Shown piece by piece: positions 1-64,000 of a stretch of 64,000 nucleotides of DNA (positions within the stretch are counted from its first letter, which is position 1; every line of letters begins with the position of its first letter). Source of the stretch: Chlorobiota bacterium (GTDB taxonomy: Bacteria; Bacteroidota; Bacteroidia; Bacteroidales; F082); contig JAUVKF010000003.1 in the NCBI GenBank assembly GCA_030596395.1, positions 24,407-88,406 on the forward strand, given 5' to 3'. Both the position numbers and the translations under genes were made by a program. The notes below the pieces were generated by a model. That model was not told the origin of the DNA and did not search any database. It saw only the letters and a list, made by a program, of their open reading frames with translations.

Positions 1-1
1 T

Positions 2-574
2 ATGGGACGAGATGGATTGAACGAGTTTGTAAAATATTTCTATCCGCAACTGAATAAAAAAGCTTTAATTATTGACGACCGTGGCAATGGTGGTGGCAAT
101 GTTTCACCCATGATCATCGAACGACTGAACCGTGAATTGACATTGTATGGTATGTCGCGCAACAACAGCATAAACACAAAACCCAGGCAAATGATGCTGG
201 GGCCCAAAGTCATGCTGATCGATAATTATTCGGCTTCTGATGGGGATCTTTTCCCATACCAGTTTAAGAAATTAAAAATGGGAACCGTAATAGGCGTAAG
301 AACCTGGGGTGGTGTAGTTGGCATCCGCGGATCACTTCCATTTATTGATGGGGGCGATTTACGAAGGCCAGAGTTTGCACCTTTCGATGAAAACGGAAAC
401 TGGGTAATTGAAGGTTATGGTGTGGATCCCGACATCAGGGTTGACAACGACCCGGCCAAAGAATATGCAGGCGAAGACCAGCAACTGAATAAAGCCATCG
501 AGATTATATTAGAACAACTTAAAGAATACAAGGGTTTACCGGATATCCCCGACTATCCTGATAAGTCAAAGTAA
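2..574 (+). CDS. Tricorn/S41-family peptidase, C-terminal part (5' truncated by window)
   Basis: This is the C-terminal 190 residues of a serine protease of the tricorn/S41 (tail-specific) type; the reading frame is open to the window edge, so the Met at position 2 is probably internal. The visible core contains the LIIDDRGNGGG strand-turn motif (about residues 22-32) and the NYSASDGDLFP segment (75-85), which in tricorn-core proteases carries the nucleophilic serine. It is followed by the GVRTWGG stretch typical of the substrate-binding region. These proteases usually have over 1000 residues with N-terminal beta-propellers and a PDZ domain, which must lie upstream of the window. They degrade oligopeptides in the periplasm or cytosol. 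The next gene is convergent. Confidence 0.85.
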   Translation: MGRDGLNEFVKYFYPQLNKKALIIDDRGNGGGNVSPMIIERLNRELTLYGMSRNNSINTKPRQMMLGPKVMLIDNYSASDGDLFPYQFKKLKMGTVIGVRTWGGVVGIRGSLPFIDGGDLRRPEFAPFDENGNWVIEGYGVDPDIRVDNDPAKEYAGEDQQLNKAIEIILEQLKEYKGLPDIPDYPDKSK

Positions 575-653
575 CAATTAAAATTACTTATTTACTTTTT
601 AAGAAAAACCAACTGAAAACATTTTGACAAAAAAAGTGTATTTGTTCTGATAA

Positions 654-1904
654 TTAAATAAGGTATTTCCAGTACAAATAAACCAAACTAAATATCACGA
701 AAAATACTATTCCCACCCAGGATAGAATTTTTAAAAACAGCCTGGGACGTGCTTCCACGGGCATATGCCTGTCGGTAACTACTCTGTAGTTAAGCCATGC
801 CAGGATAGGGGCTGTTAAAAATGACAGGGTGGTAGCTATTGTAACCATATACACCATTGTTTTAGCAGCAAAGGCAATAATGATTGATGTTCCTGCAATC
901 ATCAGAATCAACCAGGCTATGGTAAGCAGGTTTTTGTTTTTTACAGCATTCCATTTTGCAGGAAACAAGTGCTGATAAAGTGGGCTCAGCACCCTTGAGT
1001 AAGCATCCAAAACAGTGATTGTTGTGCTGAGCATGGTGGTGAATGCGGCAATTGAAATAACCCAGTACGCCCACTGCCCGATGCCGGTTGTGTACATGCT
1101 GATCAATTGCCCGGCGAAAGTAGTTCCATTTGAAGATAATTCCTGCCCGGTACCATACATGACCAATGCGCCGAGTGACAGAAATCCGATGGCAAGAATT
1201 GCCGTGCCGAAATAACCAACCCTGAATTCGTTTAAGGCATCTTTTAGCTTGGGAGTATAGCCAAGTTCTTTTGTTTTGGCCAGGTTCCAGACTGAAGACC
1301 ATACTGAAACATCAATTGGCGCCGGCATCCATCCCACAAAGGCTATCAGGAAAAATATATCCGCTGCTTTGGTCCACTGAAAAAGGATGAGGGATTCGGG
1401 AGTAACCTCTTTGTGAATTCCCAGCGCTGCACAAACAGCAACCACGGTAGAAACAGCAAGTAACACAATAATAAACTTGATCACCTTATCCAACAGGCTA
1501 TACTTTCCCCACATCAATACCACCATCGAAACAATCAAAATAATAATGCTTAAAGTAGTGATGTTAATATTGATTTTTAAGATATAGGCCAACAAGCCAA
1601 CGGTAACAACTGTTATGGCTGCCTGAATAATAAACATGGAAACAACAGTTAAAATGGCGAACAATCCAACAGCCCATTTGCCAACTTTTCGATAACCATC
1701 CACCAGGTTTGAACCTGTAGCTACAGCATATCTTGCACCAAATTCAAAAAACGGATACTTTAGAATATTGGCTAAAATTAAAATCCAGATCAGGTCAAAG
1801 TTGTACATCGCCCCCGCCCTTGTTGACTGCACAAGATGCGATACACCTACGGCTGCTCCTGCGTACAATAATCCCGGGCCAAGAATTTTCAGGAAACGGC
1901 TCAT
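654..1904 (-). CDS. Divergent Nramp-family (SLC11-like) membrane transporter
   Basis: Polytopic inner-membrane protein of 416 residues with about 11 hydrophobic segments and an Nramp-type fold. The N-terminus (KILGPGLLYAGAAVG) and the EFGARYAVATG segment near residue 54 match Nramp TM1 and TM3 surroundings. Canonical Nramp proteins bind Mn2+/Fe2+ through a DPGN motif in TM1 and a Met-Pro-His motif in TM6. Here TM1 reads AAVGVSHLVQS (17-27) and TM6 reads GWMPAPID (191-198), so the aspartate, asparagine and histidine ligands are replaced. The substrate is therefore uncertain and could be a different cation. It is the last gene of a minus-strand operon; its ATG overlaps the upstream stop by one base (TGATG), implying translational coupling. 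Confidence 0.8.
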   Translation of the reverse strand: MSRFLKILGPGLLYAGAAVGVSHLVQSTRAGAMYNFDLIWILILANILKYPFFEFGARYAVATGSNLVDGYRKVGKWAVGLFAILTVVSMFIIQAAITVVTVGLLAYILKININITTLSIIILIVSMVVLMWGKYSLLDKVIKFIIVLLAVSTVVAVCAALGIHKEVTPESLILFQWTKAADIFFLIAFVGWMPAPIDVSVWSSVWNLAKTKELGYTPKLKDALNEFRVGYFGTAILAIGFLSLGALVMYGTGQELSSNGTTFAGQLISMYTTGIGQWAYWVISIAAFTTMLSTTITVLDAYSRVLSPLYQHLFPAKWNAVKNKNLLTIAWLILMIAGTSIIIAFAAKTMVYMVTIATTLSFLTAPILAWLNYRVVTDRHMPVEARPRLFLKILSWVGIVFFVIFSLVYLYWKYLI

Positions 1905-4900
1905 CAGTTCTTTTCCATTTGCTTTCTTTCTTTTCTTTGTTCTTTGTTGTTAAAGCCCAAAGTTGAAAGCAATCCGCTTAATATACCTTTCCATGCAAAA
2001 TTAACAACCGCTTTCCTGGTGTCGCGTATGTTATAAACCTGTCCAATCCGCGGCTTTCTGGCAAATTTCGGGTTATTGGATTTTACAACTAAGTCGTTGA
2101 TCATGAAATTAATTAACGGGCTTAAGATCCCTTTGTTCAACTGCTCTTTTTTTCGATTGTACATGGCCAGCCTCAACTTCTTATAGCGGAATGTCAGCGC
2201 ACCTGTGGCAATACTATCATTACCTCGAATCAAAGGTATATCAACATTTCCCTTACCTTTAGTAATACCAATACCCAGGACGTTTTCAGTGATTGAGTTT
2301 AAGCTGCTCAGCCTAATGGTTTCCGTCTTTGCAGTCAGCCAAAATGATGTTGAATCAGGGTACAACGGGAAATATAATGATAAATTCATCTTTGATTCAC
2401 CCATTAATTTTGCATAAAGAAGCAATTTGAGCGTTGTTTCACGATCACCCGGTATAATCTGATTGCTTATGTTGTAAGCAGTAACATCAAAGGGGTTAAA
2501 AAATATACTTCCGGGTTGCTCGGATTTTTCTTCGTGGTGGATATATTTAAGATAGGAATTAATAAAGTGAACTGAATCAATTGTAAATTTCTGTTGAATC
2601 CCCATAAGTTGTTCACGCGGAAGCTCCTTATATATTCCTGGTTTCATCGGAAACCGTTTGTCCTTAAATATTTCTACCCTTAAATCATGAAAATCAACAC
2701 TTCCAATATGAATATGATCATGTATAAAAAGTTTTTCAACATTAAAGTTGTTAATATTGATTTTTCTGCTGAATAAATTGATCCTGCCCGTTTGATAGAC
2801 TGCTTTTTCAAAGAAAGCAATGCTGTCAAACCGAGGCACTACCCTGAACGAATCAATAGTGATCATATGTTTTGGAAAATCATAATGCAACCTTCCTGTT
2901 CTGATCTCATATAAACTATCTTTTGTAATCCTTGTCTTGCCCTTCAGGTCAACAATAATGTTACCAATCAGGTTAGGATTTGACATATTTATCATTGAAG
3001 TATCAATATCAATTTTATTTACAATAATCCCTATGCTATCAAACTGAATGGTATGGCTGGCAGTATCATCAAGCGTTTTATAATGGAAACTTATATCACC
3101 AAAATCTGCCGTATCCACACTCAGCTTTGTCATTACGTTTGTGAACTTTTTTAGCACCTCAAGATCTAAGCTGAAACCTGCTTTTGGAGCACCGGTGGAT
3201 TTGATTTTTGTCATACTCAGATCAATATCTGCAACAAATAACCTGTCTATATCTAATCTGCTCGGTAGCGATTCTTTCAAATAAACACCTGAAAAAGTTA
3301 TTAATGAAGACTTAAAGTCAGTACCGGAATCAGGAGCTTCAGTGGATGAGCCTTCTTTGCTACCTGGGTTTCCACCTTCAACTCCCTTTATTGTAAAAGC
3401 TCTTCGTCCTGAATCCAGGAAACCCTTCTCAATGCTCAGGTATTTACCTGAAACCGAATCACTGAAAGAAAACTCGTTAAAAGCAAAACCAATGTTTGCG
3501 ATCAGGTTGGTATCAGGTTGATCTGAAATATGATGCGAAAAGTTAAATCCTTTCAGGCTGAACACAGCATGCGATGAATCACCTGGTTTTTCAACATTAA
3601 AATGCAGTTTACTCATTACAATTGTATCGTAGCTAAACACAAGGTATTTCCTGAGGTTGATTTTTTCGGTGGTTCTTTCCTCAGGTGGTTGTTTTATAGC
3701 CGGAAACACCACGTCTGCATCAAGGTTATCAATTAATAAGGAATTAAGTGCGATACTGTCATGCTTTAGCAACAAACCATAATCAAGTCCCTTCACGTCA
3801 ATAAGTGGTAAGGAGAGTCGTTTAACTTTAAGTCTGTCAGGTGAGTCAATATTAGTGCTGATATTAAGCCCTTCTATTCTAAACTTAGAACGAAAAGCAT
3901 CCGATAAAACCGACTCTATTCCAATACTATGATCCGCAGCATCCAATTTCAAATTTGAAAATACAGCCCGCCAAAGCAGGTGATCAGTTAGCGATTGAAA
4001 TTGATCACCTTTCGATAACTGTATGTTCTTCAACAGTATATTATACCCGGTTGAAACTTTAAATTGTTCAGCATTATGGCTAATCACAGCATCCACATTT
4101 CCATTGATAATATCAATTTGATCTACTTTGACTGATATTGGAGCTGTCTTTTTCCGTTTATCAGGTTCTTTTCGGATGCTGTTATCCTCTGCTGAAATCA
4201 ATATATCACCATTAATTACAGGCTCATTTAGTTCGATTGATGCAAGATGTAGTTCGTTTTCAAAAACCAGGCGATCCAGTTCAAAATCAGTCAGGTTTAC
4301 TTTTCGCAGGCGAATTCGGCCATCACTTCCATGCGATTTCAATTTCAGGTCAATATCGTTAATCCACAGTTGTTTGGAATTATATCCCATCCCTCCTGTA
4401 ACTATGCTAATAGATTCTTTTTCAAAGTAGGTATCAACCTGGTCGTATCCAAAACTAATCTGGTCATACTTGATTTGATCGGTTTCCGACTCTGGTAGTT
4501 TCAGGCCGTCAAGTTCCAGATCAAAACCTGTTAAACCAATAAAAAAGTCATTTGCTTTATATACATTAATATTCCCATTGCTCAAAACGATTTTGTCCAG
4601 GATCAGATATCCGGGAAAAACTATTTTTTTGTTATCCGGTTTATTTTGAGATGGCTGTTGAGCCAGGTCAATATTCCCTTCAGGATTAGAAATGGTAATG
4701 CTCAGTCGTTGCTTTCTCCTTTTCTGCAGGTCGGACAATGAAACACCATTTATTTGCAATTTAGGGATGCTCAGATTGGTTTGTTGGAGAGACCCAGGTA
4801 TTGTGTCAACTGTCAGATTAACTCCAAACAACCTGAAATTGCTATTAAAGTCAGAATAAGACAAAAGGTCATAACTGACGGTAAGGTTAGGGATCAGCTT

Positions 4901-6064
4901 TTTTAGAGCAAACGAACCTGTATTTAGTGCAATGTCATCATAGCGAATATTCCAGAAGAGGTCATGAAACATACCGGAATCGATTTTGATACCGGTCATC
5001 AGGAAGTCGATTTCATCAGCAGATATAACCGTATCGGTAAAGTCTCTGACATCGTAATAATTAAAATCACTGATCGAAATAGTGTCAAGCCGGAAATCGT
5101 ACAGTACTTTCGCAAGTTCATCCAGCCCCTGTGATTTTTCTGTTTTCTTTTGTGATTTTGAGCTGTTATTAGTAAAATTGACAAATTCTCCATCAGCAAG
5201 AACAATAGATCCCAGGCTTAAATCTTCCAGTCCTCTTACTTCCTCCAGGCCAATATCGTGAAGTACGAGCCTTCCGGCTTTTATTGCAACACTACTTTGA
5301 TCAATATTTCGATTGGTGGGTTGCAACGAAGCGCCTCCGATGAAAAGATCACGATGATTCGAACTAAAAACAGCAGAATCGATATCAAGTGTATATCCCG
5401 ACTTAAGGTTCTTGTGCAGGTTTCGTAACCTAAACCTGAATTCATCCGAAAATAATATGCGATTTTGATTATCGCCTGAGTCGGGATGCGAATTAAAACC
5501 CTCCAGCATTATGGTGAAATCCACCAGTCCGGGATCAACATCCGGGCTGGTATATTCCGAGAGCATAATGGAACCATACTGAATTTCTATATCATCAATC
5601 CGGATTTTAATCCTGCTAAACATATCGGGGTTTTGATTCACAGCCTTGATGAGTTTTTCGGGATGGAAACTCGATTTACTTGCTGTTCCCAGCTCAGTAA
5701 ACCAGAACTCCGGTTTCTCTATTAGAAAGCGGTCGGCAATGATATTCCTGTCCGTGATCAGTGCCCAAATCTCCAACTTGTCAATCTCAATTTTTTTTAA
5801 AACGATTTTATCGACTTTGATGCTATTGGCCTCATTCATATACACATCAGATAAAATCAGTGCCGGCTTCGAGATAAAGATGAACCCGTCTTTCAGGTTT
5901 AATTGGCAGGATTCAAGGTTAAGCTCAACTTTCCCCCGCGATTTACCGGAAATGACTTTCTTTAAAACATAACTTAATATGCTATCATGAAAAATAAAAA
6001 CAAGTATGGAGAAAAGGATGAGGACCCCAAAAAAGTAAAGAAATATTTTAACAGCCTTTTTCAT
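1904..6064 (-). CDS. AsmA-like giant envelope protein (1386 aa)
   Basis: One N-terminal membrane anchor (about residues 7-28) is followed by a very long, beta-rich periplasmic region with recurring hydrophobic-polar strands of the type 'LxLDxIxIxNGNIxxY'. This is the pattern of AsmA/DUF748-like repeating beta-groove proteins. The C-terminal 120 residues (TGALTFRYKKLRLAMYN through the basic tail) resemble the conserved end of Bacteroidota AsmA-like proteins. Family members are thought to move phospholipids between membranes or influence outer-membrane assembly; that role is inferred here. The start overlaps the upstream nuclease gene by four bases (ATGA), and its stop overlaps the Nramp-like start, so all three are probably one transcript. 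No enzyme motif was seen. Confidence 0.7.
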   Translation of the reverse strand: MKKAVKIFLYFFGVLILFSILVFIFHDSILSYVLKKVISGKSRGKVELNLESCQLNLKDGFIFISKPALILSDVYMNEANSIKVDKIVLKKIEIDKLEIWALITDRNIIADRFLIEKPEFWFTELGTASKSSFHPEKLIKAVNQNPDMFSRIKIRIDDIEIQYGSIMLSEYTSPDVDPGLVDFTIMLEGFNSHPDSGDNQNRILFSDEFRFRLRNLHKNLKSGYTLDIDSAVFSSNHRDLFIGGASLQPTNRNIDQSSVAIKAGRLVLHDIGLEEVRGLEDLSLGSIVLADGEFVNFTNNSSKSQKKTEKSQGLDELAKVLYDFRLDTISISDFNYYDVRDFTDTVISADEIDFLMTGIKIDSGMFHDLFWNIRYDDIALNTGSFALKKLIPNLTVSYDLLSYSDFNSNFRLFGVNLTVDTIPGSLQQTNLSIPKLQINGVSLSDLQKRRKQRLSITISNPEGNIDLAQQPSQNKPDNKKIVFPGYLILDKIVLSNGNINVYKANDFFIGLTGFDLELDGLKLPESETDQIKYDQISFGYDQVDTYFEKESISIVTGGMGYNSKQLWINDIDLKLKSHGSDGRIRLRKVNLTDFELDRLVFENELHLASIELNEPVINGDILISAEDNSIRKEPDKRKKTAPISVKVDQIDIINGNVDAVISHNAEQFKVSTGYNILLKNIQLSKGDQFQSLTDHLLWRAVFSNLKLDAADHSIGIESVLSDAFRSKFRIEGLNISTNIDSPDRLKVKRLSLPLIDVKGLDYGLLLKHDSIALNSLLIDNLDADVVFPAIKQPPEERTTEKINLRKYLVFSYDTIVMSKLHFNVEKPGDSSHAVFSLKGFNFSHHISDQPDTNLIANIGFAFNEFSFSDSVSGKYLSIEKGFLDSGRRAFTIKGVEGGNPGSKEGSSTEAPDSGTDFKSSLITFSGVYLKESLPSRLDIDRLFVADIDLSMTKIKSTGAPKAGFSLDLEVLKKFTNVMTKLSVDTADFGDISFHYKTLDDTASHTIQFDSIGIIVNKIDIDTSMINMSNPNLIGNIIVDLKGKTRITKDSLYEIRTGRLHYDFPKHMITIDSFRVVPRFDSIAFFEKAVYQTGRINLFSRKININNFNVEKLFIHDHIHIGSVDFHDLRVEIFKDKRFPMKPGIYKELPREQLMGIQQKFTIDSVHFINSYLKYIHHEEKSEQPGSIFFNPFDVTAYNISNQIIPGDRETTLKLLLYAKLMGESKMNLSLYFPLYPDSTSFWLTAKTETIRLSSLNSITENVLGIGITKGKGNVDIPLIRGNDSIATGALTFRYKKLRLAMYNRKKEQLNKGILSPLINFMINDLVVKSNNPKFARKPRIGQVYNIRDTRKAVVNFAWKGILSGLLSTLGFNNKEQRKERKQMEKN

Positions 6065-7095
6065 CGGGAGTTGTTCTGGTAAATATCGACAAAAACAGGT
6101 AAGTGATCACTAAAACCTCCATGATAGGTATAACCGATATAAGTTCTGTTTAGTTTCATTCCCAGGTGTTTTTCATCCTGTTCCAATAAAAAAGTTCCAC
6201 TGAAAATATAAGCATGTTCATTTTCAATGTGCAGACCATTGCTGTTTTGAAGTAAAAATTCTGATACAATTACCTGGTCGAAAGTATTCCAGTCCGACCG
6301 GTATTTTAAGGTGCCTTCAACAGGAAAATCAGTAGGAACCTGGTCAAGATTTAGCAATTGGCATTGATCGTTTGGAGCAGTTAGAAACTGAATGCTTTCA
6401 TCTTCCGGATCATCGTTAAAGTCGCCCATGATCAGGATGTTAGGATTTTTCACAACACGACAAACAGAATCGGTTACTTGCTTTAATTTTTTTGATGCTA
6501 GTTTCCGTAACGGGTCAGTTTGAAGCAAACCGCCATAGCGCGAAGGCCAGTGATTGATAAACAGGTGGAGGGTGTCGGCAGCGATCAGGATTTTGGTGTA
6601 CAGGATATCCCGGGTTGTAAATGCTGAACCATCTTCCCTGTAAAGTCTGATCGGCTTAGAATATAATATCTCAACCTCGGCCGGATTATAAATCAGTCCG
6701 GCATCAATTCCCCGATGGTCAATTGATTCGAAATGGATCACCTGATAATTATCGTTCTTCAAAGGTGTGTTATCAACGAGGTCTTCCAGCACAAAACGGT
6801 TCTCCAACTCGGCAAAACCAACAATAGAAGGCGACTTCCACCCACCCAGGGCTGTGATTACTTTGTATATTTGGTTTCTTTTCAACTTATACCTTGAGAA
6901 GGTCCAATGACGGACACCATCCGGTGTAAACTCGTTGTAGGATGTGGTTGAGTCAACAAAAGGATCAAAATAGTTTTCAACATTATAAAACGCAATGCGG
7001 TAACTGCGGGCAGCATTTTCGTTATGTTCCTGAGGGAACAAGGTTATAGAGGTACACAGAACAAATAAAAGCAGAATTGATTTAATGGATATCAT
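6061..7095 (-). CDS. Secreted endonuclease/exonuclease/phosphatase (EEP) family protein
   Basis: Mg2+-dependent EEP-fold hydrolase, 344 residues from the preferred ATG at 7095, which begins a signal peptide (MISIKSILLLFVLCTS). The longer frame to 7140 places 15 polar residues before it. EEP motifs are visible in order: AFYNVENYFDP at the N-terminus, GFAELENR (metal-binding Glu), LFINHWPSR, GDFNDDPEDES (catalytic Asp/Asn) and the terminal SDHLPVFVDI (Asp-His). Members cleave nucleic acids or phosphoesters; the signal peptide suggests a periplasmic or extracellular substrate. It is the first gene of the operon with the AsmA-like and Nramp-like genes and lies back to back with the thioredoxin-like gene. 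A second EEP gene at 39.5 kb has no signal peptide. Confidence 0.88.
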   Translation of the reverse strand: MISIKSILLLFVLCTSITLFPQEHNENAARSYRIAFYNVENYFDPFVDSTTSYNEFTPDGVRHWTFSRYKLKRNQIYKVITALGGWKSPSIVGFAELENRFVLEDLVDNTPLKNDNYQVIHFESIDHRGIDAGLIYNPAEVEILYSKPIRLYREDGSAFTTRDILYTKILIAADTLHLFINHWPSRYGGLLQTDPLRKLASKKLKQVTDSVCRVVKNPNILIMGDFNDDPEDESIQFLTAPNDQCQLLNLDQVPTDFPVEGTLKYRSDWNTFDQVIVSEFLLQNSNGLHIENEHAYIFSGTFLLEQDEKHLGMKLNRTYIGYTYHGGFSDHLPVFVDIYQNNSR

Positions 7096-7148
7096 ATCAT
7101 TAATTGATGAAACAAGTTTAACAAATTTTTCAATATGCATTTTGTCCT

Positions 7149-7156
7149 TAGATTTG
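7149..7156 (+). promoter_or_regulatory. Candidate -7 box TAgaTTTG
   Basis: Matches the Bacteroidota primary sigma factor -7 element TAnnTTTG and lies 21 bases upstream of the start of the DUF4369/thioredoxin gene. No convincing TTTG -33 element was found at the usual spacing. Confidence 0.4.
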
Positions 7157-7177
7157 CACCCGATTTATTTTTGAAAC

Positions 7178-8587
7178 ATGAAGAACATTTTCATATCTAT
7201 TATCTTAATTCTCGGCATTTGGATACATGCGGGAGCGTCTGAAAAATACAATATCCGTATTAACATCCAGAATTGTCAGGATTCGGTACTGTTACTTACA
7301 ACTTATTATGGCGACAAGATATTGCTTGTTGATACGGCCTATGCTGATAAACCGGGATCTTTTTTATTTAAAGGCGATAGCTTACTTCCCGGTGGTATTT
7401 ATATGGCTGTAAGTGAGAAAAAGCTCAAGCTTTTTGAGTTTATCGTAAACGGGAAACAACAATTTAGCCTTAATACCGACACCATAGCTTATACATTGAA
7501 TATGAGGGTAAAAGGGTCGCCTGAGAATAAGTTGTTTTTTGGATACATGAAATATAATGAGGAGCAGTTCAGCAAAAGCCGATCCTTGGTTGATTCAATA
7601 AAAGGCGTTGAGGCGGGAACCCCTGAACACGAAAAATTAAAACACCAGATCGATTCGGTAAAACATTTGACTGTTGAATATAAATTAAACATAATCAACA
7701 CAAAATCCGAACTTTTTATCTCAAAGCTTTTTAATGCAATGCGTGATATTGAAATCCCTGACTCGGTCAAAAATTCAAGTGATGGCGCTGCAACATACAG
7801 GTATTACAAAGATCATTTTTGGGATTTTGTTGATTTGAGCGATGCACGCCTGTTACACACACCTTTGTTGAACAAAAAAGTTAACCAATACTTCAGCCAA
7901 CTTGTTATTCTACATCCCGATTCGGTAATTGCGGCCATTGACGAAGTTGTCAGTCTGGCCAGGCCATCAAAAGAGGTGGTTAGCTGGCTGGTATGGCATT
8001 TTGTTTCTGAGTATCAAAATCCTGATTATATGGGTTTTGATGTGGTGTTTATTCACATTGCAGATGAATATTTTCAGAAAGAAGAAATCCTCAATGCCAC
8101 AGCCTCGGTTACGCAGAATATTCTGGACCGGGCAAATAAGTTAAGGCCGCTGGTTCTGGGAAATCCTGCTCCCAATCTGATACTGATCGATACCACAGGT
8201 GATTTTAAGTCGTTTCACGTCATGAAAAATGATTATGTTATTTTGTTTTTCTGGGATTTCGACTGTGGGATCTGTAAAAATGAAATAGAAGAACTGAAAA
8301 ATATTGTGTTAAATAAGGATATCGACGTTGGCGTATTTGCCATCAATGTAAATGGCGACCTTAAAAAATGGAAATCAAGTATTATTGAACAAAACTTTAC
8401 ATGGATGAATGTGAATGCAACACAGAGTATAACAAACGATTACCACGACCTTTATGATGTTCAGGGTACACCTGCTCTTTTTATTCTTGACCCGGATCGT
8501 TATATAATTGCTAAACGGCTGAGTGCCAATCAGGTGCTTATGTTTCTTGATAACTATGAAAAAGGGATGAACTCTTCAAATGATTAA
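7178..8587 (+). CDS. DUF4369/DUF5106-type thioredoxin-like protein (TlpA-like)
   Basis: Secreted thiol-disulfide protein of 469 residues: signal peptide (1-20), an N-terminal beta-rich DUF4369-like domain (about 22-110), a helical middle region (about 115-320) and a C-terminal thioredoxin fold. The redox motif is Cys363-Gly-Ile-Cys366 in FFWDFDCGICKNEIEE, and the cis-proline loop is GTPALF near residue 429. The CGIC motif differs from the CxPC of most TlpA proteins, which may alter redox potential. Such proteins are numerous in Bacteroidota and likely reduce or isomerise periplasmic disulfides; no specific partner is visible. The next gene, VanZ-like, starts six bases after its stop and is probably co-transcribed. 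Confidence 0.85.
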   Translation: MKNIFISIILILGIWIHAGASEKYNIRINIQNCQDSVLLLTTYYGDKILLVDTAYADKPGSFLFKGDSLLPGGIYMAVSEKKLKLFEFIVNGKQQFSLNTDTIAYTLNMRVKGSPENKLFFGYMKYNEEQFSKSRSLVDSIKGVEAGTPEHEKLKHQIDSVKHLTVEYKLNIINTKSELFISKLFNAMRDIEIPDSVKNSSDGAATYRYYKDHFWDFVDLSDARLLHTPLLNKKVNQYFSQLVILHPDSVIAAIDEVVSLARPSKEVVSWLVWHFVSEYQNPDYMGFDVVFIHIADEYFQKEEILNATASVTQNILDRANKLRPLVLGNPAPNLILIDTTGDFKSFHVMKNDYVILFFWDFDCGICKNEIEELKNIVLNKDIDVGVFAINVNGDLKKWKSSIIEQNFTWMNVNATQSITNDYHDLYDVQGTPALFILDPDRYIIAKRLSANQVLMFLDNYEKGMNSSND

Positions 8588-8592
8588 CAACG

Positions 8593-8952
8593 ATGATCGG
8601 GCGAAAGTATTACATCATTTTTTTTCTCGTATGGTATTGCCTCATACTGGTTTTATCGGTAATCCCTGACAATTCACCCGATACGATTGAGATAATCAAC
8701 TATGAATGGAGGCTGGACTATCCGAAACATCTGATTGTTTTCCTGCCCCTGGGCTTTTCCCTGGTAAGAATCAAACCGGAAAGCAACACGTTATTTATTT
8801 TTATTGGACTGATTGTCGGTGCTTTACCCGAAATGATTCAATATTTCATTCCATATCGTACTTTTAATCCTCTGGATGTTGCTTCCAACATTTTGGGATT
8901 GCTTGCAGGCATGGGATTGTATTTTTTTATAAAAAGAAAAGTAAAAATCTGA
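8593..8952 (+). CDS. VanZ-like family membrane protein
   Basis: Small integral membrane protein of 119 residues with four hydrophobic segments. The layout is VanZ-like: a first helix ending in LSVIPDNSP, a charged DYPKH-hydrophobic segment (the conserved 'D..KH...F' motif of VanZ) and the EMIQYFIPYRTFNPLDVASNILG segment with conserved Glu, Gln, Arg, Asp and Asn. VanZ gives low-level teicoplanin resistance in enterococci; in Bacteroidota the homologues have no settled function. The gene follows the thioredoxin-like gene by five bases and is followed by a broken MOSC gene. Confidence 0.8.
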   Translation: MIGRKYYIIFFLVWYCLILVLSVIPDNSPDTIEIINYEWRLDYPKHLIVFLPLGFSLVRIKPESNTLFIFIGLIVGALPEMIQYFIPYRTFNPLDVASNILGLLAGMGLYFFIKRKVKI

Positions 8953-8960
8953 TACAATTC

Positions 8961-9056
8961 ATGAAGATCATTTCGACCAATATCGGACGCATACGCGAAG
9001 TGGACTGGCACGACAGAAAGATCACCACAGGTATGTTCAAGGAGCCGGTTGATTAA
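8961..9056 (+). pseudogene. Truncated MOSC-domain (YiiM-like) gene, N-terminal 31 residues only
   Basis: An ATG eight bases after the VanZ stop opens a 31-codon frame beginning MKIISTNIGRIREVDW and ending ITTGMFKEPVD before TAA. This resembles the N-terminal signature of YiiM/MOSC-domain sulfurtransferase-like proteins, which normally run over 200 residues (pattern: xSxNxGxxREVxWxGxxVxTGIFKxPV). The rest of the domain, including the MOSC cysteine, is missing; the frame ends where the convergent T9SS gene ends (four-base overlap). I read this as a gene cut by a deletion or insertion junction. A genuine 31-residue peptide is the less likely alternative. Confidence 0.65.
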
Positions 9057-10441
9057 TTAGCAACCATCAGTTTTTTCTTCAAATATACTTTTTGTTCGTC
9101 TGATATTGTCAGGATATACAGTCCGGTATTTAGCTTATTCTGTAACACAAACTGGTTATTGCCTGACAGTTGATGTGTTTCAACTACCCTGCCATTTAGG
9201 TCATATACCTGTACCGTGTACGGTTTTTCTTTCAATCCATCCATCCGGATCACATCACCGTTTTGATAGGGATTTCTGAATATAGCCGTTATTTCTTCTT
9301 CCTGATTATCATCGATATCAGTGATGACAGTATATTGGATTGCCATTACCCAGCGTCTGAAGTTCACCCAGTCTTCTTCCATCATATCCCACCGCTGCTC
9401 GGTTTTCTCCAGCATATTGCCCATATCGTCATAGGTAAAAAATGCTTGCTTGAAGTTGTGCCAAACGGTGTCCATCATCGGTTTGAACTGCCATACAAAC
9501 TGGCTTAAATTTCCGGCATCGTCATAGGTGTAGTCAATCATTACCTTCTCAACCCAAACACTATCCCAGTGTATCCACTTTTCAAACACATAAAGGCTTA
9601 AATTGTCATCATCGTCCCATGTATAATTGTACCTTGTTACGTCTTTCCAGTCTGCATCAGGACTGGGTCTCACCTGACCGGTAACAAGAATAATATTTTC
9701 ACCGGCATCATCATATGAATACACAAGGCGATAATTTTCGAGCCAAAAATCAAAAAACGGTGACCATAGATAATTTGTTTTCGTGATTTTCAAACCTGAA
9801 TCATTATAGCCGTATTCGTTGTAGAAAAATTTGCGCCATTCATCAATAAAATGAAAGTAAATTTTTACTGTATCAGCTACCAGAAGATCATTGTTATAGG
9901 TAAATACCTTGTTATGGTGATCTACCCATTCTTCGTTAAACTTCGACCACCATTGGGTAAGAATATCATCTAAATTTCCATCATCGTTGTATGTTCTTTC
10001 CATTCTGAAATGATTGATCCAAACCATCGAATCAGGCCTGTAATACTGTATTACTACCTCTGTCAACTCATTGTTAACATTGTAGTTATATTCGAAAAAC
10101 AGTCCGTTTAACCAGAGGCTGTCAGGTGTAAATATCTGCACCAGTTTTTCAGTCGGTAGTTCTTCATCGTTCAACGTTTTAATGATCCGGCATCTCAATA
10201 TCCACTCCTCCAGTTCCCTGTTCCATTTATAACCGTAAAGTGTGTCGGTACCACCGTTCCTTAGAATATAACGGTAATAATCGTCTTCCGATTTTTCCTG
10301 CTCTTCTATTTCCTGGTTAAAGGTAAGGTCATATTTCTCCTGCATGAACTGTTCCTGGAGGATTTCAGGCAAATCAGGAATTTGGCCATTTAAGCTGAAG
10401 CCAAAGACAAGGCTCAAAATAAAAAGTAAAAATTTGTTCAT
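9053..10441 (-). CDS. T9SS type A sorting-domain protein with YD-like repeats
   Basis: Secreted protein of 462 residues with a signal peptide (MNKFLLFILSLVFGFSLNG). The middle contains at least five degenerate repeats of about 45-50 residues built around 'xxYxYDDAGNLxxxxxxxW', resembling YD/RHS-like strand repeats rich in Trp, Tyr and Asp. The last 75 residues form a type IX secretion C-terminal domain: RNPYQNGDVIRM, then YTVQVYDLNGRVV, then GLYILTISDEQKVYLKKKLMV. The mature protein is expected at the cell surface or released after T9SS export. A function cannot be assigned; adhesion or surface binding is possible. Its stop overlaps the truncated MOSC frame on the other strand. Confidence 0.82.
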   Translation of the reverse strand: MNKFLLFILSLVFGFSLNGQIPDLPEILQEQFMQEKYDLTFNQEIEEQEKSEDDYYRYILRNGGTDTLYGYKWNRELEEWILRCRIIKTLNDEELPTEKLVQIFTPDSLWLNGLFFEYNYNVNNELTEVVIQYYRPDSMVWINHFRMERTYNDDGNLDDILTQWWSKFNEEWVDHHNKVFTYNNDLLVADTVKIYFHFIDEWRKFFYNEYGYNDSGLKITKTNYLWSPFFDFWLENYRLVYSYDDAGENIILVTGQVRPSPDADWKDVTRYNYTWDDDDNLSLYVFEKWIHWDSVWVEKVMIDYTYDDAGNLSQFVWQFKPMMDTVWHNFKQAFFTYDDMGNMLEKTEQRWDMMEEDWVNFRRWVMAIQYTVITDIDDNQEEEITAIFRNPYQNGDVIRMDGLKEKPYTVQVYDLNGRVVETHQLSGNNQFVLQNKLNTGLYILTISDEQKVYLKKKLMVAN

Positions 10442-10803
10442 TTGAAATCTGTTTTAATATTAATCTGGTTGTGCCGTATTAAGTTATTCGGGATGATGTA
10501 AATATACGTTATTTTACGAATCACAGAATTACCCGGTTTTGATACACTTAAACTGTTTTTTTTAACATGTAGTTGCTTGATAAGGCATTATTATATTTTC
10601 CACATTATATTAAGAATGAGGAATAGTGTTCACGCCCGTTATTTTGCTTCTCCCAGGGTAAATATCGCTTACAACCCCCTATTCATAATTTTATCTCATA
10701 AAACATGTTAAACCGGTAAAATTTACCTGCTTTTGTCATATCTTTATGAAGAGTTTTTTCATTAAAATGATAGAGAATCATTTAAACAAAAATTCATGAA
10801 AAG
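10442..10803. other. Divergent intergenic region (362 bp)
   Basis: Lies between the divergent T9SS gene and the malonyl-CoA decarboxylase gene. The one clear element is a perfect 6-bp inverted repeat, GGTAAAATTTACC, at 10715-10727, about 77 bases upstream of the decarboxylase start; it could be an operator. A TTTG at 10732-10735 has no matching -7 box. No ORF or RNA was recognised. Confidence 0.4.
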
Positions 10804-12138
10804 ATGAATTTAATTCGCCGCATTACGAAAAGTATTCTGGATCCCATCGCGGATGCAGGAGAGAAATTTCTCGATCTAACGAAATTTCATGGGACAGCAA
10901 ACCAGAAACTATTGAATTTGTGCGAAGACCTGATTTCTCATAAGGGGGTTGCTTCCGGAATTGCACTGGCCAGGGAAGTTGTAAACCTTTACCAGAAATT
11001 AAACCAGGACGAAAAGCTCACCTTCTTTCTTGATTTGAATAAACAGTTCGGGCCTTCTTTGCCGGAAATTGAAAAAGCAGCAAAGGATTTTGTAAAACAG
11101 CCCGACGAACAATCTTTAAGCCTTCTTACAAAAAGCTTGCAATCTAACCGACAGAAACTTTTCTCCAGAATGAACATGGCGCCAAACGGCACCCGGGCAA
11201 TTGTTGACCTTCGTAAAGATCTTTTAAAATTTATGCGCTCAAACCCCGAACTTAAAACTGTGGATGATGACTTAAAAGTACTGCTTAAATCATGGTTTAA
11301 CCCCGGATTCCTGATTTTGAAAAGAATTAACTGGGATACCGAAGCATCAATTCTTGAGAAAATTATTCAGTATGAAGCGGTTCACAACATCGAAAACTGG
11401 AATGATTTAAAGCAACGCCTGGTTAAAGACCGCCGGTGCTTTGCCTATTTCCATCCCGCCCTTGAAGATGAGCCCCTGATATTTGTTGAGGTAGCTTTAA
11501 CAAGAGGGATTACAGGTTCTATTCAGGAGATTTTCAGTAAAGAAAGCAATGGAAAAAATAATTGGGATACTGCCATTTTTTATTCCATAAACAATTGCCA
11601 GCGAGGATTAAGACAAATTCCCCTTGGAAATTTCCTGTTCAAAATGGTGGCTACCGAACTGGCTGAAGAACTGCCGGCAATCAAGACATACTCAACGCTT
11701 TCTCCTGTTCCTGGTTTTGCAGATTGGCTAAAGGAAGAGTTGCAATCAAACAGTTCCGATATTATACCGGATAGCGACAAAGATGTTTTGAAACTGCTTG
11801 AAGACCCTGAATGGTTTACAGATGAAGAACAGTGCAAAAATCTTAAAAAACCGGTAATCAGCGCATGCGCCAATTATCTGGTTGAAGTGAAGAAAAACGG
11901 ATACCCGGTGAATCCTGTGGCTAAATTTCATTTTGGAAATGGAGCCAAATTGTACAGGATCAACTGGATGGGAAATACTTCTGAACACGGAATAGCTGAA
12001 TCATTCGGACTGATGGTGAATTACCTGTACGACCTTAAAAACATTGAATCCAACCATGAGGCCTATGTTCAGCGCGGGGAACTGGCGATTTCAAAATCGA
12101 TAAGGAAAAAGATAAATATAAGTTTGGAGAAAGGTTAA
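10804..12138 (+). CDS. Malonyl-CoA decarboxylase
   Basis: Cytosolic enzyme of 444 residues that converts malonyl-CoA to acetyl-CoA and CO2. An N-terminal helical domain (about 1-170) is followed by a GNAT-like catalytic domain. The family signatures are TLSPVPGF, with the conserved Ser at residue 300, and NTSEHGIAESFG, with the conserved catalytic His at 395, followed by MVNYLYDL. FVEVALTRGI near residue 224 is also characteristic. The length matches bacterial family members. No malonyl-CoA synthetase or malonate transporter is adjacent, so it may regulate the malonyl-CoA pool or act in odd-chain or malonate metabolism rather than in a dedicated malonate operon. The start ATG lies directly after an in-frame AT-rich leader. 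Confidence 0.93.
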   Translation: MNLIRRITKSILDPIADAGEKFLDLTKFHGTANQKLLNLCEDLISHKGVASGIALAREVVNLYQKLNQDEKLTFFLDLNKQFGPSLPEIEKAAKDFVKQPDEQSLSLLTKSLQSNRQKLFSRMNMAPNGTRAIVDLRKDLLKFMRSNPELKTVDDDLKVLLKSWFNPGFLILKRINWDTEASILEKIIQYEAVHNIENWNDLKQRLVKDRRCFAYFHPALEDEPLIFVEVALTRGITGSIQEIFSKESNGKNNWDTAIFYSINNCQRGLRQIPLGNFLFKMVATELAEELPAIKTYSTLSPVPGFADWLKEELQSNSSDIIPDSDKDVLKLLEDPEWFTDEEQCKNLKKPVISACANYLVEVKKNGYPVNPVAKFHFGNGAKLYRINWMGNTSEHGIAESFGLMVNYLYDLKNIESNHEAYVQRGELAISKSIRKKINISLEKG

Positions 12139-12313
12139 TACACAGAAAATATTTACCTTTTTAGCAAAACATGCTATTGTGAATTAAACCTTCCGATATG
12201 CTTAATAACCAAAATCTAACTTTGGAAATAGGTTAATTAACTTAATGACATATCTATTTGAAAATCATTTTTCCCCATTCACCGACTAAGCTATTCCACT
12301 CGCCGAATAGTGC

Positions 12314-12344
12314 TTTGCCAGCGCATTTTTTCACCATAGTTTTG
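12314..12344 (+). promoter_or_regulatory. Strong candidate Bacteroidota promoter (TTTG-N19-TAgtTTTG)
   Basis: TTTG at 12314-12317 is separated by 19 bases from TAgtTTTG at 12337-12344, the expected -33/-7 arrangement. Transcription would begin near 12350, which places the ATG at 12349 at or before the start site and supports ATG 12376 as the translation start of the repeat protein. Confidence 0.65.
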
Positions 12345-12375
12345 CTTCATGAAACGAATTAAAAAACACAATATC

Positions 12376-12837
12376 ATGAAAACTAAACTACATATTGCAG
12401 CACTGATCACCATGATTACCCTGGTTGTAACCGGTAACTTATTTGCATCAGAATTTAACTTTAATGACGAAGCTTACATCAACGATATTCCTTTCGATAC
12501 TGAAGTGGTAGTCAGTGAAATAATGACACCAGAATTTGACTTAGAAGATGAAGCCTATATCGATGACATTCCGTTTAACACGGCTTGTGTAGCAGCAAAT
12601 TGCAATTACAGGAAAGCCATTTCGGTTTCATTTGAAATGGAAGAAGAAACTTATATCGATGATATGCCTTTTGATACAGAAAAAGTAGCCGTGAGCTATG
12701 CATACAACAAGGCAACATTGGTTGAATACGAAATGGAAGACGAAGCAAACATTGATGACATTCCATTTGATACATTTTCAATTGCAGCTAACAGCAATAA
12801 AGACAATACAATCAACTTGATCGCATCACAAAAGTAA
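12376..12837 (+). CDS. Small secreted protein with four YIDDIPFDT repeats
   Basis: Secreted protein of 153 residues from ATG 12376 (an in-frame ATG at 12349 lies at the predicted transcription start). The signal peptide MKTKLHIAALITMITLVVTGNLFA is followed by four tandem units of about 30-35 residues. Each contains the core (E/D)EAYIDDIPFDT: NDEAYINDIPFDT, EDEAYIDDIPFNT, EEETYIDDMPFDT and EDEANIDDIPFDT. Linkers are variable and one holds two Cys (CVAANC). The repeats are strongly acidic with a conserved Ile-Asp-Asp-Ile-Pro-Phe core, which might bind metal or a partner protein. I do not recognise a characterised function. It has its own promoter and a strong terminator downstream, so it is a single-gene unit. 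Confidence 0.75.
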   Translation: MKTKLHIAALITMITLVVTGNLFASEFNFNDEAYINDIPFDTEVVVSEIMTPEFDLEDEAYIDDIPFNTACVAANCNYRKAISVSFEMEEETYIDDMPFDTEKVAVSYAYNKATLVEYEMEDEANIDDIPFDTFSIAANSNKDNTINLIASQK

Positions 12838-12884
12838 ATTAGAGGTTTGCGATTTGTTGTTTGTTTCGTTTCAACATATCTCCG

Positions 12885-12916
12885 GAAGCACGCAGAAATG
12901 CGTGCTTCTTTATTTA
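12885..12916 (+). terminator. Rho-independent terminator
   Basis: A perfect 9-bp stem (GAAGCACGC / GCGTGCTTC, 12885-12893 and 12900-12908) with a six-base loop is followed by a T-rich tract. It lies 48 bases after the repeat-protein stop and 28 bases before the end of the convergent radical SAM gene, so it may serve both strands. Confidence 0.8.
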
Positions 12917-12943
12917 GTGCAATTAAAGCAATTTGATATTGGG

Positions 12944-14464
12944 TCAATTCCGAATCGGTGCATCCAATCCCTGCTCAATCATCCATTCGGGAAGTTCGGG
13001 TTTGTGGCTTAAAGTTTTTTTACGGAAAGGGCTCCACAACAGTGTAAATATATCTGAGGCTGTCATATATCGGCCAAATTTTCGTAAGAGCCTGAAAGTG
13101 GCTACAGGACGATAGAGTACCAGGTAACCAAACAACTTCATATATCCCTTTTTCCTGGCTTGGTGAACTACTTCGCTCGGAAGAATTGTTGGATCAATAT
13201 CAGAGCATTTGAACCACTTATACCAATCGCACTCATCATCAATGATACCTTTATCAACATATTCCTGCCAGAGCGGGGTTCCGCGGTAAGCGCAAAGCCG
13301 ATTAAAGCCAAATGTGTCGAGCTTAAGCCTGGCAGCGAAACGGAAACTTTCAACAATGTCGTCAACCGTTTCATCCGGCGATCCGATCAGGAAAAAGCCG
13401 TGTGCTGTTTCAATTCCGACTTTTTTGGCTTGTTTTACAGCATTTTCTATCTGTTCGATGGTCTGGTTCTTGTTCAGTCGGTCGAGTACTTTCTGTGTTC
13501 CTGCTTCAATGCCAAAGGCAAGAAAAGTGCAGTTAGCCTTTACCATTAATGGGAGTTCCTCTACAGCCAGTGAATCCACTCTACCTTCACAGCCCCAATG
13601 GAACCCCAGCTTTCTGTCAATGATCCCATTACAGATGGCCTCGATGCGTTTCCGCTGCATCAGAAAATGATCATCGGTAAGATAAATTGATCTGTAGCCT
13701 TCATCATGCAACTGTTGCATTTCACCCAGTACGTGCTCCGGTGAGCGGCTCCGCCACCTGCCTCTGGCCAAAGATGGAATGTCGCAATAGATACATTGAA
13801 AAGGGCAGCCACGTGTTGTTTGCATGGTACAAAAACGGTCGAGCGAAAGAACAGCCGGCACATCCAGCGGCATCGATTCGATATACTCGATGGGCAGGCT
13901 TTTCCTGTCGGGATAAGGAAATTGGTCGAGGTCTTTGATCAACGGTCTGTCAGGATTATGCACTACCTCTCCGTTCGACCGCCAGGTAAGACTTCCCACT
14001 ATTTTCAGATTATCCAGGTTGTCGAGGTACTCAGGAATCAGTTCTTCACCTTCCCCCCTGCCTACACAATCGATGTACGGTGCATCATTCATAATTTCAA
14101 CAGCATTAACTGTTGCAAATGCTCCTCCAACAATAATGGGTGCTTTCGGTGCTGCTTTCTTCAGCCGTTGCGCCATACTCTTCATAACATTGTATGAAGT
14201 AGTTGAAAGAAAAGAAAGAGCAAGTATATCAGGTTCTTCCTCTTTCACGGCTTGCTCGATGTGCTCTTCCTTCATCTTTGGATGGCATGTATCGAACATC
14301 GTGACCTCGTGTCCGTGGCTGCGGATTACCGGCGCCAGTGTCTGAATGCCAAGTGGCGGGAAAGCCATCACCTCAATGCGGTCACTGTTTTCTTGTTTCC
14401 TGAGTTTTTCAGGAAGAATATTGTAATAATCCTCGTCGCGGATATAAATGAGGAAGATCTTCAT
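12944..14464 (-). CDS. B12-binding-domain radical SAM protein
   Basis: Radical SAM enzyme of 506 residues. The N-terminal 160 residues form a cobalamin-binding-like Rossmann domain (PPLGIQTLAPVIRSHGHEVTMFD, then VGGAFAT and the GRGEGE segment). The canonical DxHxxG cobalamin-ligating motif is absent, as in many relatives. The radical SAM core begins at TTRGCPFQCIYCD with Cys220, Cys224 and Cys227 binding the [4Fe-4S] cluster. GIEAGTQKVLDRLNK and HGFFLIGSPDET are typical later motifs of the BchE/HpnP-like group. The substrate cannot be inferred: neighbours are unrelated and no biosynthetic cluster is present. The oxygen-sensitive cluster fits an anaerobic or microaerobic host. Confidence 0.88.
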   Translation of the reverse strand: MKIFLIYIRDEDYYNILPEKLRKQENSDRIEVMAFPPLGIQTLAPVIRSHGHEVTMFDTCHPKMKEEHIEQAVKEEEPDILALSFLSTTSYNVMKSMAQRLKKAAPKAPIIVGGAFATVNAVEIMNDAPYIDCVGRGEGEELIPEYLDNLDNLKIVGSLTWRSNGEVVHNPDRPLIKDLDQFPYPDRKSLPIEYIESMPLDVPAVLSLDRFCTMQTTRGCPFQCIYCDIPSLARGRWRSRSPEHVLGEMQQLHDEGYRSIYLTDDHFLMQRKRIEAICNGIIDRKLGFHWGCEGRVDSLAVEELPLMVKANCTFLAFGIEAGTQKVLDRLNKNQTIEQIENAVKQAKKVGIETAHGFFLIGSPDETVDDIVESFRFAARLKLDTFGFNRLCAYRGTPLWQEYVDKGIIDDECDWYKWFKCSDIDPTILPSEVVHQARKKGYMKLFGYLVLYRPVATFRLLRKFGRYMTASDIFTLLWSPFRKKTLSHKPELPEWMIEQGLDAPIRN

Positions 14465-14674
14465 AAACGAATCATTTGGTGTAAAGGTGATAAAAGTAGA
14501 TAAAATATGTATCCTTTCTGGAAACTATGAGCTATGCAGCTTTGTTGTCTGTAATATCTGCCTGACAACTTGCTCAGAAGGGGAACCTCATCGTAAAGAG
14601 TTATCCTTTTTTGGCGCCGGATGAATCTCTCAGTTAAAAACCATTAAATTAGCCCATACAAAAAACACAAAACA

Positions 14675-15475
14675 ATGAATACAAAGATCACCATAGTTAC
14701 AATGCTTCTTTTGAGCATTTTCATCACATCATCATGCGAACAGAAAACCAAAAAGGACGGAGTACAAGCTATCAATAATAACCTACTGATGGCCACGCTC
14801 TACAATTATTATGCTTCCGAATACAGTGCTTTGTCACACCAGGCCTTTAATATTGCAACTGAAAGGCTTATTGATATAAGGAGAGAAAACCCAGCCCGCC
14901 CTGACCTGGCCGTTATAATAGATATTGATGAAACAATACTGGACAACAGCCCTTTTGAAGCGAAGATGATCCTTGCTGACTCAGAATTTAATTCAGGTTC
15001 GTGGACACACTGGTGTAAGCTGGCTGCTGCCGAACCGGTTCCGGGGGCTTTGGAGTTTTTGCAACTGGCCGATTCGATGGGTTTTAATGTGTTCTATATT
15101 TCGAACAGGAGTAAGGAAAAAGTTCAGGATTCAACAATCATAAACCTTCAAAAACTTGGTTTTCCGCAGCTTAATGCAGATCATTTTTTATTGAAAGAAA
15201 AAACAAGCAACAAAGAAAGCCGCAGGCAAGTGGTTTTAAAAAACTATGAAATTGTATTGCTTGCCGGAGATAATCTTGGCGATTTTTATGAAGATTCATC
15301 CGATCATGCTGTTCGTGATAGTCTGATGCTGGCCAATAAAGAAAATTTTGGAAACAAATTCATTGTACTGCCCAATGCCATGTATGGCGAGTGGGTTGCA
15401 TCTATTGGGCTTCGTGGTAATAAAAAAGCAGCAGATTCGTTATTGAAAGTGATGATAAAAAGTTACCACGATTGA
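14675..15475 (+). CDS. Lipoprotein e(P4)-type 5'-nucleotidase / class C acid phosphatase
   Basis: HAD-superfamily lipoprotein of 266 residues. Signal peptide and lipobox end at Cys21 (IFITSSC). The HAD nucleophile motif is DIDETILDNS, with Asp83 and Asp85; ISNRS gives motif II and AGDNLGDFYED the acidic motif IV. The W-x-x-W-C segment before PVPGA is typical of class C acid phosphatases. Relatives on the outer surface dephosphorylate nucleoside monophosphates and NMN to allow uptake. It is flanked by an upstream promoter region and by the GH97 gene 54 bases downstream, which may be co-transcribed but is functionally unrelated. Confidence 0.92.
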   Translation: MNTKITIVTMLLLSIFITSSCEQKTKKDGVQAINNNLLMATLYNYYASEYSALSHQAFNIATERLIDIRRENPARPDLAVIIDIDETILDNSPFEAKMILADSEFNSGSWTHWCKLAAAEPVPGALEFLQLADSMGFNVFYISNRSKEKVQDSTIINLQKLGFPQLNADHFLLKEKTSNKESRRQVVLKNYEIVLLAGDNLGDFYEDSSDHAVRDSLMLANKENFGNKFIVLPNAMYGEWVASIGLRGNKKAADSLLKVMIKSYHD

Positions 15476-15529
15476 TAAAAAGGTTATTTATGTTTTTAAT
15501 ATTTCCTATTAATTCTCAATAAGTTCAGC

Positions 15530-17608
15530 ATGAGAAATCTATTATACCTCCTTACAGGAATTATCTTAGTCATGGCATCCTGCAATTTGAAAAAACAGCC
15601 TTCGGATATGTTTGTTGTTTCACCCGATAGAAATATAAAAGTCAAATTTTATCTAACATCAAGTGGACAGCCTGCCTATCATGTAAGTTTTAAAGGAAAA
15701 CCCATTATTGATGAGTCAACGTTGGGGTTTAAGCTTAAAGATGCACTTCCTTTAAAAAACAATTGGGAGCTAGTTACGAAAAATCTTCATGAATTCAACG
15801 AAACCTGGGAAATGCCATGGGGCGAGCAGCTTGAAGTTTTGAATCATTATACAGAGTTGGTGGTTGGATTGAAAGAAACCAAGGAGCCCAATCGGATCAT
15901 AAGGATTGTTTTCAGGGTTTATAATGATGGACTGGGATTCAGGTTTGAGTTTCCCCGGCAGGAGGCGATAGATACAGTTATTATCATGGATGAAAATACA
16001 CGCTTCAACCTAACCGGCAACCACCTGTGCTGGTGGCAGCCCGGCGACTGGGATATTTATGAACATCTTTATCATAAAACACGCCTCAACGAAATTGATG
16101 CCCTTCAGTTTCAGAATCACAAAAACCTGGCACAATCCTACATCCCTGAAAATGCGGTGAATACGCCGGTCACCATGAAAACTGATGAAGGGCTTTACCT
16201 GAGCTTCCACGAAGCCAACCTGACCGATTATGCAGGTATGACATTAAAGATTTTCAAGGAGCAATTTTTACTGCAAAGTGAATTGGTTGGGTCTGACAGG
16301 CTAGGATATAAAGTGAAACGAAGCACGCCTTTCGAAACACCCTGGCGCACAATACAAATCAGTGAAACAGCCGGGGGTTTAATCGAATCCAATTTGATCG
16401 TTAACCTGAACGAGCCCAATAAAATTGGTGATGTAAGCTGGTTTAAACCAACCAAATACACCGGCATATGGTGGGAAATGCATCTTGGAAAAAACACCTG
16501 GGATTATGCCGGTGGCAAACATGGGGCGACAACCAATAATGCTAAAAAACTGATTGATTTCTCATCAGAAAACGGCATTGGCGCCATGCTGGTTGAAGGT
16601 TGGAATACAGGCTGGGAAATCTATGTAGCAGCTGACGGCCGCAAAGGAAAGTTTGATTTTGTAACCCCCTACCCTGACTATAACCTGAAAAAGGTGGTTA
16701 AGTATGGAAAAAGAAAAGGTGTTGAACTTATCATGCACCACGAAACACAGGGAGCACCGGAGAACTACGAAAAAAACCTCAATGAGGCATACCAGTTGAT
16801 GAGCGATCTGGGTATTCATACGGTTAAAACCGGATATGTGGGAACAATCATCCCAAAAGGAGAATACCATCATGGGCAATATATGGTAAATCATTATCGG
16901 AAAGTAATTGAAACAGCTGCTAAATACAAAGTAGCTGTTAATGCACACGAACCCATTAAGGCTACAGGAATCCGACGTACTTATCCAAATGCCATCTCAC
17001 GTGAAGGATTACGCGGCCAGGAATTTAACGCGTGGTCATCTGACGGAGGGAATCCACCAGATCACCTTCCAAATGTTGCTTTCACGCGAATGCTTGCCGG
17101 ACCGATTGATTATACACCGGGAATTTTCAACATTAAACTAAATCCCTACAAACCGGATAACCAGGTGAACACTACCCTCGCCCAGCAACTGGCTTTGTAT
17201 GTTGTTATTTACAGTCCGATACAAATGGTGCCTGATTTAGCTAAAAATTATGAACGTCAGCCCGCTTTTCAGTTCATCCGCGATGTGGGTGTTGACTGGA
17301 AGCAATCAAAAGTATTGAATGGCGAGGTTGGTGATTTTGTGACCATTGCCCGCGAAGAAAGGGAAACAGGCAACTGGTTTATCGGCAGCATCACCGACGA
17401 AAATCCAAGAACAATTTCCATCATACTCGATTTTCTTGAACCGGGCGTAACTTACGATGCCATCATTTATGCCGATGGCCCCAAAGCTCACTGGGACGAT
17501 AATCCAATCGACATTGAAATTCATAAAAAGGAAGTACACAATCAAACTGAATTGACCATTAACCTGGCTCCGGGGGGTGGGTTTGCTGTTAGTGTGATGA
17601 AGAAATAA
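15530..17608 (+). CDS. GH97 family alpha-glucosidase, inverting (SusB-like) type
   Basis: Lipoprotein glycoside hydrolase of 692 residues; the lipobox ends at Cys18 (LVMASC). It has the three-part GH97 architecture: N-terminal beta-sandwich (about 25-290), a TIM-barrel catalytic domain and a C-terminal beta domain. Candidate catalytic glutamates are Glu405 (HHE), Glu474 (NAHEP) and Glu498 (LRGQE). Their spacing (69 and 24 residues) equals that of SusB Glu439, Glu508 and Glu532. The KTGYVGT segment lacks the Asp nucleophile of retaining GH97 members. It therefore likely hydrolyses alpha-glucosides with inversion in the periplasm or at the outer membrane. No SusC/SusD pair is nearby, so it is not part of a visible polysaccharide locus. 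Confidence 0.92.
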   Translation: MRNLLYLLTGIILVMASCNLKKQPSDMFVVSPDRNIKVKFYLTSSGQPAYHVSFKGKPIIDESTLGFKLKDALPLKNNWELVTKNLHEFNETWEMPWGEQLEVLNHYTELVVGLKETKEPNRIIRIVFRVYNDGLGFRFEFPRQEAIDTVIIMDENTRFNLTGNHLCWWQPGDWDIYEHLYHKTRLNEIDALQFQNHKNLAQSYIPENAVNTPVTMKTDEGLYLSFHEANLTDYAGMTLKIFKEQFLLQSELVGSDRLGYKVKRSTPFETPWRTIQISETAGGLIESNLIVNLNEPNKIGDVSWFKPTKYTGIWWEMHLGKNTWDYAGGKHGATTNNAKKLIDFSSENGIGAMLVEGWNTGWEIYVAADGRKGKFDFVTPYPDYNLKKVVKYGKRKGVELIMHHETQGAPENYEKNLNEAYQLMSDLGIHTVKTGYVGTIIPKGEYHHGQYMVNHYRKVIETAAKYKVAVNAHEPIKATGIRRTYPNAISREGLRGQEFNAWSSDGGNPPDHLPNVAFTRMLAGPIDYTPGIFNIKLNPYKPDNQVNTTLAQQLALYVVIYSPIQMVPDLAKNYERQPAFQFIRDVGVDWKQSKVLNGEVGDFVTIAREERETGNWFIGSITDENPRTISIILDFLEPGVTYDAIIYADGPKAHWDDNPIDIEIHKKEVHNQTELTINLAPGGGFAVSVMKK

Positions 17609-17613
17609 ATCCG

Positions 17614-17667
17614 CTTCAGGCGTCCACGCCTGAAGAAACTATGTACTAGCTTAAGTCTGAGACTTAA
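17614..17667. repeat. Palindromic spacer repeats, copy 1
   Basis: A perfect 10-bp stem (CTTCAGGCGT / ACGCCTGAAG, loop CC) at 17614-17635 and a second palindrome (TTAAGTC-TGA-GACTTAA) at 17651-17667 lie just after the GH97 stop. The same pair recurs at 17959-18028. There is no T-run, so a terminator role is doubtful. Confidence 0.8.
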
Positions 17668-17763
17668 ACCAGGGAGAGTTTTTAAATGATTTTCAATACT
17701 TTACAGCACTTATCGCTTGCTTTTTTGACTAATTATTTGTATATTGCAAAACAATTCAATACA

Positions 17764-17937
17764 ATGAGTGACTATATATTCATATTCGTCATAGTTGGAA
17801 TTATTTTAATCGCTTTATTCAATATACGTTTTATCAGCCGTCTTTCAAGAAGTATTGGTTTATTCATTATGTCAATAGGCAGGATTTTTCATCACAAAAA
17901 ACGACACACATCAAACCATGCCGGTTCTCCAGAATAA
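17764..17937 (+). CDS. Small single-pass membrane protein (57 aa), hypothetical
   Basis: Short frame of 57 residues from ATG 17764: MSDYIFIFVIVGIILIALF forms one clear transmembrane helix, followed by a basic amphipathic stretch (RFISRLSRSIGLFIMSIGRIFHHKKRH). An upstream ATG at 17686 would add 26 residues without obvious purpose. The gene sits between two copies of the same palindromic spacer repeat and has no recognisable family. Coding status is plausible because of the clean membrane helix with a positive-inside tail, but it is unproven. Confidence 0.35.
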   Translation: MSDYIFIFVIVGIILIALFNIRFISRLSRSIGLFIMSIGRIFHHKKRHTSNHAGSPE

Positions 17938-17958
17938 AGTCATTATCTTCTCCCAGTT

Positions 17959-18061
17959 TCAGGCGTCCACGCCTGAGGTTTACCAAATTACTACACTCAT
18001 TGTTGGGTTTAAGTCAGAAGACTTAAACCAGAAAGATATGTTTAAGCCTGGAGGCTTAAAC
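17959..18061. repeat. Palindromic spacer repeats, copy 2
   Basis: Contains TCAGGCGT-CC-ACGCCTGA (17959-17976), GTTTAAGTC-AGAA-GACTTAAAC (18007-18028) and GTTTAAGCC-TGGA-GGCTTAAAC (18040-18061). The first two match the copy after the GH97 gene; the third is a compensated variant of the second, keeping the stem while changing the base pairs. Confidence 0.8.
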
Positions 18062-18082
18062 CAGTATTATGGTAGCAAATGG

Positions 18083-19441
18083 CTAATCAATAGCTGCCAA
18101 CCCCTGCCTGAAATAGATAAGATTAAGGTTTTTTAGCATGGCCTCAAAGGCTTCTTTTTTTGCATCTACTTTGCTTTGCCCCACTCCTTTTGTACCAACA
18201 ATATCTTTGCTCCAGGTCAGCTCTTTTTTCGCAGTAAATACCTTGATGTTGCCTCCCAGGTAAACAGAAGTCAGACTGCTAGATGATTCCCCGTTAGAAT
18301 AATTTAAGTTCAGTTCGAAGATATAATCAACCCGATCAACGGTATCTAAAAGGTATCCGGCATACAGGGCATTTTTCTCAAATAGCTGAATAATCCCATT
18401 GCAGTTGTTGTTTTTACAAAAATCATTTTCGATGGAAATAGCCAGCTTAGGTTGGGTAATTGTAAGTTGAATTGCCGTTGACTCTGTTTTTCGATTGGTA
18501 AGCAAACCACGGACAAATAAATCGTCGGTTGCTTTTTGTGCAATATCCTCAAAGTCAACGACTGCAATTATTTGTTCTTTGTCATTTTTCGATTGAATCA
18601 AACCGGGTTCAACGAATGCGTGTCCTGCATCATCAGTAAATGCGTCATTCTTTTTCAAATATCCTCCACTATAACTGAAAGTAAGCGGGATTCCTTTAAT
18701 TGGGTTATCGTTATATAACACTGCAAACATTAAAGGCTCACCAGGACTTTCACCACGCTTAACAACAACTTCATCAACCCCTGGCATTATTGATATTGAC
18801 GAGACCACCAGGTTTAACGAAGCAAACAGTTCATTTCCCACATCAATTGTGCTCCCATTATTATCAGCAGTAGTTTCTTCAGCCATGTATTGTTTGATCG
18901 CTGACAAACCCTGAAGATAAAACGATATCGCGTCTTTGGGATTTGCATTTTGTTGTGCTTTTTGTCCGGCTACGTATTTTGCTTTTGCATTTCCAATGGC
19001 CTCTCTTTTCCTTTTTGCTTTAGCCTCGTAATACACATTTTTATTGATACGGTAATAAACCCAATAGCCATCCTCATTTTCATAAAAATCTATGGGTTCA
19101 AAACCTTCCAGGTAGTCATCCGATATCATCTCAATACGCTGGTCAAACAGATCAGTATTTCCGTACGTTGTTTCGATGGTATGTAAAACAGAAGTTGAAC
19201 TGATTTGTACTGAAACCTCAGCTGCAAGATCAGCCAGGGCATCCTGTTTTGACTTTTCAATATACCCAGCCCGCAAACCGATTTTCGTGGACGAGCCTAC
19301 ACCTGAATAATAACCTTCAATATTTGGTTTCTGTTTGACCCATTCAGGTTGCGCTTCAAATTCGGCTGCACGCTTTTTTGCAGCACAGGATGACAATCCA
19401 ATTATAACTGCAAGAATGAAAACAAATTTAAGTTTTACCAT
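18083..19441 (-). CDS. LPP20-domain lipoprotein
   Basis: Lipoprotein of 452 residues from ATG 19441; the frame also has a GTG one codon earlier, but TGATG coupling with the upstream stop favours the ATG. The lipobox ends at Cys19 (IIGLSSC). Residues about 30-150 form an LPP20-like domain: QPEWVKQKPNIEGYYSGVG, then a helical SKQDALADLAAEVSVQISS, then YWVYYRINKNVYYEAKAKRK. The central part (about 190-300) looks like beta-sandwich repeats with an Ig-like PIKGIPLTFSYSGGYLKKND segment, and the C-terminus is of the 'variable, SKVDAKKEAFEAML' type. LPP20 proteins in other bacteria are outer-membrane lipoproteins of flagella or envelope; the role here is unknown. It is co-transcribed with the CsgG-like gene. 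Confidence 0.7.
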   Translation of the reverse strand: MVKLKFVFILAVIIGLSSCAAKKRAAEFEAQPEWVKQKPNIEGYYSGVGSSTKIGLRAGYIEKSKQDALADLAAEVSVQISSTSVLHTIETTYGNTDLFDQRIEMISDDYLEGFEPIDFYENEDGYWVYYRINKNVYYEAKAKRKREAIGNAKAKYVAGQKAQQNANPKDAISFYLQGLSAIKQYMAEETTADNNGSTIDVGNELFASLNLVVSSISIMPGVDEVVVKRGESPGEPLMFAVLYNDNPIKGIPLTFSYSGGYLKKNDAFTDDAGHAFVEPGLIQSKNDKEQIIAVVDFEDIAQKATDDLFVRGLLTNRKTESTAIQLTITQPKLAISIENDFCKNNNCNGIIQLFEKNALYAGYLLDTVDRVDYIFELNLNYSNGESSSSLTSVYLGGNIKVFTAKKELTWSKDIVGTKGVGQSKVDAKKEAFEAMLKNLNLIYFRQGLAAID

Positions 19442-20814
19442 CACTCGGGATTATAGTCATCAACCTTTTCAACAATTTTATCGATGGATTGATCTACCAG
19501 TTCATCCAGTAAAACTGAAACAGGTTTTATTTTTTGATCGGCACGAAGCAATTTCTTCAATGTATTGATATTGTTCCAATTATCTTTAATTATATCCTGA
19601 TCGGATTTATAGCCTCTGCTCTTCCAATACCCCGGAACCAGTTTATTTTTATCTCCATCAAATTTTGCGTAATCAATCTTGTCTGAATTGTTCAGCTTAT
19701 ACAATTCGCTTACAATTACCTGGTTATCGTCAGTTGAAACCAGTGAAAAATCAATCTGTATTTCAGCAGAATTTACAGCATTGTATTGTGTGTATTCTGT
19801 TTTTTTAAAGTCCACTTTTGTTACTTCCAGCCCTTCACTGTTGACTGACTTTTTAATTTCTTTCAGGTATCCCTTCTTAGTCTCTTTATACAGTTTTCCA
19901 CTGCTCTTTTTAATATTCAAAACCTTTCCTTTCAGAATTGCATTAATTCCGGCAAGCCTGGCAGCGTGTATATTGATCTTTCTGTTTTCATAAATTAGCT
20001 TTTGAACCGATGCTTCATCAATTATTTTAATAAACGGATTGTTCAATCCGATCAATTGGCTTTTAAGCCCTGATGTCACGACAACAGCAGTTTGGCCACA
20101 GGCTTGCTGGGTATAACCAAAATCAGTGACCAGAATACTGATTGTGCCTTTTTCCCGGGCTTCATTCCTTAATGATAATGCCTGCTTATAATTACCAGCT
20201 TCCGACAGAATTTCATCATACGCATAATAGGCTTTTCGGTACAATTCATTTTCCAAATAACTGTTTGCATCACGATAAACAGGTTCAAACTTTGCGATGG
20301 TGTATTTTTCGTTTACATCCTTATATTCCCGATCCACGTTTTTGATCTCTTCGAAAACCCTTAATGCAGCATTGAATTCTTCACGATTCAGTTTTTCAAC
20401 ACCATCAATATACAGGGCGTTTAAAAAGTCATTTTTGGCTTCAGCGTAATACGATTTATAAATCTGAGGAAAAATCAGATCCACCCCTACCGATCCGGCT
20501 TTATCAAAATATGTCCCGGCATCCAGATAATGATAAACAACTTCTTCAAAGTCGGCTTGTTTATAAGCTTCTTTTATTACATTCAGCTTTTTATCCAGGG
20601 TTAACTGACCGGTTTTTCGCAAACCAAGTTTTGCTTCAACATTGCTGTCCTTTCGTTTTACGGCATCATAATAATAATCGGCAGCATCATCGTACAAGCC
20701 AACTGCTTCAAATTTTGCGGCTTTCTTTGTGTATCGTTTTGATGCACATGACGAAACAACCAGAAAGGCAGGAATAATCATGAGTAATAATGGCAGCAGT
20801 ATCTGGGATTTCAT
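19441..20814 (-). CDS. TPR lipoprotein with CsgG-like domain
   Basis: Lipoprotein of 457 residues from the preferred ATG at 20814 (MKSQILLPLLLMIIPAFLVVSSC, lipid Cys23); the frame extends eight residues further. Residues about 30-220 are helical repeats of TPR type (EAVGLYDDAADYYYDAVKRKD, FNAALRVFEEIKN, AYYAYDEILSEAGNYKQALSLRNEA). Residues about 225-320 resemble CsgG/LpoB-like domains: ISILVTDFGYTQ, IKIIDEASVQKLIYENRKI, AARLAGINAILKGKVL. The C-terminal half contains beta-strands listing covariant residues of an unknown module. CsgG forms a secretion channel for curli; whether this relative forms a pore is unknown. Its stop overlaps the LPP20-gene start by one base, pointing to a two-component envelope complex. 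Confidence 0.7.
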   Translation of the reverse strand: MKSQILLPLLLMIIPAFLVVSSCASKRYTKKAAKFEAVGLYDDAADYYYDAVKRKDSNVEAKLGLRKTGQLTLDKKLNVIKEAYKQADFEEVVYHYLDAGTYFDKAGSVGVDLIFPQIYKSYYAEAKNDFLNALYIDGVEKLNREEFNAALRVFEEIKNVDREYKDVNEKYTIAKFEPVYRDANSYLENELYRKAYYAYDEILSEAGNYKQALSLRNEAREKGTISILVTDFGYTQQACGQTAVVVTSGLKSQLIGLNNPFIKIIDEASVQKLIYENRKINIHAARLAGINAILKGKVLNIKKSSGKLYKETKKGYLKEIKKSVNSEGLEVTKVDFKKTEYTQYNAVNSAEIQIDFSLVSTDDNQVIVSELYKLNNSDKIDYAKFDGDKNKLVPGYWKSRGYKSDQDIIKDNWNNINTLKKLLRADQKIKPVSVLLDELVDQSIDKIVEKVDDYNPE

Positions 20815-20846
20815 ATTTTGTTCAGCAAGGTTAAACAACTACATTA

Positions 20847-20854
20847 CAAATTTA
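20847..20854 (-). promoter_or_regulatory. Candidate -7 box TAaaTTTG
   Basis: TAnnTTTG motif on the minus strand, 33 bases upstream of ATG 20814, which supports that start over the longer frame and suggests a promoter for the two lipoprotein genes. Confidence 0.4.
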
Positions 20855-21208
20855 ATTATTTAATTAGCAATGTATGTATAGCTCTTAATTTTACGCCCTA
20901 TTTAGTTCCAATTTGGCTGACCTGAAACACTGAGGGGGAGAAAAAGAAGTTCTTAAAATATATCAGTTTAGTTTTATCCGAGCGACACCTTCCTTAATTG
21001 TAATTTCCTTTTACATTTGTCACTTAATTCTAACTTAAACTTTCAACAAGTTGTTTTCAAGAGCTCTTAAATTTAACCGGGAGAAAAACGCCGGCGGGAT
21101 GCTAAAGTTAACGGTTCCTTCAAAGCGGTTAAAGTGAGGACACACAGCCCGATATAGCATGTTATGGGTTGAATGATTAGTGAAATTAGTTAATCAGGAT
21201 AAATCGTT
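20855..21208. other. Divergent intergenic region before the GNAT gene
   Basis: About 350 bases with no recognisable gene or RNA. It becomes more GC-rich near 21080-21150 (GCCGGCGGGATGC) than the surrounding AT-rich sequence. No inverted repeat long enough for a terminator was seen. It contains GTTATGGG at about 21160, a word that recurs at 54952 in the accessory region. Confidence 0.3.
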
Positions 21209-21847
21209 ATGGGTATTCTAAAGAAGTGGAAAAAATTGCATCAAAAAGGGGTGCTTTTAAATAATTTTTACCGCCAACTAACCCTCAAAAGGATTAAAAT
21301 AAAACCTTTCTATCTTGTCAGGGAGGGACTCTTTGACCTTGATGTCAAGACCATTGCCACAAAACTTTCCCCATGTGAAACCTTTATGCTTAAACCATCC
21401 GATATGCGAATCATTGCAGCCTATAGGGAACGAGACCAATCGGAGGAAGAAATGCTTGCGATGTTAAAGAAAGACTGCTACTGCCTGGGTATCAAACACA
21501 ATGATGAAATTGTAGCCTACGGCTGGTATGAATTGAAAAAATGCACATCACGCTTCATGTCGTTTCCTCTGAAAAAAAATGAAGCTTACCTAAGTGGTGC
21601 AAGAACCCTAAAAACCTATCGTGGTAATAACCTGGCTCCATATCTCAGATACCAAATGTATGAACACCTGAACAAGATTGGGTGTACTACTTTATACAGC
21701 TTTACTGATTTTTCCAATGTTCCATCTATAAGTTTTAAGAAAAAACTTGGAGCTTACAACCTTAAACTCTATCTCTTTGTCAGCGTGACCAAACACTTTC
21801 GCCGGGTCTGGTTGTTAAGAACCTATCCTGAAAAACACTTTAAATAA
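21209..21847 (+). CDS. GNAT-fold N-acetyltransferase-like protein
   Basis: Protein of 212 residues. A GNAT core is visible from about residue 65: YCLGIKHNDEIVAYGWYEL (strands 2-3), AYLSGARTLKTYRGNNLAPYLRYQMYEHL (strand 4 and the acetyl-CoA loop, with YRGNNLAP replacing the usual Q/RxxGxG/A) and SNVPSISFKKKLGAY (the conserved Asn-Ser-x-x-Phe-x-Lys-x-Gly-Ala end). The N-terminal 60 residues are basic and not recognised. The partner gene (BKACE) starts five bases after its stop, so they are very likely one operon; the pair may modify and cleave a common amino-containing substrate, which is an inference. Confidence 0.7.
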   Translation: MGILKKWKKLHQKGVLLNNFYRQLTLKRIKIKPFYLVREGLFDLDVKTIATKLSPCETFMLKPSDMRIIAAYRERDQSEEEMLAMLKKDCYCLGIKHNDEIVAYGWYELKKCTSRFMSFPLKKNEAYLSGARTLKTYRGNNLAPYLRYQMYEHLNKIGCTTLYSFTDFSNVPSISFKKKLGAYNLKLYLFVSVTKHFRRVWLLRTYPEKHFK

Positions 21848-21852
21848 TTATA

Positions 21853-22713
21853 ATGGATTTAATAATAAACTATGCCCCAACCGGAATGATCCCAACAAAA
21901 GAAATGACACCTCATGTTCCGGTAACAGTCTCCGAAATAATAGAAGATGTCCAAAGAGCCACTGAGATTGGAATAACAATGGTACACTTGCATGCACGAG
22001 ATGAAAAAACCGGCGAACCAACTTATAAATCTGATGTTTATACAAGAATTATTTCCGGAATCCGCGCTTTTGCACCAGAACTGATCATCTGTGTTTCATT
22101 AAGTGGCAGGAATTTTAAGGAGTTTGAGCACCGCGCCGAGGTTTTGCAATTAGATGGGGATTTAAAACCTGATATGGGAAGTCTTACATTAAGCTCCCTT
22201 AACTTCAACCGTATAGCAAGTATTAACTCACCAGAAATGATTCAGTCCCTGGCAAGGGAAATGAAAGAAAAAGGAATACTTGCGGAACTTGAAGCATTTG
22301 ATGCAGGAATGATCAATTATGCCAAATATTTAGAGAGTAAAGACTTGCTTCAACCTCCTCACTATTTTAATCTGCTTTTAGGCAATATTGCTTGCGCTCA
22401 GGCAGACTTGTTACATACTGGATTAATGGTACGTGATCTACCTTCTCATTCATATTGGAGTTTAGCCGGTATTGGGAATACTCAATTAATGATGAACTCA
22501 ATTGCCATCGCATCAGGTGGTGGTGTGAGGGTTGGCCTGGAAGATAATATCTGGTTTGATACTCAACGAACAAAACTGGCCACAAATCACAGCCTGCTCG
22601 AAAGAGTTCATGGATTAGCAACAGCTAACGAAAGAAAATTAATGACACCGGCAAAACTGAGAGGATTACTTAATTTGCAAAAGGGCTTTGGAGACTATGG
22701 CAGGCCTAACTAA
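21853..22713 (+). CDS. BKACE / 3-keto-5-aminohexanoate cleavage enzyme family (DUF849)
   Basis: TIM-barrel Zn2+ enzyme of 286 residues. The family condenses or cleaves beta-keto acids with acetyl-CoA. Probable Zn ligands are His45 and His47 in MVHLHARDE and Glu230 in VRVGLEDN. The segment EPTYKSDVYTRII matches the 'P(T/S)xDxxxY' region after the HxH motif. The canonical GGHVRVGLEDN appears here as GGGVRVGLEDN, and the usual 'TTGG' loop is replaced by CVSLSGR. That loop shapes substrate choice, so the beta-keto acid is uncertain. It is coupled to a GNAT gene and converges with the large dehydratase-activase gene. No lysine-fermentation genes are present. Confidence 0.85.
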   Translation: MDLIINYAPTGMIPTKEMTPHVPVTVSEIIEDVQRATEIGITMVHLHARDEKTGEPTYKSDVYTRIISGIRAFAPELIICVSLSGRNFKEFEHRAEVLQLDGDLKPDMGSLTLSSLNFNRIASINSPEMIQSLAREMKEKGILAELEAFDAGMINYAKYLESKDLLQPPHYFNLLLGNIACAQADLLHTGLMVRDLPSHSYWSLAGIGNTQLMMNSIAIASGGGVRVGLEDNIWFDTQRTKLATNHSLLERVHGLATANERKLMTPAKLRGLLNLQKGFGDYGRPN

Positions 22714-22768
22714 GTATTAACTTTCCTGATCAACACCAACCCAATAAAACTATATTAATAATTTATCC

Positions 22769-25700
22769 TTAACTGCATTGCAAATAGGGAATGATATCTT
22801 CATTTTTAAAGGAGCCTGTTCCATCGTATTCAATCGTGACTATTGGTACACCTAATATTTTCTCCATTTTTTTTGTCATGGCTTCAGTTACCAGGGACGG
22901 ACAGCAATATGCAGGATTTGTTTGAACAAATAACGCTATATCATCATGAACTTCAGTTAAATGTAAAATCTTCAAAATGTTTTCCAGGGATTCACCATTA
23001 TGTGAGATTTTAACATTAAATAATTTCAATTTTTCTTCATAATCTCGTAATGGTCTAATCGGACGTTCTTCCAGAATCTCGTTAAAGTAGTGTAAATACT
23101 TGTCATCAATCAAGGAGGTAAGGCTTAATAAAAATCGTCTCATAGCTGCTCTTAAATAAAATCCTTCCTTTAATATGCGTTTATTAGAAGGCAGGGCTAT
23201 AATTTTAATGTAATCACTATATGGAGTTGTTATAGCTTCCCCGCCATTTTTTTCTATATAACGTATCAAATCCTGATTAAAAACATCATTATCGCGAGCA
23301 TACAAATCTCCGAATATTGCCACCTTAGGCCGTTTTTCAGTTTTTACCTCAATGTCTTTGAACCAATCAATAACTTGTCTTAATGCCTTTTGCTTTGAGT
23401 GGCCTTTTAAAAATGTTTCATATAAATGATCCATTGATTTTTGAACAATCTTGTCAGTTTGCCCTTTTGTTATTTCATAAGGCCTTATTTTACATTCCAG
23501 TTTGCGAATATATCCTCCAATCATAAAACATAAATAGGCGCTTATTGAAGTATCAACTGAGATATCGTGAAATGTAAGTTGACCCGGATAGATTTTTATT
23601 TTATGGTATTTTTCTTCTCGTGATTTTAAAAGTTTATCCATATAACTGATAAACATGCCCAAATTACACGAGACAGGAGAGTTGAGCATCCACAAAACTG
23701 TATTCGAAGTATCGAGTTTATGCATTTCAACATAGTCGATAGCATTCTGTACAATAATATTCAAAGGTAAGCACTGACCTGTATTCATGACCATACTTTT
23801 CTTAATCGAATCTTCTGTATCATATAAAATATGTGCATCAATACCTTTTCTTTGCAGTACAGCTTCCAAAAGTCTGGATGAATTCACACTTAACAAAGGC
23901 ATCAATACTGTTTTTCCTTTGAGATCATTCCCGTTTTTGATGAGGTTATGTTCCGGATATGTAACATTATTAATGATTTTCTTTCCTGATTTGAAATGAT
24001 TTTCAAAAGAGCGAATAGCAGCTTCAATTCGGGTTTCATACCCAACAGAGGAATCATGCTCATCCAGTTGAAGAATTAAATAAGGTTTTTTATATGCATC
24101 AAATATTTGCTTAAAATACTCAATAACAAATGCATCCGGTGTGCATTTAAAGGAGCTTATAAACACGGGGTACAATGAATTTGAACGAGCAATTTTGTCC
24201 GCTATGCTTAATATTTCAGAAGCAAACTTCCATTTATTTGCATTAAGCAGTTCTTTAATATTTTTAATATCTTCTTCATTAACATCAAGCATATCCTGGA
24301 AAAATGTCGTTATCCCTTTTTTCGCAAAAATGTCAGGAATATTTTTATTCATTGTTTCGGAAAGAATAGTATATGACCTACCCAGGAGAACTACTTTATA
24401 GCCACTGTCTTTGGATGACACTTGATGATATAAACCTTTCCATTTTTTTATTCTTGCTTTTTTTTCGTTTAAGGCAGCAGTGTATGCTTTTGAAATATCA
24501 TTTTTTGTGTAAGAATTTAAACCAGTCTGTTTTATAGAATTATACAATTCCGTTATAAATGAATGATTAGTTTGCAGGGAATATAAGAGCGGATTTAAGA
24601 TTTTGCCTTTTACATCAAATTCTTCAATAGACGAAATAATGGGAGGAATAAATTGAGAATAGTAACAATATTGTCTTCTTATTTTATTCGATTTTTGTTT
24701 TTCTTCAAGATATGTAGGAAGGAAAATATAATCTGCTTTATCAATAAGATATTTTAATTGACCATGCATGGCAGACACAGGTGCGCAAAATTCGGCATTT
24801 GCAATGAATTTACCGGTTTTAACCTCTTCGGAATAGCCATAGCAGCTTATGGTATTTATATGTAGCAAATCGAAAAACTTACGCCACAACACTATATCAT
24901 CAAACAGGTATAATCCGGAAGGAATTCCAATTGTTATATTAGATTTTGCAGAATTCTCCGGGGCAAATTTAAATTCTTCTTTGTAGGATTTTACCAGTTT
25001 AAATACTGATTTAGTATCATCAACATATTTTAGATCAGTATAATCCCTGCCACATAAAAACCCATATGCTACGGTTTCCTTATTTACTTCAGCTACTTTC
25101 AATTTGCAATGATTTGTGCATAATTCGCAAATTTCAGTTCTAACCGGAATTTCAGTTTTATAAAGATCCAATCCCCTAAAGCTTGTGTTTACAGTATTCT
25201 TGTCGTACAATTCAAGTGCAACTCCAAGCGCCCCGGTTAAATGACAGTATTCAGATACCATAATTGGCTTTTTTAAACCTTGCTCAAATGCAGCTACTAA
25301 AGCCCGATTTTTAGCTGTTGCTCCCTGGAAAAATATTTTATTTCCAATGTTTTTTTCGATGGCAACTTTGGATAAATAATTTTCGCGTACTGAATGAAGA
25401 ACTGATGCCAAAATTTCATTGGTATCATAGTTTTCTTTCATATAATGATTCAGATCGCGTTCCATAAAAACTGTACAACGGTCACTTGCAAGGGGAGAAC
25501 TGGTATTTTCAGCTTTCGCAGAATAATCTTCTAAACTCACTCCAAGTTTTAAGGCTTGTTCTTCGATAAAACTTCCTGTTCCGGCCGCACATATATTATT
25601 CATTTTCGAAAATGTTACCGTACCGTTACTTATGGTTGTAAATTTTGAATCCTGACCTCCTATTTCAATGATTGTATCTACATTTTCATCAAGTTCAATA

Positions 25701-26974
25701 GCGGCTCGTGCATGTGCTGTAATTTCATCAGGTATAATATCTGCTCCAACTATTTTCCCTATAAATTTTCTGCCTGAACCGGTTGTTCCAACTCCACAAA
25801 TAGTTAGCTGAATATTATAATTTTCTTTATACTCGTCAATTGCTTCAAATATTCGTTGAACCGCATATATTGGCTGACCTGATGTTTGAGTATAAAATCC
25901 GGCTAGCACATTCTTATTTAAATCCAGAATAATGGCTTTCGTGCTGGTTGAACCAATATCAATTCCAAGATAAACTGAGTATTCAATTCTGTCAGGTTCT
26001 CTGTAAACGTCAACCTCTACTCCTGCTGTCTGGCTTGCTTTTTTTGAATCAAAAATGTATTTTCTGTGGGAATTAAATTCCGGGTAATCAGATAAGGAAA
26101 GGGTTAATGGCTGATAAAAGTACTTTTTGTCTTTTTTTGTATGAATAAGGATGTCATCGACAGAATTTATTGTTGGTGTTTTATCGATTGATTTATTTTC
26201 GATTAACTGAATTGCAGCACCAATTGATCCATACAAATGAGAAAACTTATTCGCAATGGGTTTAAAACCTGTAAGCTTTTCAATATGATTTGAAACGGCT
26301 TTATTTTGTGAAACTCCTCCTGCAAATATTAACGGTTGATTGATTTTATCGATGTTAAATAATGTATCAACGATATTTTTTGCCAATCCATAACATAAGC
26401 CATCGCAAATTTCTGATAAGGTATAGCCTTCCTGTTGTGCATGGATGAGATCAGTTTTGGCGAAAACAGAACATCTTGATGCAATTTTTGGATATTCACC
26501 ATTATTATTACAAGCAAGCTTACTAAATTCTTCAATTCCTGTAAGGTTAAGACGTTTTACCTGTTGATCTAAAAAGCTTCCGGTTCCGGCTGCACATGAC
26601 GTATTTGATCTGAAACTTTTATATTTCCGGTTTTCATCAAATTGGACTAACCCAAATTTTTCTCCGCCAACTATTAATAATGATCCAATTTCATTATTCA
26701 ATGTTTTAGCCGCAGCAATATATGAAACACGCGAATCGTAAATTTCAGCGTTTTTGATAATTGAAGGTGTAGAGGACGTTACAGCTATGCCTTTAATATT
26801 TTGCAGGTTAAATTGAGATAACATGGCTGCTAACTTACTTGCAATAAGGCCTTCATGAAAACTGTAATCTGTTTTTATGATTTCTTTTCGCTCATTTAAA
26901 AGGGCAAGAGATATTGAAACAGAGCCAATATCGATACCTAATACAGAATCTTTATTCACATTACCATTGTTCAT
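22769..26974 (-). CDS. Large 2-hydroxyacyl-CoA dehydratase activase-related protein (1401 aa)
   Basis: Multi-domain anaerobic enzyme with two consecutive ASKHA ATPase domains of the BadF/BadG/HgdC type (about 10-265 and 330-590). They are recognised by IDIGSVSISLALL and IDIGSTSTKAIIL phosphate loops, and by cluster-region SCAAGTGSFLDQQ (Cys127) and CAAGTGSFIEEQA (Cys462), each followed by a RC(S/T)VF motif. A Cys-rich DUF2229-type linker (CELCTNHCKL, CGRDYTDLKYVD) follows near 630-660, then HgdB-like domains. Activases use ATP to inject an electron into 2-hydroxyacyl-CoA dehydratases. Such fused proteins are widespread in anaerobes, but their substrate is unknown. No separate dehydratase subunits are adjacent. 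It is monocistronic and convergent with the BKACE gene. Confidence 0.88.
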   Translation of the reverse strand: MNNGNVNKDSVLGIDIGSVSISLALLNERKEIIKTDYSFHEGLIASKLAAMLSQFNLQNIKGIAVTSSTPSIIKNAEIYDSRVSYIAAAKTLNNEIGSLLIVGGEKFGLVQFDENRKYKSFRSNTSCAAGTGSFLDQQVKRLNLTGIEEFSKLACNNNGEYPKIASRCSVFAKTDLIHAQQEGYTLSEICDGLCYGLAKNIVDTLFNIDKINQPLIFAGGVSQNKAVSNHIEKLTGFKPIANKFSHLYGSIGAAIQLIENKSIDKTPTINSVDDILIHTKKDKKYFYQPLTLSLSDYPEFNSHRKYIFDSKKASQTAGVEVDVYREPDRIEYSVYLGIDIGSTSTKAIILDLNKNVLAGFYTQTSGQPIYAVQRIFEAIDEYKENYNIQLTICGVGTTGSGRKFIGKIVGADIIPDEITAHARAAIELDENVDTIIEIGGQDSKFTTISNGTVTFSKMNNICAAGTGSFIEEQALKLGVSLEDYSAKAENTSSPLASDRCTVFMERDLNHYMKENYDTNEILASVLHSVRENYLSKVAIEKNIGNKIFFQGATAKNRALVAAFEQGLKKPIMVSEYCHLTGALGVALELYDKNTVNTSFRGLDLYKTEIPVRTEICELCTNHCKLKVAEVNKETVAYGFLCGRDYTDLKYVDDTKSVFKLVKSYKEEFKFAPENSAKSNITIGIPSGLYLFDDIVLWRKFFDLLHINTISCYGYSEEVKTGKFIANAEFCAPVSAMHGQLKYLIDKADYIFLPTYLEEKQKSNKIRRQYCYYSQFIPPIISSIEEFDVKGKILNPLLYSLQTNHSFITELYNSIKQTGLNSYTKNDISKAYTAALNEKKARIKKWKGLYHQVSSKDSGYKVVLLGRSYTILSETMNKNIPDIFAKKGITTFFQDMLDVNEEDIKNIKELLNANKWKFASEILSIADKIARSNSLYPVFISSFKCTPDAFVIEYFKQIFDAYKKPYLILQLDEHDSSVGYETRIEAAIRSFENHFKSGKKIINNVTYPEHNLIKNGNDLKGKTVLMPLLSVNSSRLLEAVLQRKGIDAHILYDTEDSIKKSMVMNTGQCLPLNIIVQNAIDYVEMHKLDTSNTVLWMLNSPVSCNLGMFISYMDKLLKSREEKYHKIKIYPGQLTFHDISVDTSISAYLCFMIGGYIRKLECKIRPYEITKGQTDKIVQKSMDHLYETFLKGHSKQKALRQVIDWFKDIEVKTEKRPKVAIFGDLYARDNDVFNQDLIRYIEKNGGEAITTPYSDYIKIIALPSNKRILKEGFYLRAAMRRFLLSLTSLIDDKYLHYFNEILEERPIRPLRDYEEKLKLFNVKISHNGESLENILKILHLTEVHDDIALFVQTNPAYCCPSLVTEAMTKKMEKILGVPIVTIEYDGTGSFKNEDIIPYLQCS

Positions 26975-27050
26975 GATTTATACTTCATAATATTCAATAT
27001 TAGGAAGAACAGAAATTTATATTCGATAAAAAATCACATTTACTATTCCT

Positions 27051-27080
27051 TAATTCGTTCCCGCTTACAGCGAGAATGAA
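27051..27080. repeat. Imperfect inverted repeat in spacer
   Basis: TTCGTTCCCGCTTACAGCGA followed by GAATGAA forms a short imperfect hairpin upstream of the activase gene. No T-run was seen, and its role is unknown. Confidence 0.3.
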
Positions 27081-27444
27081 TCTATCCAAAGTTATAAAAT
27101 TTCATCATCCCATACCTGTCCAAATGAATCTTGCTCAATGTCAGACATATTGCTCAAAAAACCATTGCTGAAAACCTGTAGTAATGGATTTCTTGTTGTT
27201 TTTATTTCTGTACTTTTCGATGGCGTTGAATTAAAGTTAAATAAGACAGATATTTCCTTCAATTTTCCTTAAATAACATTTTTTAGTTAAATAAGCATTG
27301 TTAATCGTGCTTATTGATAGTAATTTTGATTTTTAAGCATCTTTCATCGTGCTTATTCAAAAGAAATGTTACAATACACTTTCTTTTGTAAAACACTTTT
27401 TTCTTACTTTTAAGATTTGTTCATTTTTACTTAACCAATAACCC

Positions 27445-27588
27445 ATGCCCCTCTCCTGGAACGAAATAAAAGACCTGGCAGTTGATTTATGTTACCGCCC
27501 GCAACCCTTCCCAAACGAAACCACCAGGATTGAATACCTGTTTGATTTGTACAATGAATATACACAGCCTCTGTTGAAGGAGAAGTAA
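27445..27588 (+). pseudogene. Possible internally deleted DNA methyltransferase remnant (47 codons)
   Basis: A short frame beginning MPLSWNEIKDLAVDLCY. The MPLSWNEIK start resembles the N-terminus of large class I SAM-dependent type II/IIG methyltransferase-endonucleases in Bacteroidota. The frame ends with RIEYLFDLYNEYTQPLLKEK, which could be from another part of such a protein. Full-length relatives exceed 900 residues. No catalytic motif remains. The reading as a fused remnant is tentative; an independent 47-residue protein is possible. It stands alone in a spacer with no restriction gene nearby. Confidence 0.35.
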
Positions 27589-27705
27589 ATAAGAAACACC
27601 GAATAAGAAATAAAAAATGTAAAAGTTGTCGAAGAAGCATACTAAAATTCGATATTCGATATTTTACATTTTACTCTTCAGAATTTGAAATCCCAAAGTC
27701 CCGGG

Positions 27706-27728
27706 CATCCGGATTTCAAATCCGGATG
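27706..27728. repeat. Perfect 11-bp palindrome (CATCCGGATTT-C-AAATCCGGATG)
   Basis: A 23-bp perfect inverted repeat ends at an ATG-like point just upstream of the CNNM gene and 58 bases before its preferred start. It could be a hairpin of the leader, an operator, or a decayed mobile-element end. Confidence 0.6.
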
Positions 27729-27785
27729 AGCACATGTAAATACAGATTTGCACAGAATAACTATTTCACATATCTTCGTACTATC

Positions 27786-28829
27786 ATGACCCTGCTGATC
27801 GTTTACTTTTTAATCGCCTTGTTATTCTCATTCCTCTGCTCTTTAATCGAGTCGGTGATATTAAGTATAACACCCTCCTACATCACCAAAAAACTACAGG
27901 AAGGAAAAGATTATGCGGTATGGCTTAAGAAATTCAAAGACAATATCGACCGGCCGCTTGCAGCCATACTTACACTTAATACTTTTGCGCATACTGTGGG
28001 CGCTGCCGGAGTTGGTGCCCAAGCTCAACTAATTTGGGGTGATGAATACCTTACTGTCATATCAATCATTCTAACGCTGCTTATCCTTATCTTTTCTGAG
28101 ATCATTCCGAAAACCATTGGTGCCAATTTCTGGATGCAATTGTCAAAGTTTACCGTAATCACACTCAGAATATTAATGAAGATTCTTTATCCTTTTGTGC
28201 TTATCAGTCAGAGCATTACAAAAGTGTTCAACATCAACAAACGCAAAAGTGTACTGAGCCGTGCAGATTTTTCAGCTATGGCCGAACTGGCTGAAGAAGA
28301 AGGTGTTTTAGGCCCTGGAGAGTCGCTGATCATTCAAAACATTGCCAGGTTTGATAAGATAAAAGTCAGGGATATTATGACTCCCCGTACTGTGGTTTTT
28401 GCTGCTTACGAAAACACCAGCATTGGTAATTTTTATACTGATAATCCTGATTTTGTTTTTTCAAGAGTTCCTTTATTCAGCGGAAATATTGACCAGGTAA
28501 ATAGTTACATTTTAAAAGATGAAATGTTGATAAAAGTAATTGAGGGACAAAAAGATCAAGCCTTAAAAACAATCAGGCGTGAAATTTTGACTGTTTACCA
28601 AAATCTGCCAATCCCTCAATTATACAAAATGTTAATAAGCAAAAACGAGCACATTGCACTGGTTATTGATGAATATGGTGGGACTTCGGGTATTGTTACC
28701 CTGGAAGATGTTATAGAAACCATACTGGGTCTTGAAATTATTGATGAAACCGACAACATTGAAGACCTGCAAAAAACTGCCCGTCAAAAATGGGAGGTAC
28801 GTGCAAAGAAAATGGGCTTGGATTTTTAA
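27786..28829 (+). CDS. CNNM/CorC (HlyC)-family membrane protein
   Basis: Inner-membrane protein of 347 residues from ATG 27786 (MTLLIVYFLIALLFSFLCSLIES starts directly with the first helix; the frame extends 20 residues further). A CNNM/DUF21 domain of four helices (1-170) includes the SEIIPKTIGANFW signature. A pair of CBS domains follows (about 200-325; VRDIMTPRTVVFAAYEN and IALVIDEYGGTSGIVTLEDVIETILGLEIIDETDN). The C-terminal CorC_HlyC (transporter-associated) domain is absent; the protein ends 25 residues after the second CBS. Relatives are implicated in Mg2+ or Na+ transport. A palindrome sits in its leader. Confidence 0.9.
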   Translation: MTLLIVYFLIALLFSFLCSLIESVILSITPSYITKKLQEGKDYAVWLKKFKDNIDRPLAAILTLNTFAHTVGAAGVGAQAQLIWGDEYLTVISIILTLLILIFSEIIPKTIGANFWMQLSKFTVITLRILMKILYPFVLISQSITKVFNINKRKSVLSRADFSAMAELAEEEGVLGPGESLIIQNIARFDKIKVRDIMTPRTVVFAAYENTSIGNFYTDNPDFVFSRVPLFSGNIDQVNSYILKDEMLIKVIEGQKDQALKTIRREILTVYQNLPIPQLYKMLISKNEHIALVIDEYGGTSGIVTLEDVIETILGLEIIDETDNIEDLQKTARQKWEVRAKKMGLDF

Positions 28830-29138
28830 TTGGTTCTACTAATAAGTTTCTTTATAATGTTAAATGCTACAATGCTTAAATGCTCAAATGCTTAAATCTT
28901 TTATAACGACTATTTTTTTGATAATGAATGGCTTGTATAATAAAATATTGGGTTTTTATGTTTCGGATAATATTTTTATTATCGCATTTAAGCATTCTAT
29001 CATTTTAGCCAGGAAGTTTCAGGGTTCTACTAAATTCGTGGTAGTCCCATCTAATTAATAGAGGGCTTTCGCTCAACCGTCTCCATTTTTTATTAATTTT
29101 ATTGAATAGCTTTTTGTCATTTCCACAAATAGAAGATC
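28830..29138. other. Intergenic region with short tandem repeats
   Basis: About 310 bases. Near 28866-28900 is a short tandem array of the word ATGCTTAAATGCTCAA-like units; GGTTCTACTAA occurs twice (28832 and about 29023). A 64-codon frame here is low-complexity and not convincing. No RNA or promoter was recognised. Confidence 0.3.
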
Positions 29139-29801
29139 ATGAACATCATTGATATCCCTACTGAGCAAACCACAGCAGCAACCGATTTGATGCTGGCCAT
29201 TATTTCAATTGTCACTGCGTTTGGCATTTATAACCTGGGAAAACAAGTTCAACCCGTAAAAACCAGGATATGGGTTGCGGTTTTTATCCTTCTTGCCATC
29301 GCAGCCTTATTTGGAGCCATTGCCCATGGATTCGTGATGTCGGAAAAAACCAACTACATATTGTGGCAACCGCTCAACCTGGCTTTAGGTTTAGGCGTTT
29401 CGTTGTTTGCAGCAGGTGCCATTTTTGATTTACGGAGGGGCTCGGTTCCAAAAGGCATAGTACCGGGCTTACTTGCACTGGGCATTATTTTTTATTTCAT
29501 TACAGTGTTTGTCCCCGGATCGTTTCTGGTTTTTATTATTTACGAAGCAGTGGTCATGTTATTTGCCCTTGTTGCCTATGTTGTTTTGGCTGCCAAACAA
29601 AAACTTATTGGTGCCTGGTGGATGGTGCTGGGTATCCTGATCACAATTATTGCAGCAGCAATACAGGCTACCGAATCAGTAAGTGTCCAATTTATCTGGG
29701 ATTTTGACCACAACGGGATTTTCCATATTGTGCAGATGGCAGGCATCCTGATTATTTACCTGGGTTTGGCGAAATCATTTCAACAAGCTGTGAGCGCGTA
29801 A
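29139..29801 (+). CDS. Seven-helix membrane protein, DUF6962-like
   Basis: Integral membrane protein of 220 residues with about seven hydrophobic segments. Conserved-looking polar residues lie within membrane segments: AIAHGF (His67), the WQPLNLALG segment, and near the end FDHNGIFHIVQMAG (Asp, His, His). An early His, and a Asp-His-x(4)-His pattern in the last helices, recall intramembrane metal hydrolases of the CREST type, but this is only a pattern likeness. I recognise the family as an uncharacterised Bacteroidota DUF. Neighbouring genes give no functional hint. Confidence 0.6.
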   Translation: MNIIDIPTEQTTAATDLMLAIISIVTAFGIYNLGKQVQPVKTRIWVAVFILLAIAALFGAIAHGFVMSEKTNYILWQPLNLALGLGVSLFAAGAIFDLRRGSVPKGIVPGLLALGIIFYFITVFVPGSFLVFIIYEAVVMLFALVAYVVLAAKQKLIGAWWMVLGILITIIAAAIQATESVSVQFIWDFDHNGIFHIVQMAGILIIYLGLAKSFQQAVSA

Positions 29802-29819
29802 GTACAGTCTTCCCGCCTT

Positions 29820-29972
29820 CGCTCCGCTACGAACGGGCAGGCAGTCCGCTGTCTTCAGTTTTCAGTCTTCAGTCTTCAGTCCGCAGTCTTCCTGCCTGCG
29901 AAAGTTGTATGCTTTAATACAGGTAGTCTTGGCTCTTGGCTCTCAATTCTTAGGTCTTCTGTCTTAGGTCTC
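29820..29972. repeat. Low-complexity spacer with (TCTTCAG)n and TCTTAGG repeats
   Basis: Tandem 7-bp words TCTTCAG occur at about 29851-29891, with TCTTGGC and GTCTTAGGTC repeats at 29928-29970. CGGGCAGGCAG with CCTGCCTGCG at about 29834 and 29890 can pair to form a large hairpin. The units are too short and variable for a CRISPR array. Confidence 0.6.
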
Positions 29973-29975
29973 CTG

Positions 29976-30269
29976 TCACCCTTCATGAATCCCAACCTGG
30001 TAACCGCAGTTTTCACAACTCATTGCGGTAAAGTATTCCTTTTGGCCTACGGTAAATTTATCGCCACCGCATATTCTGCAAACCAGTGTGAAACAGCATT
30101 TTTGCTCCGGATCCTGTACGATATGAAAATCATCCCGCTGTTTCTTTTCTATCACGTATTCCATGATCACATCATCGTCACTGAAGTCTTCAAGCTTTCC
30201 TTCAAGGGCATTTAGCTTATGTATAGTTGTGAGCAGTTCTCGGTTATTATCAGAATAAAATTCCTTCAT
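29976..30269 (-). CDS. Small zinc-ribbon-like protein
   Basis: Cytosolic protein of 97 residues. The N-terminal half is charged and probably helical. The C-terminal half carries two Cys pairs, CRICGG and CENCGYQVG, separated by a short strand-rich segment (DKFTVGQKEYFTAMS), forming a probable zinc ribbon. A further Cys pair (KCCFTLVC) precedes it. Zinc ribbons often mediate protein or nucleic acid binding; no specific role is evident. It is a single gene divergent from the secreted protein at 30.5 kb. Confidence 0.65.
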   Translation of the reverse strand: MKEFYSDNNRELLTTIHKLNALEGKLEDFSDDDVIMEYVIEKKQRDDFHIVQDPEQKCCFTLVCRICGGDKFTVGQKEYFTAMSCENCGYQVGIHEG

Positions 30270-30430
30270 GGCCTTAAATTTTGCGTTTCAAATCTAATAC
30301 GATCTACCGTCTGTTTTTAAAACAATTACATTGTTTAGTAACATTCTTTTTGTGAATAAATAATAAATTAAGCTTGTCTTCTTTATTGTGATATGATTGC
30401 ATTTCTGATCATAGATAAATTTAAAATTAA

Positions 30431-30438
30431 TACATTTG
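30431..30438 (+). promoter_or_regulatory. Candidate -7 box TAcaTTTG
   Basis: TAnnTTTG match 61 bases upstream of the TapB-like gene; no exact -33 TTTG was seen. Confidence 0.35.
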
Positions 30439-30498
30439 AAGTGTCATTTTACAATCAACTATTGATATCTTAAACCGATAACCAACAAAACAACTATT

Positions 30499-31185
30499 AT
30501 GAAACAAATCATCCTATCAACCCTGTTTATTGCGCTTATACCACTTTACTTATCCTCGCAAAACGTTTGTACGGCTTACCTTCCTGGCGAAGGGACAAAG
30601 TTGACCTATGCTAATTTTGATAAAAAAGGAAAACAAACGTCAACTTCTACAACCGAGGTTACATCAGTCAAAGTAAAAGGAGATACAACATATTTCACTG
30701 TTCATCAGCTCATAAGTACCGGAAAAAAGAAGAATGATATGGAAAGCGATTTTAAGTATAAATGCTCCGGTAATACCTTTTACATAGATATGAATACTAT
30801 ACTGAACCAGGAGATGATGGAGGCTTACGATGATGCAAGCCTGAAAGTTACTACCAACCATATGGAGATGCCAGCTAACCTTAAACCTGGAATGGAGCTT
30901 GATGATGGAGAGATAAATATCGAAATTCAAATTGAATATATGACAACCAACATTTCAGCCCGGACATTCTATCGCGAAGTAGAAGCCAAAGAAGAGATCA
31001 CAACACCTGCGGGCACCTTTACAGCTTACCGGATAAATGGATATGTAGAAAGTGAAATTGCCTTTATGCGGTTCGCATTTAAAGTTGTTGAATGGTATGT
31101 GCAGGACATTGGTATTGTCAGGTCGGAAACATTCGACAAAAAAAACAACCTGATGGGATATACAGAGTTGCAAAAGATTGAGTAA
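30499..31185 (+). CDS. Secreted TapB/DUF3108-like protein
   Basis: Secreted protein of 228 residues; signal peptide MKQIILSTLFIALIPLYLSSQ. The mature part starts with CTAYLPGEGTKLTYANFDKKGKQTS and alternates beta-strands, ending with TPAGTFTAYRINGYVES...VEWYVQDIGIVRSETFDKKNNLMGYTEL. The 'TPAGTFxxYxI' followed by 'xWYVxxIGIVR' layout is typical of the DUF3108/TapB-like beta-barrel-like family in Bacteroidota. The function of the family is not established; a lipid- or ligand-binding sandwich in the periplasm is plausible. A VOC gene follows 41 bases downstream and may share its promoter. Confidence 0.6.
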   Translation: MKQIILSTLFIALIPLYLSSQNVCTAYLPGEGTKLTYANFDKKGKQTSTSTTEVTSVKVKGDTTYFTVHQLISTGKKKNDMESDFKYKCSGNTFYIDMNTILNQEMMEAYDDASLKVTTNHMEMPANLKPGMELDDGEINIEIQIEYMTTNISARTFYREVEAKEEITTPAGTFTAYRINGYVESEIAFMRFAFKVVEWYVQDIGIVRSETFDKKNNLMGYTELQKIE

Positions 31186-31226
31186 TGTAATGCCATTACA
31201 TATCTGTTTGGTAAATTAAATATAAA

Positions 31227-31670
31227 ATGAAGTTTGCACACGTCAACATAATAGCAAAAGACTGGAAAAAGTTAGCACAGTTTTACAGTGATGTATTTGG
31301 CTGTGAACCGGTTTACCCCGAGCGTAACCTGAAAGGCGATTGGGTAGATCAATTAACAGGAATTAAAAATGCTCATTTTCAGGGAATCCACTTAAAACTT
31401 CCTGGTAACGCTGACGGGCCAACGCTTGAAATTTTCCAATTCAGTCCCGCTGAATTGAGGACTAATGCTCACCGTATCAATCAACAAGGCTTTGGACACC
31501 TTGCATTTCAGGTGAATAATATTGAAAAACTGCTGGGCCGGATTATTGAAGCCGGTGGAAAAAAATATGGTGAATTGGTCAAAAATGAAATTCCGGACAT
31601 AGGTACTTTAACAGCAGTTTATATGAAAGACATTGAGGGCAATATTATTGAATTGCAAAAATGGAAGTAA
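31227..31670 (+). CDS. VOC-family (glyoxalase/dioxygenase-like) protein
   Basis: Single-unit VOC protein of 147 residues with two beta-alpha-beta-beta-beta modules. The first begins KFAHVNIIAKDWKKLAQFYSDVFG (His4 probable metal ligand); the second begins GFGHLAFQVNNIEKLLGRIIEAGG (His) and ends VYMKDIEGNIIELQKWK (Glu ligand). LEIFQF supplies a fourth potential ligand. This keeps a full His/Glu metal set, suggesting an active metalloenzyme such as a lyase, epimerase or dioxygenase. The substrate is unknown. A second, divergent VOC gene follows 160 bases downstream. Confidence 0.88.
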   Translation: MKFAHVNIIAKDWKKLAQFYSDVFGCEPVYPERNLKGDWVDQLTGIKNAHFQGIHLKLPGNADGPTLEIFQFSPAELRTNAHRINQQGFGHLAFQVNNIEKLLGRIIEAGGKKYGELVKNEIPDIGTLTAVYMKDIEGNIIELQKWK

Positions 31671-31828
31671 CGGTATGAAACCTATGTCAGTTGGAATTTG
31701 TTTTTGGGTATAAATCAAAAGGATTTTATTTATCGGGAACGGAAACATTTTAACACCCCCTTAACAACTCATCACCAATTCTTTTGTATTTTGTTTTTTA
31801 TAAATGATCAATAACTAATCAAAAACAA

Positions 31829-32221
31829 ATGGAAACTCCTAAAAACAATGTAGCAGGCTGGTTCGAAGTTCCGGTAATGGATATGAACCGCGCCGTTAAA
31901 TTTTATGAAACTATTTTCGATTTTAAACTCCAGCGTGAGCAAATGGGTGAACTTGATATGGCATGGTTCCCCTTTAATATGGAAACTTATGGGTCTGCAG
32001 GTTCTCTCGTTTATCAACCTGATTTTTATAAACCCTCTGCTGATGGTGTGTTGATTTACCTCACCGCAAATTCAGGGGATGTTGCTGTTGAACTGGCACG
32101 GGTAGAAGCCGCCGGAGGCAAAGTCCTCATGCCAAAAAAACAAATTTCAGAGGAACATGGGTTCATGGCACTATTCCTTGATAGTGAAGGAAATAGAGTG
32201 GCAATGCATTCGAGGGAATAG
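31829..32221 (+). CDS. VOC-family protein (PhnB/antibiotic-resistance-like subgroup)
   Basis: VOC protein of 130 residues: NVAGWFEVPVMDMNRAVKFYETIFDFKLQREQMG begins module one and DGVLIYLTANSGDVAVELARVEAAGGKVLMPKKQI begins module two, ending GFMALFLDSEGNRVAMHS. Metal-ligand His positions at the start of both modules are replaced by Glu and Tyr, so it may bind ligands without catalysis or use other residues. The length and the 'GKVLMPKxxI...GxxALFxDxEGNRVAMHS' ending match a large group of Bacteroidota VOC proteins. It follows the first VOC gene but differs strongly in sequence. Confidence 0.85.
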   Translation: METPKNNVAGWFEVPVMDMNRAVKFYETIFDFKLQREQMGELDMAWFPFNMETYGSAGSLVYQPDFYKPSADGVLIYLTANSGDVAVELARVEAAGGKVLMPKKQISEEHGFMALFLDSEGNRVAMHSRE

Positions 32222-32227
32222 AATTGT

Positions 32228-32305
32228 GAATGGCGATTAGTGATTTGTGATTGGAGAAGTTTTTGTAAAACTCACTATTCATCATTCACCAATCACTAAT
32301 CATTC
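32228..32305. repeat. Long imperfect inverted repeat
   Basis: GAATGGCGATTAGTGATTTGTGATTGG (in part) and the reverse complement of ATTCACCAATCACTAATCATTC pair over about 24 bases around a 30-base loop. Related words (GTGATTGGTGATTGGTGAG) appear at 34724-34741 after the next gene. It may act as a terminator-like structure for the VOC gene. Confidence 0.55.
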
Positions 32306-32504
32306 TATCGTTACCCAAACTCCACTTTCAAAGTCGTAGCATCCCAGCCAAGTCATTATCTTTGTGGAGGTCTTCTTTTCTTTATCGCAAATTACCGATG
32401 CATTTGTGGGTTGAATCCGCACCTTTCACTAACGCTCTCCAAACTTGACTTTTAGCTTTTATGGTCGTATATTGTAGGCTTCTTTAACCTAAACATATAC
32501 TGCC

Positions 32505-34715
32505 ATGAAAAGGTTGGTCTTACTTCTGACATTATTGATTCCTTTTTTCACATTCAGCCAGATTATCAACATCCCCGGAGACTACCATACCATCCAAGAG
32601 GGCATTAATGCTACTAGTACTGGAGATACTGTTCTGGTGGATACAGGTACTTATGTTGAGAATATCTACTTTCTTGGGAAGAACATCACTGTAGCTTCAC
32701 ATTATTTGACCACGTTGGACACTTCTTACATTTCACAAACTATTATTGACGGCAATCATACTGGAAGTGTTGTTTATTTTTTAAATGCAGAAGATTCAAC
32801 TACTTTATTATGTGGTTTTACAATTCAGAATGGAGCTGGGTATTTTGATGTTCATACTGAAACAACCTTTGGTGGAGGAATATATTGCAATGGGTCGTCC
32901 CCCTCTTTAAAAAATCTAATAATTACAAATAATCAAGTTGATGGAGGTGGAGGCGGAATATTTATTCTTTCAAGTCAACCAACATTGACGAATATTATCG
33001 CTAAAAACAACACTTCAAATAGAGGAAGAGGAGGTGGTATTTCAATTGTAATAAGTCAGGTAACATTTCAAAATGTTATGCTAAAAAACAATTCTTCACT
33101 ATTTGGTGGTGGGATAAGTATTGGTAGTAATTGTAATTTAATTTTTGATAGTATACACTTATGTAGTATCTATTCAAATCATGCTGCCGTTGGAAAAGAC
33201 ATTTATTCATCATACCCTGTTGAAATTTATTTAGACACATTCTCTGTAGCAACTCCCACAAATTTCTATGCTTCTCCATTGCAAAATTTTAACCTTCATA
33301 TTTTGAATAATATAGTAGAACTAATTGATGTAGATTTATATGTGTCTCCTGATGGAGACAATGATAATGACGGGCTATCAGAAGAAACACCACTCAAAAC
33401 AATCTACCAAGCATTTTCAATGATATTAGCGGATAGTTTACACCAGCATACGGTTTATTTACTTGAAGGTACTTATGGTGAATATAATGCTGAGACATTC
33501 CCTGTCTACATACCAGATTATATACACTTGAAAGGAGTAGATGAAAACAATGTAGTTTTAGATTGCAGTGGTACATTTGAATCGGTTGTGTATTTTAATA
33601 GAAACAGTTCAACAAAATTATCTGGACTAACGATAACAGGAGGAAAAGGAATGAATGGTAGAAGCGGTGGAGGCATATATTGCAGCAACACCAATCTAAA
33701 TTTTGAAAATCTGATTATAAAGGGCAATGGCACTCTTGAATATGGTGGCGGGATTTATATTCGGAACGGTTCAGATGTAACTTTAAAAAACCTAACAATT
33801 ACTGATAATAGATCTGAATATGGTGGAGGCGGAGCAATTTATTGTCAAGGTTCAGACGTTTATATTGAGAATAGTTCAATTAAAGACAATGGAGGTTCTG
33901 ATTGCATACTTGTTTGGTTCTCCTCTAATATTATATTTAAAAACGTATTAATTGCTAACAATGAGTCTGGGGTTATAATATTACAATCAAATGCGCATTT
34001 GATTAATACTACAATAACAGGACATGAAGTTGATGAAGGGTATGGTGGAATTTCTAGCTCTAATTCAGGAATAATTTCGGAAAATACCATATTTTGGAAC
34101 AACACGCCAACTGGAATTTCGTTTGGCGAAAATTGGGATGGTACTGATACCATCTATATTTCTTATTCTAATATTGAGGGAGGAGAAGAAGGTATTAATA
34201 TAAATGATAGCACTACTGTGTACTGGCTCGAAGGCAACATCGACCAAGACCCGATTTTTGTAGCTTTAGGTGACAATCCATACCAAATCAACGATTACTC
34301 CCCCTGCATAGACGCAGGAACACCCGATACTACAGGACTCAATCTACCCGAATACGATTTAGCAGGAGAATTACGTATCTTCAACGAAAGAGTAGATATA
34401 GGTGCTTATGAGTGGAATACTTTTGTAGGTATTGAGGAATCCTCAATGCCTGATAGACTCCAATTACAGGTAAATACATACCCCAACCCCTTCACCACCT
34501 CAACCACAATCGAATACGAACTAATCCAACCTGAAACCGTCAGAATCATATTTTACAACCAGTTTGGCAAGCTGGTAGATGTGATTGAAGAAAGTCAACT
34601 GCAAGGTTTAAATAAGGTTGTATGGACTCCTGAAAACCTCCCTGATGGGATTTATTACTTCAGGTTGCAGGCTGGTGAAGAGATGGCTACAGGGAAGATG
34701 GTGAAAATTGATTAG
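32505..34715 (+). CDS. T9SS type A protein with right-handed parallel beta-helix
   Basis: Secreted protein of 736 residues. After a signal peptide (MKRLVLLLTLLIPFFTFSQ), residues 22-60 read INIPGDYHTIQEGINATSTGDTVLVDTGTYVENI, the classic first coil of pectate-lyase-like beta-helices. Coils with GGGIYC, GGGIFI, GGGISI and GGGIYIRNGS follow. A second entry motif, ADSLHQHTVYLLEGTYGEYN, near residue 305 starts a second helix, so the protein holds two consecutive beta-helices. SPCIDAGTPDTTGL...DIGAYEW is the 'choice-of-anchor Q' ending. The final 85 residues are a T9SS sorting domain (TYPNPFTTSTTIEYEL through GKMVKID). It is likely a surface or released protein binding polysaccharide. Catalytic residues cannot be assigned. 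Confidence 0.88.
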   Translation: MKRLVLLLTLLIPFFTFSQIINIPGDYHTIQEGINATSTGDTVLVDTGTYVENIYFLGKNITVASHYLTTLDTSYISQTIIDGNHTGSVVYFLNAEDSTTLLCGFTIQNGAGYFDVHTETTFGGGIYCNGSSPSLKNLIITNNQVDGGGGGIFILSSQPTLTNIIAKNNTSNRGRGGGISIVISQVTFQNVMLKNNSSLFGGGISIGSNCNLIFDSIHLCSIYSNHAAVGKDIYSSYPVEIYLDTFSVATPTNFYASPLQNFNLHILNNIVELIDVDLYVSPDGDNDNDGLSEETPLKTIYQAFSMILADSLHQHTVYLLEGTYGEYNAETFPVYIPDYIHLKGVDENNVVLDCSGTFESVVYFNRNSSTKLSGLTITGGKGMNGRSGGGIYCSNTNLNFENLIIKGNGTLEYGGGIYIRNGSDVTLKNLTITDNRSEYGGGGAIYCQGSDVYIENSSIKDNGGSDCILVWFSSNIIFKNVLIANNESGVIILQSNAHLINTTITGHEVDEGYGGISSSNSGIISENTIFWNNTPTGISFGENWDGTDTIYISYSNIEGGEEGININDSTTVYWLEGNIDQDPIFVALGDNPYQINDYSPCIDAGTPDTTGLNLPEYDLAGELRIFNERVDIGAYEWNTFVGIEESSMPDRLQLQVNTYPNPFTTSTTIEYELIQPETVRIIFYNQFGKLVDVIEESQLQGLNKVVWTPENLPDGIYYFRLQAGEEMATGKMVKID

Positions 34716-34793
34716 TGAATAGTGATTGGTGATTGGTGAGAAACAAAACGAGCGAGAAATAAATCACCAATAATATACAACCTACAACTTCAT

Positions 34794-34801
34794 TACATTT
34801 G
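34794..34801 (+). promoter_or_regulatory. Candidate -7 box TAcaTTTG
   Basis: TAnnTTTG motif 22 bases upstream of ATG 34824, consistent with the shorter start of the DUF6599-like gene. Confidence 0.4.
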
Positions 34802-34823
34802 TGGCAAAGGAAAATTGCCCGAT

Positions 34824-35672
34824 ATGAATAAGTTTTTGGTCTTCTTCTTAGCATTACTTCTAACATCTCCAGCCATTTCACAGGACAGCATCATCACCCT
34901 TTTACCAGACCCTTTCATCCTACCGGGATTGCAGGCATCAGGAGAACCTGAAGTTTATAAAGGAAATGATCTGTTCGATCTCATCAATAACGGCACTGAT
35001 GTCTATTTCGAGTATGGGTTTGTGAAAGTGGCAATACAGGCTTATAGTGGCATGAAAGGTAATTCGAGTTTAAAAGTCGAGATATATGAAATGGAAAACA
35101 GTGATGGTGCATATGGGATTTTTTCATTAACTGCTTCTCAAAAGAAAATCGAAGAAAAAAGGGGCGTGTTTACAGTTACGGGAAATGGATATAAAATGAT
35201 CCAAAAAGGCCCATACTTTATCATAATTTCGTATGGAAATCTCACCGACGAATTGAGTACAAGTTTAATGACCAGAATTACCGATGATATTGTATCAAAA
35301 ATTAAACCTTTGGCTTATTATCCATCACTATTGACGAGCAATAAAATACCATGCCCTAATTATACGCGAATACTTTACTTTCAAGGAGATATCGCATTAA
35401 GCAATGCGACTTACCTGAATTTCAAAATTCCTTTCGACTATAGTGATGGTGTATTTTACCGATGCGATGTTTTCGATTATATTGTTTATAAACCGAAGGG
35501 TGATCTGGGAATGAAAAAAATCATGGATTTGCTAATTACAAGTATTGTTGAAAGTAATGCTGAGTTCAGTCCTCTTCAAACTTCATTTGGGTATTCAGTT
35601 AAAGAAGGTGACAAACTCCGATATGATGTAAGCCAGGAAGGGGAAACCATAATCCTGATCAAGTATATCTGA
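34824..35672 (+). CDS. DUF6599-like secreted protein
   Basis: Secreted protein of 282 residues from ATG 34824, which begins the signal peptide MNKFLVFFLALLLTSPAISQ; an upstream in-frame ATG at 34815 adds three residues. The sequence GEPEVYKGNDLFDLINNGTDVYFEYGFVKVAIQAY, followed by LKVEIYEMENSDGAYGIFSL, is the signature of the DUF6599 family in Bacteroidota and related phyla. The rest is a second alpha/beta module with one Cys pair-like CPNY and CDVF. No function is known. Its stop is 16 bases from that of the convergent OB-fold lipoprotein gene. Confidence 0.7.
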   Translation: MNKFLVFFLALLLTSPAISQDSIITLLPDPFILPGLQASGEPEVYKGNDLFDLINNGTDVYFEYGFVKVAIQAYSGMKGNSSLKVEIYEMENSDGAYGIFSLTASQKKIEEKRGVFTVTGNGYKMIQKGPYFIIISYGNLTDELSTSLMTRITDDIVSKIKPLAYYPSLLTSNKIPCPNYTRILYFQGDIALSNATYLNFKIPFDYSDGVFYRCDVFDYIVYKPKGDLGMKKIMDLLITSIVESNAEFSPLQTSFGYSVKEGDKLRYDVSQEGETIILIKYI

Positions 35673-35688
35673 ATAAACATTTCTTACA

Positions 35689-36417
35689 CTACATCGGCAA
35701 CGAATCTTCTTCCACAACCAGTATAGCATCTTCAATCAGGATATCGTAGGCATAACCGTAACCAAAATCTTTATTGAGAACGACTATGCCTTCGAAGGTG
35801 ACTATATCTCCTTTATTAACAACATTATTTGTTGTTACCGTTAAGTCAAAATTTCCATTGCTCTGGGTGCCACCCTGGATATGAACCCAATTTTTACTCA
35901 TAACTGCCGGCGTAAATTTTACAATCTGGCCATGTATTTTTATGGTCTCTCCTTCGTATCCTGATTTGTTCTCAAACAACTCTCCAATAGTTACTGCTCC
36001 TTTAATACGTTCAATATTTCTAATTTCCATATTACCAACTTCCGTTGAGCCTTTCTTATCAGCATTCATATTTTTGGCTGATGGAAATGGTTTGTCACTG
36101 ATTGATTGCATAAAATAAATATGATCAAAAGTCCTGTCCAGTTCTTTACTTGGGAAGTTTTCCATTTCCATATAATTGTCGAAATAATAGGTATTGCCTT
36201 CAACAATATTGTCATTTCTTGGAACAGCGCCCCAATATACGTCTCCTTCCTCCTTCATTTTTAAATAAGTGTATGATGATGTATGAATTACTTCTTTTAC
36301 AACCACCTCCCTCAAATTTGGGTTATCCAGTTTATAACTTTTGCTTTCACCTCCTGACTCGCATGAAAATAATGTGGCCATAAAAACCAGGCCCAGAAAA
36401 ATTATTACGTTTTTCAT
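35689..36417 (-). CDS. OB-fold lipoprotein, hypothetical
   Basis: Lipoprotein of 242 residues, lipid Cys19 (FMATLFSC). Two OB-like beta modules are visible: VVVKEVIHTSSYTYLKMKEEGDVYWGAVPRNDNIVEGNTYYF (about 38-80) and GETIKIHGQIVKFTPAVMSKNWVHIQGGT...DIVTFEGIVVLNKDFGYGYAYDILIEDA (about 155-235). The second matches the 'GKVVKxxxxIMGKNWIHLQDG' pattern of tRNA_anti-like OB-domain lipoproteins in anaerobic bacteria. The function is unknown; it may bind heme, metal or nucleic acid. It follows the M3 peptidase gene by about 30 bases on the same strand and may be its co-transcribed partner. Confidence 0.65.
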   Translation of the reverse strand: MKNVIIFLGLVFMATLFSCESGGESKSYKLDNPNLREVVVKEVIHTSSYTYLKMKEEGDVYWGAVPRNDNIVEGNTYYFDNYMEMENFPSKELDRTFDHIYFMQSISDKPFPSAKNMNADKKGSTEVGNMEIRNIERIKGAVTIGELFENKSGYEGETIKIHGQIVKFTPAVMSKNWVHIQGGTQSNGNFDLTVTTNNVVNKGDIVTFEGIVVLNKDFGYGYAYDILIEDAILVVEEDSLPM

Positions 36418-36446
36418 TTATGTTATTTTAATATTTACCAAATCCA

Positions 36447-38561
36447 TTATTTCTTTAATCCTTTCCTTTCCAGCATCGCATCAATCGAAGGTTTTTTTCC
36501 ACGAAACTGAACATACAATTTCATCGGATCTTCAGTTCCCCCTTTCGACAGGATATTATCGCGAAACGCTTTTGCAGTTGCTTTATCAAAAATCCCATTT
36601 TCCTTAAAAGCCTCATAAGCATCAGCATCCAAAACTTCGGCCCAGGCATAACTGTAATACCCTGATGAATAGCCTCCTGCAAAAATATGTGCAAAATAAG
36701 GGCTGCGATAGCGTACCACGATCTCAGGGATCATGTGCATATTTTCAAGCGATTTGTTTTCAAACTCCATCACATCAAAGTCCTGTTTTTCGGTAATTGT
36801 ATGCCAGTCCATATCCAGCAATGCTGCCGACATAAATTCAACCGTGGCAAAACCCTGGTTAAAATGACTTGCCTTTTTCATTTTCTGGATCAATTCATCC
36901 GGAATGGGTTCACCTGTTTCGTAATGTTTGGCATACATAGGCAATACCTGTGGATCAGCCGCCCAGTTCTCCATGATCTGAGAAGGTAGCTCAACAAAAT
37001 CGCGCGGCACGGAAGTCCCCGAAAGGGTCACATAATTACAATCGCTCAACATGCCATGTAGGGCGTGTCCAAACTCATGAAAGAGGGTTAAAGCCTCATC
37101 AAAACTCAACAATGCAGGTTTGTCGGCAGTTGGTTTGCTGAAATTACAAACAACCTGAATGACAGGCAGCACATTTTCCCCGTCCTTTTGATATTGTTTC
37201 CTAAAACTGGTCATCCATGCGCCACTGCGTTTGCTTTCGCGTGGAAAGAAATCCATATAGAGAATAGCCTGTGTTGAACCATCGGCTTCCTGTATCTCGT
37301 AGGCTACAGCATCAGGGTGATACAACGGCAAATCGGTACGTTCAACGAACTGCAAACCATATAACTTTGAGGCTACGTCAAAAACACCCTGCTTTACATT
37401 TTCAAGCTTGAAATAAGGCCGCAACACTTCATCATCAAAAGCATATTTTTCCTTTTTCAGTTTTTCAGCATAATACCACCAGTCCCAGGGTTGCAGCGTA
37501 AAATCACCTCCCGCTGCTTCAATCATTTCTTGCAATGCCACGGCTTCTTCCTTTGCAACAGGCAGTGCTGCTTCCATTAATCCGCCGATCAAATCATAAA
37601 CTTTATCGGGTGTTTTAGCCATATTGTCATCAAGCACATAAGCTGCATGATTTTCGAAGCCAAGCATTTTGGCACGCTCCAGGCGGAGGTTAACCATGTC
37701 GTTTACAATGGCTTTGTTATTATGCTCATTGTCATTGTTCCCACGATTGATATAACCTTTGAAAAGATATTCACGTAAATCACGGTTATCGGCATAGGTA
37801 ATAAATGGGATGAGACTTGGTTTATGTAAAGTAAATTCCCAATTGTCTGTAAGGCCATCCTTCTCAGCTGTTTCGGCAGCAGCAGCTATGACCGATTCAG
37901 GCAAACCCGAAAGATCATCTTTACTTTCAATTACCAGCTTAAAATTATTGGTTTCTGCAAGCTGGTTTTCACGAAACTGCAACGACAGCAGCGATAACTC
38001 TTTGTTTATTTCCCGGAACCTTTCTTTTTGATCGTCAGGCAGATTAGCTCCTCCCCTTTCAAATCTTTCATAGGCCTTTGTAAGCAACATCTCATCTTCC
38101 ACAGTAAGCTCGATATCATCTTTCTGATTATAAACTGTTTTTACCTGCTCAAATAGTTCTTCGTTCAATACAATATTGTCCCAATGGGCAGAGAGCAAAG
38201 GTGAAATATCTTTTGCGATTTTTTGCATTTCATCGCTTGTGTTGGCCGAATTTAGGTTTCCGAAGACACTGTTTATCCTTCTTAATGATTCGCCACTTTG
38301 ATCAAGGGCAACAATAGTGTTTTCAAAAGTAGGTGCATCGGGGTTGTTAACAATCGATTCTATTTCTTCTTCATGAAGCTTTATGCCTTTCTCAAACGCA
38401 GGCATATAATCATCATTTTCAATTAAGTCAAATGGAGGTACACCATACGGCGTTTCCCATTCTACAAAAAACGGGTTTTCTTTCATTTCAGATTTTTTTT
38501 GATCCTCGCATGCTGAGAGCAAGATAACAATTGCAAAAAGCGATAAGATATAATGTTTCAT
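36447..38561 (-). CDS. M3-family metallopeptidase, Dcp-like lipoprotein
   Basis: Zinc peptidase of 704 residues; lipid Cys18 (IVILLSAC). The zinc motif is His495-Glu-Phe-Gly-His499 in LFHEFGHALHGML, with the downstream acidic ligand expected in the SQIMENW region. The overall order (long helical N-terminal domain, FFPRESKRSGAW, HEFGH, VVRYRSPYFAHIFAGGYSSGYYSYAWAEVLDADA) is that of peptidyl-dipeptidase Dcp, which removes C-terminal dipeptides from oligopeptides. The lipoprotein signal predicts periplasmic or outer-membrane location. A -7-like box lies 39 bases upstream, so it is probably the first gene of a unit with the OB-fold lipoprotein. Confidence 0.93.
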   Translation of the reverse strand: MKHYILSLFAIVILLSACEDQKKSEMKENPFFVEWETPYGVPPFDLIENDDYMPAFEKGIKLHEEEIESIVNNPDAPTFENTIVALDQSGESLRRINSVFGNLNSANTSDEMQKIAKDISPLLSAHWDNIVLNEELFEQVKTVYNQKDDIELTVEDEMLLTKAYERFERGGANLPDDQKERFREINKELSLLSLQFRENQLAETNNFKLVIESKDDLSGLPESVIAAAAETAEKDGLTDNWEFTLHKPSLIPFITYADNRDLREYLFKGYINRGNNDNEHNNKAIVNDMVNLRLERAKMLGFENHAAYVLDDNMAKTPDKVYDLIGGLMEAALPVAKEEAVALQEMIEAAGGDFTLQPWDWWYYAEKLKKEKYAFDDEVLRPYFKLENVKQGVFDVASKLYGLQFVERTDLPLYHPDAVAYEIQEADGSTQAILYMDFFPRESKRSGAWMTSFRKQYQKDGENVLPVIQVVCNFSKPTADKPALLSFDEALTLFHEFGHALHGMLSDCNYVTLSGTSVPRDFVELPSQIMENWAADPQVLPMYAKHYETGEPIPDELIQKMKKASHFNQGFATVEFMSAALLDMDWHTITEKQDFDVMEFENKSLENMHMIPEIVVRYRSPYFAHIFAGGYSSGYYSYAWAEVLDADAYEAFKENGIFDKATAKAFRDNILSKGGTEDPMKLYVQFRGKKPSIDAMLERKGLKK

Positions 38562-38599
38562 CGGTTAATTATTTAATGGTTTTTGTTCCTATAAGCCGT

Positions 38600-38607
38600 C
38601 AAAAGTA
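38600..38607 (-). promoter_or_regulatory. Candidate -7 box TActTTTG
   Basis: Minus-strand TAnnTTTG match 39 bases upstream of the M3 peptidase gene. The neighbouring AAGCCGTCAAA word recurs at the S41 peptidase promoter (51213). Confidence 0.4.
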
Positions 38608-38629
38608 GTGCTTTTAAAAGATTTTTAAA

Positions 38630-38822
38630 AAACCCCGCTGAACGGGCTTTAGCTTTCATCGGGTTGAAATTAAGTTCGCAAAATATTCCCGATCCGCTAT
38701 CTCCAAGCAGATTTAACAGTTCTAAAACCCGCTGAATGAACTTTAGCTTTCAGCGGAGTGAAATACTTAAACGAAACAAATTCCGATCCGCTAACTCCAA
38801 GGCGAGTTAGCAGTTCTAAAAT
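38630..38822. repeat. Imperfect tandem duplication of a ~96-bp palindromic unit
   Basis: Two units (about 38630-38722 and 38724-38822) share CCCGCTGAA, CTTTAGCTTTCA, TTCCGATCCGCT and CTCCAAG in the same order, ending in AACAGTTCT / AGCAGTTCT. Each opens with an internal hairpin of the CGCTGAA...TTTCAGCG type, with compensating changes. The spacing contains no ORF. Confidence 0.7.
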
Positions 38823-38960
38823 AATATTTCTGGCTTTATGATTCTTATCGGACTGGCGCTAATCGCTGATGCTGTTGAATATTTTATGTCCTGAATGCCC
38901 TTGTTGTAAAATTTTAACAATTATTCACCAAAACCTGATTACTTTTCAAATCATATTTTA

Positions 38961-38968
38961 TAATTTTG
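38961..38968 (+). promoter_or_regulatory. Candidate -7 box TAatTTTG
   Basis: TAnnTTTG match 28 bases before the start of the small hypothetical gene at 38996. Confidence 0.4.
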
Positions 38969-38995
38969 AGCGTTATCAATACTTAAAGCTTAACA

Positions 38996-39328
38996 ATGAA
39001 AAAATTCTTATTTGCAACTGCATTGGGTTTTGCTGCAGCCTACTGGTTTTTCCGCCTCCCACACTCCTATGGTAAAATGTTATCAGGGTTTATCATTGCG
39101 ATTTTTGATGATGGTAATGGTGATGTCATCATAAAGATGAATAACGACAGGCATGATTTCGTTTTAAGTGACGGATTAAACCTGGACATTGATGTAAAAA
39201 AATTGCAATCCAAACTGATAGGCAAACGATCTGAAATCTGGTTTACACATCCCAAATGGCCTGTTGATACAACACCACACATTACACGATTGATTAGCGA
39301 AGGCGAATTGGTTTACAGTAAATGGTAA
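38996..39328 (+). CDS. Hypothetical protein (110 aa) with N-terminal membrane segment
   Basis: Protein of 110 residues beginning MKKFLFATALGFAAAYWFF, a signal anchor or uncleaved signal. The remainder is a small alpha/beta domain (IIKMNNDRHDFVLSDGLNLDIDVKKLQSKLIGKRSEIWFTHPKWPVDTTPHITRLISEGELVYSKW) with a conserved-looking WFTHPKWP turn. I recognise no family. A -7-like promoter supports transcription. Neighbours are the repeat spacer on one side and an EEP gene on the other, with 217 bases between. Confidence 0.5.
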   Translation: MKKFLFATALGFAAAYWFFRLPHSYGKMLSGFIIAIFDDGNGDVIIKMNNDRHDFVLSDGLNLDIDVKKLQSKLIGKRSEIWFTHPKWPVDTTPHITRLISEGELVYSKW

Positions 39329-39545
39329 CAGGCTTTTGATGTATCATAATAATACCAATCAATGATTAAATTATGCCAAACTTTAACAATAGATGCCGAT
39401 TGGTACAAGGTACGTGTTGCGAGTCAATGAGTTACGACAAACGATTTATCAGTAACCTAAACTCATCCATTTAAAACGAATTGATAATCAGCTATAAATA
39501 TTAACTTTTAATTCACACTTAGAGATAACTTATAATAACCGGGCT

Positions 39546-40505
39546 ATGCAAATTAAAGTTGGGACTTTCAACCTGAACAATCTTTTCTCCCGTTACAATT
39601 TCCGGGCGAGCCTAAGCGCAATAAAGCAAGGGGCAACAGTTGAATATACATTTGGGAATCCGGATATTTTTAAAATAAAAAAATTCCGAGGCAGATTGAT
39701 CAAACCTAAAAAGGACGCTGAAACGATTGAAATTGCAGAAAGGATCAAAGCCATGAATGTTGATATACTTGCCGTTCAGGAGGTTGAGAATATCGACATC
39801 CTTCGGCAGTTCAACAAGAAGCACCTCAGCAATATGGATTACAAATATGTAGTTCTGGTTGAAGGTAACGACCCCAGGTTTATTGATGTTGGATTGCTTT
39901 CGAAATATCCGGTGGGAGGCATCACTTCCTGGCAAGAAAAAAGGCATGCCGATGAGAACCGTAAGATCCTTAGCCGTGATTTATTACAGGTTGAAATCCT
40001 GAATCACTCACGAACCAAAAAGTTATTTACGCTATTCAACACCCATTTAAAGAGCAATTATGTTGATAACAATGCAGATGACCCTGTTGGAGAGGCGCTA
40101 AAAAACAGCACAAAAAGAAGAAAGCAGTCGGCTGTGATTGCAGAAATTATTAAAGACCAAACACGACCCAACAGCTCATTTATCCTGCTCGGGGATATGA
40201 ATGACACCACGGATGCCGAACCTCTTGAGGAATTTACCAGCGATGCCGAATTAAATTTTGTTAATGCACTAACGAACATGGTGGAAGTAGGGACTATGAA
40301 TCATACAAAATATCCACCTGACAATCATTTATGGACGCACCGATATAGCCCTTCCGCCGGTGTTTATCACTATCATTTATATGACCAGATTTGGGTTAGT
40401 AATGCCTTGGTGGATAAGCTTAACGGAGCATGGGTTGGCCGCAGAAAAAAGGTGGGAGGAAATGGCAGCGACCATGACCCGGTTTGGATTGAATTGAAGT
40501 TTTAA
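39546..40505 (+). CDS. Cytoplasmic EEP-family nuclease/phosphatase
   Basis: Metal-dependent EEP hydrolase of 319 residues without a signal peptide. Motifs in order: VGTFNLNNLFSRYNF at the N-terminus, LAVQEVENIDILRQF (metal Glu), LFNTHLKSN (catalytic His), LGDMNDTTDAEPLEEF (Asp/Asn) and GNGSDHDPVWIEL (terminal Asp-His). The insertion around residues 25-55 (basic, KIKKFRGRLIKPKK) could contact nucleic acid or a phosphoinositide-like ligand. Its closest category is the predicted endonuclease branch rather than exonuclease III, because the AP-endonuclease-specific residues are not obvious. It ends eight bases from a convergent lipoprotein gene. Confidence 0.88.
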   Translation: MQIKVGTFNLNNLFSRYNFRASLSAIKQGATVEYTFGNPDIFKIKKFRGRLIKPKKDAETIEIAERIKAMNVDILAVQEVENIDILRQFNKKHLSNMDYKYVVLVEGNDPRFIDVGLLSKYPVGGITSWQEKRHADENRKILSRDLLQVEILNHSRTKKLFTLFNTHLKSNYVDNNADDPVGEALKNSTKRRKQSAVIAEIIKDQTRPNSSFILLGDMNDTTDAEPLEEFTSDAELNFVNALTNMVEVGTMNHTKYPPDNHLWTHRYSPSAGVYHYHLYDQIWVSNALVDKLNGAWVGRRKKVGGNGSDHDPVWIELKF

Positions 40506-40513
40506 CTTTCAAA

Positions 40514-41383
40514 CTACTCTTCGAGCAGAATAAACTTGTCTTCGGTAGCATAAAACAAATTTCCCAGCGCTGGGTCATATCGCCAATAGTTATCCGATAG
40601 TTGTTCATCCGGCAGATTATCATTCAGGTATTTGTTCAACAGTAAATCGAATGTATAACCGGCATATGTTCTGCCTAAAAGGTAGGCGAAATCGTATAGG
40701 TCTGCGTGTTTTAGGGTGTCTATTTCGAATAAGTACTTGAGATCTTCGCTAAAAGCACCATAAACAAATTCCCCCTCGAGATCATCGGTTATGATATCAC
40801 TGGCAAAATAAACATCATGGTTACTTTTATCGGAGTTGATATCACTTATTTCAATCCATGAACTTATATAAGCGGCATTCAGATCATGATCATGATAATA
40901 GTATGTATTAGATATCGTAATATCATCACGTTGTGAATAATTCGCTTCTTCGATTTCGATTTGCGCAACATTGATGATAAAGGCATTTGAGTCGATATCC
41001 ATAAATTCGTTTGTAAATTCTTCGCGATAGACCAAAAAACCAAACTGTTTTAACTCATTGTACAATCCAAGCATATAATTGGCGATAAACAACGAATCAT
41101 CCACAAATTGAAGCAATTGAGAGTTTGCCATCAATACTGAGTCAAAAAGGGATTCATCCTTGATTTCAAGCGAATCCAATATTTCCTTTTTCAGGTTTTC
41201 TTTGTAAATGAACTGTGGTGAAATCAGCAAAGCACTTCTGATTGACTCATTTTTGATAAAAGTATTTGCCATTCTTCTTTCAGGGCTGCACGAGTTAAGA
41301 ACCATCCAAAGAAAAAGCAGGGACATAATTACAAAAGCAAACCCTTGAAATGAGGAATTATATGTAACCTTCACTGTTTTCAT
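40514..41383 (-). CDS. Lipoprotein of unknown function (289 aa)
   Basis: Lipoprotein with lipobox MVLNSC (Cys32) after an unusually long 19-residue polar N-region. An internal Met20 begins the hydrophobic part, but lacks positive charge, so the longer start is kept. The mature protein is acidic, rich in Asp, Tyr and Asn, with repeated 'DSLFIANYMLGLYNELKQFGFLVYREE' and 'YAYLLGRTYAGYTFDLLLNKYLN' helices. I recognise no family. A + strand TAacTTTG box overlaps its upstream region in the wrong direction. It is a single gene between convergent EEP and a two-component-propeller-like gene on the same strand. Confidence 0.55.
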   Translation of the reverse strand: MKTVKVTYNSSFQGFAFVIMSLLFLWMVLNSCSPERRMANTFIKNESIRSALLISPQFIYKENLKKEILDSLEIKDESLFDSVLMANSQLLQFVDDSLFIANYMLGLYNELKQFGFLVYREEFTNEFMDIDSNAFIINVAQIEIEEANYSQRDDITISNTYYYHDHDLNAAYISSWIEISDINSDKSNHDVYFASDIITDDLEGEFVYGAFSEDLKYLFEIDTLKHADLYDFAYLLGRTYAGYTFDLLLNKYLNDNLPDEQLSDNYWRYDPALGNLFYATEDKFILLEE

Positions 41384-41518
41384 TTACGATTATAACTTTG
41401 CACCCCGGACAATACTTCTGATTTTATCCATCCGGGACACATACACTGTGCAAAAGCAACAAACATAAATAAAACTATTTTACCGAAAAAATTTCTATTA
41501 AAATATTACAGAAATTAA

Positions 41519-42916
41519 TTAGTTGTTTACATTGAACATCGTAACGCCTGCGTTGGTCACCACCCAAACATTTCCTCTTTTATCTTCAAAAATACTTTTG
41601 ATGTGGTTGTCAGCCAGTCCGTTACCCTCTGAATAGTGAATCCAGGCATTATCATTTGTCTGTCGGTAAATGCCATTTTTCTTTGTTCCAACCCAGCACG
41701 ACATTCTCCTGTCAACAAAAATTATTTCAGCATCCCAGTCATCCTCAGGTGTATAAATATTTTCCCAGGCCTGTCCTGTAAACTGATAAAGCCTTTGGTT
41801 ACCAGCTAACCAAATCCGTCCAAACCTATCCTTTTTTATGAGGTTGTATTTTTTATCTTTTAAGCCTGAGTTCCGTGTATAAGCCAGCCACTTACCCGCT
41901 TTGAACCTTGAAACTCCCGAAGCTGAAAACGCAAGAACAACAGAGTCTGCAAACAATAGTTCATCAATTGCCCTCTTTAAATGGATATCTTTTTCGGAAA
42001 AGGCTTTCCAGCTACTACCATCAAATAAATTTAATCCGGTTGGACTGTAATTGCTATGCGTATATGCCCAGATTCGGCCAAAAGGATCCATTTTCAATAT
42101 ATGAATCGCCTTGTTGGTTAATCCATCTGTTTTATTGAAATTTGTCCACTTGCCAGAGCTATACCAGGAAACACCACGTTCGGTTGCCAGCCAGATTTCG
42201 TTATTATTTCCCTTTAATAAAGCAAATATTTTTTTTGCATCAATCTTGTCCCTTGAATATTCTTCCCAATCCTCCCCATTATAACTGTAGAGGTTATCAA
42301 GCGAACTTATCCAGATGTTTCCACTTGTATCTTCAATTATCCCGGTAAAATATCTGTCTGACCCGATTACATTGTCAAGGCTGGCACTACCGGCAATGTC
42401 AGCATTAAATTCATACCAAACCGATCCGTCAAACATATTAATCGTTCCATTAATTATCACAACACCGAGATCCTTTTTTAAATCCTGCGAATATTCCATT
42501 GTTGTCCATAGCCTTCCCTGTGTGTCTTCAAAAAAATGCTTCACCTGGTAATCTTCGTCGTCATTTATAAAGTCAATCCAATATTCCATGTTATAGAAAA
42601 AAAGACCATTTTTTGTGCTTGTCCACATATAGCCATTCCGGTCTTCATAAATTGCTTCTACCTTGCCCAAGGCTTTGGTTTTGCCTGAAGTATTTTCGAT
42701 GTGGCTTATCTTGTGCCAGGTTGTACCGGTAAAAGCATTTAATCCGCGATTTGTTCCTAACCAAACAATACCTCTTGAATCGACGAAAGTTGTGGTAATA
42801 TCATTTGATGTAAGCCCATTCGCTTTTGAATAATTGATAATTGTATCCTGACCGCTGGCCTGCCTGAGACAAGCAACAACAATCACTATCAAAAAACCTC
42901 TGAATAAAGAAAACAT
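41519..42916 (-). CDS. Two-component-regulator propeller (Reg_prop) protein without a kinase domain
   Basis: Secreted protein of 465 residues, signal peptide to ASGQ near residue 23. The whole mature chain is a propeller of Reg_prop units: VDSRGIVWLGTNRGLNAFTGTTW, EDRNGYMWTSTKNGLFFYNMEYW, EDTSGNIWISSLDNLYSYNGEDW, KMDPFGRIWAYTHSNY, KKDRFGRIWLAGNQRLYQF and EDKRGNVWVVTNAGVTMFN. In Bacteroidota these propellers usually form the sensor of hybrid two-component systems; here the frame ends after the last blade, with no transmembrane, histidine kinase or T9SS domain. It may be a free periplasmic binding protein, or the sensor module lost its downstream part. No downstream gene resembling a kinase follows. 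Confidence 0.8.
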   Translation of the reverse strand: MFSLFRGFLIVIVVACLRQASGQDTIINYSKANGLTSNDITTTFVDSRGIVWLGTNRGLNAFTGTTWHKISHIENTSGKTKALGKVEAIYEDRNGYMWTSTKNGLFFYNMEYWIDFINDDEDYQVKHFFEDTQGRLWTTMEYSQDLKKDLGVVIINGTINMFDGSVWYEFNADIAGSASLDNVIGSDRYFTGIIEDTSGNIWISSLDNLYSYNGEDWEEYSRDKIDAKKIFALLKGNNNEIWLATERGVSWYSSGKWTNFNKTDGLTNKAIHILKMDPFGRIWAYTHSNYSPTGLNLFDGSSWKAFSEKDIHLKRAIDELLFADSVVLAFSASGVSRFKAGKWLAYTRNSGLKDKKYNLIKKDRFGRIWLAGNQRLYQFTGQAWENIYTPEDDWDAEIIFVDRRMSCWVGTKKNGIYRQTNDNAWIHYSEGNGLADNHIKSIFEDKRGNVWVVTNAGVTMFNVNN

Positions 42917-43161
42917 CTCTTAATGGTTGCAATTGTATAAAATTACACAATAATCACATATTGAGGTATTTTTTATATTTTCTATCTACAAACAGGCAGG
43001 TTGAATATACAAATTGAGACCTTCTATAGTCTTTAGATCTGGAAGATCCTTATTAAGGAAAAGTATCTTCGTTTTTTGACCATTGCCGTAAGCACTCCTT
43101 TTTAGGGAAGAATTGTTTTTGTTGCCCGACTCTGCCAGGTTCTGTAAACTCTGGCAGGTCG
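42917..43161. other. Intergenic region upstream of propeller gene
   Basis: About 245 bases between the propeller gene and the OsmC terminator. It holds a small palindrome, CCTTATTAAGG, near 43051 and an inverted repeat CTGCCAG / CTGGCAG at 43133-43157 adjacent to the terminator. No promoter motif matches exactly. Confidence 0.3.
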
Positions 43162-43196
43162 TAAAAAAAGCCCGGCAACATTTAAGCTACCGGGCT
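43162..43196 (-). terminator. Rho-independent terminator of osmC-like gene
   Basis: On the minus strand, AGCCCGG...CCGGGCT (7-bp stem, 14-base loop) is followed directly by seven T residues, 20 bases after the OsmC stop codon. Confidence 0.85.
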
Positions 43197-43216
43197 ATCA
43201 TTCAGAATTTTATTTC

Positions 43217-43630
43217 CTACTCTTCTATAACTATTTCATGCGTAATTTCTGCTGCTTTATTCAGCATTTCCGTTACCCCGCAATACCTATCCTGAGAAAG
43301 ATTGATTGCTTTTTCAAGTTTGGCCATCGGAAGGTCTCTACCACGGAAAATATACCTGATGTGTATTTTATGGTAATATTTCGGATGTTCATCTGTTAAT
43401 TCCCCGTTAACCTCAACGTTAAAATAATCAGGTTTAACGCGCATCTTGGTGAGAATAGAGATTACATCCATACCTGTACATCCACCCAAAGAGGCGAGTG
43501 TTAATGGTTTAGGCTGTGGGCCGCCATTCATACCACCTACTTTTTCAGTAGCATCTATTGGAATATTAAATCCACCGACTTCCACATTGAAAGCCATTTT
43601 TCCCGTCCATTTAATATTTACTTTACCCAT
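43217..43630 (-). CDS. OsmC/Ohr-family peroxiredoxin-like protein
   Basis: Protein of 137 residues, typical for OsmC-type peroxidases that reduce organic hydroperoxides via two cysteines. Cys51 lies in LASLGGCTGMDV, the conserved first-Cys helix, and Cys117 in LSQDRYCGVTEML, the second-Cys motif. The 66-residue distance fits the family. The Arg residue near the N-terminus that assists Ohr proteins is not obvious, so it belongs to the YhfA/OsmC-like branch. It has its own -7-like promoter (TAttTTTG at 43653-43660) and a strong terminator, hence a monocistronic unit separate from the B12 operon upstream. Confidence 0.9.
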   Translation of the reverse strand: MGKVNIKWTGKMAFNVEVGGFNIPIDATEKVGGMNGGPQPKPLTLASLGGCTGMDVISILTKMRVKPDYFNVEVNGELTDEHPKYYHKIHIRYIFRGRDLPMAKLEKAINLSQDRYCGVTEMLNKAAEITHEIVIEE

Positions 43631-43652
43631 GTGTTTCTTAAATTAATTTGCG

Positions 43653-43681
43653 CAAAAATACACTTTAAAAACAATGTCAAA
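43653..43681 (-). promoter_or_regulatory. Candidate promoter of osmC-like gene
   Basis: TAttTTTG at 43653-43660 on the minus strand, with TTTG (43678-43681) 17 bases further upstream; slightly shorter than the usual 19-21 base spacing. It lies between the end of the B12 operon and the OsmC start. Confidence 0.5.
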
Positions 43682-43715
43682 TTTAAAAAATTACAAATTG
43701 TCAGATAGCTAATGT

Positions 43716-44768
43716 TTAGTAATTAAAGCCAAATGCCGCCGGAATAATACCTGCATCAATCTCACTAATATAATTGCCAGCAGCATCATAGCGGTAAACT
43801 AAACCAGATGATTGATAATCTTTCGGGTTGCCGATATAGATATTGTCATTGGAAGGGTCTACTCCTAAATAACCAAAAAACTGATTATTTTCCTGGCTGA
43901 TCAGTGGTGTTGATGGTAGCTGGTCATCATTTACTGACATTGTAAACACACCATTATTCAGGAAGTATAACTGATCTCCATTACCATTGATCTTTAATGC
44001 GGAAGGACTTGACTCCAATACATTAAATGTATAAGTGTGTAATACTTCGCCATTTGCTCCATTGATTTTCCATATAGTCGGGAGTTCTTCATTTAAATAC
44101 CCACCGGAGCATAGCACCCATAAGTTGCTGTCTTTGTCTGAAACAATGCTGTTTGGTTCAATTCCTACTTTAATGGTATCAACCAGTTTATCCGTATTGG
44201 TATCAAGCACCAGAACAACGTCATTTTTCAGCTGCTGGCCATAAGCCGAGTAATTGGCGACATATGCTTTGGCTCCGATTAGTACCATTTCTTCTGATGA
44301 CCTGTTTAGTTCAATGGTTCCTGTTACCTCAAATGTAGTTGAATTAACAATGGATATGTGATGATCGTACAGGTCGGAGATATATGCTTTTTCACTGTTT
44401 AAAATCAACATATTTCGCGGAGAAGCCAGCCCGGTTATTTTTCCGCTTAGTTTGGCATTCTTTCTTTCAATACAATAAACCACCCCCGAGTTATTAACGA
44501 CAATAAAAGCTTTGTCTTCCCACAAAGTGATGCTTTGGGCAACATCGCCCAGCGGGATTTTGTTTACTTCCGTAAATAAATTATTGATGAGTATTTTTGA
44601 CCCCGTCTCAAAGTATGACAAAGAAGCATTTGCAGCATTGAAGGTACCCTGATTAATAATAAATACACCTTTTGCCAAATCATGATCCTGTTGCTCAGGC
44701 GACTCATCTTTTTTACATGCCTGAAAGATAAACAACAGGCTAATTAACAGTACAATTAAATTTCTCAC
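43716..44768 (-). CDS. BtuG-like beta-propeller lipoprotein (YncE/DUF5074-like)
   Basis: Lipoprotein of 350 residues; lipid Cys18 (LLFIFQAC). The mature chain is a seven-bladed YncE-like propeller: GVFIINQGTFNAANASLSYFE, AQSITLWEDKAFIVVNNSGVVYCIE, PRNMLILNSEKAYISDLYDHHISIVN, SEEMVLIGAKAYVANYS, EPNSIVSDKDSNLWVLCSGGY, SPSALKINGNGDQLYFLNNGVFTMS and FFGYLGVDPSNDNIYIGNPKDYQSSGLVYRY. This is the architecture of BtuG, the surface B12-binding propeller of Bacteroides that hands cobalamin to BtuB. It is the last gene of the riboswitch-controlled operon and overlaps the TonB receptor gene by four bases. BtuG assignment is by fold, position and regulation, not by direct identity. Confidence 0.78.
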   Translation of the reverse strand: MRNLIVLLISLLFIFQACKKDESPEQQDHDLAKGVFIINQGTFNAANASLSYFETGSKILINNLFTEVNKIPLGDVAQSITLWEDKAFIVVNNSGVVYCIERKNAKLSGKITGLASPRNMLILNSEKAYISDLYDHHISIVNSTTFEVTGTIELNRSSEEMVLIGAKAYVANYSAYGQQLKNDVVLVLDTNTDKLVDTIKVGIEPNSIVSDKDSNLWVLCSGGYLNEELPTIWKINGANGEVLHTYTFNVLESSPSALKINGNGDQLYFLNNGVFTMSVNDDQLPSTPLISQENNQFFGYLGVDPSNDNIYIGNPKDYQSSGLVYRYDAAGNYISEIDAGIIPAAFGFNY

Positions 44769-46717
44769 TTGTTTCTATTTAACTTAAACGACAAGAATAT
44801 CTCATAATTTCTACCTGGCATCGGCCTCCATAAAACAGCCTGATAATCTGTATCAAAAAGGTTATTCACTTTAAAGCGGGCTTCCAAACCGACTTTTTCA
44901 AAATCCCATTGTTTACCAATTGCAACATCATTCAGTACATAAGCAGGTAACTTACTACCGATGGTATTTTGTTCGCCAACATAGTGAACATTCCAATTAA
45001 TATAATATAAGCGGTAACCCCAGCTGATCAGTCCGTTACCTGTATGCCTTGGTATGTAGATCAACTGATCATCATCATTGATATCATTTGATGTTTCATT
45101 TACATTGGAAGTACGTGTGTAAGCATATTCAAAGAAAATACGGTAATTTGATTTTCCGGCATGGCCATCCAGATGTGCAGTAAACTCCACTCCCCTAGCA
45201 AACACTTTGTTGATATTTTCGGGGCTCCAATAACCCGATCCTGTATCTACCCACTGTATCCAATTATTTATTTTGGAAGCATGAGCTGTTATATCTGTTT
45301 TGATCAACAAAAAATCACCCGCGGAAAAAGCATAATTAATTCCTGCTTCCGCTTCAAAACCATCTTCCGGTTTAAGGTTTTCGTTTCCTCCCGGATACCA
45401 GTACAGGTCATTTAAAGTAGGCAAATGGTAATTTCTTGAGATACTCATTCGTAAATAGAGATCCTGGTTTTTTAGCAACTTAATATTCAACCCAAACAAT
45501 GGCATCAATGGCAACATATCGGCATCTGACATTTGTGTTCTCAATAAAAGACTTATTTTCAAACGGCTCCAGAAATCCTTCTTTACCTGGACAAATAAAC
45601 TTTGTGTATTTCTTTGTTTAATTTCGTAGTAATTATTTGAGTTAACGCTCTCAAAATCAACATCCATGCCTGTTGCTAATTCAAATCCTTTTTGAAAAGA
45701 GCGTTCATATTTCGCCTTCACAAAAACACCATTTGTCTTATTTAGTGAATGAACCAATGTATCACCCACATCAGGTAAGCCATCGGAATCATTTTGCAGG
45801 TTGTAGGTAAAATTCTCATAAAAGTATGCCGCTTTAAGTTCAAACCTTGACCTGTTTTTGTGATAGGACCAACCCAAAGTATTCCGCGTAAAAATATCAT
45901 CCTGGTATTCCTTTTTCCACTCACTTGATTCAACACCGGTCATCAATGGTGGATTATTCCTGAAATTCCACTGATTCCATGTTGAAAATGAAAGTATATG
46001 GTGCACATTGGGTCGATAGCTGAATTGCTGTGTAAATCCGATATTCCGGTAATCCGCCTTATCCTGTTTCATTTCTTGCGCAGGAATGATTGCATCGTTG
46101 TAATAGGGAAAATCGTTTTTTGAGGATTGGTAGATAAATCGCGTATTTGAGGCAAACTTTTCATTTCCAAGATTCAGTCCGGCTGATGATGACCACGTAT
46201 TAAAACTGCCGTAAGTTTGCGATAGAGAAACCACCGGAGTTCCTGAATGGAAAGGCTCATTAATAAGGTTAATTCCACCGCCAAAGCCACCACTCGATTT
46301 TACAAGCGATGCACCGCCATAGTGTAACTCCACCTCATCAAAAAATGAATTGGGCAGGAGTGAAAAATCCGTCTGCCCCAGCATGGGCGAATTAAGCCTG
46401 AAATCATTCCAGAGAACCTGGGTATGCGAAGCTCCTGTCCCACGGAATGAGGCGGTAGCAAGGCTTCCTTTTCCGTACGAGCGAATAAAAACCGGAGTAT
46501 ATGATGATAGTAATTCACCCAGATCAACATTGTTAAGTGACTGCTTAAACATGCTGTCGATGGTGCTTTTTTTAGTGGTCGCAAGATAATCTACTTCGTA
46601 CCCCAGCACCTCCAATTCGTTTAAAAATAAAGTGTCAAAAACCATTTGTCCTGTTGAATCCATTCCAAGAAATAAAATGAACATCAGGATTAAATGATAT
46701 TTGTGCAGGCCTCTCAA
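44765..46717 (-). CDS. btuB: BtuB-like TonB-dependent cobalamin receptor
   Basis: Outer-membrane receptor of 650 residues. The signal peptide is followed by an N-terminal TonB-box-like region (FDTLFLNELEVLGY), a plug domain (LGELLSSYTPVFIRSYGKGSLATASFRGTGASHTQVLWNDFRLNSPMLGQTDFSLLP, then GASLVKSSGGFGGGINL) and a 22-strand-type barrel ending in RPMPGRNYEIFLSFKLN with the terminal aromatic strand. It lacks the N-terminal carboxypeptidase-regulatory-like domain of SusC proteins, in keeping with vitamin or metal receptors. It is downstream of a cobalamin riboswitch, which supports B12 as the ligand. Four-base overlaps on both sides couple it to the BtuG-like and T9SS genes. Confidence 0.82.
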   Translation of the reverse strand: MRGLHKYHLILMFILFLGMDSTGQMVFDTLFLNELEVLGYEVDYLATTKKSTIDSMFKQSLNNVDLGELLSSYTPVFIRSYGKGSLATASFRGTGASHTQVLWNDFRLNSPMLGQTDFSLLPNSFFDEVELHYGGASLVKSSGGFGGGINLINEPFHSGTPVVSLSQTYGSFNTWSSSAGLNLGNEKFASNTRFIYQSSKNDFPYYNDAIIPAQEMKQDKADYRNIGFTQQFSYRPNVHHILSFSTWNQWNFRNNPPLMTGVESSEWKKEYQDDIFTRNTLGWSYHKNRSRFELKAAYFYENFTYNLQNDSDGLPDVGDTLVHSLNKTNGVFVKAKYERSFQKGFELATGMDVDFESVNSNNYYEIKQRNTQSLFVQVKKDFWSRLKISLLLRTQMSDADMLPLMPLFGLNIKLLKNQDLYLRMSISRNYHLPTLNDLYWYPGGNENLKPEDGFEAEAGINYAFSAGDFLLIKTDITAHASKINNWIQWVDTGSGYWSPENINKVFARGVEFTAHLDGHAGKSNYRIFFEYAYTRTSNVNETSNDINDDDQLIYIPRHTGNGLISWGYRLYYINWNVHYVGEQNTIGSKLPAYVLNDVAIGKQWDFEKVGLEARFKVNNLFDTDYQAVLWRPMPGRNYEIFLSFKLNRNK

Positions 46718-47724
46718 CGTTTGATCAGTTTATGAATTTCAGTTCCTTCTTTTGAAGTGATTTGCATAAAATATAAACCCGGGAGCCAGGGAGTTGTTTG
46801 CAACTTGATTTGTTCTGAATCTGTTTTAATATCAGCTACTATGCTACCCACATGATCAAATATCCGGACCCTGATGATCCGGATTTTTGCTGATATAAAA
46901 AGATTGTTAGTAAAAGGGTTTGGGTAGATGAGTATCCCTGGCTCACCGGGTATATCTGTTATATCATTGCTTTCTTCGTTGTATATTACCCCGACGGCAT
47001 CCAAATCAAAACCTCCAGAGTCAAATGGTGTTGGCCAGGGGTCGTTTACTTTGTTCCCCTCAGAATCAAAACTTGCATACTCGTCATTAATACTGCCCAC
47101 AACATCCGCAATTCGAACGGCCACAATATGATTAACATTTAGTTCCTCAATCTGCAAAAGTTCTTCCAGGTCGAATGGCACACCATAACCGCCGCGATAT
47201 TTTCCGGCCAAATTATTTAGCTCTTGTGCTTCCAGCGTTCCAAATGATTCAATCTGTTCCTCAGTTTGAGTCAATGATGTAGCAGGAAATCGAAAGAATT
47301 GTTCTCCGTCCGAACTCACTTCCACAAAAGCCAGTTCGAGGAAAAAGTCATCAAAACCATTCTCAAACACGGCAAAATCAGGGCCGGATCCATTGACAAT
47401 CGCAACATTAAATCCCAGTGTAGACCTACCTCCATCGCCCAGGCTAATTATTGAAAAGTCAGCCTTACCCAGTGCCAGATCAATTGATCCTACACTTACT
47501 TTTCCCAGTGATGTATCGGCAATATTGATCCAAGCCCGCTCAATGCTGCAAGATGAAGCCCAGGCAATAAATACCGTACTATCTGCATGTATGGCAGTGG
47601 TTCCCGGCTCTCCGGCTGGCGGAGCAAACTGCGCTATTACCTGAACGCTTATAAAAAAAATCATTCCGGTAATTACTAAATTTTGCAGGTACCGGAATGA
47701 AAAATATTTTTTGCTAAATATCAT
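46714..47724 (-). CDS. T9SS-exported B12-operon surface protein
   Basis: Secreted protein of 336 residues. The signal peptide ends near VQVIAQ, after which a beta-rich domain of about 210 residues contains SIISLGDGGRSTLGFNVAIVNGSGPDFAVFENGF and FLELAFVEVSSDGEQFFRFPA. The end, GGFDLDAVGVIYN, precedes a T9SS sorting domain (IYPNPFTNNLFIS through GTEIHKLIKR). The 'GPDFAVFENGF' module is found in Bacteroidota proteins encoded beside B12 receptors and resembles a discoidin-like carbohydrate or ligand fold. Being in the middle of the riboswitch operon, it may be a B12-binding or receptor-partner protein comparable in role to BtuH. That role is inferred. Confidence 0.72.
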   Translation of the reverse strand: MIFSKKYFSFRYLQNLVITGMIFFISVQVIAQFAPPAGEPGTTAIHADSTVFIAWASSCSIERAWINIADTSLGKVSVGSIDLALGKADFSIISLGDGGRSTLGFNVAIVNGSGPDFAVFENGFDDFFLELAFVEVSSDGEQFFRFPATSLTQTEEQIESFGTLEAQELNNLAGKYRGGYGVPFDLEELLQIEELNVNHIVAVRIADVVGSINDEYASFDSEGNKVNDPWPTPFDSGGFDLDAVGVIYNEESNDITDIPGEPGILIYPNPFTNNLFISAKIRIIRVRIFDHVGSIVADIKTDSEQIKLQTTPWLPGLYFMQITSKEGTEIHKLIKR

Positions 47725-48992
47725 TAGTTTTTAATAAACCTTCCGGTGAATACGGAGGTTTCGGTATTTACTATTATAAAATAAATTCCGGAATTTAATG
47801 TACTAACATCAATCTGTTTGTATTCAGTGTTTCTATAAACAACTTTTCCGGAAATATCTGAAATAATAGTACTCACCATATCCTGATCGTCAGGAATGCT
47901 GAAACTGATCAGACTGCTTGCAGGATTTGGAAAGACATTGAGTTTCTCAACAATCCTCTTCAAATTTAAACCTGTACTATTCCTGTAATCAACAACAATA
48001 GCCTGGGCTGAAATTCCTGCCTCAAAACTACCTGTATTTTCTCCATCAAGATTGTAAATAAATCCCTGACCTGTTGAATAGAAATCAGTTGTAGTAAGAT
48101 AGATCAGATTGTTTACGGTATCAATAACAGATGCGCCAATGGTCATTTGTTGAGGTGCGACAACCAAAGGATTTTCCAGCTCATTAGTTTCAAGATTAAA
48201 CAAACCGATACCGTTATTAATTTCAGCATAAAAATTATTTTGAGCTTGTCCTGTAAGGTTAGCCAATGCAGCATTTTCGTAAAGAAACTCCTCAATTACA
48301 TTACCTTCCAAATCCATTGTAGCCGATCTTGAATCAGTTTCGCCCCATGCGGTCTTCATAAAAGCAGTTATCACATCGTTATAAAAAGCAAAATATCCAA
48401 TGTTGGCAAAGCTTTCGCCATAATCGTCTTCAGAAAGTACAACATTTTGATCCAGGTCAATGGATGCAATCTTTCCTGTAGTACTGCCATATGCTCCGGG
48501 AATAGCAACAAGAGCAATGCTCTCTTTAATCATAATTCCGGAAGCCTCGTCTGATATTTCATCAAATTCTGTAATCAAAGAAAGGTCATCCAATGAAAAA
48601 GTCTTCACAAAATTCTCGGTAACAGGATACCAGAAAGAGGCCACCAAAACTTCTCCATCGGTTGCAAGTTGGTTTACACCGGTTGCAGAAACAGCTGCCA
48701 CTTTTTCGTACGTATCGATATTAAGTTTTACAATTGAATCCTGGGCAGCGACAAAAACAAAAGCTCCGTGAATGACCGCATCCTGAACGGATTGCGTATA
48801 AATTGTTGCGAATTCGGTAGTTTCACCTGATCCGGGGTTGTAGGCCGCAACAGTAACATAATCATCAGGATTACCATAATCGCCACCATTAACGATGATA
48901 ACCTGGTTGGTGTAAGTCGTTTGTGCAATTGCACAATTTGCTGAAAACACAATTATTGGTGCAAACAGTCTGAAAAAGTAATTTTTTTTCAT
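47724..48992 (-). CDS. T9SS-exported propeller-like protein, first gene of the B12 operon
   Basis: Secreted protein of 422 residues; signal peptide to NCAIAQ (residue 24). The mature part (25-345) shows propeller-like repeats: TNQVIIVNGGDYGNPDDYVTVAAYNP, DAVIHGAFVFVAAQDSIVKLN, VNQLATDGEVLVASFWYP, ASGIMIKESIALVAIPGAYG, IGYFAFYNDVITAFM, NNFYAEINNGIGLFN and NLIYLTTTDFYSTGQGFIYN. A T9SS sorting domain follows (VFPNPASSLISFS...GIYFIIVNTETSVFTGRFIKN). It thus resembles BtuG in fold but uses T9SS export instead of a lipid anchor. Its start is about 100 bases after the riboswitch aptamer, and its stop overlaps the next start by one base. Confidence 0.75.
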   Translation of the reverse strand: MKKNYFFRLFAPIIVFSANCAIAQTTYTNQVIIVNGGDYGNPDDYVTVAAYNPGSGETTEFATIYTQSVQDAVIHGAFVFVAAQDSIVKLNIDTYEKVAAVSATGVNQLATDGEVLVASFWYPVTENFVKTFSLDDLSLITEFDEISDEASGIMIKESIALVAIPGAYGSTTGKIASIDLDQNVVLSEDDYGESFANIGYFAFYNDVITAFMKTAWGETDSRSATMDLEGNVIEEFLYENAALANLTGQAQNNFYAEINNGIGLFNLETNELENPLVVAPQQMTIGASVIDTVNNLIYLTTTDFYSTGQGFIYNLDGENTGSFEAGISAQAIVVDYRNSTGLNLKRIVEKLNVFPNPASSLISFSIPDDQDMVSTIISDISGKVVYRNTEYKQIDVSTLNSGIYFIIVNTETSVFTGRFIKN

Positions 48993-49089
48993 AAAAAAAG
49001 TTTTAAGGTTAAATAATTAGTTAATTCACCTCAAAACTTACAGGAAAACCATAGGTATGCCTTGCATATCATTTGCTTTTATCCCGAAA

Positions 49090-49275
49090 GCTTTGAATAA
49101 TAATTTGAACAATGGCAGGTCTTCTGACTTGCTCGCTTTTGAGGCCTTCCCTCTTCGGTTTCCCGGAAAAGTGACCAGCGGTTTCAAAAGCATGAAAAGA
49201 GCTTACAGCAGCGGGAACTGTACAGGATTTACACCTGATTCCCTATTATGCCTTTCATCCGGCCAGATGAAATAT
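49090..49275 (-). ncRNA. Cobalamin (B12) riboswitch
   Basis: Read on the minus strand, it contains the conserved elements in order: GGGAATCAGGTGTAAATCC followed by TGTACAGTTCCCGCTGCTGTAAG, the AACCGCTGGTCACTTTTCC segment, GAAGAGGGAAGG, and the B12 box GCAAGTCAGAAGACCTGCC at about 49114-49132. A TAnnTTTG promoter box (49292-49299) lies just upstream, and the downstream leader runs about 100 bases to the first operon gene. Cobalamin binding normally reduces expression of B12 uptake genes through the adjacent leader. Confidence 0.95.
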
Positions 49276-49291
49276 GGCACCATTGCTGATA

Positions 49292-49299
49292 CAAAAGTA
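49292..49299 (-). promoter_or_regulatory. Candidate -7 box of the B12 operon
   Basis: Minus-strand TActTTTG, about 16 bases before the first conserved riboswitch helix, so transcription would start right at the aptamer. Confidence 0.5.
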
Positions 49300-49360
49300 G
49301 GTAAAATTACAGGTGATAATATGGAATAGAAAAAATAAATTGACACATTAATGACTACCC

Positions 49361-49447
49361 CCTCGTTGGTGTCCACACCAATGAGTTAAAATCTAAACCT
49401 GCAAATTTATTGATCCTGGATTTCCGGTCGGTGAAGACACCAACCGG
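49361..49447. repeat. Palindromic spacer repeats (GGTGT-CC-ACACC type)
   Basis: TTGGTGT-CC-ACACCAA at 49366-49381 (extended weakly on both sides) has the same GT-CC-AC centre as the repeats at 17614 and 17959. A related imperfect hairpin, CCGGTCGGTG / CACCAACCGG, lies at 49424-49447. They sit between the B12 operon leader and the end of the S41 peptidase gene. Confidence 0.65.
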
Positions 49448-49501
49448 GGTATAGGAAACGGAATAGAAGAAATTTAAATCAACACCATCAAAGATGAATT
49501 G

Positions 49502-51121
49502 TTAATACGTCGAACTGTTTGCATGGCCAAAATGCTGGTAAACCATGTCCTCACTCATTACTTCAAGTGCTTTGTTTATCTCCCGGTCTTCGGGCCACAA
49601 CACCTCGAAATAAGCTGCGGTATTGTACATATTCCTGGCAATCATAGCTTTTATCTGGAGTTTGAAAAAATCAATGTTTGGCGTCAGGTCATCATCATTA
49701 ACCTCAATTTCATCCTTAGCACCTGTCACGAATTCATCAAATTCTTCCTGAGATATAAAGAATGACTTGTTGAACTGCTCAAAATTTTTGTACTTTTTGT
49801 TCAGCTCTTTTCTGTGATCATTAAGGTACTCATTCACAAATCCATTCAGGACACCCTTTCTTATCAGGTCAGAATACAGATGGTTATAACGCGTTGAATC
49901 CCATGGAATAAAAACATCGGGCATAATGCCACCACCACCATAAACGGTACGGCCTTTTTCGGTTTCATATTTTAACGAATCGGGGAAATGAATACTGTCG
50001 GCGCTTATCATCTCACCGTTTTTCAATCCCTCGTAAAAACTCTTATAATACTTTTCGGTGCCTTCATCATACGGCTTCTGGATGCATCTTCCGGAGGGCG
50101 TATAATAGCGCGCTACGGTCAACCTGACTACGGCACCATCAGGCAGACGGAATGGCCTTTGCACCAGGCCTTTTCCAAATGAACGCCTGCCAATAACCAC
50201 ACCACGGTCCCAATCCTGAACTGCGCCTGATACAATTTCACTGGCTGAAGCCGATCCTTCATTGATCAGGACAACAAGTTTACCTTTCTCAAACTTTCCT
50301 TCCGCCGAGGCCAATAAATCCTGACGGGGAGTGTGAATGCCTTCTGTATATACAATCAGCTTTTCGTTTTCAAGAAATTCATCACTGATGCTCATGGCTG
50401 TTCCCAGGTAACCACCCGAATTACCACGCAGGTCGAATACAAGGTCTTTCATTCCTTCTTTCTTCAATTCTGCAACAGCTTCATCGAATTCTTCCAGCGA
50501 ATGTCGTGCAAACCTATTTAACTTAATATAGCCGGTTTTTTCGTCAAGCATAAAAGAGGCATCCATGCTATTGATCGGGATTTCGTCGCGTTCGATTGTA
50601 AAATCCAGTAATCCGTCAACACCTTTACGGTAAACCCCAACTATTACTTCGCTACCCTTTCTCCCTCTGAGGTTGTCCATCACCCATTTGTTGGTGACGT
50701 CTTTCCCAAAAGCATCTGTTTGATCCACCGTGATGATTTTATCACCGGCAAGGATACCTACTTTATCGCTGGGTCCGCCCGGTATGGGGGAGATTACCAG
50801 AATGGTATCCTTGTATAGCTGGAAAATCAAACCGACTCCTTCAAAGCTGCCTTCCAGTTCTTCAGTAGATTGTTTTACATCATCTTTTGAAATATACGAT
50901 GAATGCGGATCCAGTTCTTTCAGGGTTGTTTCAATAATCCTTTCAGTTAAGCCAGGCATATCCAATGTGTCAACATAAAACCCATTGATCAGATGCAATA
51001 AGGTGGAGACTTTTTTTGTGGTTTCCGTATCATTCATCCGCTCCACGTTGTGTTGTGCCACAAGGGCAACAGCGAAGATCATTATAAAGCCGAGGAGGAG
51101 TATTTTAGTCTTATTTGCCAT
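49502..51121 (-). CDS. C-terminal processing (S41A) peptidase
   Basis: Periplasmic serine protease of 539 residues from ATG 51121, which precedes the membrane-spanning signal MANKTKILLLGFIMIFAVALVAQ; the frame extends 17 basic residues further. A PDZ domain lies at about 75-165 (EGVGLIFQLYKDTILVISPIPGGPSDKVGILAGDKII). The catalytic core has NEGSASASEIVSGAVQD (Ser) and RRSFGKGLVQ (Lys), the Ser/Lys dyad of tail-specific proteases, and VFDLRGNSGGYL. A C-terminal helical extension of about 120 residues ends HANSSTY. These proteases trim or degrade periplasmic and membrane proteins. A TAnnTTTG box lies 99 bases upstream of 51121. Confidence 0.93.
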   Translation of the reverse strand: MANKTKILLLGFIMIFAVALVAQHNVERMNDTETTKKVSTLLHLINGFYVDTLDMPGLTERIIETTLKELDPHSSYISKDDVKQSTEELEGSFEGVGLIFQLYKDTILVISPIPGGPSDKVGILAGDKIITVDQTDAFGKDVTNKWVMDNLRGRKGSEVIVGVYRKGVDGLLDFTIERDEIPINSMDASFMLDEKTGYIKLNRFARHSLEEFDEAVAELKKEGMKDLVFDLRGNSGGYLGTAMSISDEFLENEKLIVYTEGIHTPRQDLLASAEGKFEKGKLVVLINEGSASASEIVSGAVQDWDRGVVIGRRSFGKGLVQRPFRLPDGAVVRLTVARYYTPSGRCIQKPYDEGTEKYYKSFYEGLKNGEMISADSIHFPDSLKYETEKGRTVYGGGGIMPDVFIPWDSTRYNHLYSDLIRKGVLNGFVNEYLNDHRKELNKKYKNFEQFNKSFFISQEEFDEFVTGAKDEIEVNDDDLTPNIDFFKLQIKAMIARNMYNTAAYFEVLWPEDREINKALEVMSEDMVYQHFGHANSSTY

Positions 51122-51219
51122 GCGATTCTTGTTTAATCGATTTTTAAATAACCTTATTCGTAATTTTTGCAAAAAAGTTAACCCGTACGAATCAGATTAA
51201 CTATTTGATTTTAAGCCGT

Positions 51220-51227
51220 CAAATATA
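51220..51227 (-). promoter_or_regulatory. Candidate -7 box TAtaTTTG
   Basis: Minus-strand TAnnTTTG match upstream of the S41 peptidase gene, next to the word AAGCCGTCAAA also seen before the M3 peptidase gene. Confidence 0.4.
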
Positions 51228-51384
51228 AAAACAATTGCCGTACCAGTATTTTTATTAACGCAAAGGCCGCTGTTAAATTTTGTTAAGCCCCCCTGTGTCT
51301 CCCCGTCAGCTGACGGGGGAGAAAATACGTGTGCCGGTTTGGAAGCCTGTACTAGCGCATGAACCAGCAGCCAGCTACCAGTAT

Positions 51385-53430
51385 CTAGTATCCCAACATC
51401 TCTCTCATCCCCACAAGAATCTTCTCAACATCCGGCAAAATGGCTTTTTCTAAAATACGGTTAAAACCGACAGGGGTAAATGTTGCTCCGATTCGCTTAA
51501 CCGGTGCGTCAAGGTGATGGAATGCTTCTTCAACAATCATGGAAGCCACTTCTCCACCAAAACCTGCAAACACTTTATCTTCGTGAACAACCAGGGCGCG
51601 ATTTGTTTTTTTCACTGAGTTCAGAACTGCTTCCTTATCCAACGGGATCAATGAACGCAGATCCACAACTTCAATACTTTTTCCGGTTTCTTCCTGAATC
51701 TGTTCGGCTGCTTTCAGGCAGAAAGGAGTAGTGTTGCCATAGGTGATCACCGTCAGGTCGGTACCTTCACGCCTGATGCGTGCTTTCCCGAATGGCACTT
51801 CAAAATCTTCCGGAACAATGGTTTCTGCCATCGGATCGTTGTACAAAGCCTTGGGTTCCATGAACATAGTCATTCCCCTTGAACGCATTGAAGTCCGAAG
51901 CAGTCCGGCGGCATCATCGGCAAACGAAGGATAAACAATTCTTAAGCCCGGCAATGTTGACAATGCGCCTTCGATATTTTGAGAATGGTAAAGTCCCCCA
52001 CCAATATAACCGCCCGAAGCCAGGCGAATGGTCACATTGGGCGTAAAAGCGCCATTGCTTCGCCAGTAATCGTGTGTGCTGTCGACAAGCTGTTCCATAG
52101 CCGGCCAGAAGTAATCGGCAAACTCGGCGCCCTCAACAACAATCCTGATCTTTTCATCGTAACGGCTCATACCGTTAGCTGTGCCCATGATGTAATCTTC
52201 GGCAATCGGGGCGTTAAAAACCCGTTTCTTGCCAAATTCCTGTTGCATGCCCTTGGTTACATTAAAAATGCCGCCTTTTTCTTTATAAGCCACATCCTGC
52301 CCCCAGATATAAGTATCCAGGTTGTGGCGAAATTCTGCCTTTAAGGTATCATTCAGTGCCTGGATCAATCGCCTGGGTTCACCCTTTGTTCCATCATGCA
52401 GGCCATCGGGGTATTTTTCAGACACATATGGTTCGGGCAAAACAAAATCGTAGATGGATGTCGGATCAGGATCAGGAGCAAACAGCGCTTTTTTGTGGGC
52501 AGCTGAAATATCTTTTTTAGCCTTTTTATCGAGATCAGCTAATTCTTCTTCGGTGAATTTACCCGAATGAATCAGCTGAACCTTAAACCGTTCCAACGGG
52601 TCAGATAAGCGAATACAATGTCTTTCGCTATCATCACGGTATAATTCATGCGCATCCGAATTGGAATGTGAGTGGATGCGGTAACAGTTGGCATGGACGA
52701 TAACCGGTTCACTTTTTTCTTCGATGTGCTTTTTGGCAGCATGCATGGTATTCATCGAGTCAAAAACATTCTTCCCATCACAATACATGATCTTCAGGTT
52801 TTTGATTCCTCTGTAATTTTCGGCAGCACGGCGGTTTGCCGATTGGTCGCGCTGCGGTACCGAAATGCCAAACTGGTTGTCCTGGAAAACAAAGATCACC
52901 GGCAGCTTTTCTTTTGACGCCCCATTTATCGCTTCAAAAACATAACCTTCAGAAGTGGATGATTCGCCCTGCGAGCTGATGGCAACACCTTTGCCGTTGT
53001 ACAATTTAATACCGCGTGCAACACCCACCGCATGCAAAGTATGGTTGCCGGTGGCTGATGAAACATTGTGGATGTTCCACTCAGGTTTTGCAAAGTGGTT
53101 CGACATATGACGTCCGCCACTGGCAATATCAGTAGCTTTTGAAATTCCATTCAAAATGATCTCTTCGGCAGTCAGCCCAGCCGAAATTGCTGTCAGCATA
53201 TCACGGTAGTAAGGGAAAAGGAAATCATTTTCTTTATCAAAATGCTGTCCGATTGCCAGCTGGATTCCATCGTGGCCGGCATAGGGTGCATGGTACGACC
53301 AGCCAAGTGCTTGCTTGAGGTAGTTTGGGGCTTTCTCGTCAATCTGGCGACCAAGCGTCAGCAGATAATACCAGTTTTCAAGTGTTTTTTTGCTTGTATT
53401 GTCTAACGTATATTTTCTTTTCTGCGGCAT
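51385..53430 (-). CDS. Fused 2-oxoacid dehydrogenase E1 (alpha-beta)
   Basis: Thiamine diphosphate enzyme of 681 residues joining E1 alpha (about 1-335) and E1 beta (about 345-681) in one chain, a fusion frequent in Bacteroidota. The alpha part contains SSQGESSTSEGYVFEAINGASKEKLPVIFVFQDNQFGIS, the TPP-binding motif (GxS/T...N), and GGRHMSNHFA. The beta part contains FNAPIAEDYIMGTANGMS, RLASGGYIGGGLYHSQNIEGAL and the Glu/Phe-rich regulatory loop. The sequence is of the branched-chain or pyruvate E1 type; substrate cannot be told from sequence alone. E2 and E3 genes are not in the window. A TActTTTG box lies 24 bases before the start. Confidence 0.92.
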   Translation of the reverse strand: MPQKRKYTLDNTSKKTLENWYYLLTLGRQIDEKAPNYLKQALGWSYHAPYAGHDGIQLAIGQHFDKENDFLFPYYRDMLTAISAGLTAEEIILNGISKATDIASGGRHMSNHFAKPEWNIHNVSSATGNHTLHAVGVARGIKLYNGKGVAISSQGESSTSEGYVFEAINGASKEKLPVIFVFQDNQFGISVPQRDQSANRRAAENYRGIKNLKIMYCDGKNVFDSMNTMHAAKKHIEEKSEPVIVHANCYRIHSHSNSDAHELYRDDSERHCIRLSDPLERFKVQLIHSGKFTEEELADLDKKAKKDISAAHKKALFAPDPDPTSIYDFVLPEPYVSEKYPDGLHDGTKGEPRRLIQALNDTLKAEFRHNLDTYIWGQDVAYKEKGGIFNVTKGMQQEFGKKRVFNAPIAEDYIMGTANGMSRYDEKIRIVVEGAEFADYFWPAMEQLVDSTHDYWRSNGAFTPNVTIRLASGGYIGGGLYHSQNIEGALSTLPGLRIVYPSFADDAAGLLRTSMRSRGMTMFMEPKALYNDPMAETIVPEDFEVPFGKARIRREGTDLTVITYGNTTPFCLKAAEQIQEETGKSIEVVDLRSLIPLDKEAVLNSVKKTNRALVVHEDKVFAGFGGEVASMIVEEAFHHLDAPVKRIGATFTPVGFNRILEKAILPDVEKILVGMREMLGY

Positions 53431-53453
53431 TTTTCTCTTTTTAAAAAGCGGTG

Positions 53454-53461
53454 CAAAAGTA
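53454..53461 (-). promoter_or_regulatory. Candidate -7 box TActTTTG
   Basis: Minus-strand TAnnTTTG match 24 bases upstream of the E1 gene. Confidence 0.45.
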
Positions 53462-53525
53462 CCTATTTTTTCTTATTTAAATTGAATCCAGATAGATGAT
53501 TGACTGAATTTTAATGATTTTATTG

Positions 53526-53879
53526 TCAGGCAATTAAACAAAAGAACAAAAAATACGCGCTTAATTCTCCCAAAGGGATGCCTTTGTCAAGAGGACTGCG
53601 ATAGCAGGACGAAAGCCCGCCTGCCGGACGAGCAGGAATCCCCTGAGTTGGAACAAGAATTGTATAGGGGGATTGCCGCGTCGTCCCAATTGCCATCGAA
53701 ACTCCTCGCCTGCCTGCGCGAAACCGCTCCGGCAAAGGCAGGCAATTAAACGAATATAAATAATTTACGTTTAGCCCTGAGCGGAACAAAGTGAAGTGTG
53801 AGAGTCCCATGAGTTGAAATACGAATATTACATTGGGATTGTCGCGTCCCGCCAAGAGCGGGACTCACAATTAAACGTA
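53526..53879. repeat. Complex palindromic repeat spacer
   Basis: Three occurrences of CAATTAAAC (about 53532, 53743 and 53868) bound two related units. Unit 1 (53636-53700) and unit 2 (53799-53850) share GA(A/G)TCCC...TGAGTTG(G/A)AA, GGGATTG(C/T)CGCGTC and GTCCC. GC-rich arms such as CGCCTGCC and GGCAGGC form additional hairpins. No coding frame is convincing. Similar CCTGCC/GGCAGG words occur at 29834 and 56450. Confidence 0.65.
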
Positions 53880-54671
53880 TTACTTAGTGATGTCAAGATA
53901 CTCCTCCGGAATCCGATCATCCAAAACATGATTTCTTTCGGTAATCAATTTGTTTCGGGATTTGAGCGGATCAATTTTGGTATACAAAATCTCTTCTTTA
54001 TCTTTTGAAGCTTCAGCAACAACATCTCCTTCAGGATCAACGGCAAAGGTCCGCCCTGAAAACGAAATATCCCTTTCGGTGCCAATGCGGTTGGCGGTGA
54101 AAATAAAGAAGCGGTTGATGGCCGCCTGGGCAGGTACCACCTTATAAGCCTGGAAGGTAACCAGGTTAGAAGGATGCGCAATGATGTCAGCACCTTTCAA
54201 TGCCATGATGCGCCAGATTTCAGGAAAAAAATAATCAAAACAAATAAGCATACCCAGCTTGTAGTCATCCAATTTAAAAAGAGGCAGCCCGAGGTTTCCT
54301 TTTGTAAAAATTTGCTTCTCATTCATAAACAGGTGTATTTTCCGGTATTTACCTATTACACCTTTTGGCGAAATAAGCAGAGAAGAATTGAAAAGTTCAT
54401 CCCCTTCCTTTTCATGAAAGCCTGTAACAATGTATTGGTTTTGTTTTGAAGCGGTTTCAACAAGCATGGCAACATAATCACTCTTTTCAACTGTTGTTGC
54501 CAGCGTAAACGCATGTTCCCGGTCGATGAAATTATAACCCGAATTGGCCAGTTCGGGTAAGATCACTAATCTGGCATCGCCTGTTTTCGTAAGCAGTTCA
54601 GCAACTTTACTATGATTTCTTTCCAGTTCCCCAACTTGTGGATCAAACTGTATCTGGGCGGTTTTGAGCAT
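53880..54671 (-). CDS. Carbon-nitrogen hydrolase (nitrilase superfamily)
   Basis: Enzyme of 263 residues from ATG 54671; a TTG start at 54689 would overlap the promoter box, so the ATG is preferred. The nitrilase catalytic triad is clear: Glu40 (LPELANSGY), Lys111 (KYRKIHLF) and Cys144 (MLICFDYFFPE). The following HPSNLVTFQAY...RFFIFTANRIGTERDISFSGRT is the usual fourth conserved block, carrying Asn-Arg-x-Gly. Likely an omega-amidase or N-carbamoyl-type hydrolase acting on small amides; the exact substrate is unknown. It is monocistronic, with repeat spacer on the downstream side and the accessory stretch of small orphan genes upstream. Confidence 0.9.
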   Translation of the reverse strand: MLKTAQIQFDPQVGELERNHSKVAELLTKTGDARLVILPELANSGYNFIDREHAFTLATTVEKSDYVAMLVETASKQNQYIVTGFHEKEGDELFNSSLLISPKGVIGKYRKIHLFMNEKQIFTKGNLGLPLFKLDDYKLGMLICFDYFFPEIWRIMALKGADIIAHPSNLVTFQAYKVVPAQAAINRFFIFTANRIGTERDISFSGRTFAVDPEGDVVAEASKDKEEILYTKIDPLKSRNKLITERNHVLDDRIPEEYLDITK

Positions 54672-54686
54672 GGGTGGTTTTTTGCT

Positions 54687-54694
54687 CAAATATA
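54687..54694 (-). promoter_or_regulatory. Candidate -7 box TAtaTTTG
   Basis: Minus-strand TAnnTTTG match; transcription would begin near 54680, favouring ATG 54671 as the hydrolase start. Confidence 0.45.
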
Positions 54695-55079
54695 CGGTGA
54701 AAACAATTTCTAATCAACCAGAAATATTTACCACATAAGCATATCACAATACTTGTTAAGCAGGCAATTATTACGTAATATTGTAATGGCCAAATGAATC
54801 AAAAAAATCAGCCAGTTAAAAAAGATTGAAATCTGAATGTCGTGCAAAATTCAAAGGCCCTTTAGATGGCGTTTTAGACAATATAAAACTGAGTAACATG
54901 AAGTTACCATAAAATGAATATAAAGATATAAACGGAAACTCCGTTTACACAATCGTTATGGGCAAGTTTAATAAACATTGAATATGGTCAAAAAAGCCAT
55001 AAAAGAGTCATTTTAATAATTTATGTCAAAGATATATGAACGAAAAAAATATTCATTCACAATTTAAATAACTGTAAAA
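54695..55079. other. Intergenic region before accessory small genes
   Basis: About 385 bases, AT-rich. It contains a 7-bp hairpin AAACGGA-AAC-TCCGTTT at about 54927-54943 followed by CGTTATGGG at 54953, reminiscent of an integron-type core site but not matching it strictly. No ORF above 60 codons or known RNA was recognised. Confidence 0.35.
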
Positions 55080-55433
55080 ATGAAAACTAAATCAATCAAA
55101 ATTTTTCGTTGGGTATTACGGGTGCTAAGTGGTGTCATCATTTTATTTTCCCTAATTTGGTTTATTGGCTCACTTGGTGACTATTCTGATGATCCTATGA
55201 GTACCAACGCTATTTTACAATTGTCAATAACGGGAATAGGTCTGATAGGGCTTGGGCTTGCATGGAAATGGGAATTAACTGGAGGTATTATCTCTTTGGT
55301 TGCTTATCTTGTATTAGCTATAATCAATCCTAGAGTTCTGGATTTCTCCTTGGTTTATATTTGGCCAGCTATTGCCATATTAATTATTGTGCTTTGGGCA
55401 ATTAGCAGAAATACAACTGTTAAGAGTGAATAG
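55080..55433 (+). CDS. Small four-helix membrane protein, orphan
   Basis: Integral membrane protein of 117 residues with four hydrophobic helices (about 10-30, 45-62, 67-85 and 90-110). The first loop is GSLGDYSDDPMSTNAILQ and the last helix runs into a short charged tail (SRNTTVKSE). The compact 'GLGLAWKWELTGGIISLVAYLVLA' segment is typical of small DUF-type membrane proteins found in accessory or cassette DNA, but I cannot name a family with certainty. It stands alone between two spacer regions with inverted repeats. Confidence 0.6.
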   Translation: MKTKSIKIFRWVLRVLSGVIILFSLIWFIGSLGDYSDDPMSTNAILQLSITGIGLIGLGLAWKWELTGGIISLVAYLVLAIINPRVLDFSLVYIWPAIAILIIVLWAISRNTTVKSE

Positions 55434-55774
55434 GTTCAATAAAGCGAGTATAGGTATAAACAAACAAATTGAAAGGAATCGACTTCCATAATATTTGAAG
55501 TAGAGCAGAGCGATGAAAACAAGGATGTTTGTTGTTGGGGAATGACAAAAAACCAGCCCATAACAGCAAATCATAGCCCATAGCCGGTTTACGTTTATCA
55601 AGGAAAATGAATCATAGTATCAACATAAAAGTAATCAACAAACATCCTGCAAATGAACGGCTACGGGCCATATTTGCAAACCGTTATGTTTAATTAGGTA
55701 CCTTAACGAACATTAAAAAATGAAAAAGAAAGAAATTATACTTGAATATCAATTGGCATTTTTAAACTTTCAAC
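55434..55774. repeat. Interlocked inverted repeats between two orphan genes
   Basis: Two inverted repeats overlap in A-B-A'-B' order. A (AGGATGTTTGTTG, 55522-55534) pairs perfectly with A' (55636-55648). B (CCCATAACAGCAAATC..., 55558-55587) pairs imperfectly with B' (55656-55688): CATAAC with GTTATG, GCAAAT with ATTTGC, TAGCCG with CGGCTA. The order would give a pseudoknot in RNA or a cruciform in DNA. No ORF lies within. Confidence 0.75.
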
Positions 55775-56335
55775 ATGAAGAAAATAATTTTGACATTAGG
55801 GGTTTCCTTATTACTGTTTACATCATGTAAAGTAGACTGCCCTGATAAAACATATAGGTTAAACATAGCCGTTGGAAACAATACTGAATTCGAGGTTGAT
55901 GTTTTAGTATTTCCAAAACAAGCATATATACATGGAGAGAGTTTATACAGCATGAGCGATATAGGAGGAGGTTATCTCCATACTTATTTCTCAATAGAAT
56001 CGAAGCAACCATCAATGGGTTCATTCAGGCATGTACTTTACACTACGGGTGATACCACTATTGATGCAAACCAACTTCTAAGTCTTGTTTTTGATAGTAT
56101 CAAGTTTGTTATTAACGATAGTATTAACACACAGATATCATTATCACCTGATACGACTATTAATTATTCGTTAAATCCATATAAAAGTGATTCAGCATGG
56201 AGGTCTCAACTATTAAATTCTGACCAACCAAATAATGATTGTGAAAATCCAGGAGAAACTATATCATATAGATTTTACATTGAACCAGGATTCATAAATA
56301 ATAAATACAAATCTAAAGGAGTAGACGGCCAGTGA
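55775..56335 (+). CDS. Orphan lipoprotein (186 aa)
   Basis: Lipoprotein with lipobox LLFTSC (Cys18) and 168 mature residues. The mature part is acidic and rich in Ser, Thr and Asn (TYRLNIAVGNNTEFEVDVLVFPKQAYI through DCENPGETISYRFYIEPGF), with mainly beta strands predicted by eye. Two further Cys (CPD and DCEN) could form a disulfide. I recognise no family. The preceding spacer holds the interlocked inverted repeats, and the following spacer a GC-rich palindromic stretch. Such isolated lipoproteins are common in accessory DNA of Bacteroidota. Confidence 0.6.
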   Translation: MKKIILTLGVSLLLFTSCKVDCPDKTYRLNIAVGNNTEFEVDVLVFPKQAYIHGESLYSMSDIGGGYLHTYFSIESKQPSMGSFRHVLYTTGDTTIDANQLLSLVFDSIKFVINDSINTQISLSPDTTINYSLNPYKSDSAWRSQLLNSDQPNNDCENPGETISYRFYIEPGFINNKYKSKGVDGQ

Positions 56336-56545
56336 GCCAATGACTCACTGGTGCGCCCCCGCCTGAATGAAAGAATTCATTCTTTAGGGCAGGTCTCACA
56401 CCACTGTATCACGATGAAATAATCGGGACAGGCTGTACGGGTCTCGCCTGCCTTCGCCGCATAATGACCAAAAACTGCAAGTAAAATAAAATCATAAGAA
56501 TAGTTGCAAATATCACTATGATAAATAAATTATCAATTACGCTTT
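56336..56545. other. Spacer with GC-rich palindromic stretch
   Basis: Two hundred bases with GAATGAA-AGAA-TTCATTC (about 56365-56382) and CGCCTGCCTTCGCCG (about 56447), words related to the spacers at 29.8 and 53.6 kb. It is more GC-rich than the orphan genes on either side. Confidence 0.4.
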
Positions 56546-56710
56546 ATGAACCCCGATCAAACCGAAAAATTCCACTGCGAAGATTGCGCTCTGCGTAAAA
56601 AAGCCGAAGCCAAACCCAAGTCATTTATCGCATGGTTCTGGCGATGGCATACCACATGGTGCCCCGGCTGGAAAAAATACCAGCAACACCTGGCCGAACA
56701 AAATATGTGA
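56546..56710 (+). CDS. Small Cys-rich protein (54 aa)
   Basis: Frame of 54 residues: MNPDQTEKFHCEDCALRKKAEAKPKSFIAW, then FWRWHTTWCPGWKKYQQHLAEQNM. It contains CEDC and a third Cys within WCPGWKKYQ, plus a His-rich helix, suggesting a small metal-binding or zinc-binding protein. The tryptophan-rich WFWRWHTTWCPGW segment looks conserved rather than random, which is the reason for calling it a gene. Comparable short proteins occur in Bacteroidota, but I cannot name the family or function. It is upstream of the NucS-like gene by about 200 bases on the same strand. Confidence 0.6.
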   Translation: MNPDQTEKFHCEDCALRKKAEAKPKSFIAWFWRWHTTWCPGWKKYQQHLAEQNM

Positions 56711-56771
56711 CGTTGTATGGCTTATTTTCCAAAAACTTACCATTTGGAATCATTGAAATTGTTTCGTATTA

Positions 56772-56802
56772 TTGTGGAGAAGTAAACATTGTTTTACTTT
56801 TG
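56772..56802 (+). promoter_or_regulatory. Candidate promoter (TTG-N20-TActTTTG)
   Basis: TTG at 56772-56774 and TActTTTG at 56795-56802 are spaced as in Bacteroidota promoters; the leader to ATG 56909 is about 100 bases and carries the small palindrome ACAGGT-TTAT-ACCTGT (56868-56883). Confidence 0.5.
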
Positions 56803-56908
56803 CATTGGAATCAGAACTACCGGGCTATAATGCATCTTAATACCATAGTTTAAGTATGGAAAAAAACAGGTTTATACCTGTATGTTAATCAGTCAAATAA
56901 ATAAAGTC

Positions 56909-57973
56909 ATGACACTTTTCACGATAGATAAAGACGGCAAATTCGCAGAACTCAATGATAAAAAACAGAAATCCGATAGCAAAGAACTGGACCTGCAGTT
57001 AATGGTTAAAAAAAACCCCGATAGTGTTTTCAACAACACCAAAGTAATGTTGATCGGGCGAAAAGTACAGACCGGTACTGAAGAGGTCATTGACTTTTTA
57101 GGCCTCGATAAGTCAGGCAATACAGTGATCATTGATTTGCATGGCGTTAAAACCAAACGTAAATCACTTGCCAGGCTGATCGAAAAAGCCGCCTGGGTTG
57201 ATACCCTCGATTATAATGACCTTGATGCCGTTTACAAAGAATTTGATGAACACACCCCTGATCTCTTCAATGCCCATACTGATTTTTTTGAGACAGGTGA
57301 TGAAACAACTTCCTGGAATAAACATGTGAGGCTTGTTACTGTTTCTCAGGAAACTTCACCTGAATTTATACAGTCTGCAGCCTACCTCCGAAAAAATGGC
57401 CTCAACCTCAGTTGTGTGCTGTTCAATTATCATACACACAAAGACGACCTCATGACAATATCACGCGAATTTGTTGTTGGAGGTGATGAATTTGTAAAAC
57501 CCGATATGCCGGTTTCGTTCACAGAACCTAAAACCGACAAAGAGAAATTTTTCAATTCGCTTGATGAAAACGGACTAAAAGTATTCTCTCAATTGCTTGA
57601 TTTTGCATCAAATGAGGGTTTGGAATTCAAATGGACACCACAGGGCTTTACGCTGAACGTTATGGTTGATAGCGAAGCCATTGGCTTATGTTATGGTTAC
57701 GCCCAGGATTCGTTATTGAACCAGAGTATCTATACCGGCTTCGACCAGATATTGAGAAAAGTGAACAATGCTGAAGAAATAGTAGCCGGATACATTACCC
57801 GCCTGGAAGATATTGAATTGTTCAATAAAACCCGCTCCAGTTACCGCTGGGATATTGAAGAACAATTTAGCGGTGAAGAAATCCAACTATTTCTTGACGT
57901 TTTAAAAGATATAACTGAAAAGATCAAAGAAAAAGGCCTGACCGGGATAGAAGCTGATGCGCCTGCTTTTTAA
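56909..57973 (+). CDS. Nuclease-fold (NucS/DUF91-like) protein with altered catalytic motif
   Basis: Protein of 354 residues from ATG 56909; the in-frame ATG at 56882 lies inside a leader hairpin. The N-terminal segment KVMLIGRKVQTGTEEVIDFLGLDKSGNTVIIDLHGVKTKRKSLARLIEKAAWVDTL resembles the NucS/DUF91-like PD-(D/E)xK nuclease core, in which IDxLxxDxxGxxVVIELKR carries the catalytic E-x-K. Here the equivalent position reads IIDLHGVK, so the ExK signature is replaced and activity is doubtful. The C-terminal half (ENGLKVFSQLLDFASNEGLEFKWTPQGFTLNVMV...) resembles DUF4268-like regions. A DNA-binding or degenerate nuclease role is possible. It is monocistronic with its own promoter. Confidence 0.6.
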   Translation: MTLFTIDKDGKFAELNDKKQKSDSKELDLQLMVKKNPDSVFNNTKVMLIGRKVQTGTEEVIDFLGLDKSGNTVIIDLHGVKTKRKSLARLIEKAAWVDTLDYNDLDAVYKEFDEHTPDLFNAHTDFFETGDETTSWNKHVRLVTVSQETSPEFIQSAAYLRKNGLNLSCVLFNYHTHKDDLMTISREFVVGGDEFVKPDMPVSFTEPKTDKEKFFNSLDENGLKVFSQLLDFASNEGLEFKWTPQGFTLNVMVDSEAIGLCYGYAQDSLLNQSIYTGFDQILRKVNNAEEIVAGYITRLEDIELFNKTRSSYRWDIEEQFSGEEIQLFLDVLKDITEKIKEKGLTGIEADAPAF

Positions 57974-58097
57974 ATTTTGCTCACATTTTGTTTTTTTTGA
58001 GATGTACATTTGTGAGTTGTATTTAAAAGCGCATAATTGAAGTGTCAACATTGTGTTATCAAATGAAAAAACGGATAGCACGATTGATTTTTTTTAT

Positions 58098-58105
58098 TAA
58101 CTTTG
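58098..58105 (+). promoter_or_regulatory. Candidate -7 box TAacTTTG
   Basis: TAnnTTTG match 44 bases upstream of ATG 58150. A second match (TAcaTTTG, 58005-58012) lies further upstream. Both support the shorter start of the papain-like lipoprotein, because the long frame begins upstream of this box. Confidence 0.4.
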
Positions 58106-58149
58106 AGATGACCATTGTTCGAAACAATACTAACCAAAAAAGAATACTT

Positions 58150-59802
58150 ATGAAAAAAATGCAAAACTTCCTGATTTTAGTGCTATCGCTGGCACTGGTG
58201 CTGGCCGTAGGCTGTAAAAAAGACAACAATGATGATCCTGATCCGCAACAAACGGAATACGCCATGGGATGGTATGGTGCTACTGAAGATCCAAGTACAG
58301 TACCTTCATCAACCAATTTTGGATTTGGGTCAGACAACCTGCCTCCGAATTATACAATTATTGATAAATTCCCCCCCATTGGAAACCAGGGTAATTATGG
58401 CACCTGTGTTGCCTGGGCAGTTGGTTACAACACCAAAACTATGGTGAATGGACTTTCCAAAGGGTATAATTCCAGCGACCTCGCCAGTACAAATAAGCAG
58501 TTCAGCCCGCGTGACTTGTTTACTGCAATAGATGATAATAACAAGGGCGATAATTGTGGTGGCACTAATTTTAATTTTGCTATGGATATTGTACAGAACA
58601 GAGGAATAGCAACTATGGCTACCGCACCTTATCCTGAAACTATTCCAAGCTGTTCCAAGGCAAACCTTGATCCGGCATGGACACAAGAAGCAGCCGGTTT
58701 TAAGTTTAAATGGTGGCGTAAAATCGATGGCACTGTCGAAGCCATCAAAAAAAATGTTTCACAAAATGTACCTGTTATTTTCGGAGCAAGGCTGGCTGAT
58801 AATTTTATGTCGCACAATACAGATGATGTTATTACTTCTGCAACTTCCTACGACAATGTAGGTCAGCATGCCTATCATGCCATGGTTATTGGCGGATACG
58901 ATGATAGCAAAGGCCCCAATGGCGCATTCAGGATCGTAAATTCATGGGGTACCGCATGGGGCGCTTCAGGTTATTGCTGGATCGACTATAATTTTTTCAT
59001 GAATAATTTTGTTTCCACCTTACAAAACGAAACCAATCTGTACATTGCTGCAAACGACGACAACAATACGGAACCACCGGATGATGTGGATCCCAATACA
59101 ACAGGAGTTGATTTGGTGCCGTGGGTATTTGGTGATTATTCAACCGGTAATTGGGCATGGCCTACTGAAAGATTAATCGACTTTAACATCTACAATATAG
59201 GCAATGCCAGTGCTAATGCGTCCGCTGACTGGGCATATTATTATATTTATTACAATGCTTTCGATGCCGACGATTATGGTGTAATTTTCTACGACCAATT
59301 CAACACTAGCATTCCTGAAAACACCATCGAATGTCCAAATGATTGGAACTGTATTATAAATATTCCTATTCCGGCAGGTGATGATTTTGCTAATTATGCC
59401 TGGGGAGAAGCTTATGTTGAACGAACCTATTATATGCCCGAAATTACCGGTTTGTATTACCTTTTATGTATTGCTGATGCTGAGGATAAATTCCAGGAAC
59501 AGGATGAGATGAACAACTTATTTTATACAACAGAGTTTCCGATACTATTTGATTCTGGTGAAGAGTATAAGTCTTCTGATCAAAAGGAAAGTCCTTTTAC
59601 ATTTAAAAACAATATCACTGTTAGCAAAGAAAACATTAAGCATTCAAAATTCAACAGTGCAGTAACGCCCGAATTCAGGAATGCTTATACACCGGAAGAG
59701 ATCATTGAATTCTTCAAGAAAGAGAAAATAAGCGGCCGGCTTGACGGTAAGATAGATGAATATGTTCAACGTAATGCCAGCCTTTCTCATTCAAATAAAT
59801 AA
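58150..59802 (+). CDS. C1 papain-family cysteine peptidase lipoprotein
   Basis: Lipoprotein of 550 residues from ATG 58150 (MKKMQNFLILVLSLALVLAVGC, lipid Cys22); a GTG at 58042 would add an unlikely 36-residue N-extension. The papain triad is visible: Cys86 in GNYGTCVAWAVGY, His243 in QHAYHAMVIGGYDD and Asn264 in RIVNSWGTAWG, with the preceding Gln in PIGNQG as oxyanion residue. No pro-domain is evident; about 60 acidic residues separate the lipid Cys from the catalytic domain. The C-terminal 230 residues (TGVDLVPWVFGDYST...) resemble CARDB-like strands. It likely degrades or processes proteins at the outer membrane. Confidence 0.9.
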   Translation: MKKMQNFLILVLSLALVLAVGCKKDNNDDPDPQQTEYAMGWYGATEDPSTVPSSTNFGFGSDNLPPNYTIIDKFPPIGNQGNYGTCVAWAVGYNTKTMVNGLSKGYNSSDLASTNKQFSPRDLFTAIDDNNKGDNCGGTNFNFAMDIVQNRGIATMATAPYPETIPSCSKANLDPAWTQEAAGFKFKWWRKIDGTVEAIKKNVSQNVPVIFGARLADNFMSHNTDDVITSATSYDNVGQHAYHAMVIGGYDDSKGPNGAFRIVNSWGTAWGASGYCWIDYNFFMNNFVSTLQNETNLYIAANDDNNTEPPDDVDPNTTGVDLVPWVFGDYSTGNWAWPTERLIDFNIYNIGNASANASADWAYYYIYYNAFDADDYGVIFYDQFNTSIPENTIECPNDWNCIINIPIPAGDDFANYAWGEAYVERTYYMPEITGLYYLLCIADAEDKFQEQDEMNNLFYTTEFPILFDSGEEYKSSDQKESPFTFKNNITVSKENIKHSKFNSAVTPEFRNAYTPEEIIEFFKKEKISGRLDGKIDEYVQRNASLSHSNK

Positions 59803-59898
59803 TTTTAAATAATTAATTATACTGAGGTGTGCTGCAATGTAAGATTCGTATTGTGGCACACTTTACTTTTAATTACACATTTTATTATCCAATTGAAA

Positions 59899-60792
59899 AT
59901 GAAGTTTTACCTTATAATTTTAACCGGGCTAATTACGGTAGCCTGCGCTTCCGGCAATGTTACACAAAACAGTGAGAACATAGAAGACCTGATCGAACTT
60001 GGAAAAGATGTTTTTATAAAAGACCAGACTTTCGATCGGGATATTGACTTTACACAATTTAAAAAAAACCTGATCAGTGAAGGAATTTACCAGGTTAAGA
60101 TAATTTCATCAATAACATTTCTGAATTGTACATTCAATGGAAAAGTAATCGCTTACAGCAAAAATGAAGACAATACGGTTACACTAACTGCATTTCATAG
60201 TAATTTGTCTTTTATTGGATGCAGTTTTAATGAGGAGGTAAATTTTAAGGCTAGCAGTGTTTTGGGACGGACCGACTTCACAAAAGCTGCTTTTTACAAA
60301 GTAGCCACTTTTGAAGAATGTACTTTTTTTCAAGCCGCTTACTTCAGAGGAAGCACATACCATAAGGAACTCAGGTTTCAAAACGCAGTTTTCATGCAAA
60401 AGGCAAACTTTTTGAATGCTGAATTCGATGAAATTGCAAGTTTCCAAAGGGCTGTATTTAATGGTGAAACACAATTTAGTTCGACCAGGTTTATGGGTTA
60501 TACCGACCTGGGAAATATCACCTGCTTCGGAAACTTTTATTCCAATTTTGCCGAGTTTGCCGACAGGGCGATATTTAACAATTCATTCTTTTACAGAAGG
60601 ACTGAATTGAATGACGTTAATTTTAACCGTTGCGAAATAATGAACTGCCGGTTTTTTGGCGATGTAAGATTAATACAGTCCAAAGTAAAGGATCAAATCT
60701 TTTTTGATGATTGCTTTTTCCTGTCGGGTGTGCCAGATTTTGGGTCGATTGATAAGGAAAAGATTAGTATTGATGGTATAAATTCACGTTAG
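59899..60792 (+). CDS. Pentapeptide-repeat-like lipoprotein
   Basis: Lipoprotein of 297 residues from ATG 59899; lipid Cys16 (ITVAC). After a short helical stretch (ENIEDLIELGKDVF), the sequence consists of pentapeptide-like turns in which Phe or Leu recurs every five residues: FLNCTFNGKVI, FIGCSFNEEVNFKASSVLGRTDFTKAAFYKVATFEECTFFQAAYFRGSTYHKELRFQNAVFMQKANFLNAEFDEIASFQRAVFNGETQFSSTRF. This forms a right-handed quadrilateral beta-helix. Pentapeptide proteins can mimic DNA or bind partners; extracellular lipoprotein forms are of unknown function. It follows the papain-like gene with about 100 bases between and is probably separately transcribed. Confidence 0.82.
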   Translation: MKFYLIILTGLITVACASGNVTQNSENIEDLIELGKDVFIKDQTFDRDIDFTQFKKNLISEGIYQVKIISSITFLNCTFNGKVIAYSKNEDNTVTLTAFHSNLSFIGCSFNEEVNFKASSVLGRTDFTKAAFYKVATFEECTFFQAAYFRGSTYHKELRFQNAVFMQKANFLNAEFDEIASFQRAVFNGETQFSSTRFMGYTDLGNITCFGNFYSNFAEFADRAIFNNSFFYRRTELNDVNFNRCEIMNCRFFGDVRLIQSKVKDQIFFDDCFFLSGVPDFGSIDKEKISIDGINSR

Positions 60793-60847
60793 TAAACAAT
60801 ACACTTTTTTTGGTTGCTCTTACATGTGAATAATTTCTGCCAACGAA

Positions 60848-61405
60848 TTATTTTAATTTCATCTCTAACGCAAACTCACTCATTCCAATGAGTGTTTTAT
60901 ACGGACCATCAACAATAAACAGGTTGGCTACCCATCCGGGAATATTGCCTCCGGGGTCACCCTGGTACTGATATATAATTTCTGTAACCCCTTTACTGAC
61001 AGGGTTAAAAATCCATAAACCATTTGAGTACGGCATACGCACAACTCCCTTATTTTCAGGAATAAAATCTGAAATACCGGTCATCTGTACGAAAGCCGTG
61101 TTTCCCTCCCAGTACAATAGTTATTGTGTTACGATATCCCGGTTTGAGAAAGGCCAGGGCAGGTCCGATTCGGAGTAAATATACAATTCATCATTACTTA
61201 TTTTTTTTACGATATGCGACCGGGAAAGATGTGCCATCCAATCAGGGTATTTTTCCGCTTCCCTGATAATATTTAGCAATATTTCGGGCGTTGCTTCAAC
61301 CTTTGCTATTGCTTTAAACTCCTTCAGTTTGAACCCATTGGTTTTTCGGGTAAAAACTTTTACGCCATTGCGATCCTTTTCCTGATTAATAAACCATGAC
61401 AACAT
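60848..61405 (-). pseudogene. START/polyketide-cyclase-like gene interrupted by in-frame TAA
   Basis: Two frames in the same phase (61405-61121 and 61117-60848) are separated only by one TAA (61121-61123) and one codon pair. Together they give about 185 residues of a START-type lipid-binding domain: KDRNGVKVFTRKTNGFKLKEFKAIAKVEATPEILLNIIREAEKYPDW, then YIYSESDLPWPFSNRDIVTQ-stop-LLYWEGNTAFVQM, then KGVTEIIYQYQGDPGGNIPGWVANLFIVDGPYKTLIGM. DRDIVTQ followed by a strand is the usual family order, so the stop is a nonsense mutation or sequencing error in an otherwise intact gene. The start overlaps the DUF2141 stop by 20 bases. No signal peptide is present, unlike many relatives. Confidence 0.85.
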
Positions 61406-61811
61406 TAATTGTTTTATCGCCTGTCAGTTCAAACGATGCATCTTTAAAACTTGCAGGCCTTATCGGACTGGTGAAATTGTTCGAGAAAGCATAACCTTCT
61501 TTTGGCGGACCATACCATTTTCTGTCCATTTCTTTATCGTTATCCTCGTCATGATAAAGGGTAACCGAATAAATCCCTTCCGCCAGATCAACAAACGTAT
61601 GGCGTACAACACTTGAATCAACAGGTATTTCAACTTTGCGGTAGATTCGGTCACTATCAAAAAAAGATTCTTCGCTGTTATATATGGCAACCATAATATT
61701 GCTGCCTTCAACAAACTTTATTTTCGACACTAATATTGTCAGATTGGCTGTTTGCGCTGTAGAGAGAAAACTGAACGCACTGAAAAGAATGAAATAAAAG
61801 GTTCTGAGCAT
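61386..61811 (-). CDS. DUF2141 secreted protein
   Basis: Secreted protein of 141 residues from ATG 61811, which opens the signal peptide MLRTFYFILFSAFSFLSTAQ; the longer frame begins with TTG. Family features of DUF2141 are ANLTILVSKIKFVEGSNIMVAIYNSEESFF, VVRHTFVDLAEGIYSVTLYHDEDNDKEMDRKWYGPPKEGYAFSNN and ASFELTGDKTINVVMVY. The YHDEDNDKxMDxxxYGxPxEGYxFSNN motif is highly conserved and may bind Ca2+. Function unknown. The broken START gene overlaps its 3' end by 20 bases on the same strand. Confidence 0.9.
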   Translation of the reverse strand: MLRTFYFILFSAFSFLSTAQTANLTILVSKIKFVEGSNIMVAIYNSEESFFDSDRIYRKVEIPVDSSVVRHTFVDLAEGIYSVTLYHDEDNDKEMDRKWYGPPKEGYAFSNNFTSPIRPASFKDASFELTGDKTINVVMVY

Positions 61812-61876
61812 TTTAATCTTCAGGCAATAAATTGATTTGCCTTTTCTATTCAATCAACGAATCAAAGCAAACAATA

Positions 61877-62746
61877 TTATTGCATGTCGTCTTGTGATTC
61901 TGTATTTTTCTCCATTTCCTTTTGTTTCCTTCGATAAATTCGAACGATATTGCTGGCAATCTCCTCAATAGGCCTTGCAGTAACCTTTACTGTTGACCAG
62001 TCCGGTTGAGTGCTAAAAAGGTAATTGGCGTACCTGAGTTCTTTCCTTACATGATCGAGACTGGCATAATGAGGTACCAGCCCTTTCAGGTACACATTAC
62101 GCACAATTCTTAACCGCGAAAGGCTGTTCGGGTTAGTCATCAGGCAATAAACCCGCTCAGGGGGCAAACGATAAACAATTTCGGGCAAAGGCATATCCAG
62201 GACAATCGGGATATTGGCAACAAACCAACCCTTATAAGAAAGATAAACGCTCAAAGGTGTTTTAAATGTTCGTGAAACACCAAGCAGCACTAATTCGGCT
62301 TTTTCCAGGTCTTCAACTGATGCGCCATCATCATGTTTAATGGCGAAATCAGTTGTTTCAATTCGCCTGAAATAATCCCTGTTCAACTGGCTGAACAAAC
62401 CGGGTTTCTCAGCAGGAAGTCTATTCAGATAATTGGACATGCGATTAAGCAGTGGGCCGAGCAAATTCACTACCTCAACATTACTCAACCTGCCTTCGTA
62501 CCAGATGTAATCAGAAAGTTCATGTTTTACAAAAGAGTGGATGACGATACCATTGGTGCTTCGTGCTTTCTCTAGAATATGATCAATTTCCTCCTTTGAA
62601 TTGACATTTGAAAACAATTGCACTTCTGTCTTAGCATCGCGGAATTGGGCAGCAGCAACATTTGCCGCCATTTCAACAGTTAAACCTTTACTATCAGAAA
62701 CTGCATAAAGATGATAAACGTAGTCTGTATTTCCCGAATCAGGCAT
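61877..62746 (-). CDS. Pyruvate,phosphate dikinase / PEP synthetase regulatory protein (DUF299)
   Basis: Cytosolic bifunctional kinase/pyrophosphorylase of 289 residues from ATG 62746; a TTG at 62755 lies within a -7-like box. It controls pyruvate,phosphate dikinase or PEP synthase by phosphorylating and dephosphorylating a threonine. Motifs: YHLYAVSDSKGLTVEMAANVAAAQF at the N-terminus, the P-loop-like LLGVSRTFKTPLSVYLSYKGW (the usual Ser in SRTSKT is Phe here) and PEIVYRLPPERVYCLMTNPNSLSRLR. The target enzyme is not in the window. The gene is close to dapD upstream, with about 75 bases between, and has its own promoter-like box. Confidence 0.92.
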   Translation of the reverse strand: MPDSGNTDYVYHLYAVSDSKGLTVEMAANVAAAQFRDAKTEVQLFSNVNSKEEIDHILEKARSTNGIVIHSFVKHELSDYIWYEGRLSNVEVVNLLGPLLNRMSNYLNRLPAEKPGLFSQLNRDYFRRIETTDFAIKHDDGASVEDLEKAELVLLGVSRTFKTPLSVYLSYKGWFVANIPIVLDMPLPEIVYRLPPERVYCLMTNPNSLSRLRIVRNVYLKGLVPHYASLDHVRKELRYANYLFSTQPDWSTVKVTARPIEEIASNIVRIYRRKQKEMEKNTESQDDMQ

Positions 62747-62752
62747 GTGGAC

Positions 62753-62760
62753 CAAAGATA
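62753..62760 (-). promoter_or_regulatory. Candidate -7 box TAtcTTTG
   Basis: Minus-strand TAnnTTTG match seven bases before ATG 62746, giving a nearly leaderless transcript for the PPDK regulatory protein; its overlap with TTG 62755 argues against that start. Confidence 0.4.
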
Positions 62761-62820
62761 ATAAAAGATAATAACAGCTCAGTTTGGGATATAATCGAAA
62801 TTGTAGTTAAGCAGGAATGG

Positions 62821-63636
62821 TTAAGCAATAACATTAAAATCCCTCAGGGCATCATTCAGCGAAGTTTTTTTATCAGTTGATGCTTTTCGTTCACCGATGA
62901 TCAGCGCACATGATACATTGAATTCTCCTGCCGGGAATTTCTTCGGATAACTACCGGGAATCACCACAGAGCGAGGAGGTACATATCCTTTGTATTCAAT
63001 AGGTTCTTTGCCGCTTACATCAATAATTTTTGTTGACTGGGTGATAACAACATTGGCACCTAGAACGGCTTCTTTTCCAATTCTGACTCCCTCAACCACA
63101 ATTGATCTTGAACCAATAAAACAATTGTCTTCAATGATAACCGGAGCAGCCTGTACCGGTTCCAGAACACCACCAATACCCACTCCCCCGCTCAGGTGTA
63201 CATATTTGCCAATTTGTGCGCATGAGCCCACCGTTGCCCAGGTATCAACCATCGTGAATTCATCCACGAAAGCGCCAATGTTCACATACGAAGGCATCAT
63301 CACTACTCCGCGGGCAATGTAAGAACCATAACGGGAAATCGCATGCGGAACAACACGGACACCCTGTTTAGCATAATTTGATTTTAATGGGATCTTATCG
63401 TGAAACTCAAATATTCCTACTTCAGATGTTTCCATCTTTCTCATTGGAAAATAAAGGATTACCGCTTTTTTGATCCAGTCATTCACTTTCCAGGTATCAC
63501 CATCAGGTTCTGCAACCCGCAACCTGCCTTTATCGAGTTCTTCAATCACAAATTCTATCGCATCAGTCACCGGTTTTTCAGATAACTGGTCGCGATGTAA
63601 CCAAGTATTTTCGATAAGGTTTTTTATTTCCTGCAT
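62821..63636 (-). CDS. dapD: Tetrahydrodipicolinate N-succinyltransferase
   Basis: Enzyme of 271 residues of the lysine/diaminopimelate pathway: succinyl-CoA plus tetrahydrodipicolinate gives N-succinyl-2-amino-6-ketopimelate. The N-terminal helical domain is followed by left-handed beta-helix coils (VNIGAFVDEFTMVDTWATVGSCAQIGKYVHLSGGVGIGGVLEP, then PVIIEDNCFIGSRSIVVEGVRIGKEAVLGANVVITQSTKII). The GVRVVPHAISRYGSYIARGVVMMPSYVNIGA segment is characteristic of DapD. The length matches the family (about 270). Peptidoglycan cross-linking and lysine synthesis depend on it. It is divergent from ruvX/yqgF. Confidence 0.95.
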   Translation of the reverse strand: MQEIKNLIENTWLHRDQLSEKPVTDAIEFVIEELDKGRLRVAEPDGDTWKVNDWIKKAVILYFPMRKMETSEVGIFEFHDKIPLKSNYAKQGVRVVPHAISRYGSYIARGVVMMPSYVNIGAFVDEFTMVDTWATVGSCAQIGKYVHLSGGVGIGGVLEPVQAAPVIIEDNCFIGSRSIVVEGVRIGKEAVLGANVVITQSTKIIDVSGKEPIEYKGYVPPRSVVIPGSYPKKFPAGEFNVSCALIIGERKASTDKKTSLNDALRDFNVIA

Positions 63637-63752
63637 GATGAGAATTTAGTTGACGAAAATAATCAAATTTGAAGCTAAGATAATCCTTAAAGCAACTATC
63701 ACTCATATATTCCTGATATTCAGACATCCATAAAACAAACACTTTATTGTAT

Positions 63753-63760
63753 TATTTTTG
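63753..63760 (+). promoter_or_regulatory. Candidate -7 box TAttTTTG
   Basis: TAnnTTTG match 10 bases before the start of the ruvX/yqgF-like gene; the leader would be very short. Confidence 0.4.
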
Positions 63761-63770
63761 TCCGAATTTT

Positions 63771-64000
63771 ATGGGACGAATTGTTGCTATTGATTACGGA
63801 CAGAAGCGTGTCGGGATTGCTGTTACAGATGAATTGCAGTTGATTTCCAGTGGGCTTACAACCGTTCACGTCAAGGATATCTGGAGTTTTTTAACGGATT
63901 ATTTATCAGAACAAAAGGTAGATTGTATTGTTGTTGGAGAACCAAGGGACTTGAAAAACAGGCCATCGGATGCGAGCCGGTTTATTGAGCCTTTTGTAAA
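63771..64000 (+). CDS. ruvX: Putative pre-16S rRNA nuclease / Holliday junction resolvase (YqgF), 3' truncated by window
   Basis: The first 76 residues of a YqgF/RuvX protein are visible: MGRIVAIDYGQKRVGIAVTDELQLISSGLTTV, the conserved RNase H-like first strands with the catalytic Asp in AIDYG, then DYLSEQKVDCIVVGEPRDLKNRPSDASRFIEPF, the VVGxP(R)xxxG...S region. Family proteins are about 140 residues and process the 5' end of 16S rRNA precursor. The gene continues beyond the window. It is divergent from dapD with 134 bases between. Confidence 0.92.
   Translation, partial: MGRIVAIDYGQKRVGIAVTDELQLISSGLTTVHVKDIWSFLTDYLSEQKVDCIVVGEPRDLKNRPSDASRFIEPFV

Follow-up and report, generated by a model that had tools for sequence, protein, structure and literature searches.

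A cobalamin-riboswitch operon combining a BtuB-like importer and a BtuG-like lipoprotein with two T9SS-tailed proteins predicted to catch corrinoids

Introduction

What is known of vitamin B12 capture at the cell surface of Bacteroidota comes from gut Bacteroides, whose proteins for this task are lipoproteins. The closest described systems include the BtuB/BtuG complexes of Bacteroides thetaiotaomicron, for which structures are available (PMC10404256; PDB 8bmx, 8p97, 8p98). The locus described here contains two genes, called C and D below, that match both partners of these complexes near full length and, as in B. thetaiotaomicron, the genes are preceded by a riboswitch. BtuK1 (PDB 9s6c) is also counted among the closest known systems, as are the BtuJ/DUF4465 (IPR027828) jelly-rolls, which are described as extracellular B12 binders often adjoining B12 transport genes (PMC12751083, PMC13398666). 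C-terminal tails for extracellular targeting of B12 binders are already in print for this last family, and 229 of 824 DUF4465 proteins carry IPR026444. We take this entry to be the T9SS sorting domain; by annotation, the delivery of B12 binders through T9SS thus has a precedent.

In a window of 64 kb, which is the whole stretch of DNA that was analysed, we describe a riboswitch-led operon of four genes that probably unites a BtuB-like importer and a BtuG-like lipoprotein with two T9SS-tailed proteins predicted to catch corrinoids extracellularly.

Results

The features of the operon are given in Table 1. Apart from the cobalamin riboswitch, no Rfam match in the window reaches gathering, and genome-wide the RF00174 model matches only here, at the head of genes A to D. 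Since the match, at 95.3 bits, exceeds the gathering score of 31.5 and covers model positions 1-189, the complete B12 riboswitch that a sequence-only reading had placed on the minus strand is borne out. Downstream lie four open reading frames (ORFs) on the same strand, A, B, C and D, with a spacing of 104 bases between the riboswitch and gene A. The ORF coordinates agree with the earlier description of four coupled genes, giving overlaps of 1, 4 and 4 bases for A/B, B/C and C/D, where both 4-base overlaps rest on the ORF caller's choice of TTG (gene C) and GTG (gene D) as start codons. The same reading had seen T9SS sorting domains in two of the four genes, and indeed both PF18962 (cut-off 27) and TIGR04183 (cut-off 23) are exceeded in genes A and B, with no match of either model in genes C and D. 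The genome also encodes SprA, PorV and PorU, the three T9SS components searched, each over its cut-off.

Table 1. Position and main evidence of the operon features within the window.
Feature	Position	Strand	Match
Cobalamin riboswitch RF00174, complete aptamer	49097..49299	-	covariance-model match, 95.3 bits, E 1.8e-22
Gene A, 422 aa: predicted signal peptide, BtuG-like propeller, T9SS type A tail	47724..48992	-	
Gene A propeller domain, residues 24-340; Q24 follows the predicted signal-peptide cleavage site	47973..48923	-	
Gene A T9SS C-terminal sorting domain, residues 353-422	47727..47936	-	PF18962 42.6 bits, TIGR04183 42.9 bits
Gene B, 336 aa: predicted signal peptide, BtuH-like domain, T9SS type A tail	46714..47724	-	
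Gene B BtuH-like domain, residues 32-255; Q32 invariant (76/76 rows), N122 aligned with BtuH2 Asn399	46960..47631	-	
Gene B T9SS C-terminal sorting domain, residues 262-336	46717..46941	-	PF18962 43.6 bits, TIGR04183 44 bits
Gene C, 650 aa, BtuB-like TonB-dependent transporter, TTG start	44765..46717	-	
Gene D, 350 aa, BtuG-like lipoprotein propeller, GTG start, lipobox FQAC with Cys18	43716..44768	-	

Among solved structures gene C comes nearest to Bacteroides BtuB, matching 8bmx_C over residues 28-644 (E 1.8e-76); it stays below the cut-off of the NCBIfam TonB-B12 model (TIGR01779), at 97.4 versus 599.7 bits. The best PDB match of gene D is 8p97_B, over residues 6-347 (E 5.1e-69). Judged by its sequence, gene D has what characterizes BtuG, namely a DUF5074 propeller (80.9 bits, cut-off 27.2), a lipobox and a position beside btuB. 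A strict lipobox pattern is found in 32 of 40 gene D copies; a looser one recovers all 40, and the strict pattern is preferred because the looser one is also triggered by gene A (8 copies) and gene B (31 copies).

The structure comparison (VIA) of gene A returned BtuG at all of ranks 1-11, and the best six matches of a profile search against PDB sequences were BtuG as well. On the predicted model and these profiles, the T9SS-tailed product of gene A is a propeller of BtuG-like but divergent type, its predicted fold being most like that of BtuG. The Pfam DUF5074 model has no match in gene A, and among 52 gene A relatives it matches one (E 3.2e-7). There is no conserved lipobox either, as Cys20 (SANC) is not conserved among 26 relatives, while A23 and Q24 are each present in at least 90% of 90 alignment rows. 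When four upper-ligand residues named for BtuG2 are compared with gene A and its kin, the counterparts of two, W194 and Y335, are aromatic; Y316 has no aromatic counterpart and W272 is unaligned. TQSVQD and AAQDS, the segments in which gene A is most conserved, differ from the BtuG segments LGDVAQS and VVNNS at seemingly equivalent places.

The 336-residue product of gene B was a candidate second propeller; this was rejected, as its predicted model contains a beta-sandwich-like domain and the structural matches accord with it. The best realigned structural match (VIA) of this domain is BtuH. Among Foldseek's best 50 rows BtuH is absent, and these rows comprise other beta-rich proteins (TM-score to query at most 0.30) and T9SS tails; likewise, the gene's own profile found no BtuH among PDB sequences. 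A direct hhalign comparison with BtuH gave 85.5% over 50 columns only, while the route through a bridging sequence (A9) gave 99.7% and 94.8%, and the control comparison with BtuG 0.2%. On the best realigned structural match and the sequence bridge, the predicted domain appears BtuH-like. Of the B12-contacting BtuH2 residues Q333, N399, H476, Y510, W511 and W577, N399 alone falls within the aligned stretch, where it pairs with the invariant N122 of gene B; no recognisable counterpart of BtuH2 W577/L578 was found in gene B. The protein has no lipobox, there being no cysteine before residue 32, and no PKD domain match.

A DUF4465/BtuJ identity of gene B was also considered and rejected by the Pfam model. 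In this respect DUF4465 proteins differ from gene B: their model, searched at E up to 1, a range in which HMMER filters drop most matches above 0.1, matches none of the 45 gene B domains, and it matches 0 of 16 bridge domains. Neither Foldseek nor VIA lists a BtuJ structure among its best 50 rows for gene B, an absence that excludes nothing.

All four genes occur in 39 of the 58 GTDB loci bearing gene A, so an order private to this genome, which the sequence-only reading had named as grounds for abandoning its claim, can be rejected. The recurring loci carry titles of Bacteroidales, Marinilabiliales and Flavobacteriales. A riboswitch was found in 46 of 55 gene A loci scanned; in seven loci with upstream DNA none was detected at the Rfam threshold, and a B12-box search in these seven gave nothing above background. 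In five genomes of the same genus the riboswitch leads straight into btuB, with A and B absent; genes A and B are optional. Across 148 genomes spread over the phylum, a strong match was obtained in 2 for gene A and in 4 for gene B. Among candidate proteins, 190 of 7,996 scored matched gene A and 7,992 of 8,000 matched gene B, though a BtuH-like domain need not be present in every one of the latter. In the cultured isolate Acidiluteibacter ferrifornacis S-15, locus L051 combines the riboswitch with homologues of A and B, BtuB and BtuG.

In its tree, gene A groups with the copies from loci L002-L006, L008 and L014 at 100/100, a clade that the BtuB data reject (p-AU 2e-24); the two trees are in strong conflict. 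The gene B tree has poor resolution and weak rejections of either alternative, with p-AU 0.0099 for the clade of gene A and p-AU 0.022 for the grouping of BtuB; a joint move of A and B as a single cassette was discarded as over-reading. GC content gave no clear signal.

Discussion

The T9SS tails, together with predicted folds that match known B12-binding proteins, make it likely that additional B12-catching proteins reach the cell surface by a route different from the lipid anchoring of gut Bacteroides. The earlier idea of two surface proteins delivered by T9SS beside one lipoprotein propeller holds in that a BtuG-like and a BtuH-like protein, both tailed, accompany BtuB and a lipoprotein BtuG; however, it had to be amended for the 336-residue protein. 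Its further suggestion, that the two propellers may prefer different corrinoids, is kept here as conjecture. Structure prediction, which that reading had suggested for the 422- and 336-residue proteins, supports a BtuG-like propeller for the former and a BtuH-like domain, not a propeller, for the latter.

Under scarce cobalamin, the riboswitch would permit expression of the operon. The A and B proteins would exit via Sec and signal peptidase I and cross the outer membrane via SprA with PorV, after which PorU would cut their tails and fix their domains on the cell surface. The lipid-anchored product of gene D would sit on BtuB like the BtuG lid of the solved BtuBG structures, and a cobamide could pass from the outer proteins A and B to the BtuG lid, to be imported via BtuB with TonB. 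Because BtuG and BtuH hold the cobamide from opposite faces, a face-to-face relay among A, B and D is conceivable. Fold likeness alone proves no function, and we infer the binding of corrinoids by A and B, their secretion and the hand-over. A wider proposal is put forward tentatively: A and B may form an exchangeable outer-layer module of T9SS-bearing Bacteroidota, inserted between the riboswitch and a resident btuB-btuG pair, in which a secreted BtuG-like and BtuH-like coat on the LPS layer would hand cobamides on, gripping alternate faces, to the BtuG lid with its lipid anchor, with two export routes in one capture system.

Other readings of A and B have to be weighed. Instead of being held at the surface, they could act like siderophores, as free B12 carriers in the medium or on vesicles from which BtuBG retrieves the vitamin. 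A T9SS tail by itself cannot separate attachment from release, and the B12 binders BtuJ1/J2 of B. thetaiotaomicron are described as working on extracellular vesicles (PMC12751083); we nevertheless find this rather unlikely, since the tails are of type A, which PorU of Porphyromonas gingivalis swaps for A-LPS (PMC9143113), and both PorU and PorV are encoded in the genome. It is less likely still that A and B are B12-controlled surface proteins with no corrinoid binding, for example structural or adhesive proteins or PorZ-like parts of surface assembly. The propeller fold is a versatile one, the PorZ propeller model weakly matches 5 of 52 gene A relatives (best 1.8e-4), and BtuK2 and BtuL, from the B12 operons of B. 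thetaiotaomicron, are reported to have shown no cobalamin binding (PMC12751083). Against this, structure and sequence profile link both domains to B12 binders, and in eight loci gene A stands behind a riboswitch although the locus DNA examined contains no match to BtuB. A change of ligand would fit the divergence of the conserved gene A segments from those of BtuG, by which the pocket may have been re-tooled: A and B might catch another tetrapyrrole or corrinoid class that BtuBG handles poorly, such as cobinamide or heme, and so widen specificity without adding capture. This appears improbable, given a riboswitch class that senses corrinoids and an operon that includes a BtuB-like transporter.

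Several Bacteroidota lineages likely export relatives of these B12 binders through T9SS, beside lipoprotein BtuG, and a testable function is offered for unnamed T9SS proteins. The presence of separate parts allows the hand-over proposed for proteins of BtuH and BtuG type to be tested, and the same locus can be compared between genomes that have genes A and B and genomes that lack them.

In the titles, abstract openings and passages of the open-access literature consulted, no description of T9SS-borne BtuG-like or BtuH-like proteins was found. With BtuH (PMC8941943; PDB 7biz) and the BtuH domain of BtuG1/BtuGH (8blw), gene B is linked by the best VIA match and the sequence bridge, and its N122 aligns with the Asn that contacts phosphate. 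BtuH2 is described there as a lipoprotein with PKD domains (PMC8941943), whereas gene B has a T9SS tail, no lipobox and no PKD match. Unlike the BtuB/BtuG system described from B. thetaiotaomicron, here a T9SS-tailed divergent BtuG-like propeller and a T9SS-tailed BtuH-like protein precede the importer and its lipoprotein partner.

Operon Layout and Export Signals

In the window, only the cobalamin riboswitch RF00174 matched at the Rfam gathering score, and in the 3.4-Mb genome it was found only once, at the operon. It is followed after 104 bases by gene A, the first of four same-strand ORFs that overlap by 1, 4 and 4 bases, where both 4-base overlaps hinge on the non-ATG starts of genes C and D.

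Riboswitch, operon genes and two further ORFs of the window
Feature	Position	Strand	Size and start	Basis
Cobalamin riboswitch RF00174, complete	49299-49097	minus		95.3 bits, E 1.8e-22
Gene A, BtuG-like propeller with T9SS tail		minus	422 aa	ORF call
Gene B, BtuH-like domain with T9SS tail		minus	336 aa	ORF call
Gene C, BtuB-like TonB-dependent transporter		minus	650 aa, TTG start	ORF call
Gene D, BtuG-like lipoprotein propeller		minus	350 aa, GTG start	ORF call
ORF with B12-binding domain	12944-14464	minus	506 aa	PF02310, 87.5 bits
Protein two genes downstream of the operon	41519-42916	minus	465 aa	

In the PDB, gene C matched Bacteroides BtuB 8bmx_C (1.8e-76) and, at about 1e-73, the BtuB of 8p97 and 8p98, while staying under the NCBI TonB-B12 cut-off (97.4 versus 599.7 bits). 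Gene D matched BtuG proteins of known structure, along with their homologue 3dsm, at 5e-69 to 4e-65, carries DUF5074 (80.9 bits) and shows a lipobox, FQAC. Complexes of BtuB and BtuG, the counterparts of genes C and D, have been solved (PMC10404256).

Genes A and B both end in PF18962 and TIGR04183 tails above cut-off, and the same search found neither tail in genes C and D. The genome encodes the T9SS translocon SprA (2560 bits), PorV (431 bits) and two PorU-like sortases (1303 and 1231 bits). In both proteins the predicted signal peptide closes with AQ, which fits the Q-rule described for Bacteroidetes proteins that signal peptidase I cleaves (PMC5837995). A23 and Q24 of gene A are kept in at least 90% of 90 rows (alignment A3, the window plus 89 of 120 listed matches) and Q32 of gene B in 76 of 76 rows (A4, the window plus 75 of 120 listed matches); the Cys at residue 20 of gene A is not conserved. 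In P. gingivalis, PorU swaps type A tails for A-LPS (PMC9143113), and the tails of genes A and B would be exchanged in the same way here.

Two further ORFs of the window were recorded. The 506-aa ORF lies some 30 kb away from the operon and looks like a radical SAM protein; the 465-aa protein has repeated W-G-T motifs, as in propellers, and its start resembles a signal peptide.

Distribution of Gene A Loci

A scan of GTDB contigs with the gene A alignment gave 58 loci. By their titles 56 are MAGs; the others are Acidiluteibacter ferrifornacis S-15 (L051), with the riboswitch and all four genes, and Aureispira sp. CCB-QB1 (L054). Of the 58 loci, 47 have gene B, 46 have BtuB and 40 have BtuG. 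All four genes occur in 39 of the 58 (in one, L053, the contig end cuts gene A) and in 37 of the 48 with at least 4.2 kb downstream of gene A. T9SS tails were found on 56 of 58 gene A and 46 of 47 gene B copies, the three tail-less copies all being cut by contig ends, and on none of the 40 BtuG copies of these loci, 32 of which match the strict lipobox pattern.

RF00174 was detected in 46 of the 55 loci scanned for it (L053, L058 and L059 were left out), with 45 to 254 bases between it and the gene A match downstream. An exact B12 box is present in L059. Two of the nine misses (L030, L041) are cut before or within gene A, while in L032, L034-L038 and L040 upstream DNA is present, yet neither RF00174 at gathering nor a B12 box was found. 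The six of these seven that the BtuB tree includes form one clade there (100/100) and keep the order A-B-BtuB-BtuG, so that control there must differ. Eight loci (L031, L039, L043, L045, L048, L054, L055 and L056) have the riboswitch and gene A with no match to the window BtuB in at least 4.2 kb downstream, which ties gene A to cobalamin control on its own; among them only L055 has gene B in the downstream DNA, and in L031 an ORF of 792 aa resembles a different TonB-dependent receptor.

Some loci show further features. Gene A of L043 and L056 contains Ig-like and cadherin-like repeats ahead of the T9SS tail, and the ORFs that follow it have ends similar to an ORF with an FGE-sulfatase (SUMF1-like) domain lying between gene A and BtuB in L050 (8298-9800). 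The ORF after gene A in L054 (8554-9807) gave weak GDSL-lipase-like, PKD and T9SS-tail matches. L042, titled Candidatus Woesearchaeota archaeon, carries the riboswitch, gene A, BtuB, gene B and BtuG, and is in all likelihood a contig of Bacteroidota that was misbinned. The sequence bridge to BtuH is formed by L094-L110, a distant group of gene B; 13 of its 17 members have a T9SS-like tail match, and nine of the 17 sit between a BtuB-like and a BtuG-like ORF.

In a wider sample of 148 genomes spread over the phylum, SprA was found in 117 and RF00174 in 145. Gene B kin occur in 22 genomes, four of them with strong matches (E below 1e-70); the gene A profile matched in 27, strongly only in its own genome and in genome G101. 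The close A-B pair is thus patchily distributed over the phylum rather than general. The riboswitch listing covers 13 of the 22 genomes with gene B kin: in 10 of them a listed riboswitch is found no more than 6 kb from gene B on its contig, and in three it is not. All 22 are SprA-positive, which is weak evidence, since 19 of the 20 listed genomes that gave no SprA match come from one family.

Genes A and B Are Optional

In a scan of 60 relatives, gene A was matched over its full or nearly full length in 20 of 31 genomes from other genera of the family, in one of 24 from other families of the order and in none of the five from the same genus. These five hold six riboswitches, each leading directly into BtuB. 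The window riboswitch is preceded by a gene that looks like one for an S41 protease, and five of the six have this gene in front of them as well; the locus of the sixth is short. Compared with G003, a same-genus genome, the DNA of the window matches across the riboswitch up to the start of gene A and again in BtuB. Genes A and B are optional.

The window BtuB shares 81% identity over 459 residues with that of G003 and 41-47% with those of the 11 loci nearest by gene A; with the BtuB of A-bearing relatives its identity over the first 146 residues does not exceed 60%. Between the window and L002, gene A is 75% and gene B 67% identical, and of 703 pairs the two most deviating are window-L002 and window-L003. 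In the BtuB tree the window groups with G003 (100/99), and the clade seen for gene A is rejected (p-AU 2e-24); the best tree does not unite the window with all five same-genus rows, but such a clade is not rejected (p-AU 0.31). The gene A tree recovers its own clade (100/100), and for gene A the grouping of the BtuB tree is rejected (p-AU 5e-5). As the tested clades were named after the trees were seen, these p values and those of gene B below are optimistic. Given this conflict the histories of gene A and BtuB differ, for which transfer would most simply account. The gene B tree is poorly resolved and weakly rejects both the gene A clade (p-AU 0.0099) and the BtuB grouping (p-AU 0.022), so that joint movement of A and B is one way to read the data and not an established result. 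The remaining row sets comprise 52 of 56 domains (A5, leaving out L005, L007, L022 and L024), 45 of 47 rows (A6) and 38 of 40 rows (A7), both leaving out L005 and L024, and L111 with 18 of 120 listed proteins (A8).

Proposed Working and Relation to Known B12 Binders

At low cobalamin the riboswitch would allow synthesis of the operon, as shown for B. theta operons (PMC12751083). After Sec export of the proteins, gene D would be lipid-anchored with BtuB, and genes A and B exported by T9SS; capture would be followed by transfer to BtuG and TonB import. A relay among A, B and D would be permitted if they share the geometry in which BtuG and BtuH hold the cobamide from opposite faces. CbiC was looked for in the 94%-complete genome and not found, and there are nine B12-binding-domain matches, seven over cut-off; this gene content would suit scavenging, although a single missing marker at this completeness does not prove auxotrophy.

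B12 binders with C-terminal targeting tails have a precedent in DUF4465. IPR026444 is the T9SS sorting domain. In DUF4465, 229 of 824 are reported to carry it (PMC12751083). By the Pfam model, gene B itself is not a DUF4465 protein. Term searches of PMC8941943, PMC6143338, PMC10404256, PMC12751083 and PMC13398666 for type IX or T9SS gave no hits, and searches of open-access PMC text turned up no account of T9SS-borne BtuG-like or BtuH-like proteins. The T9SS-tailed BtuG-like and BtuH-like pair beside BtuB is a variation on the known surface B12 binders.
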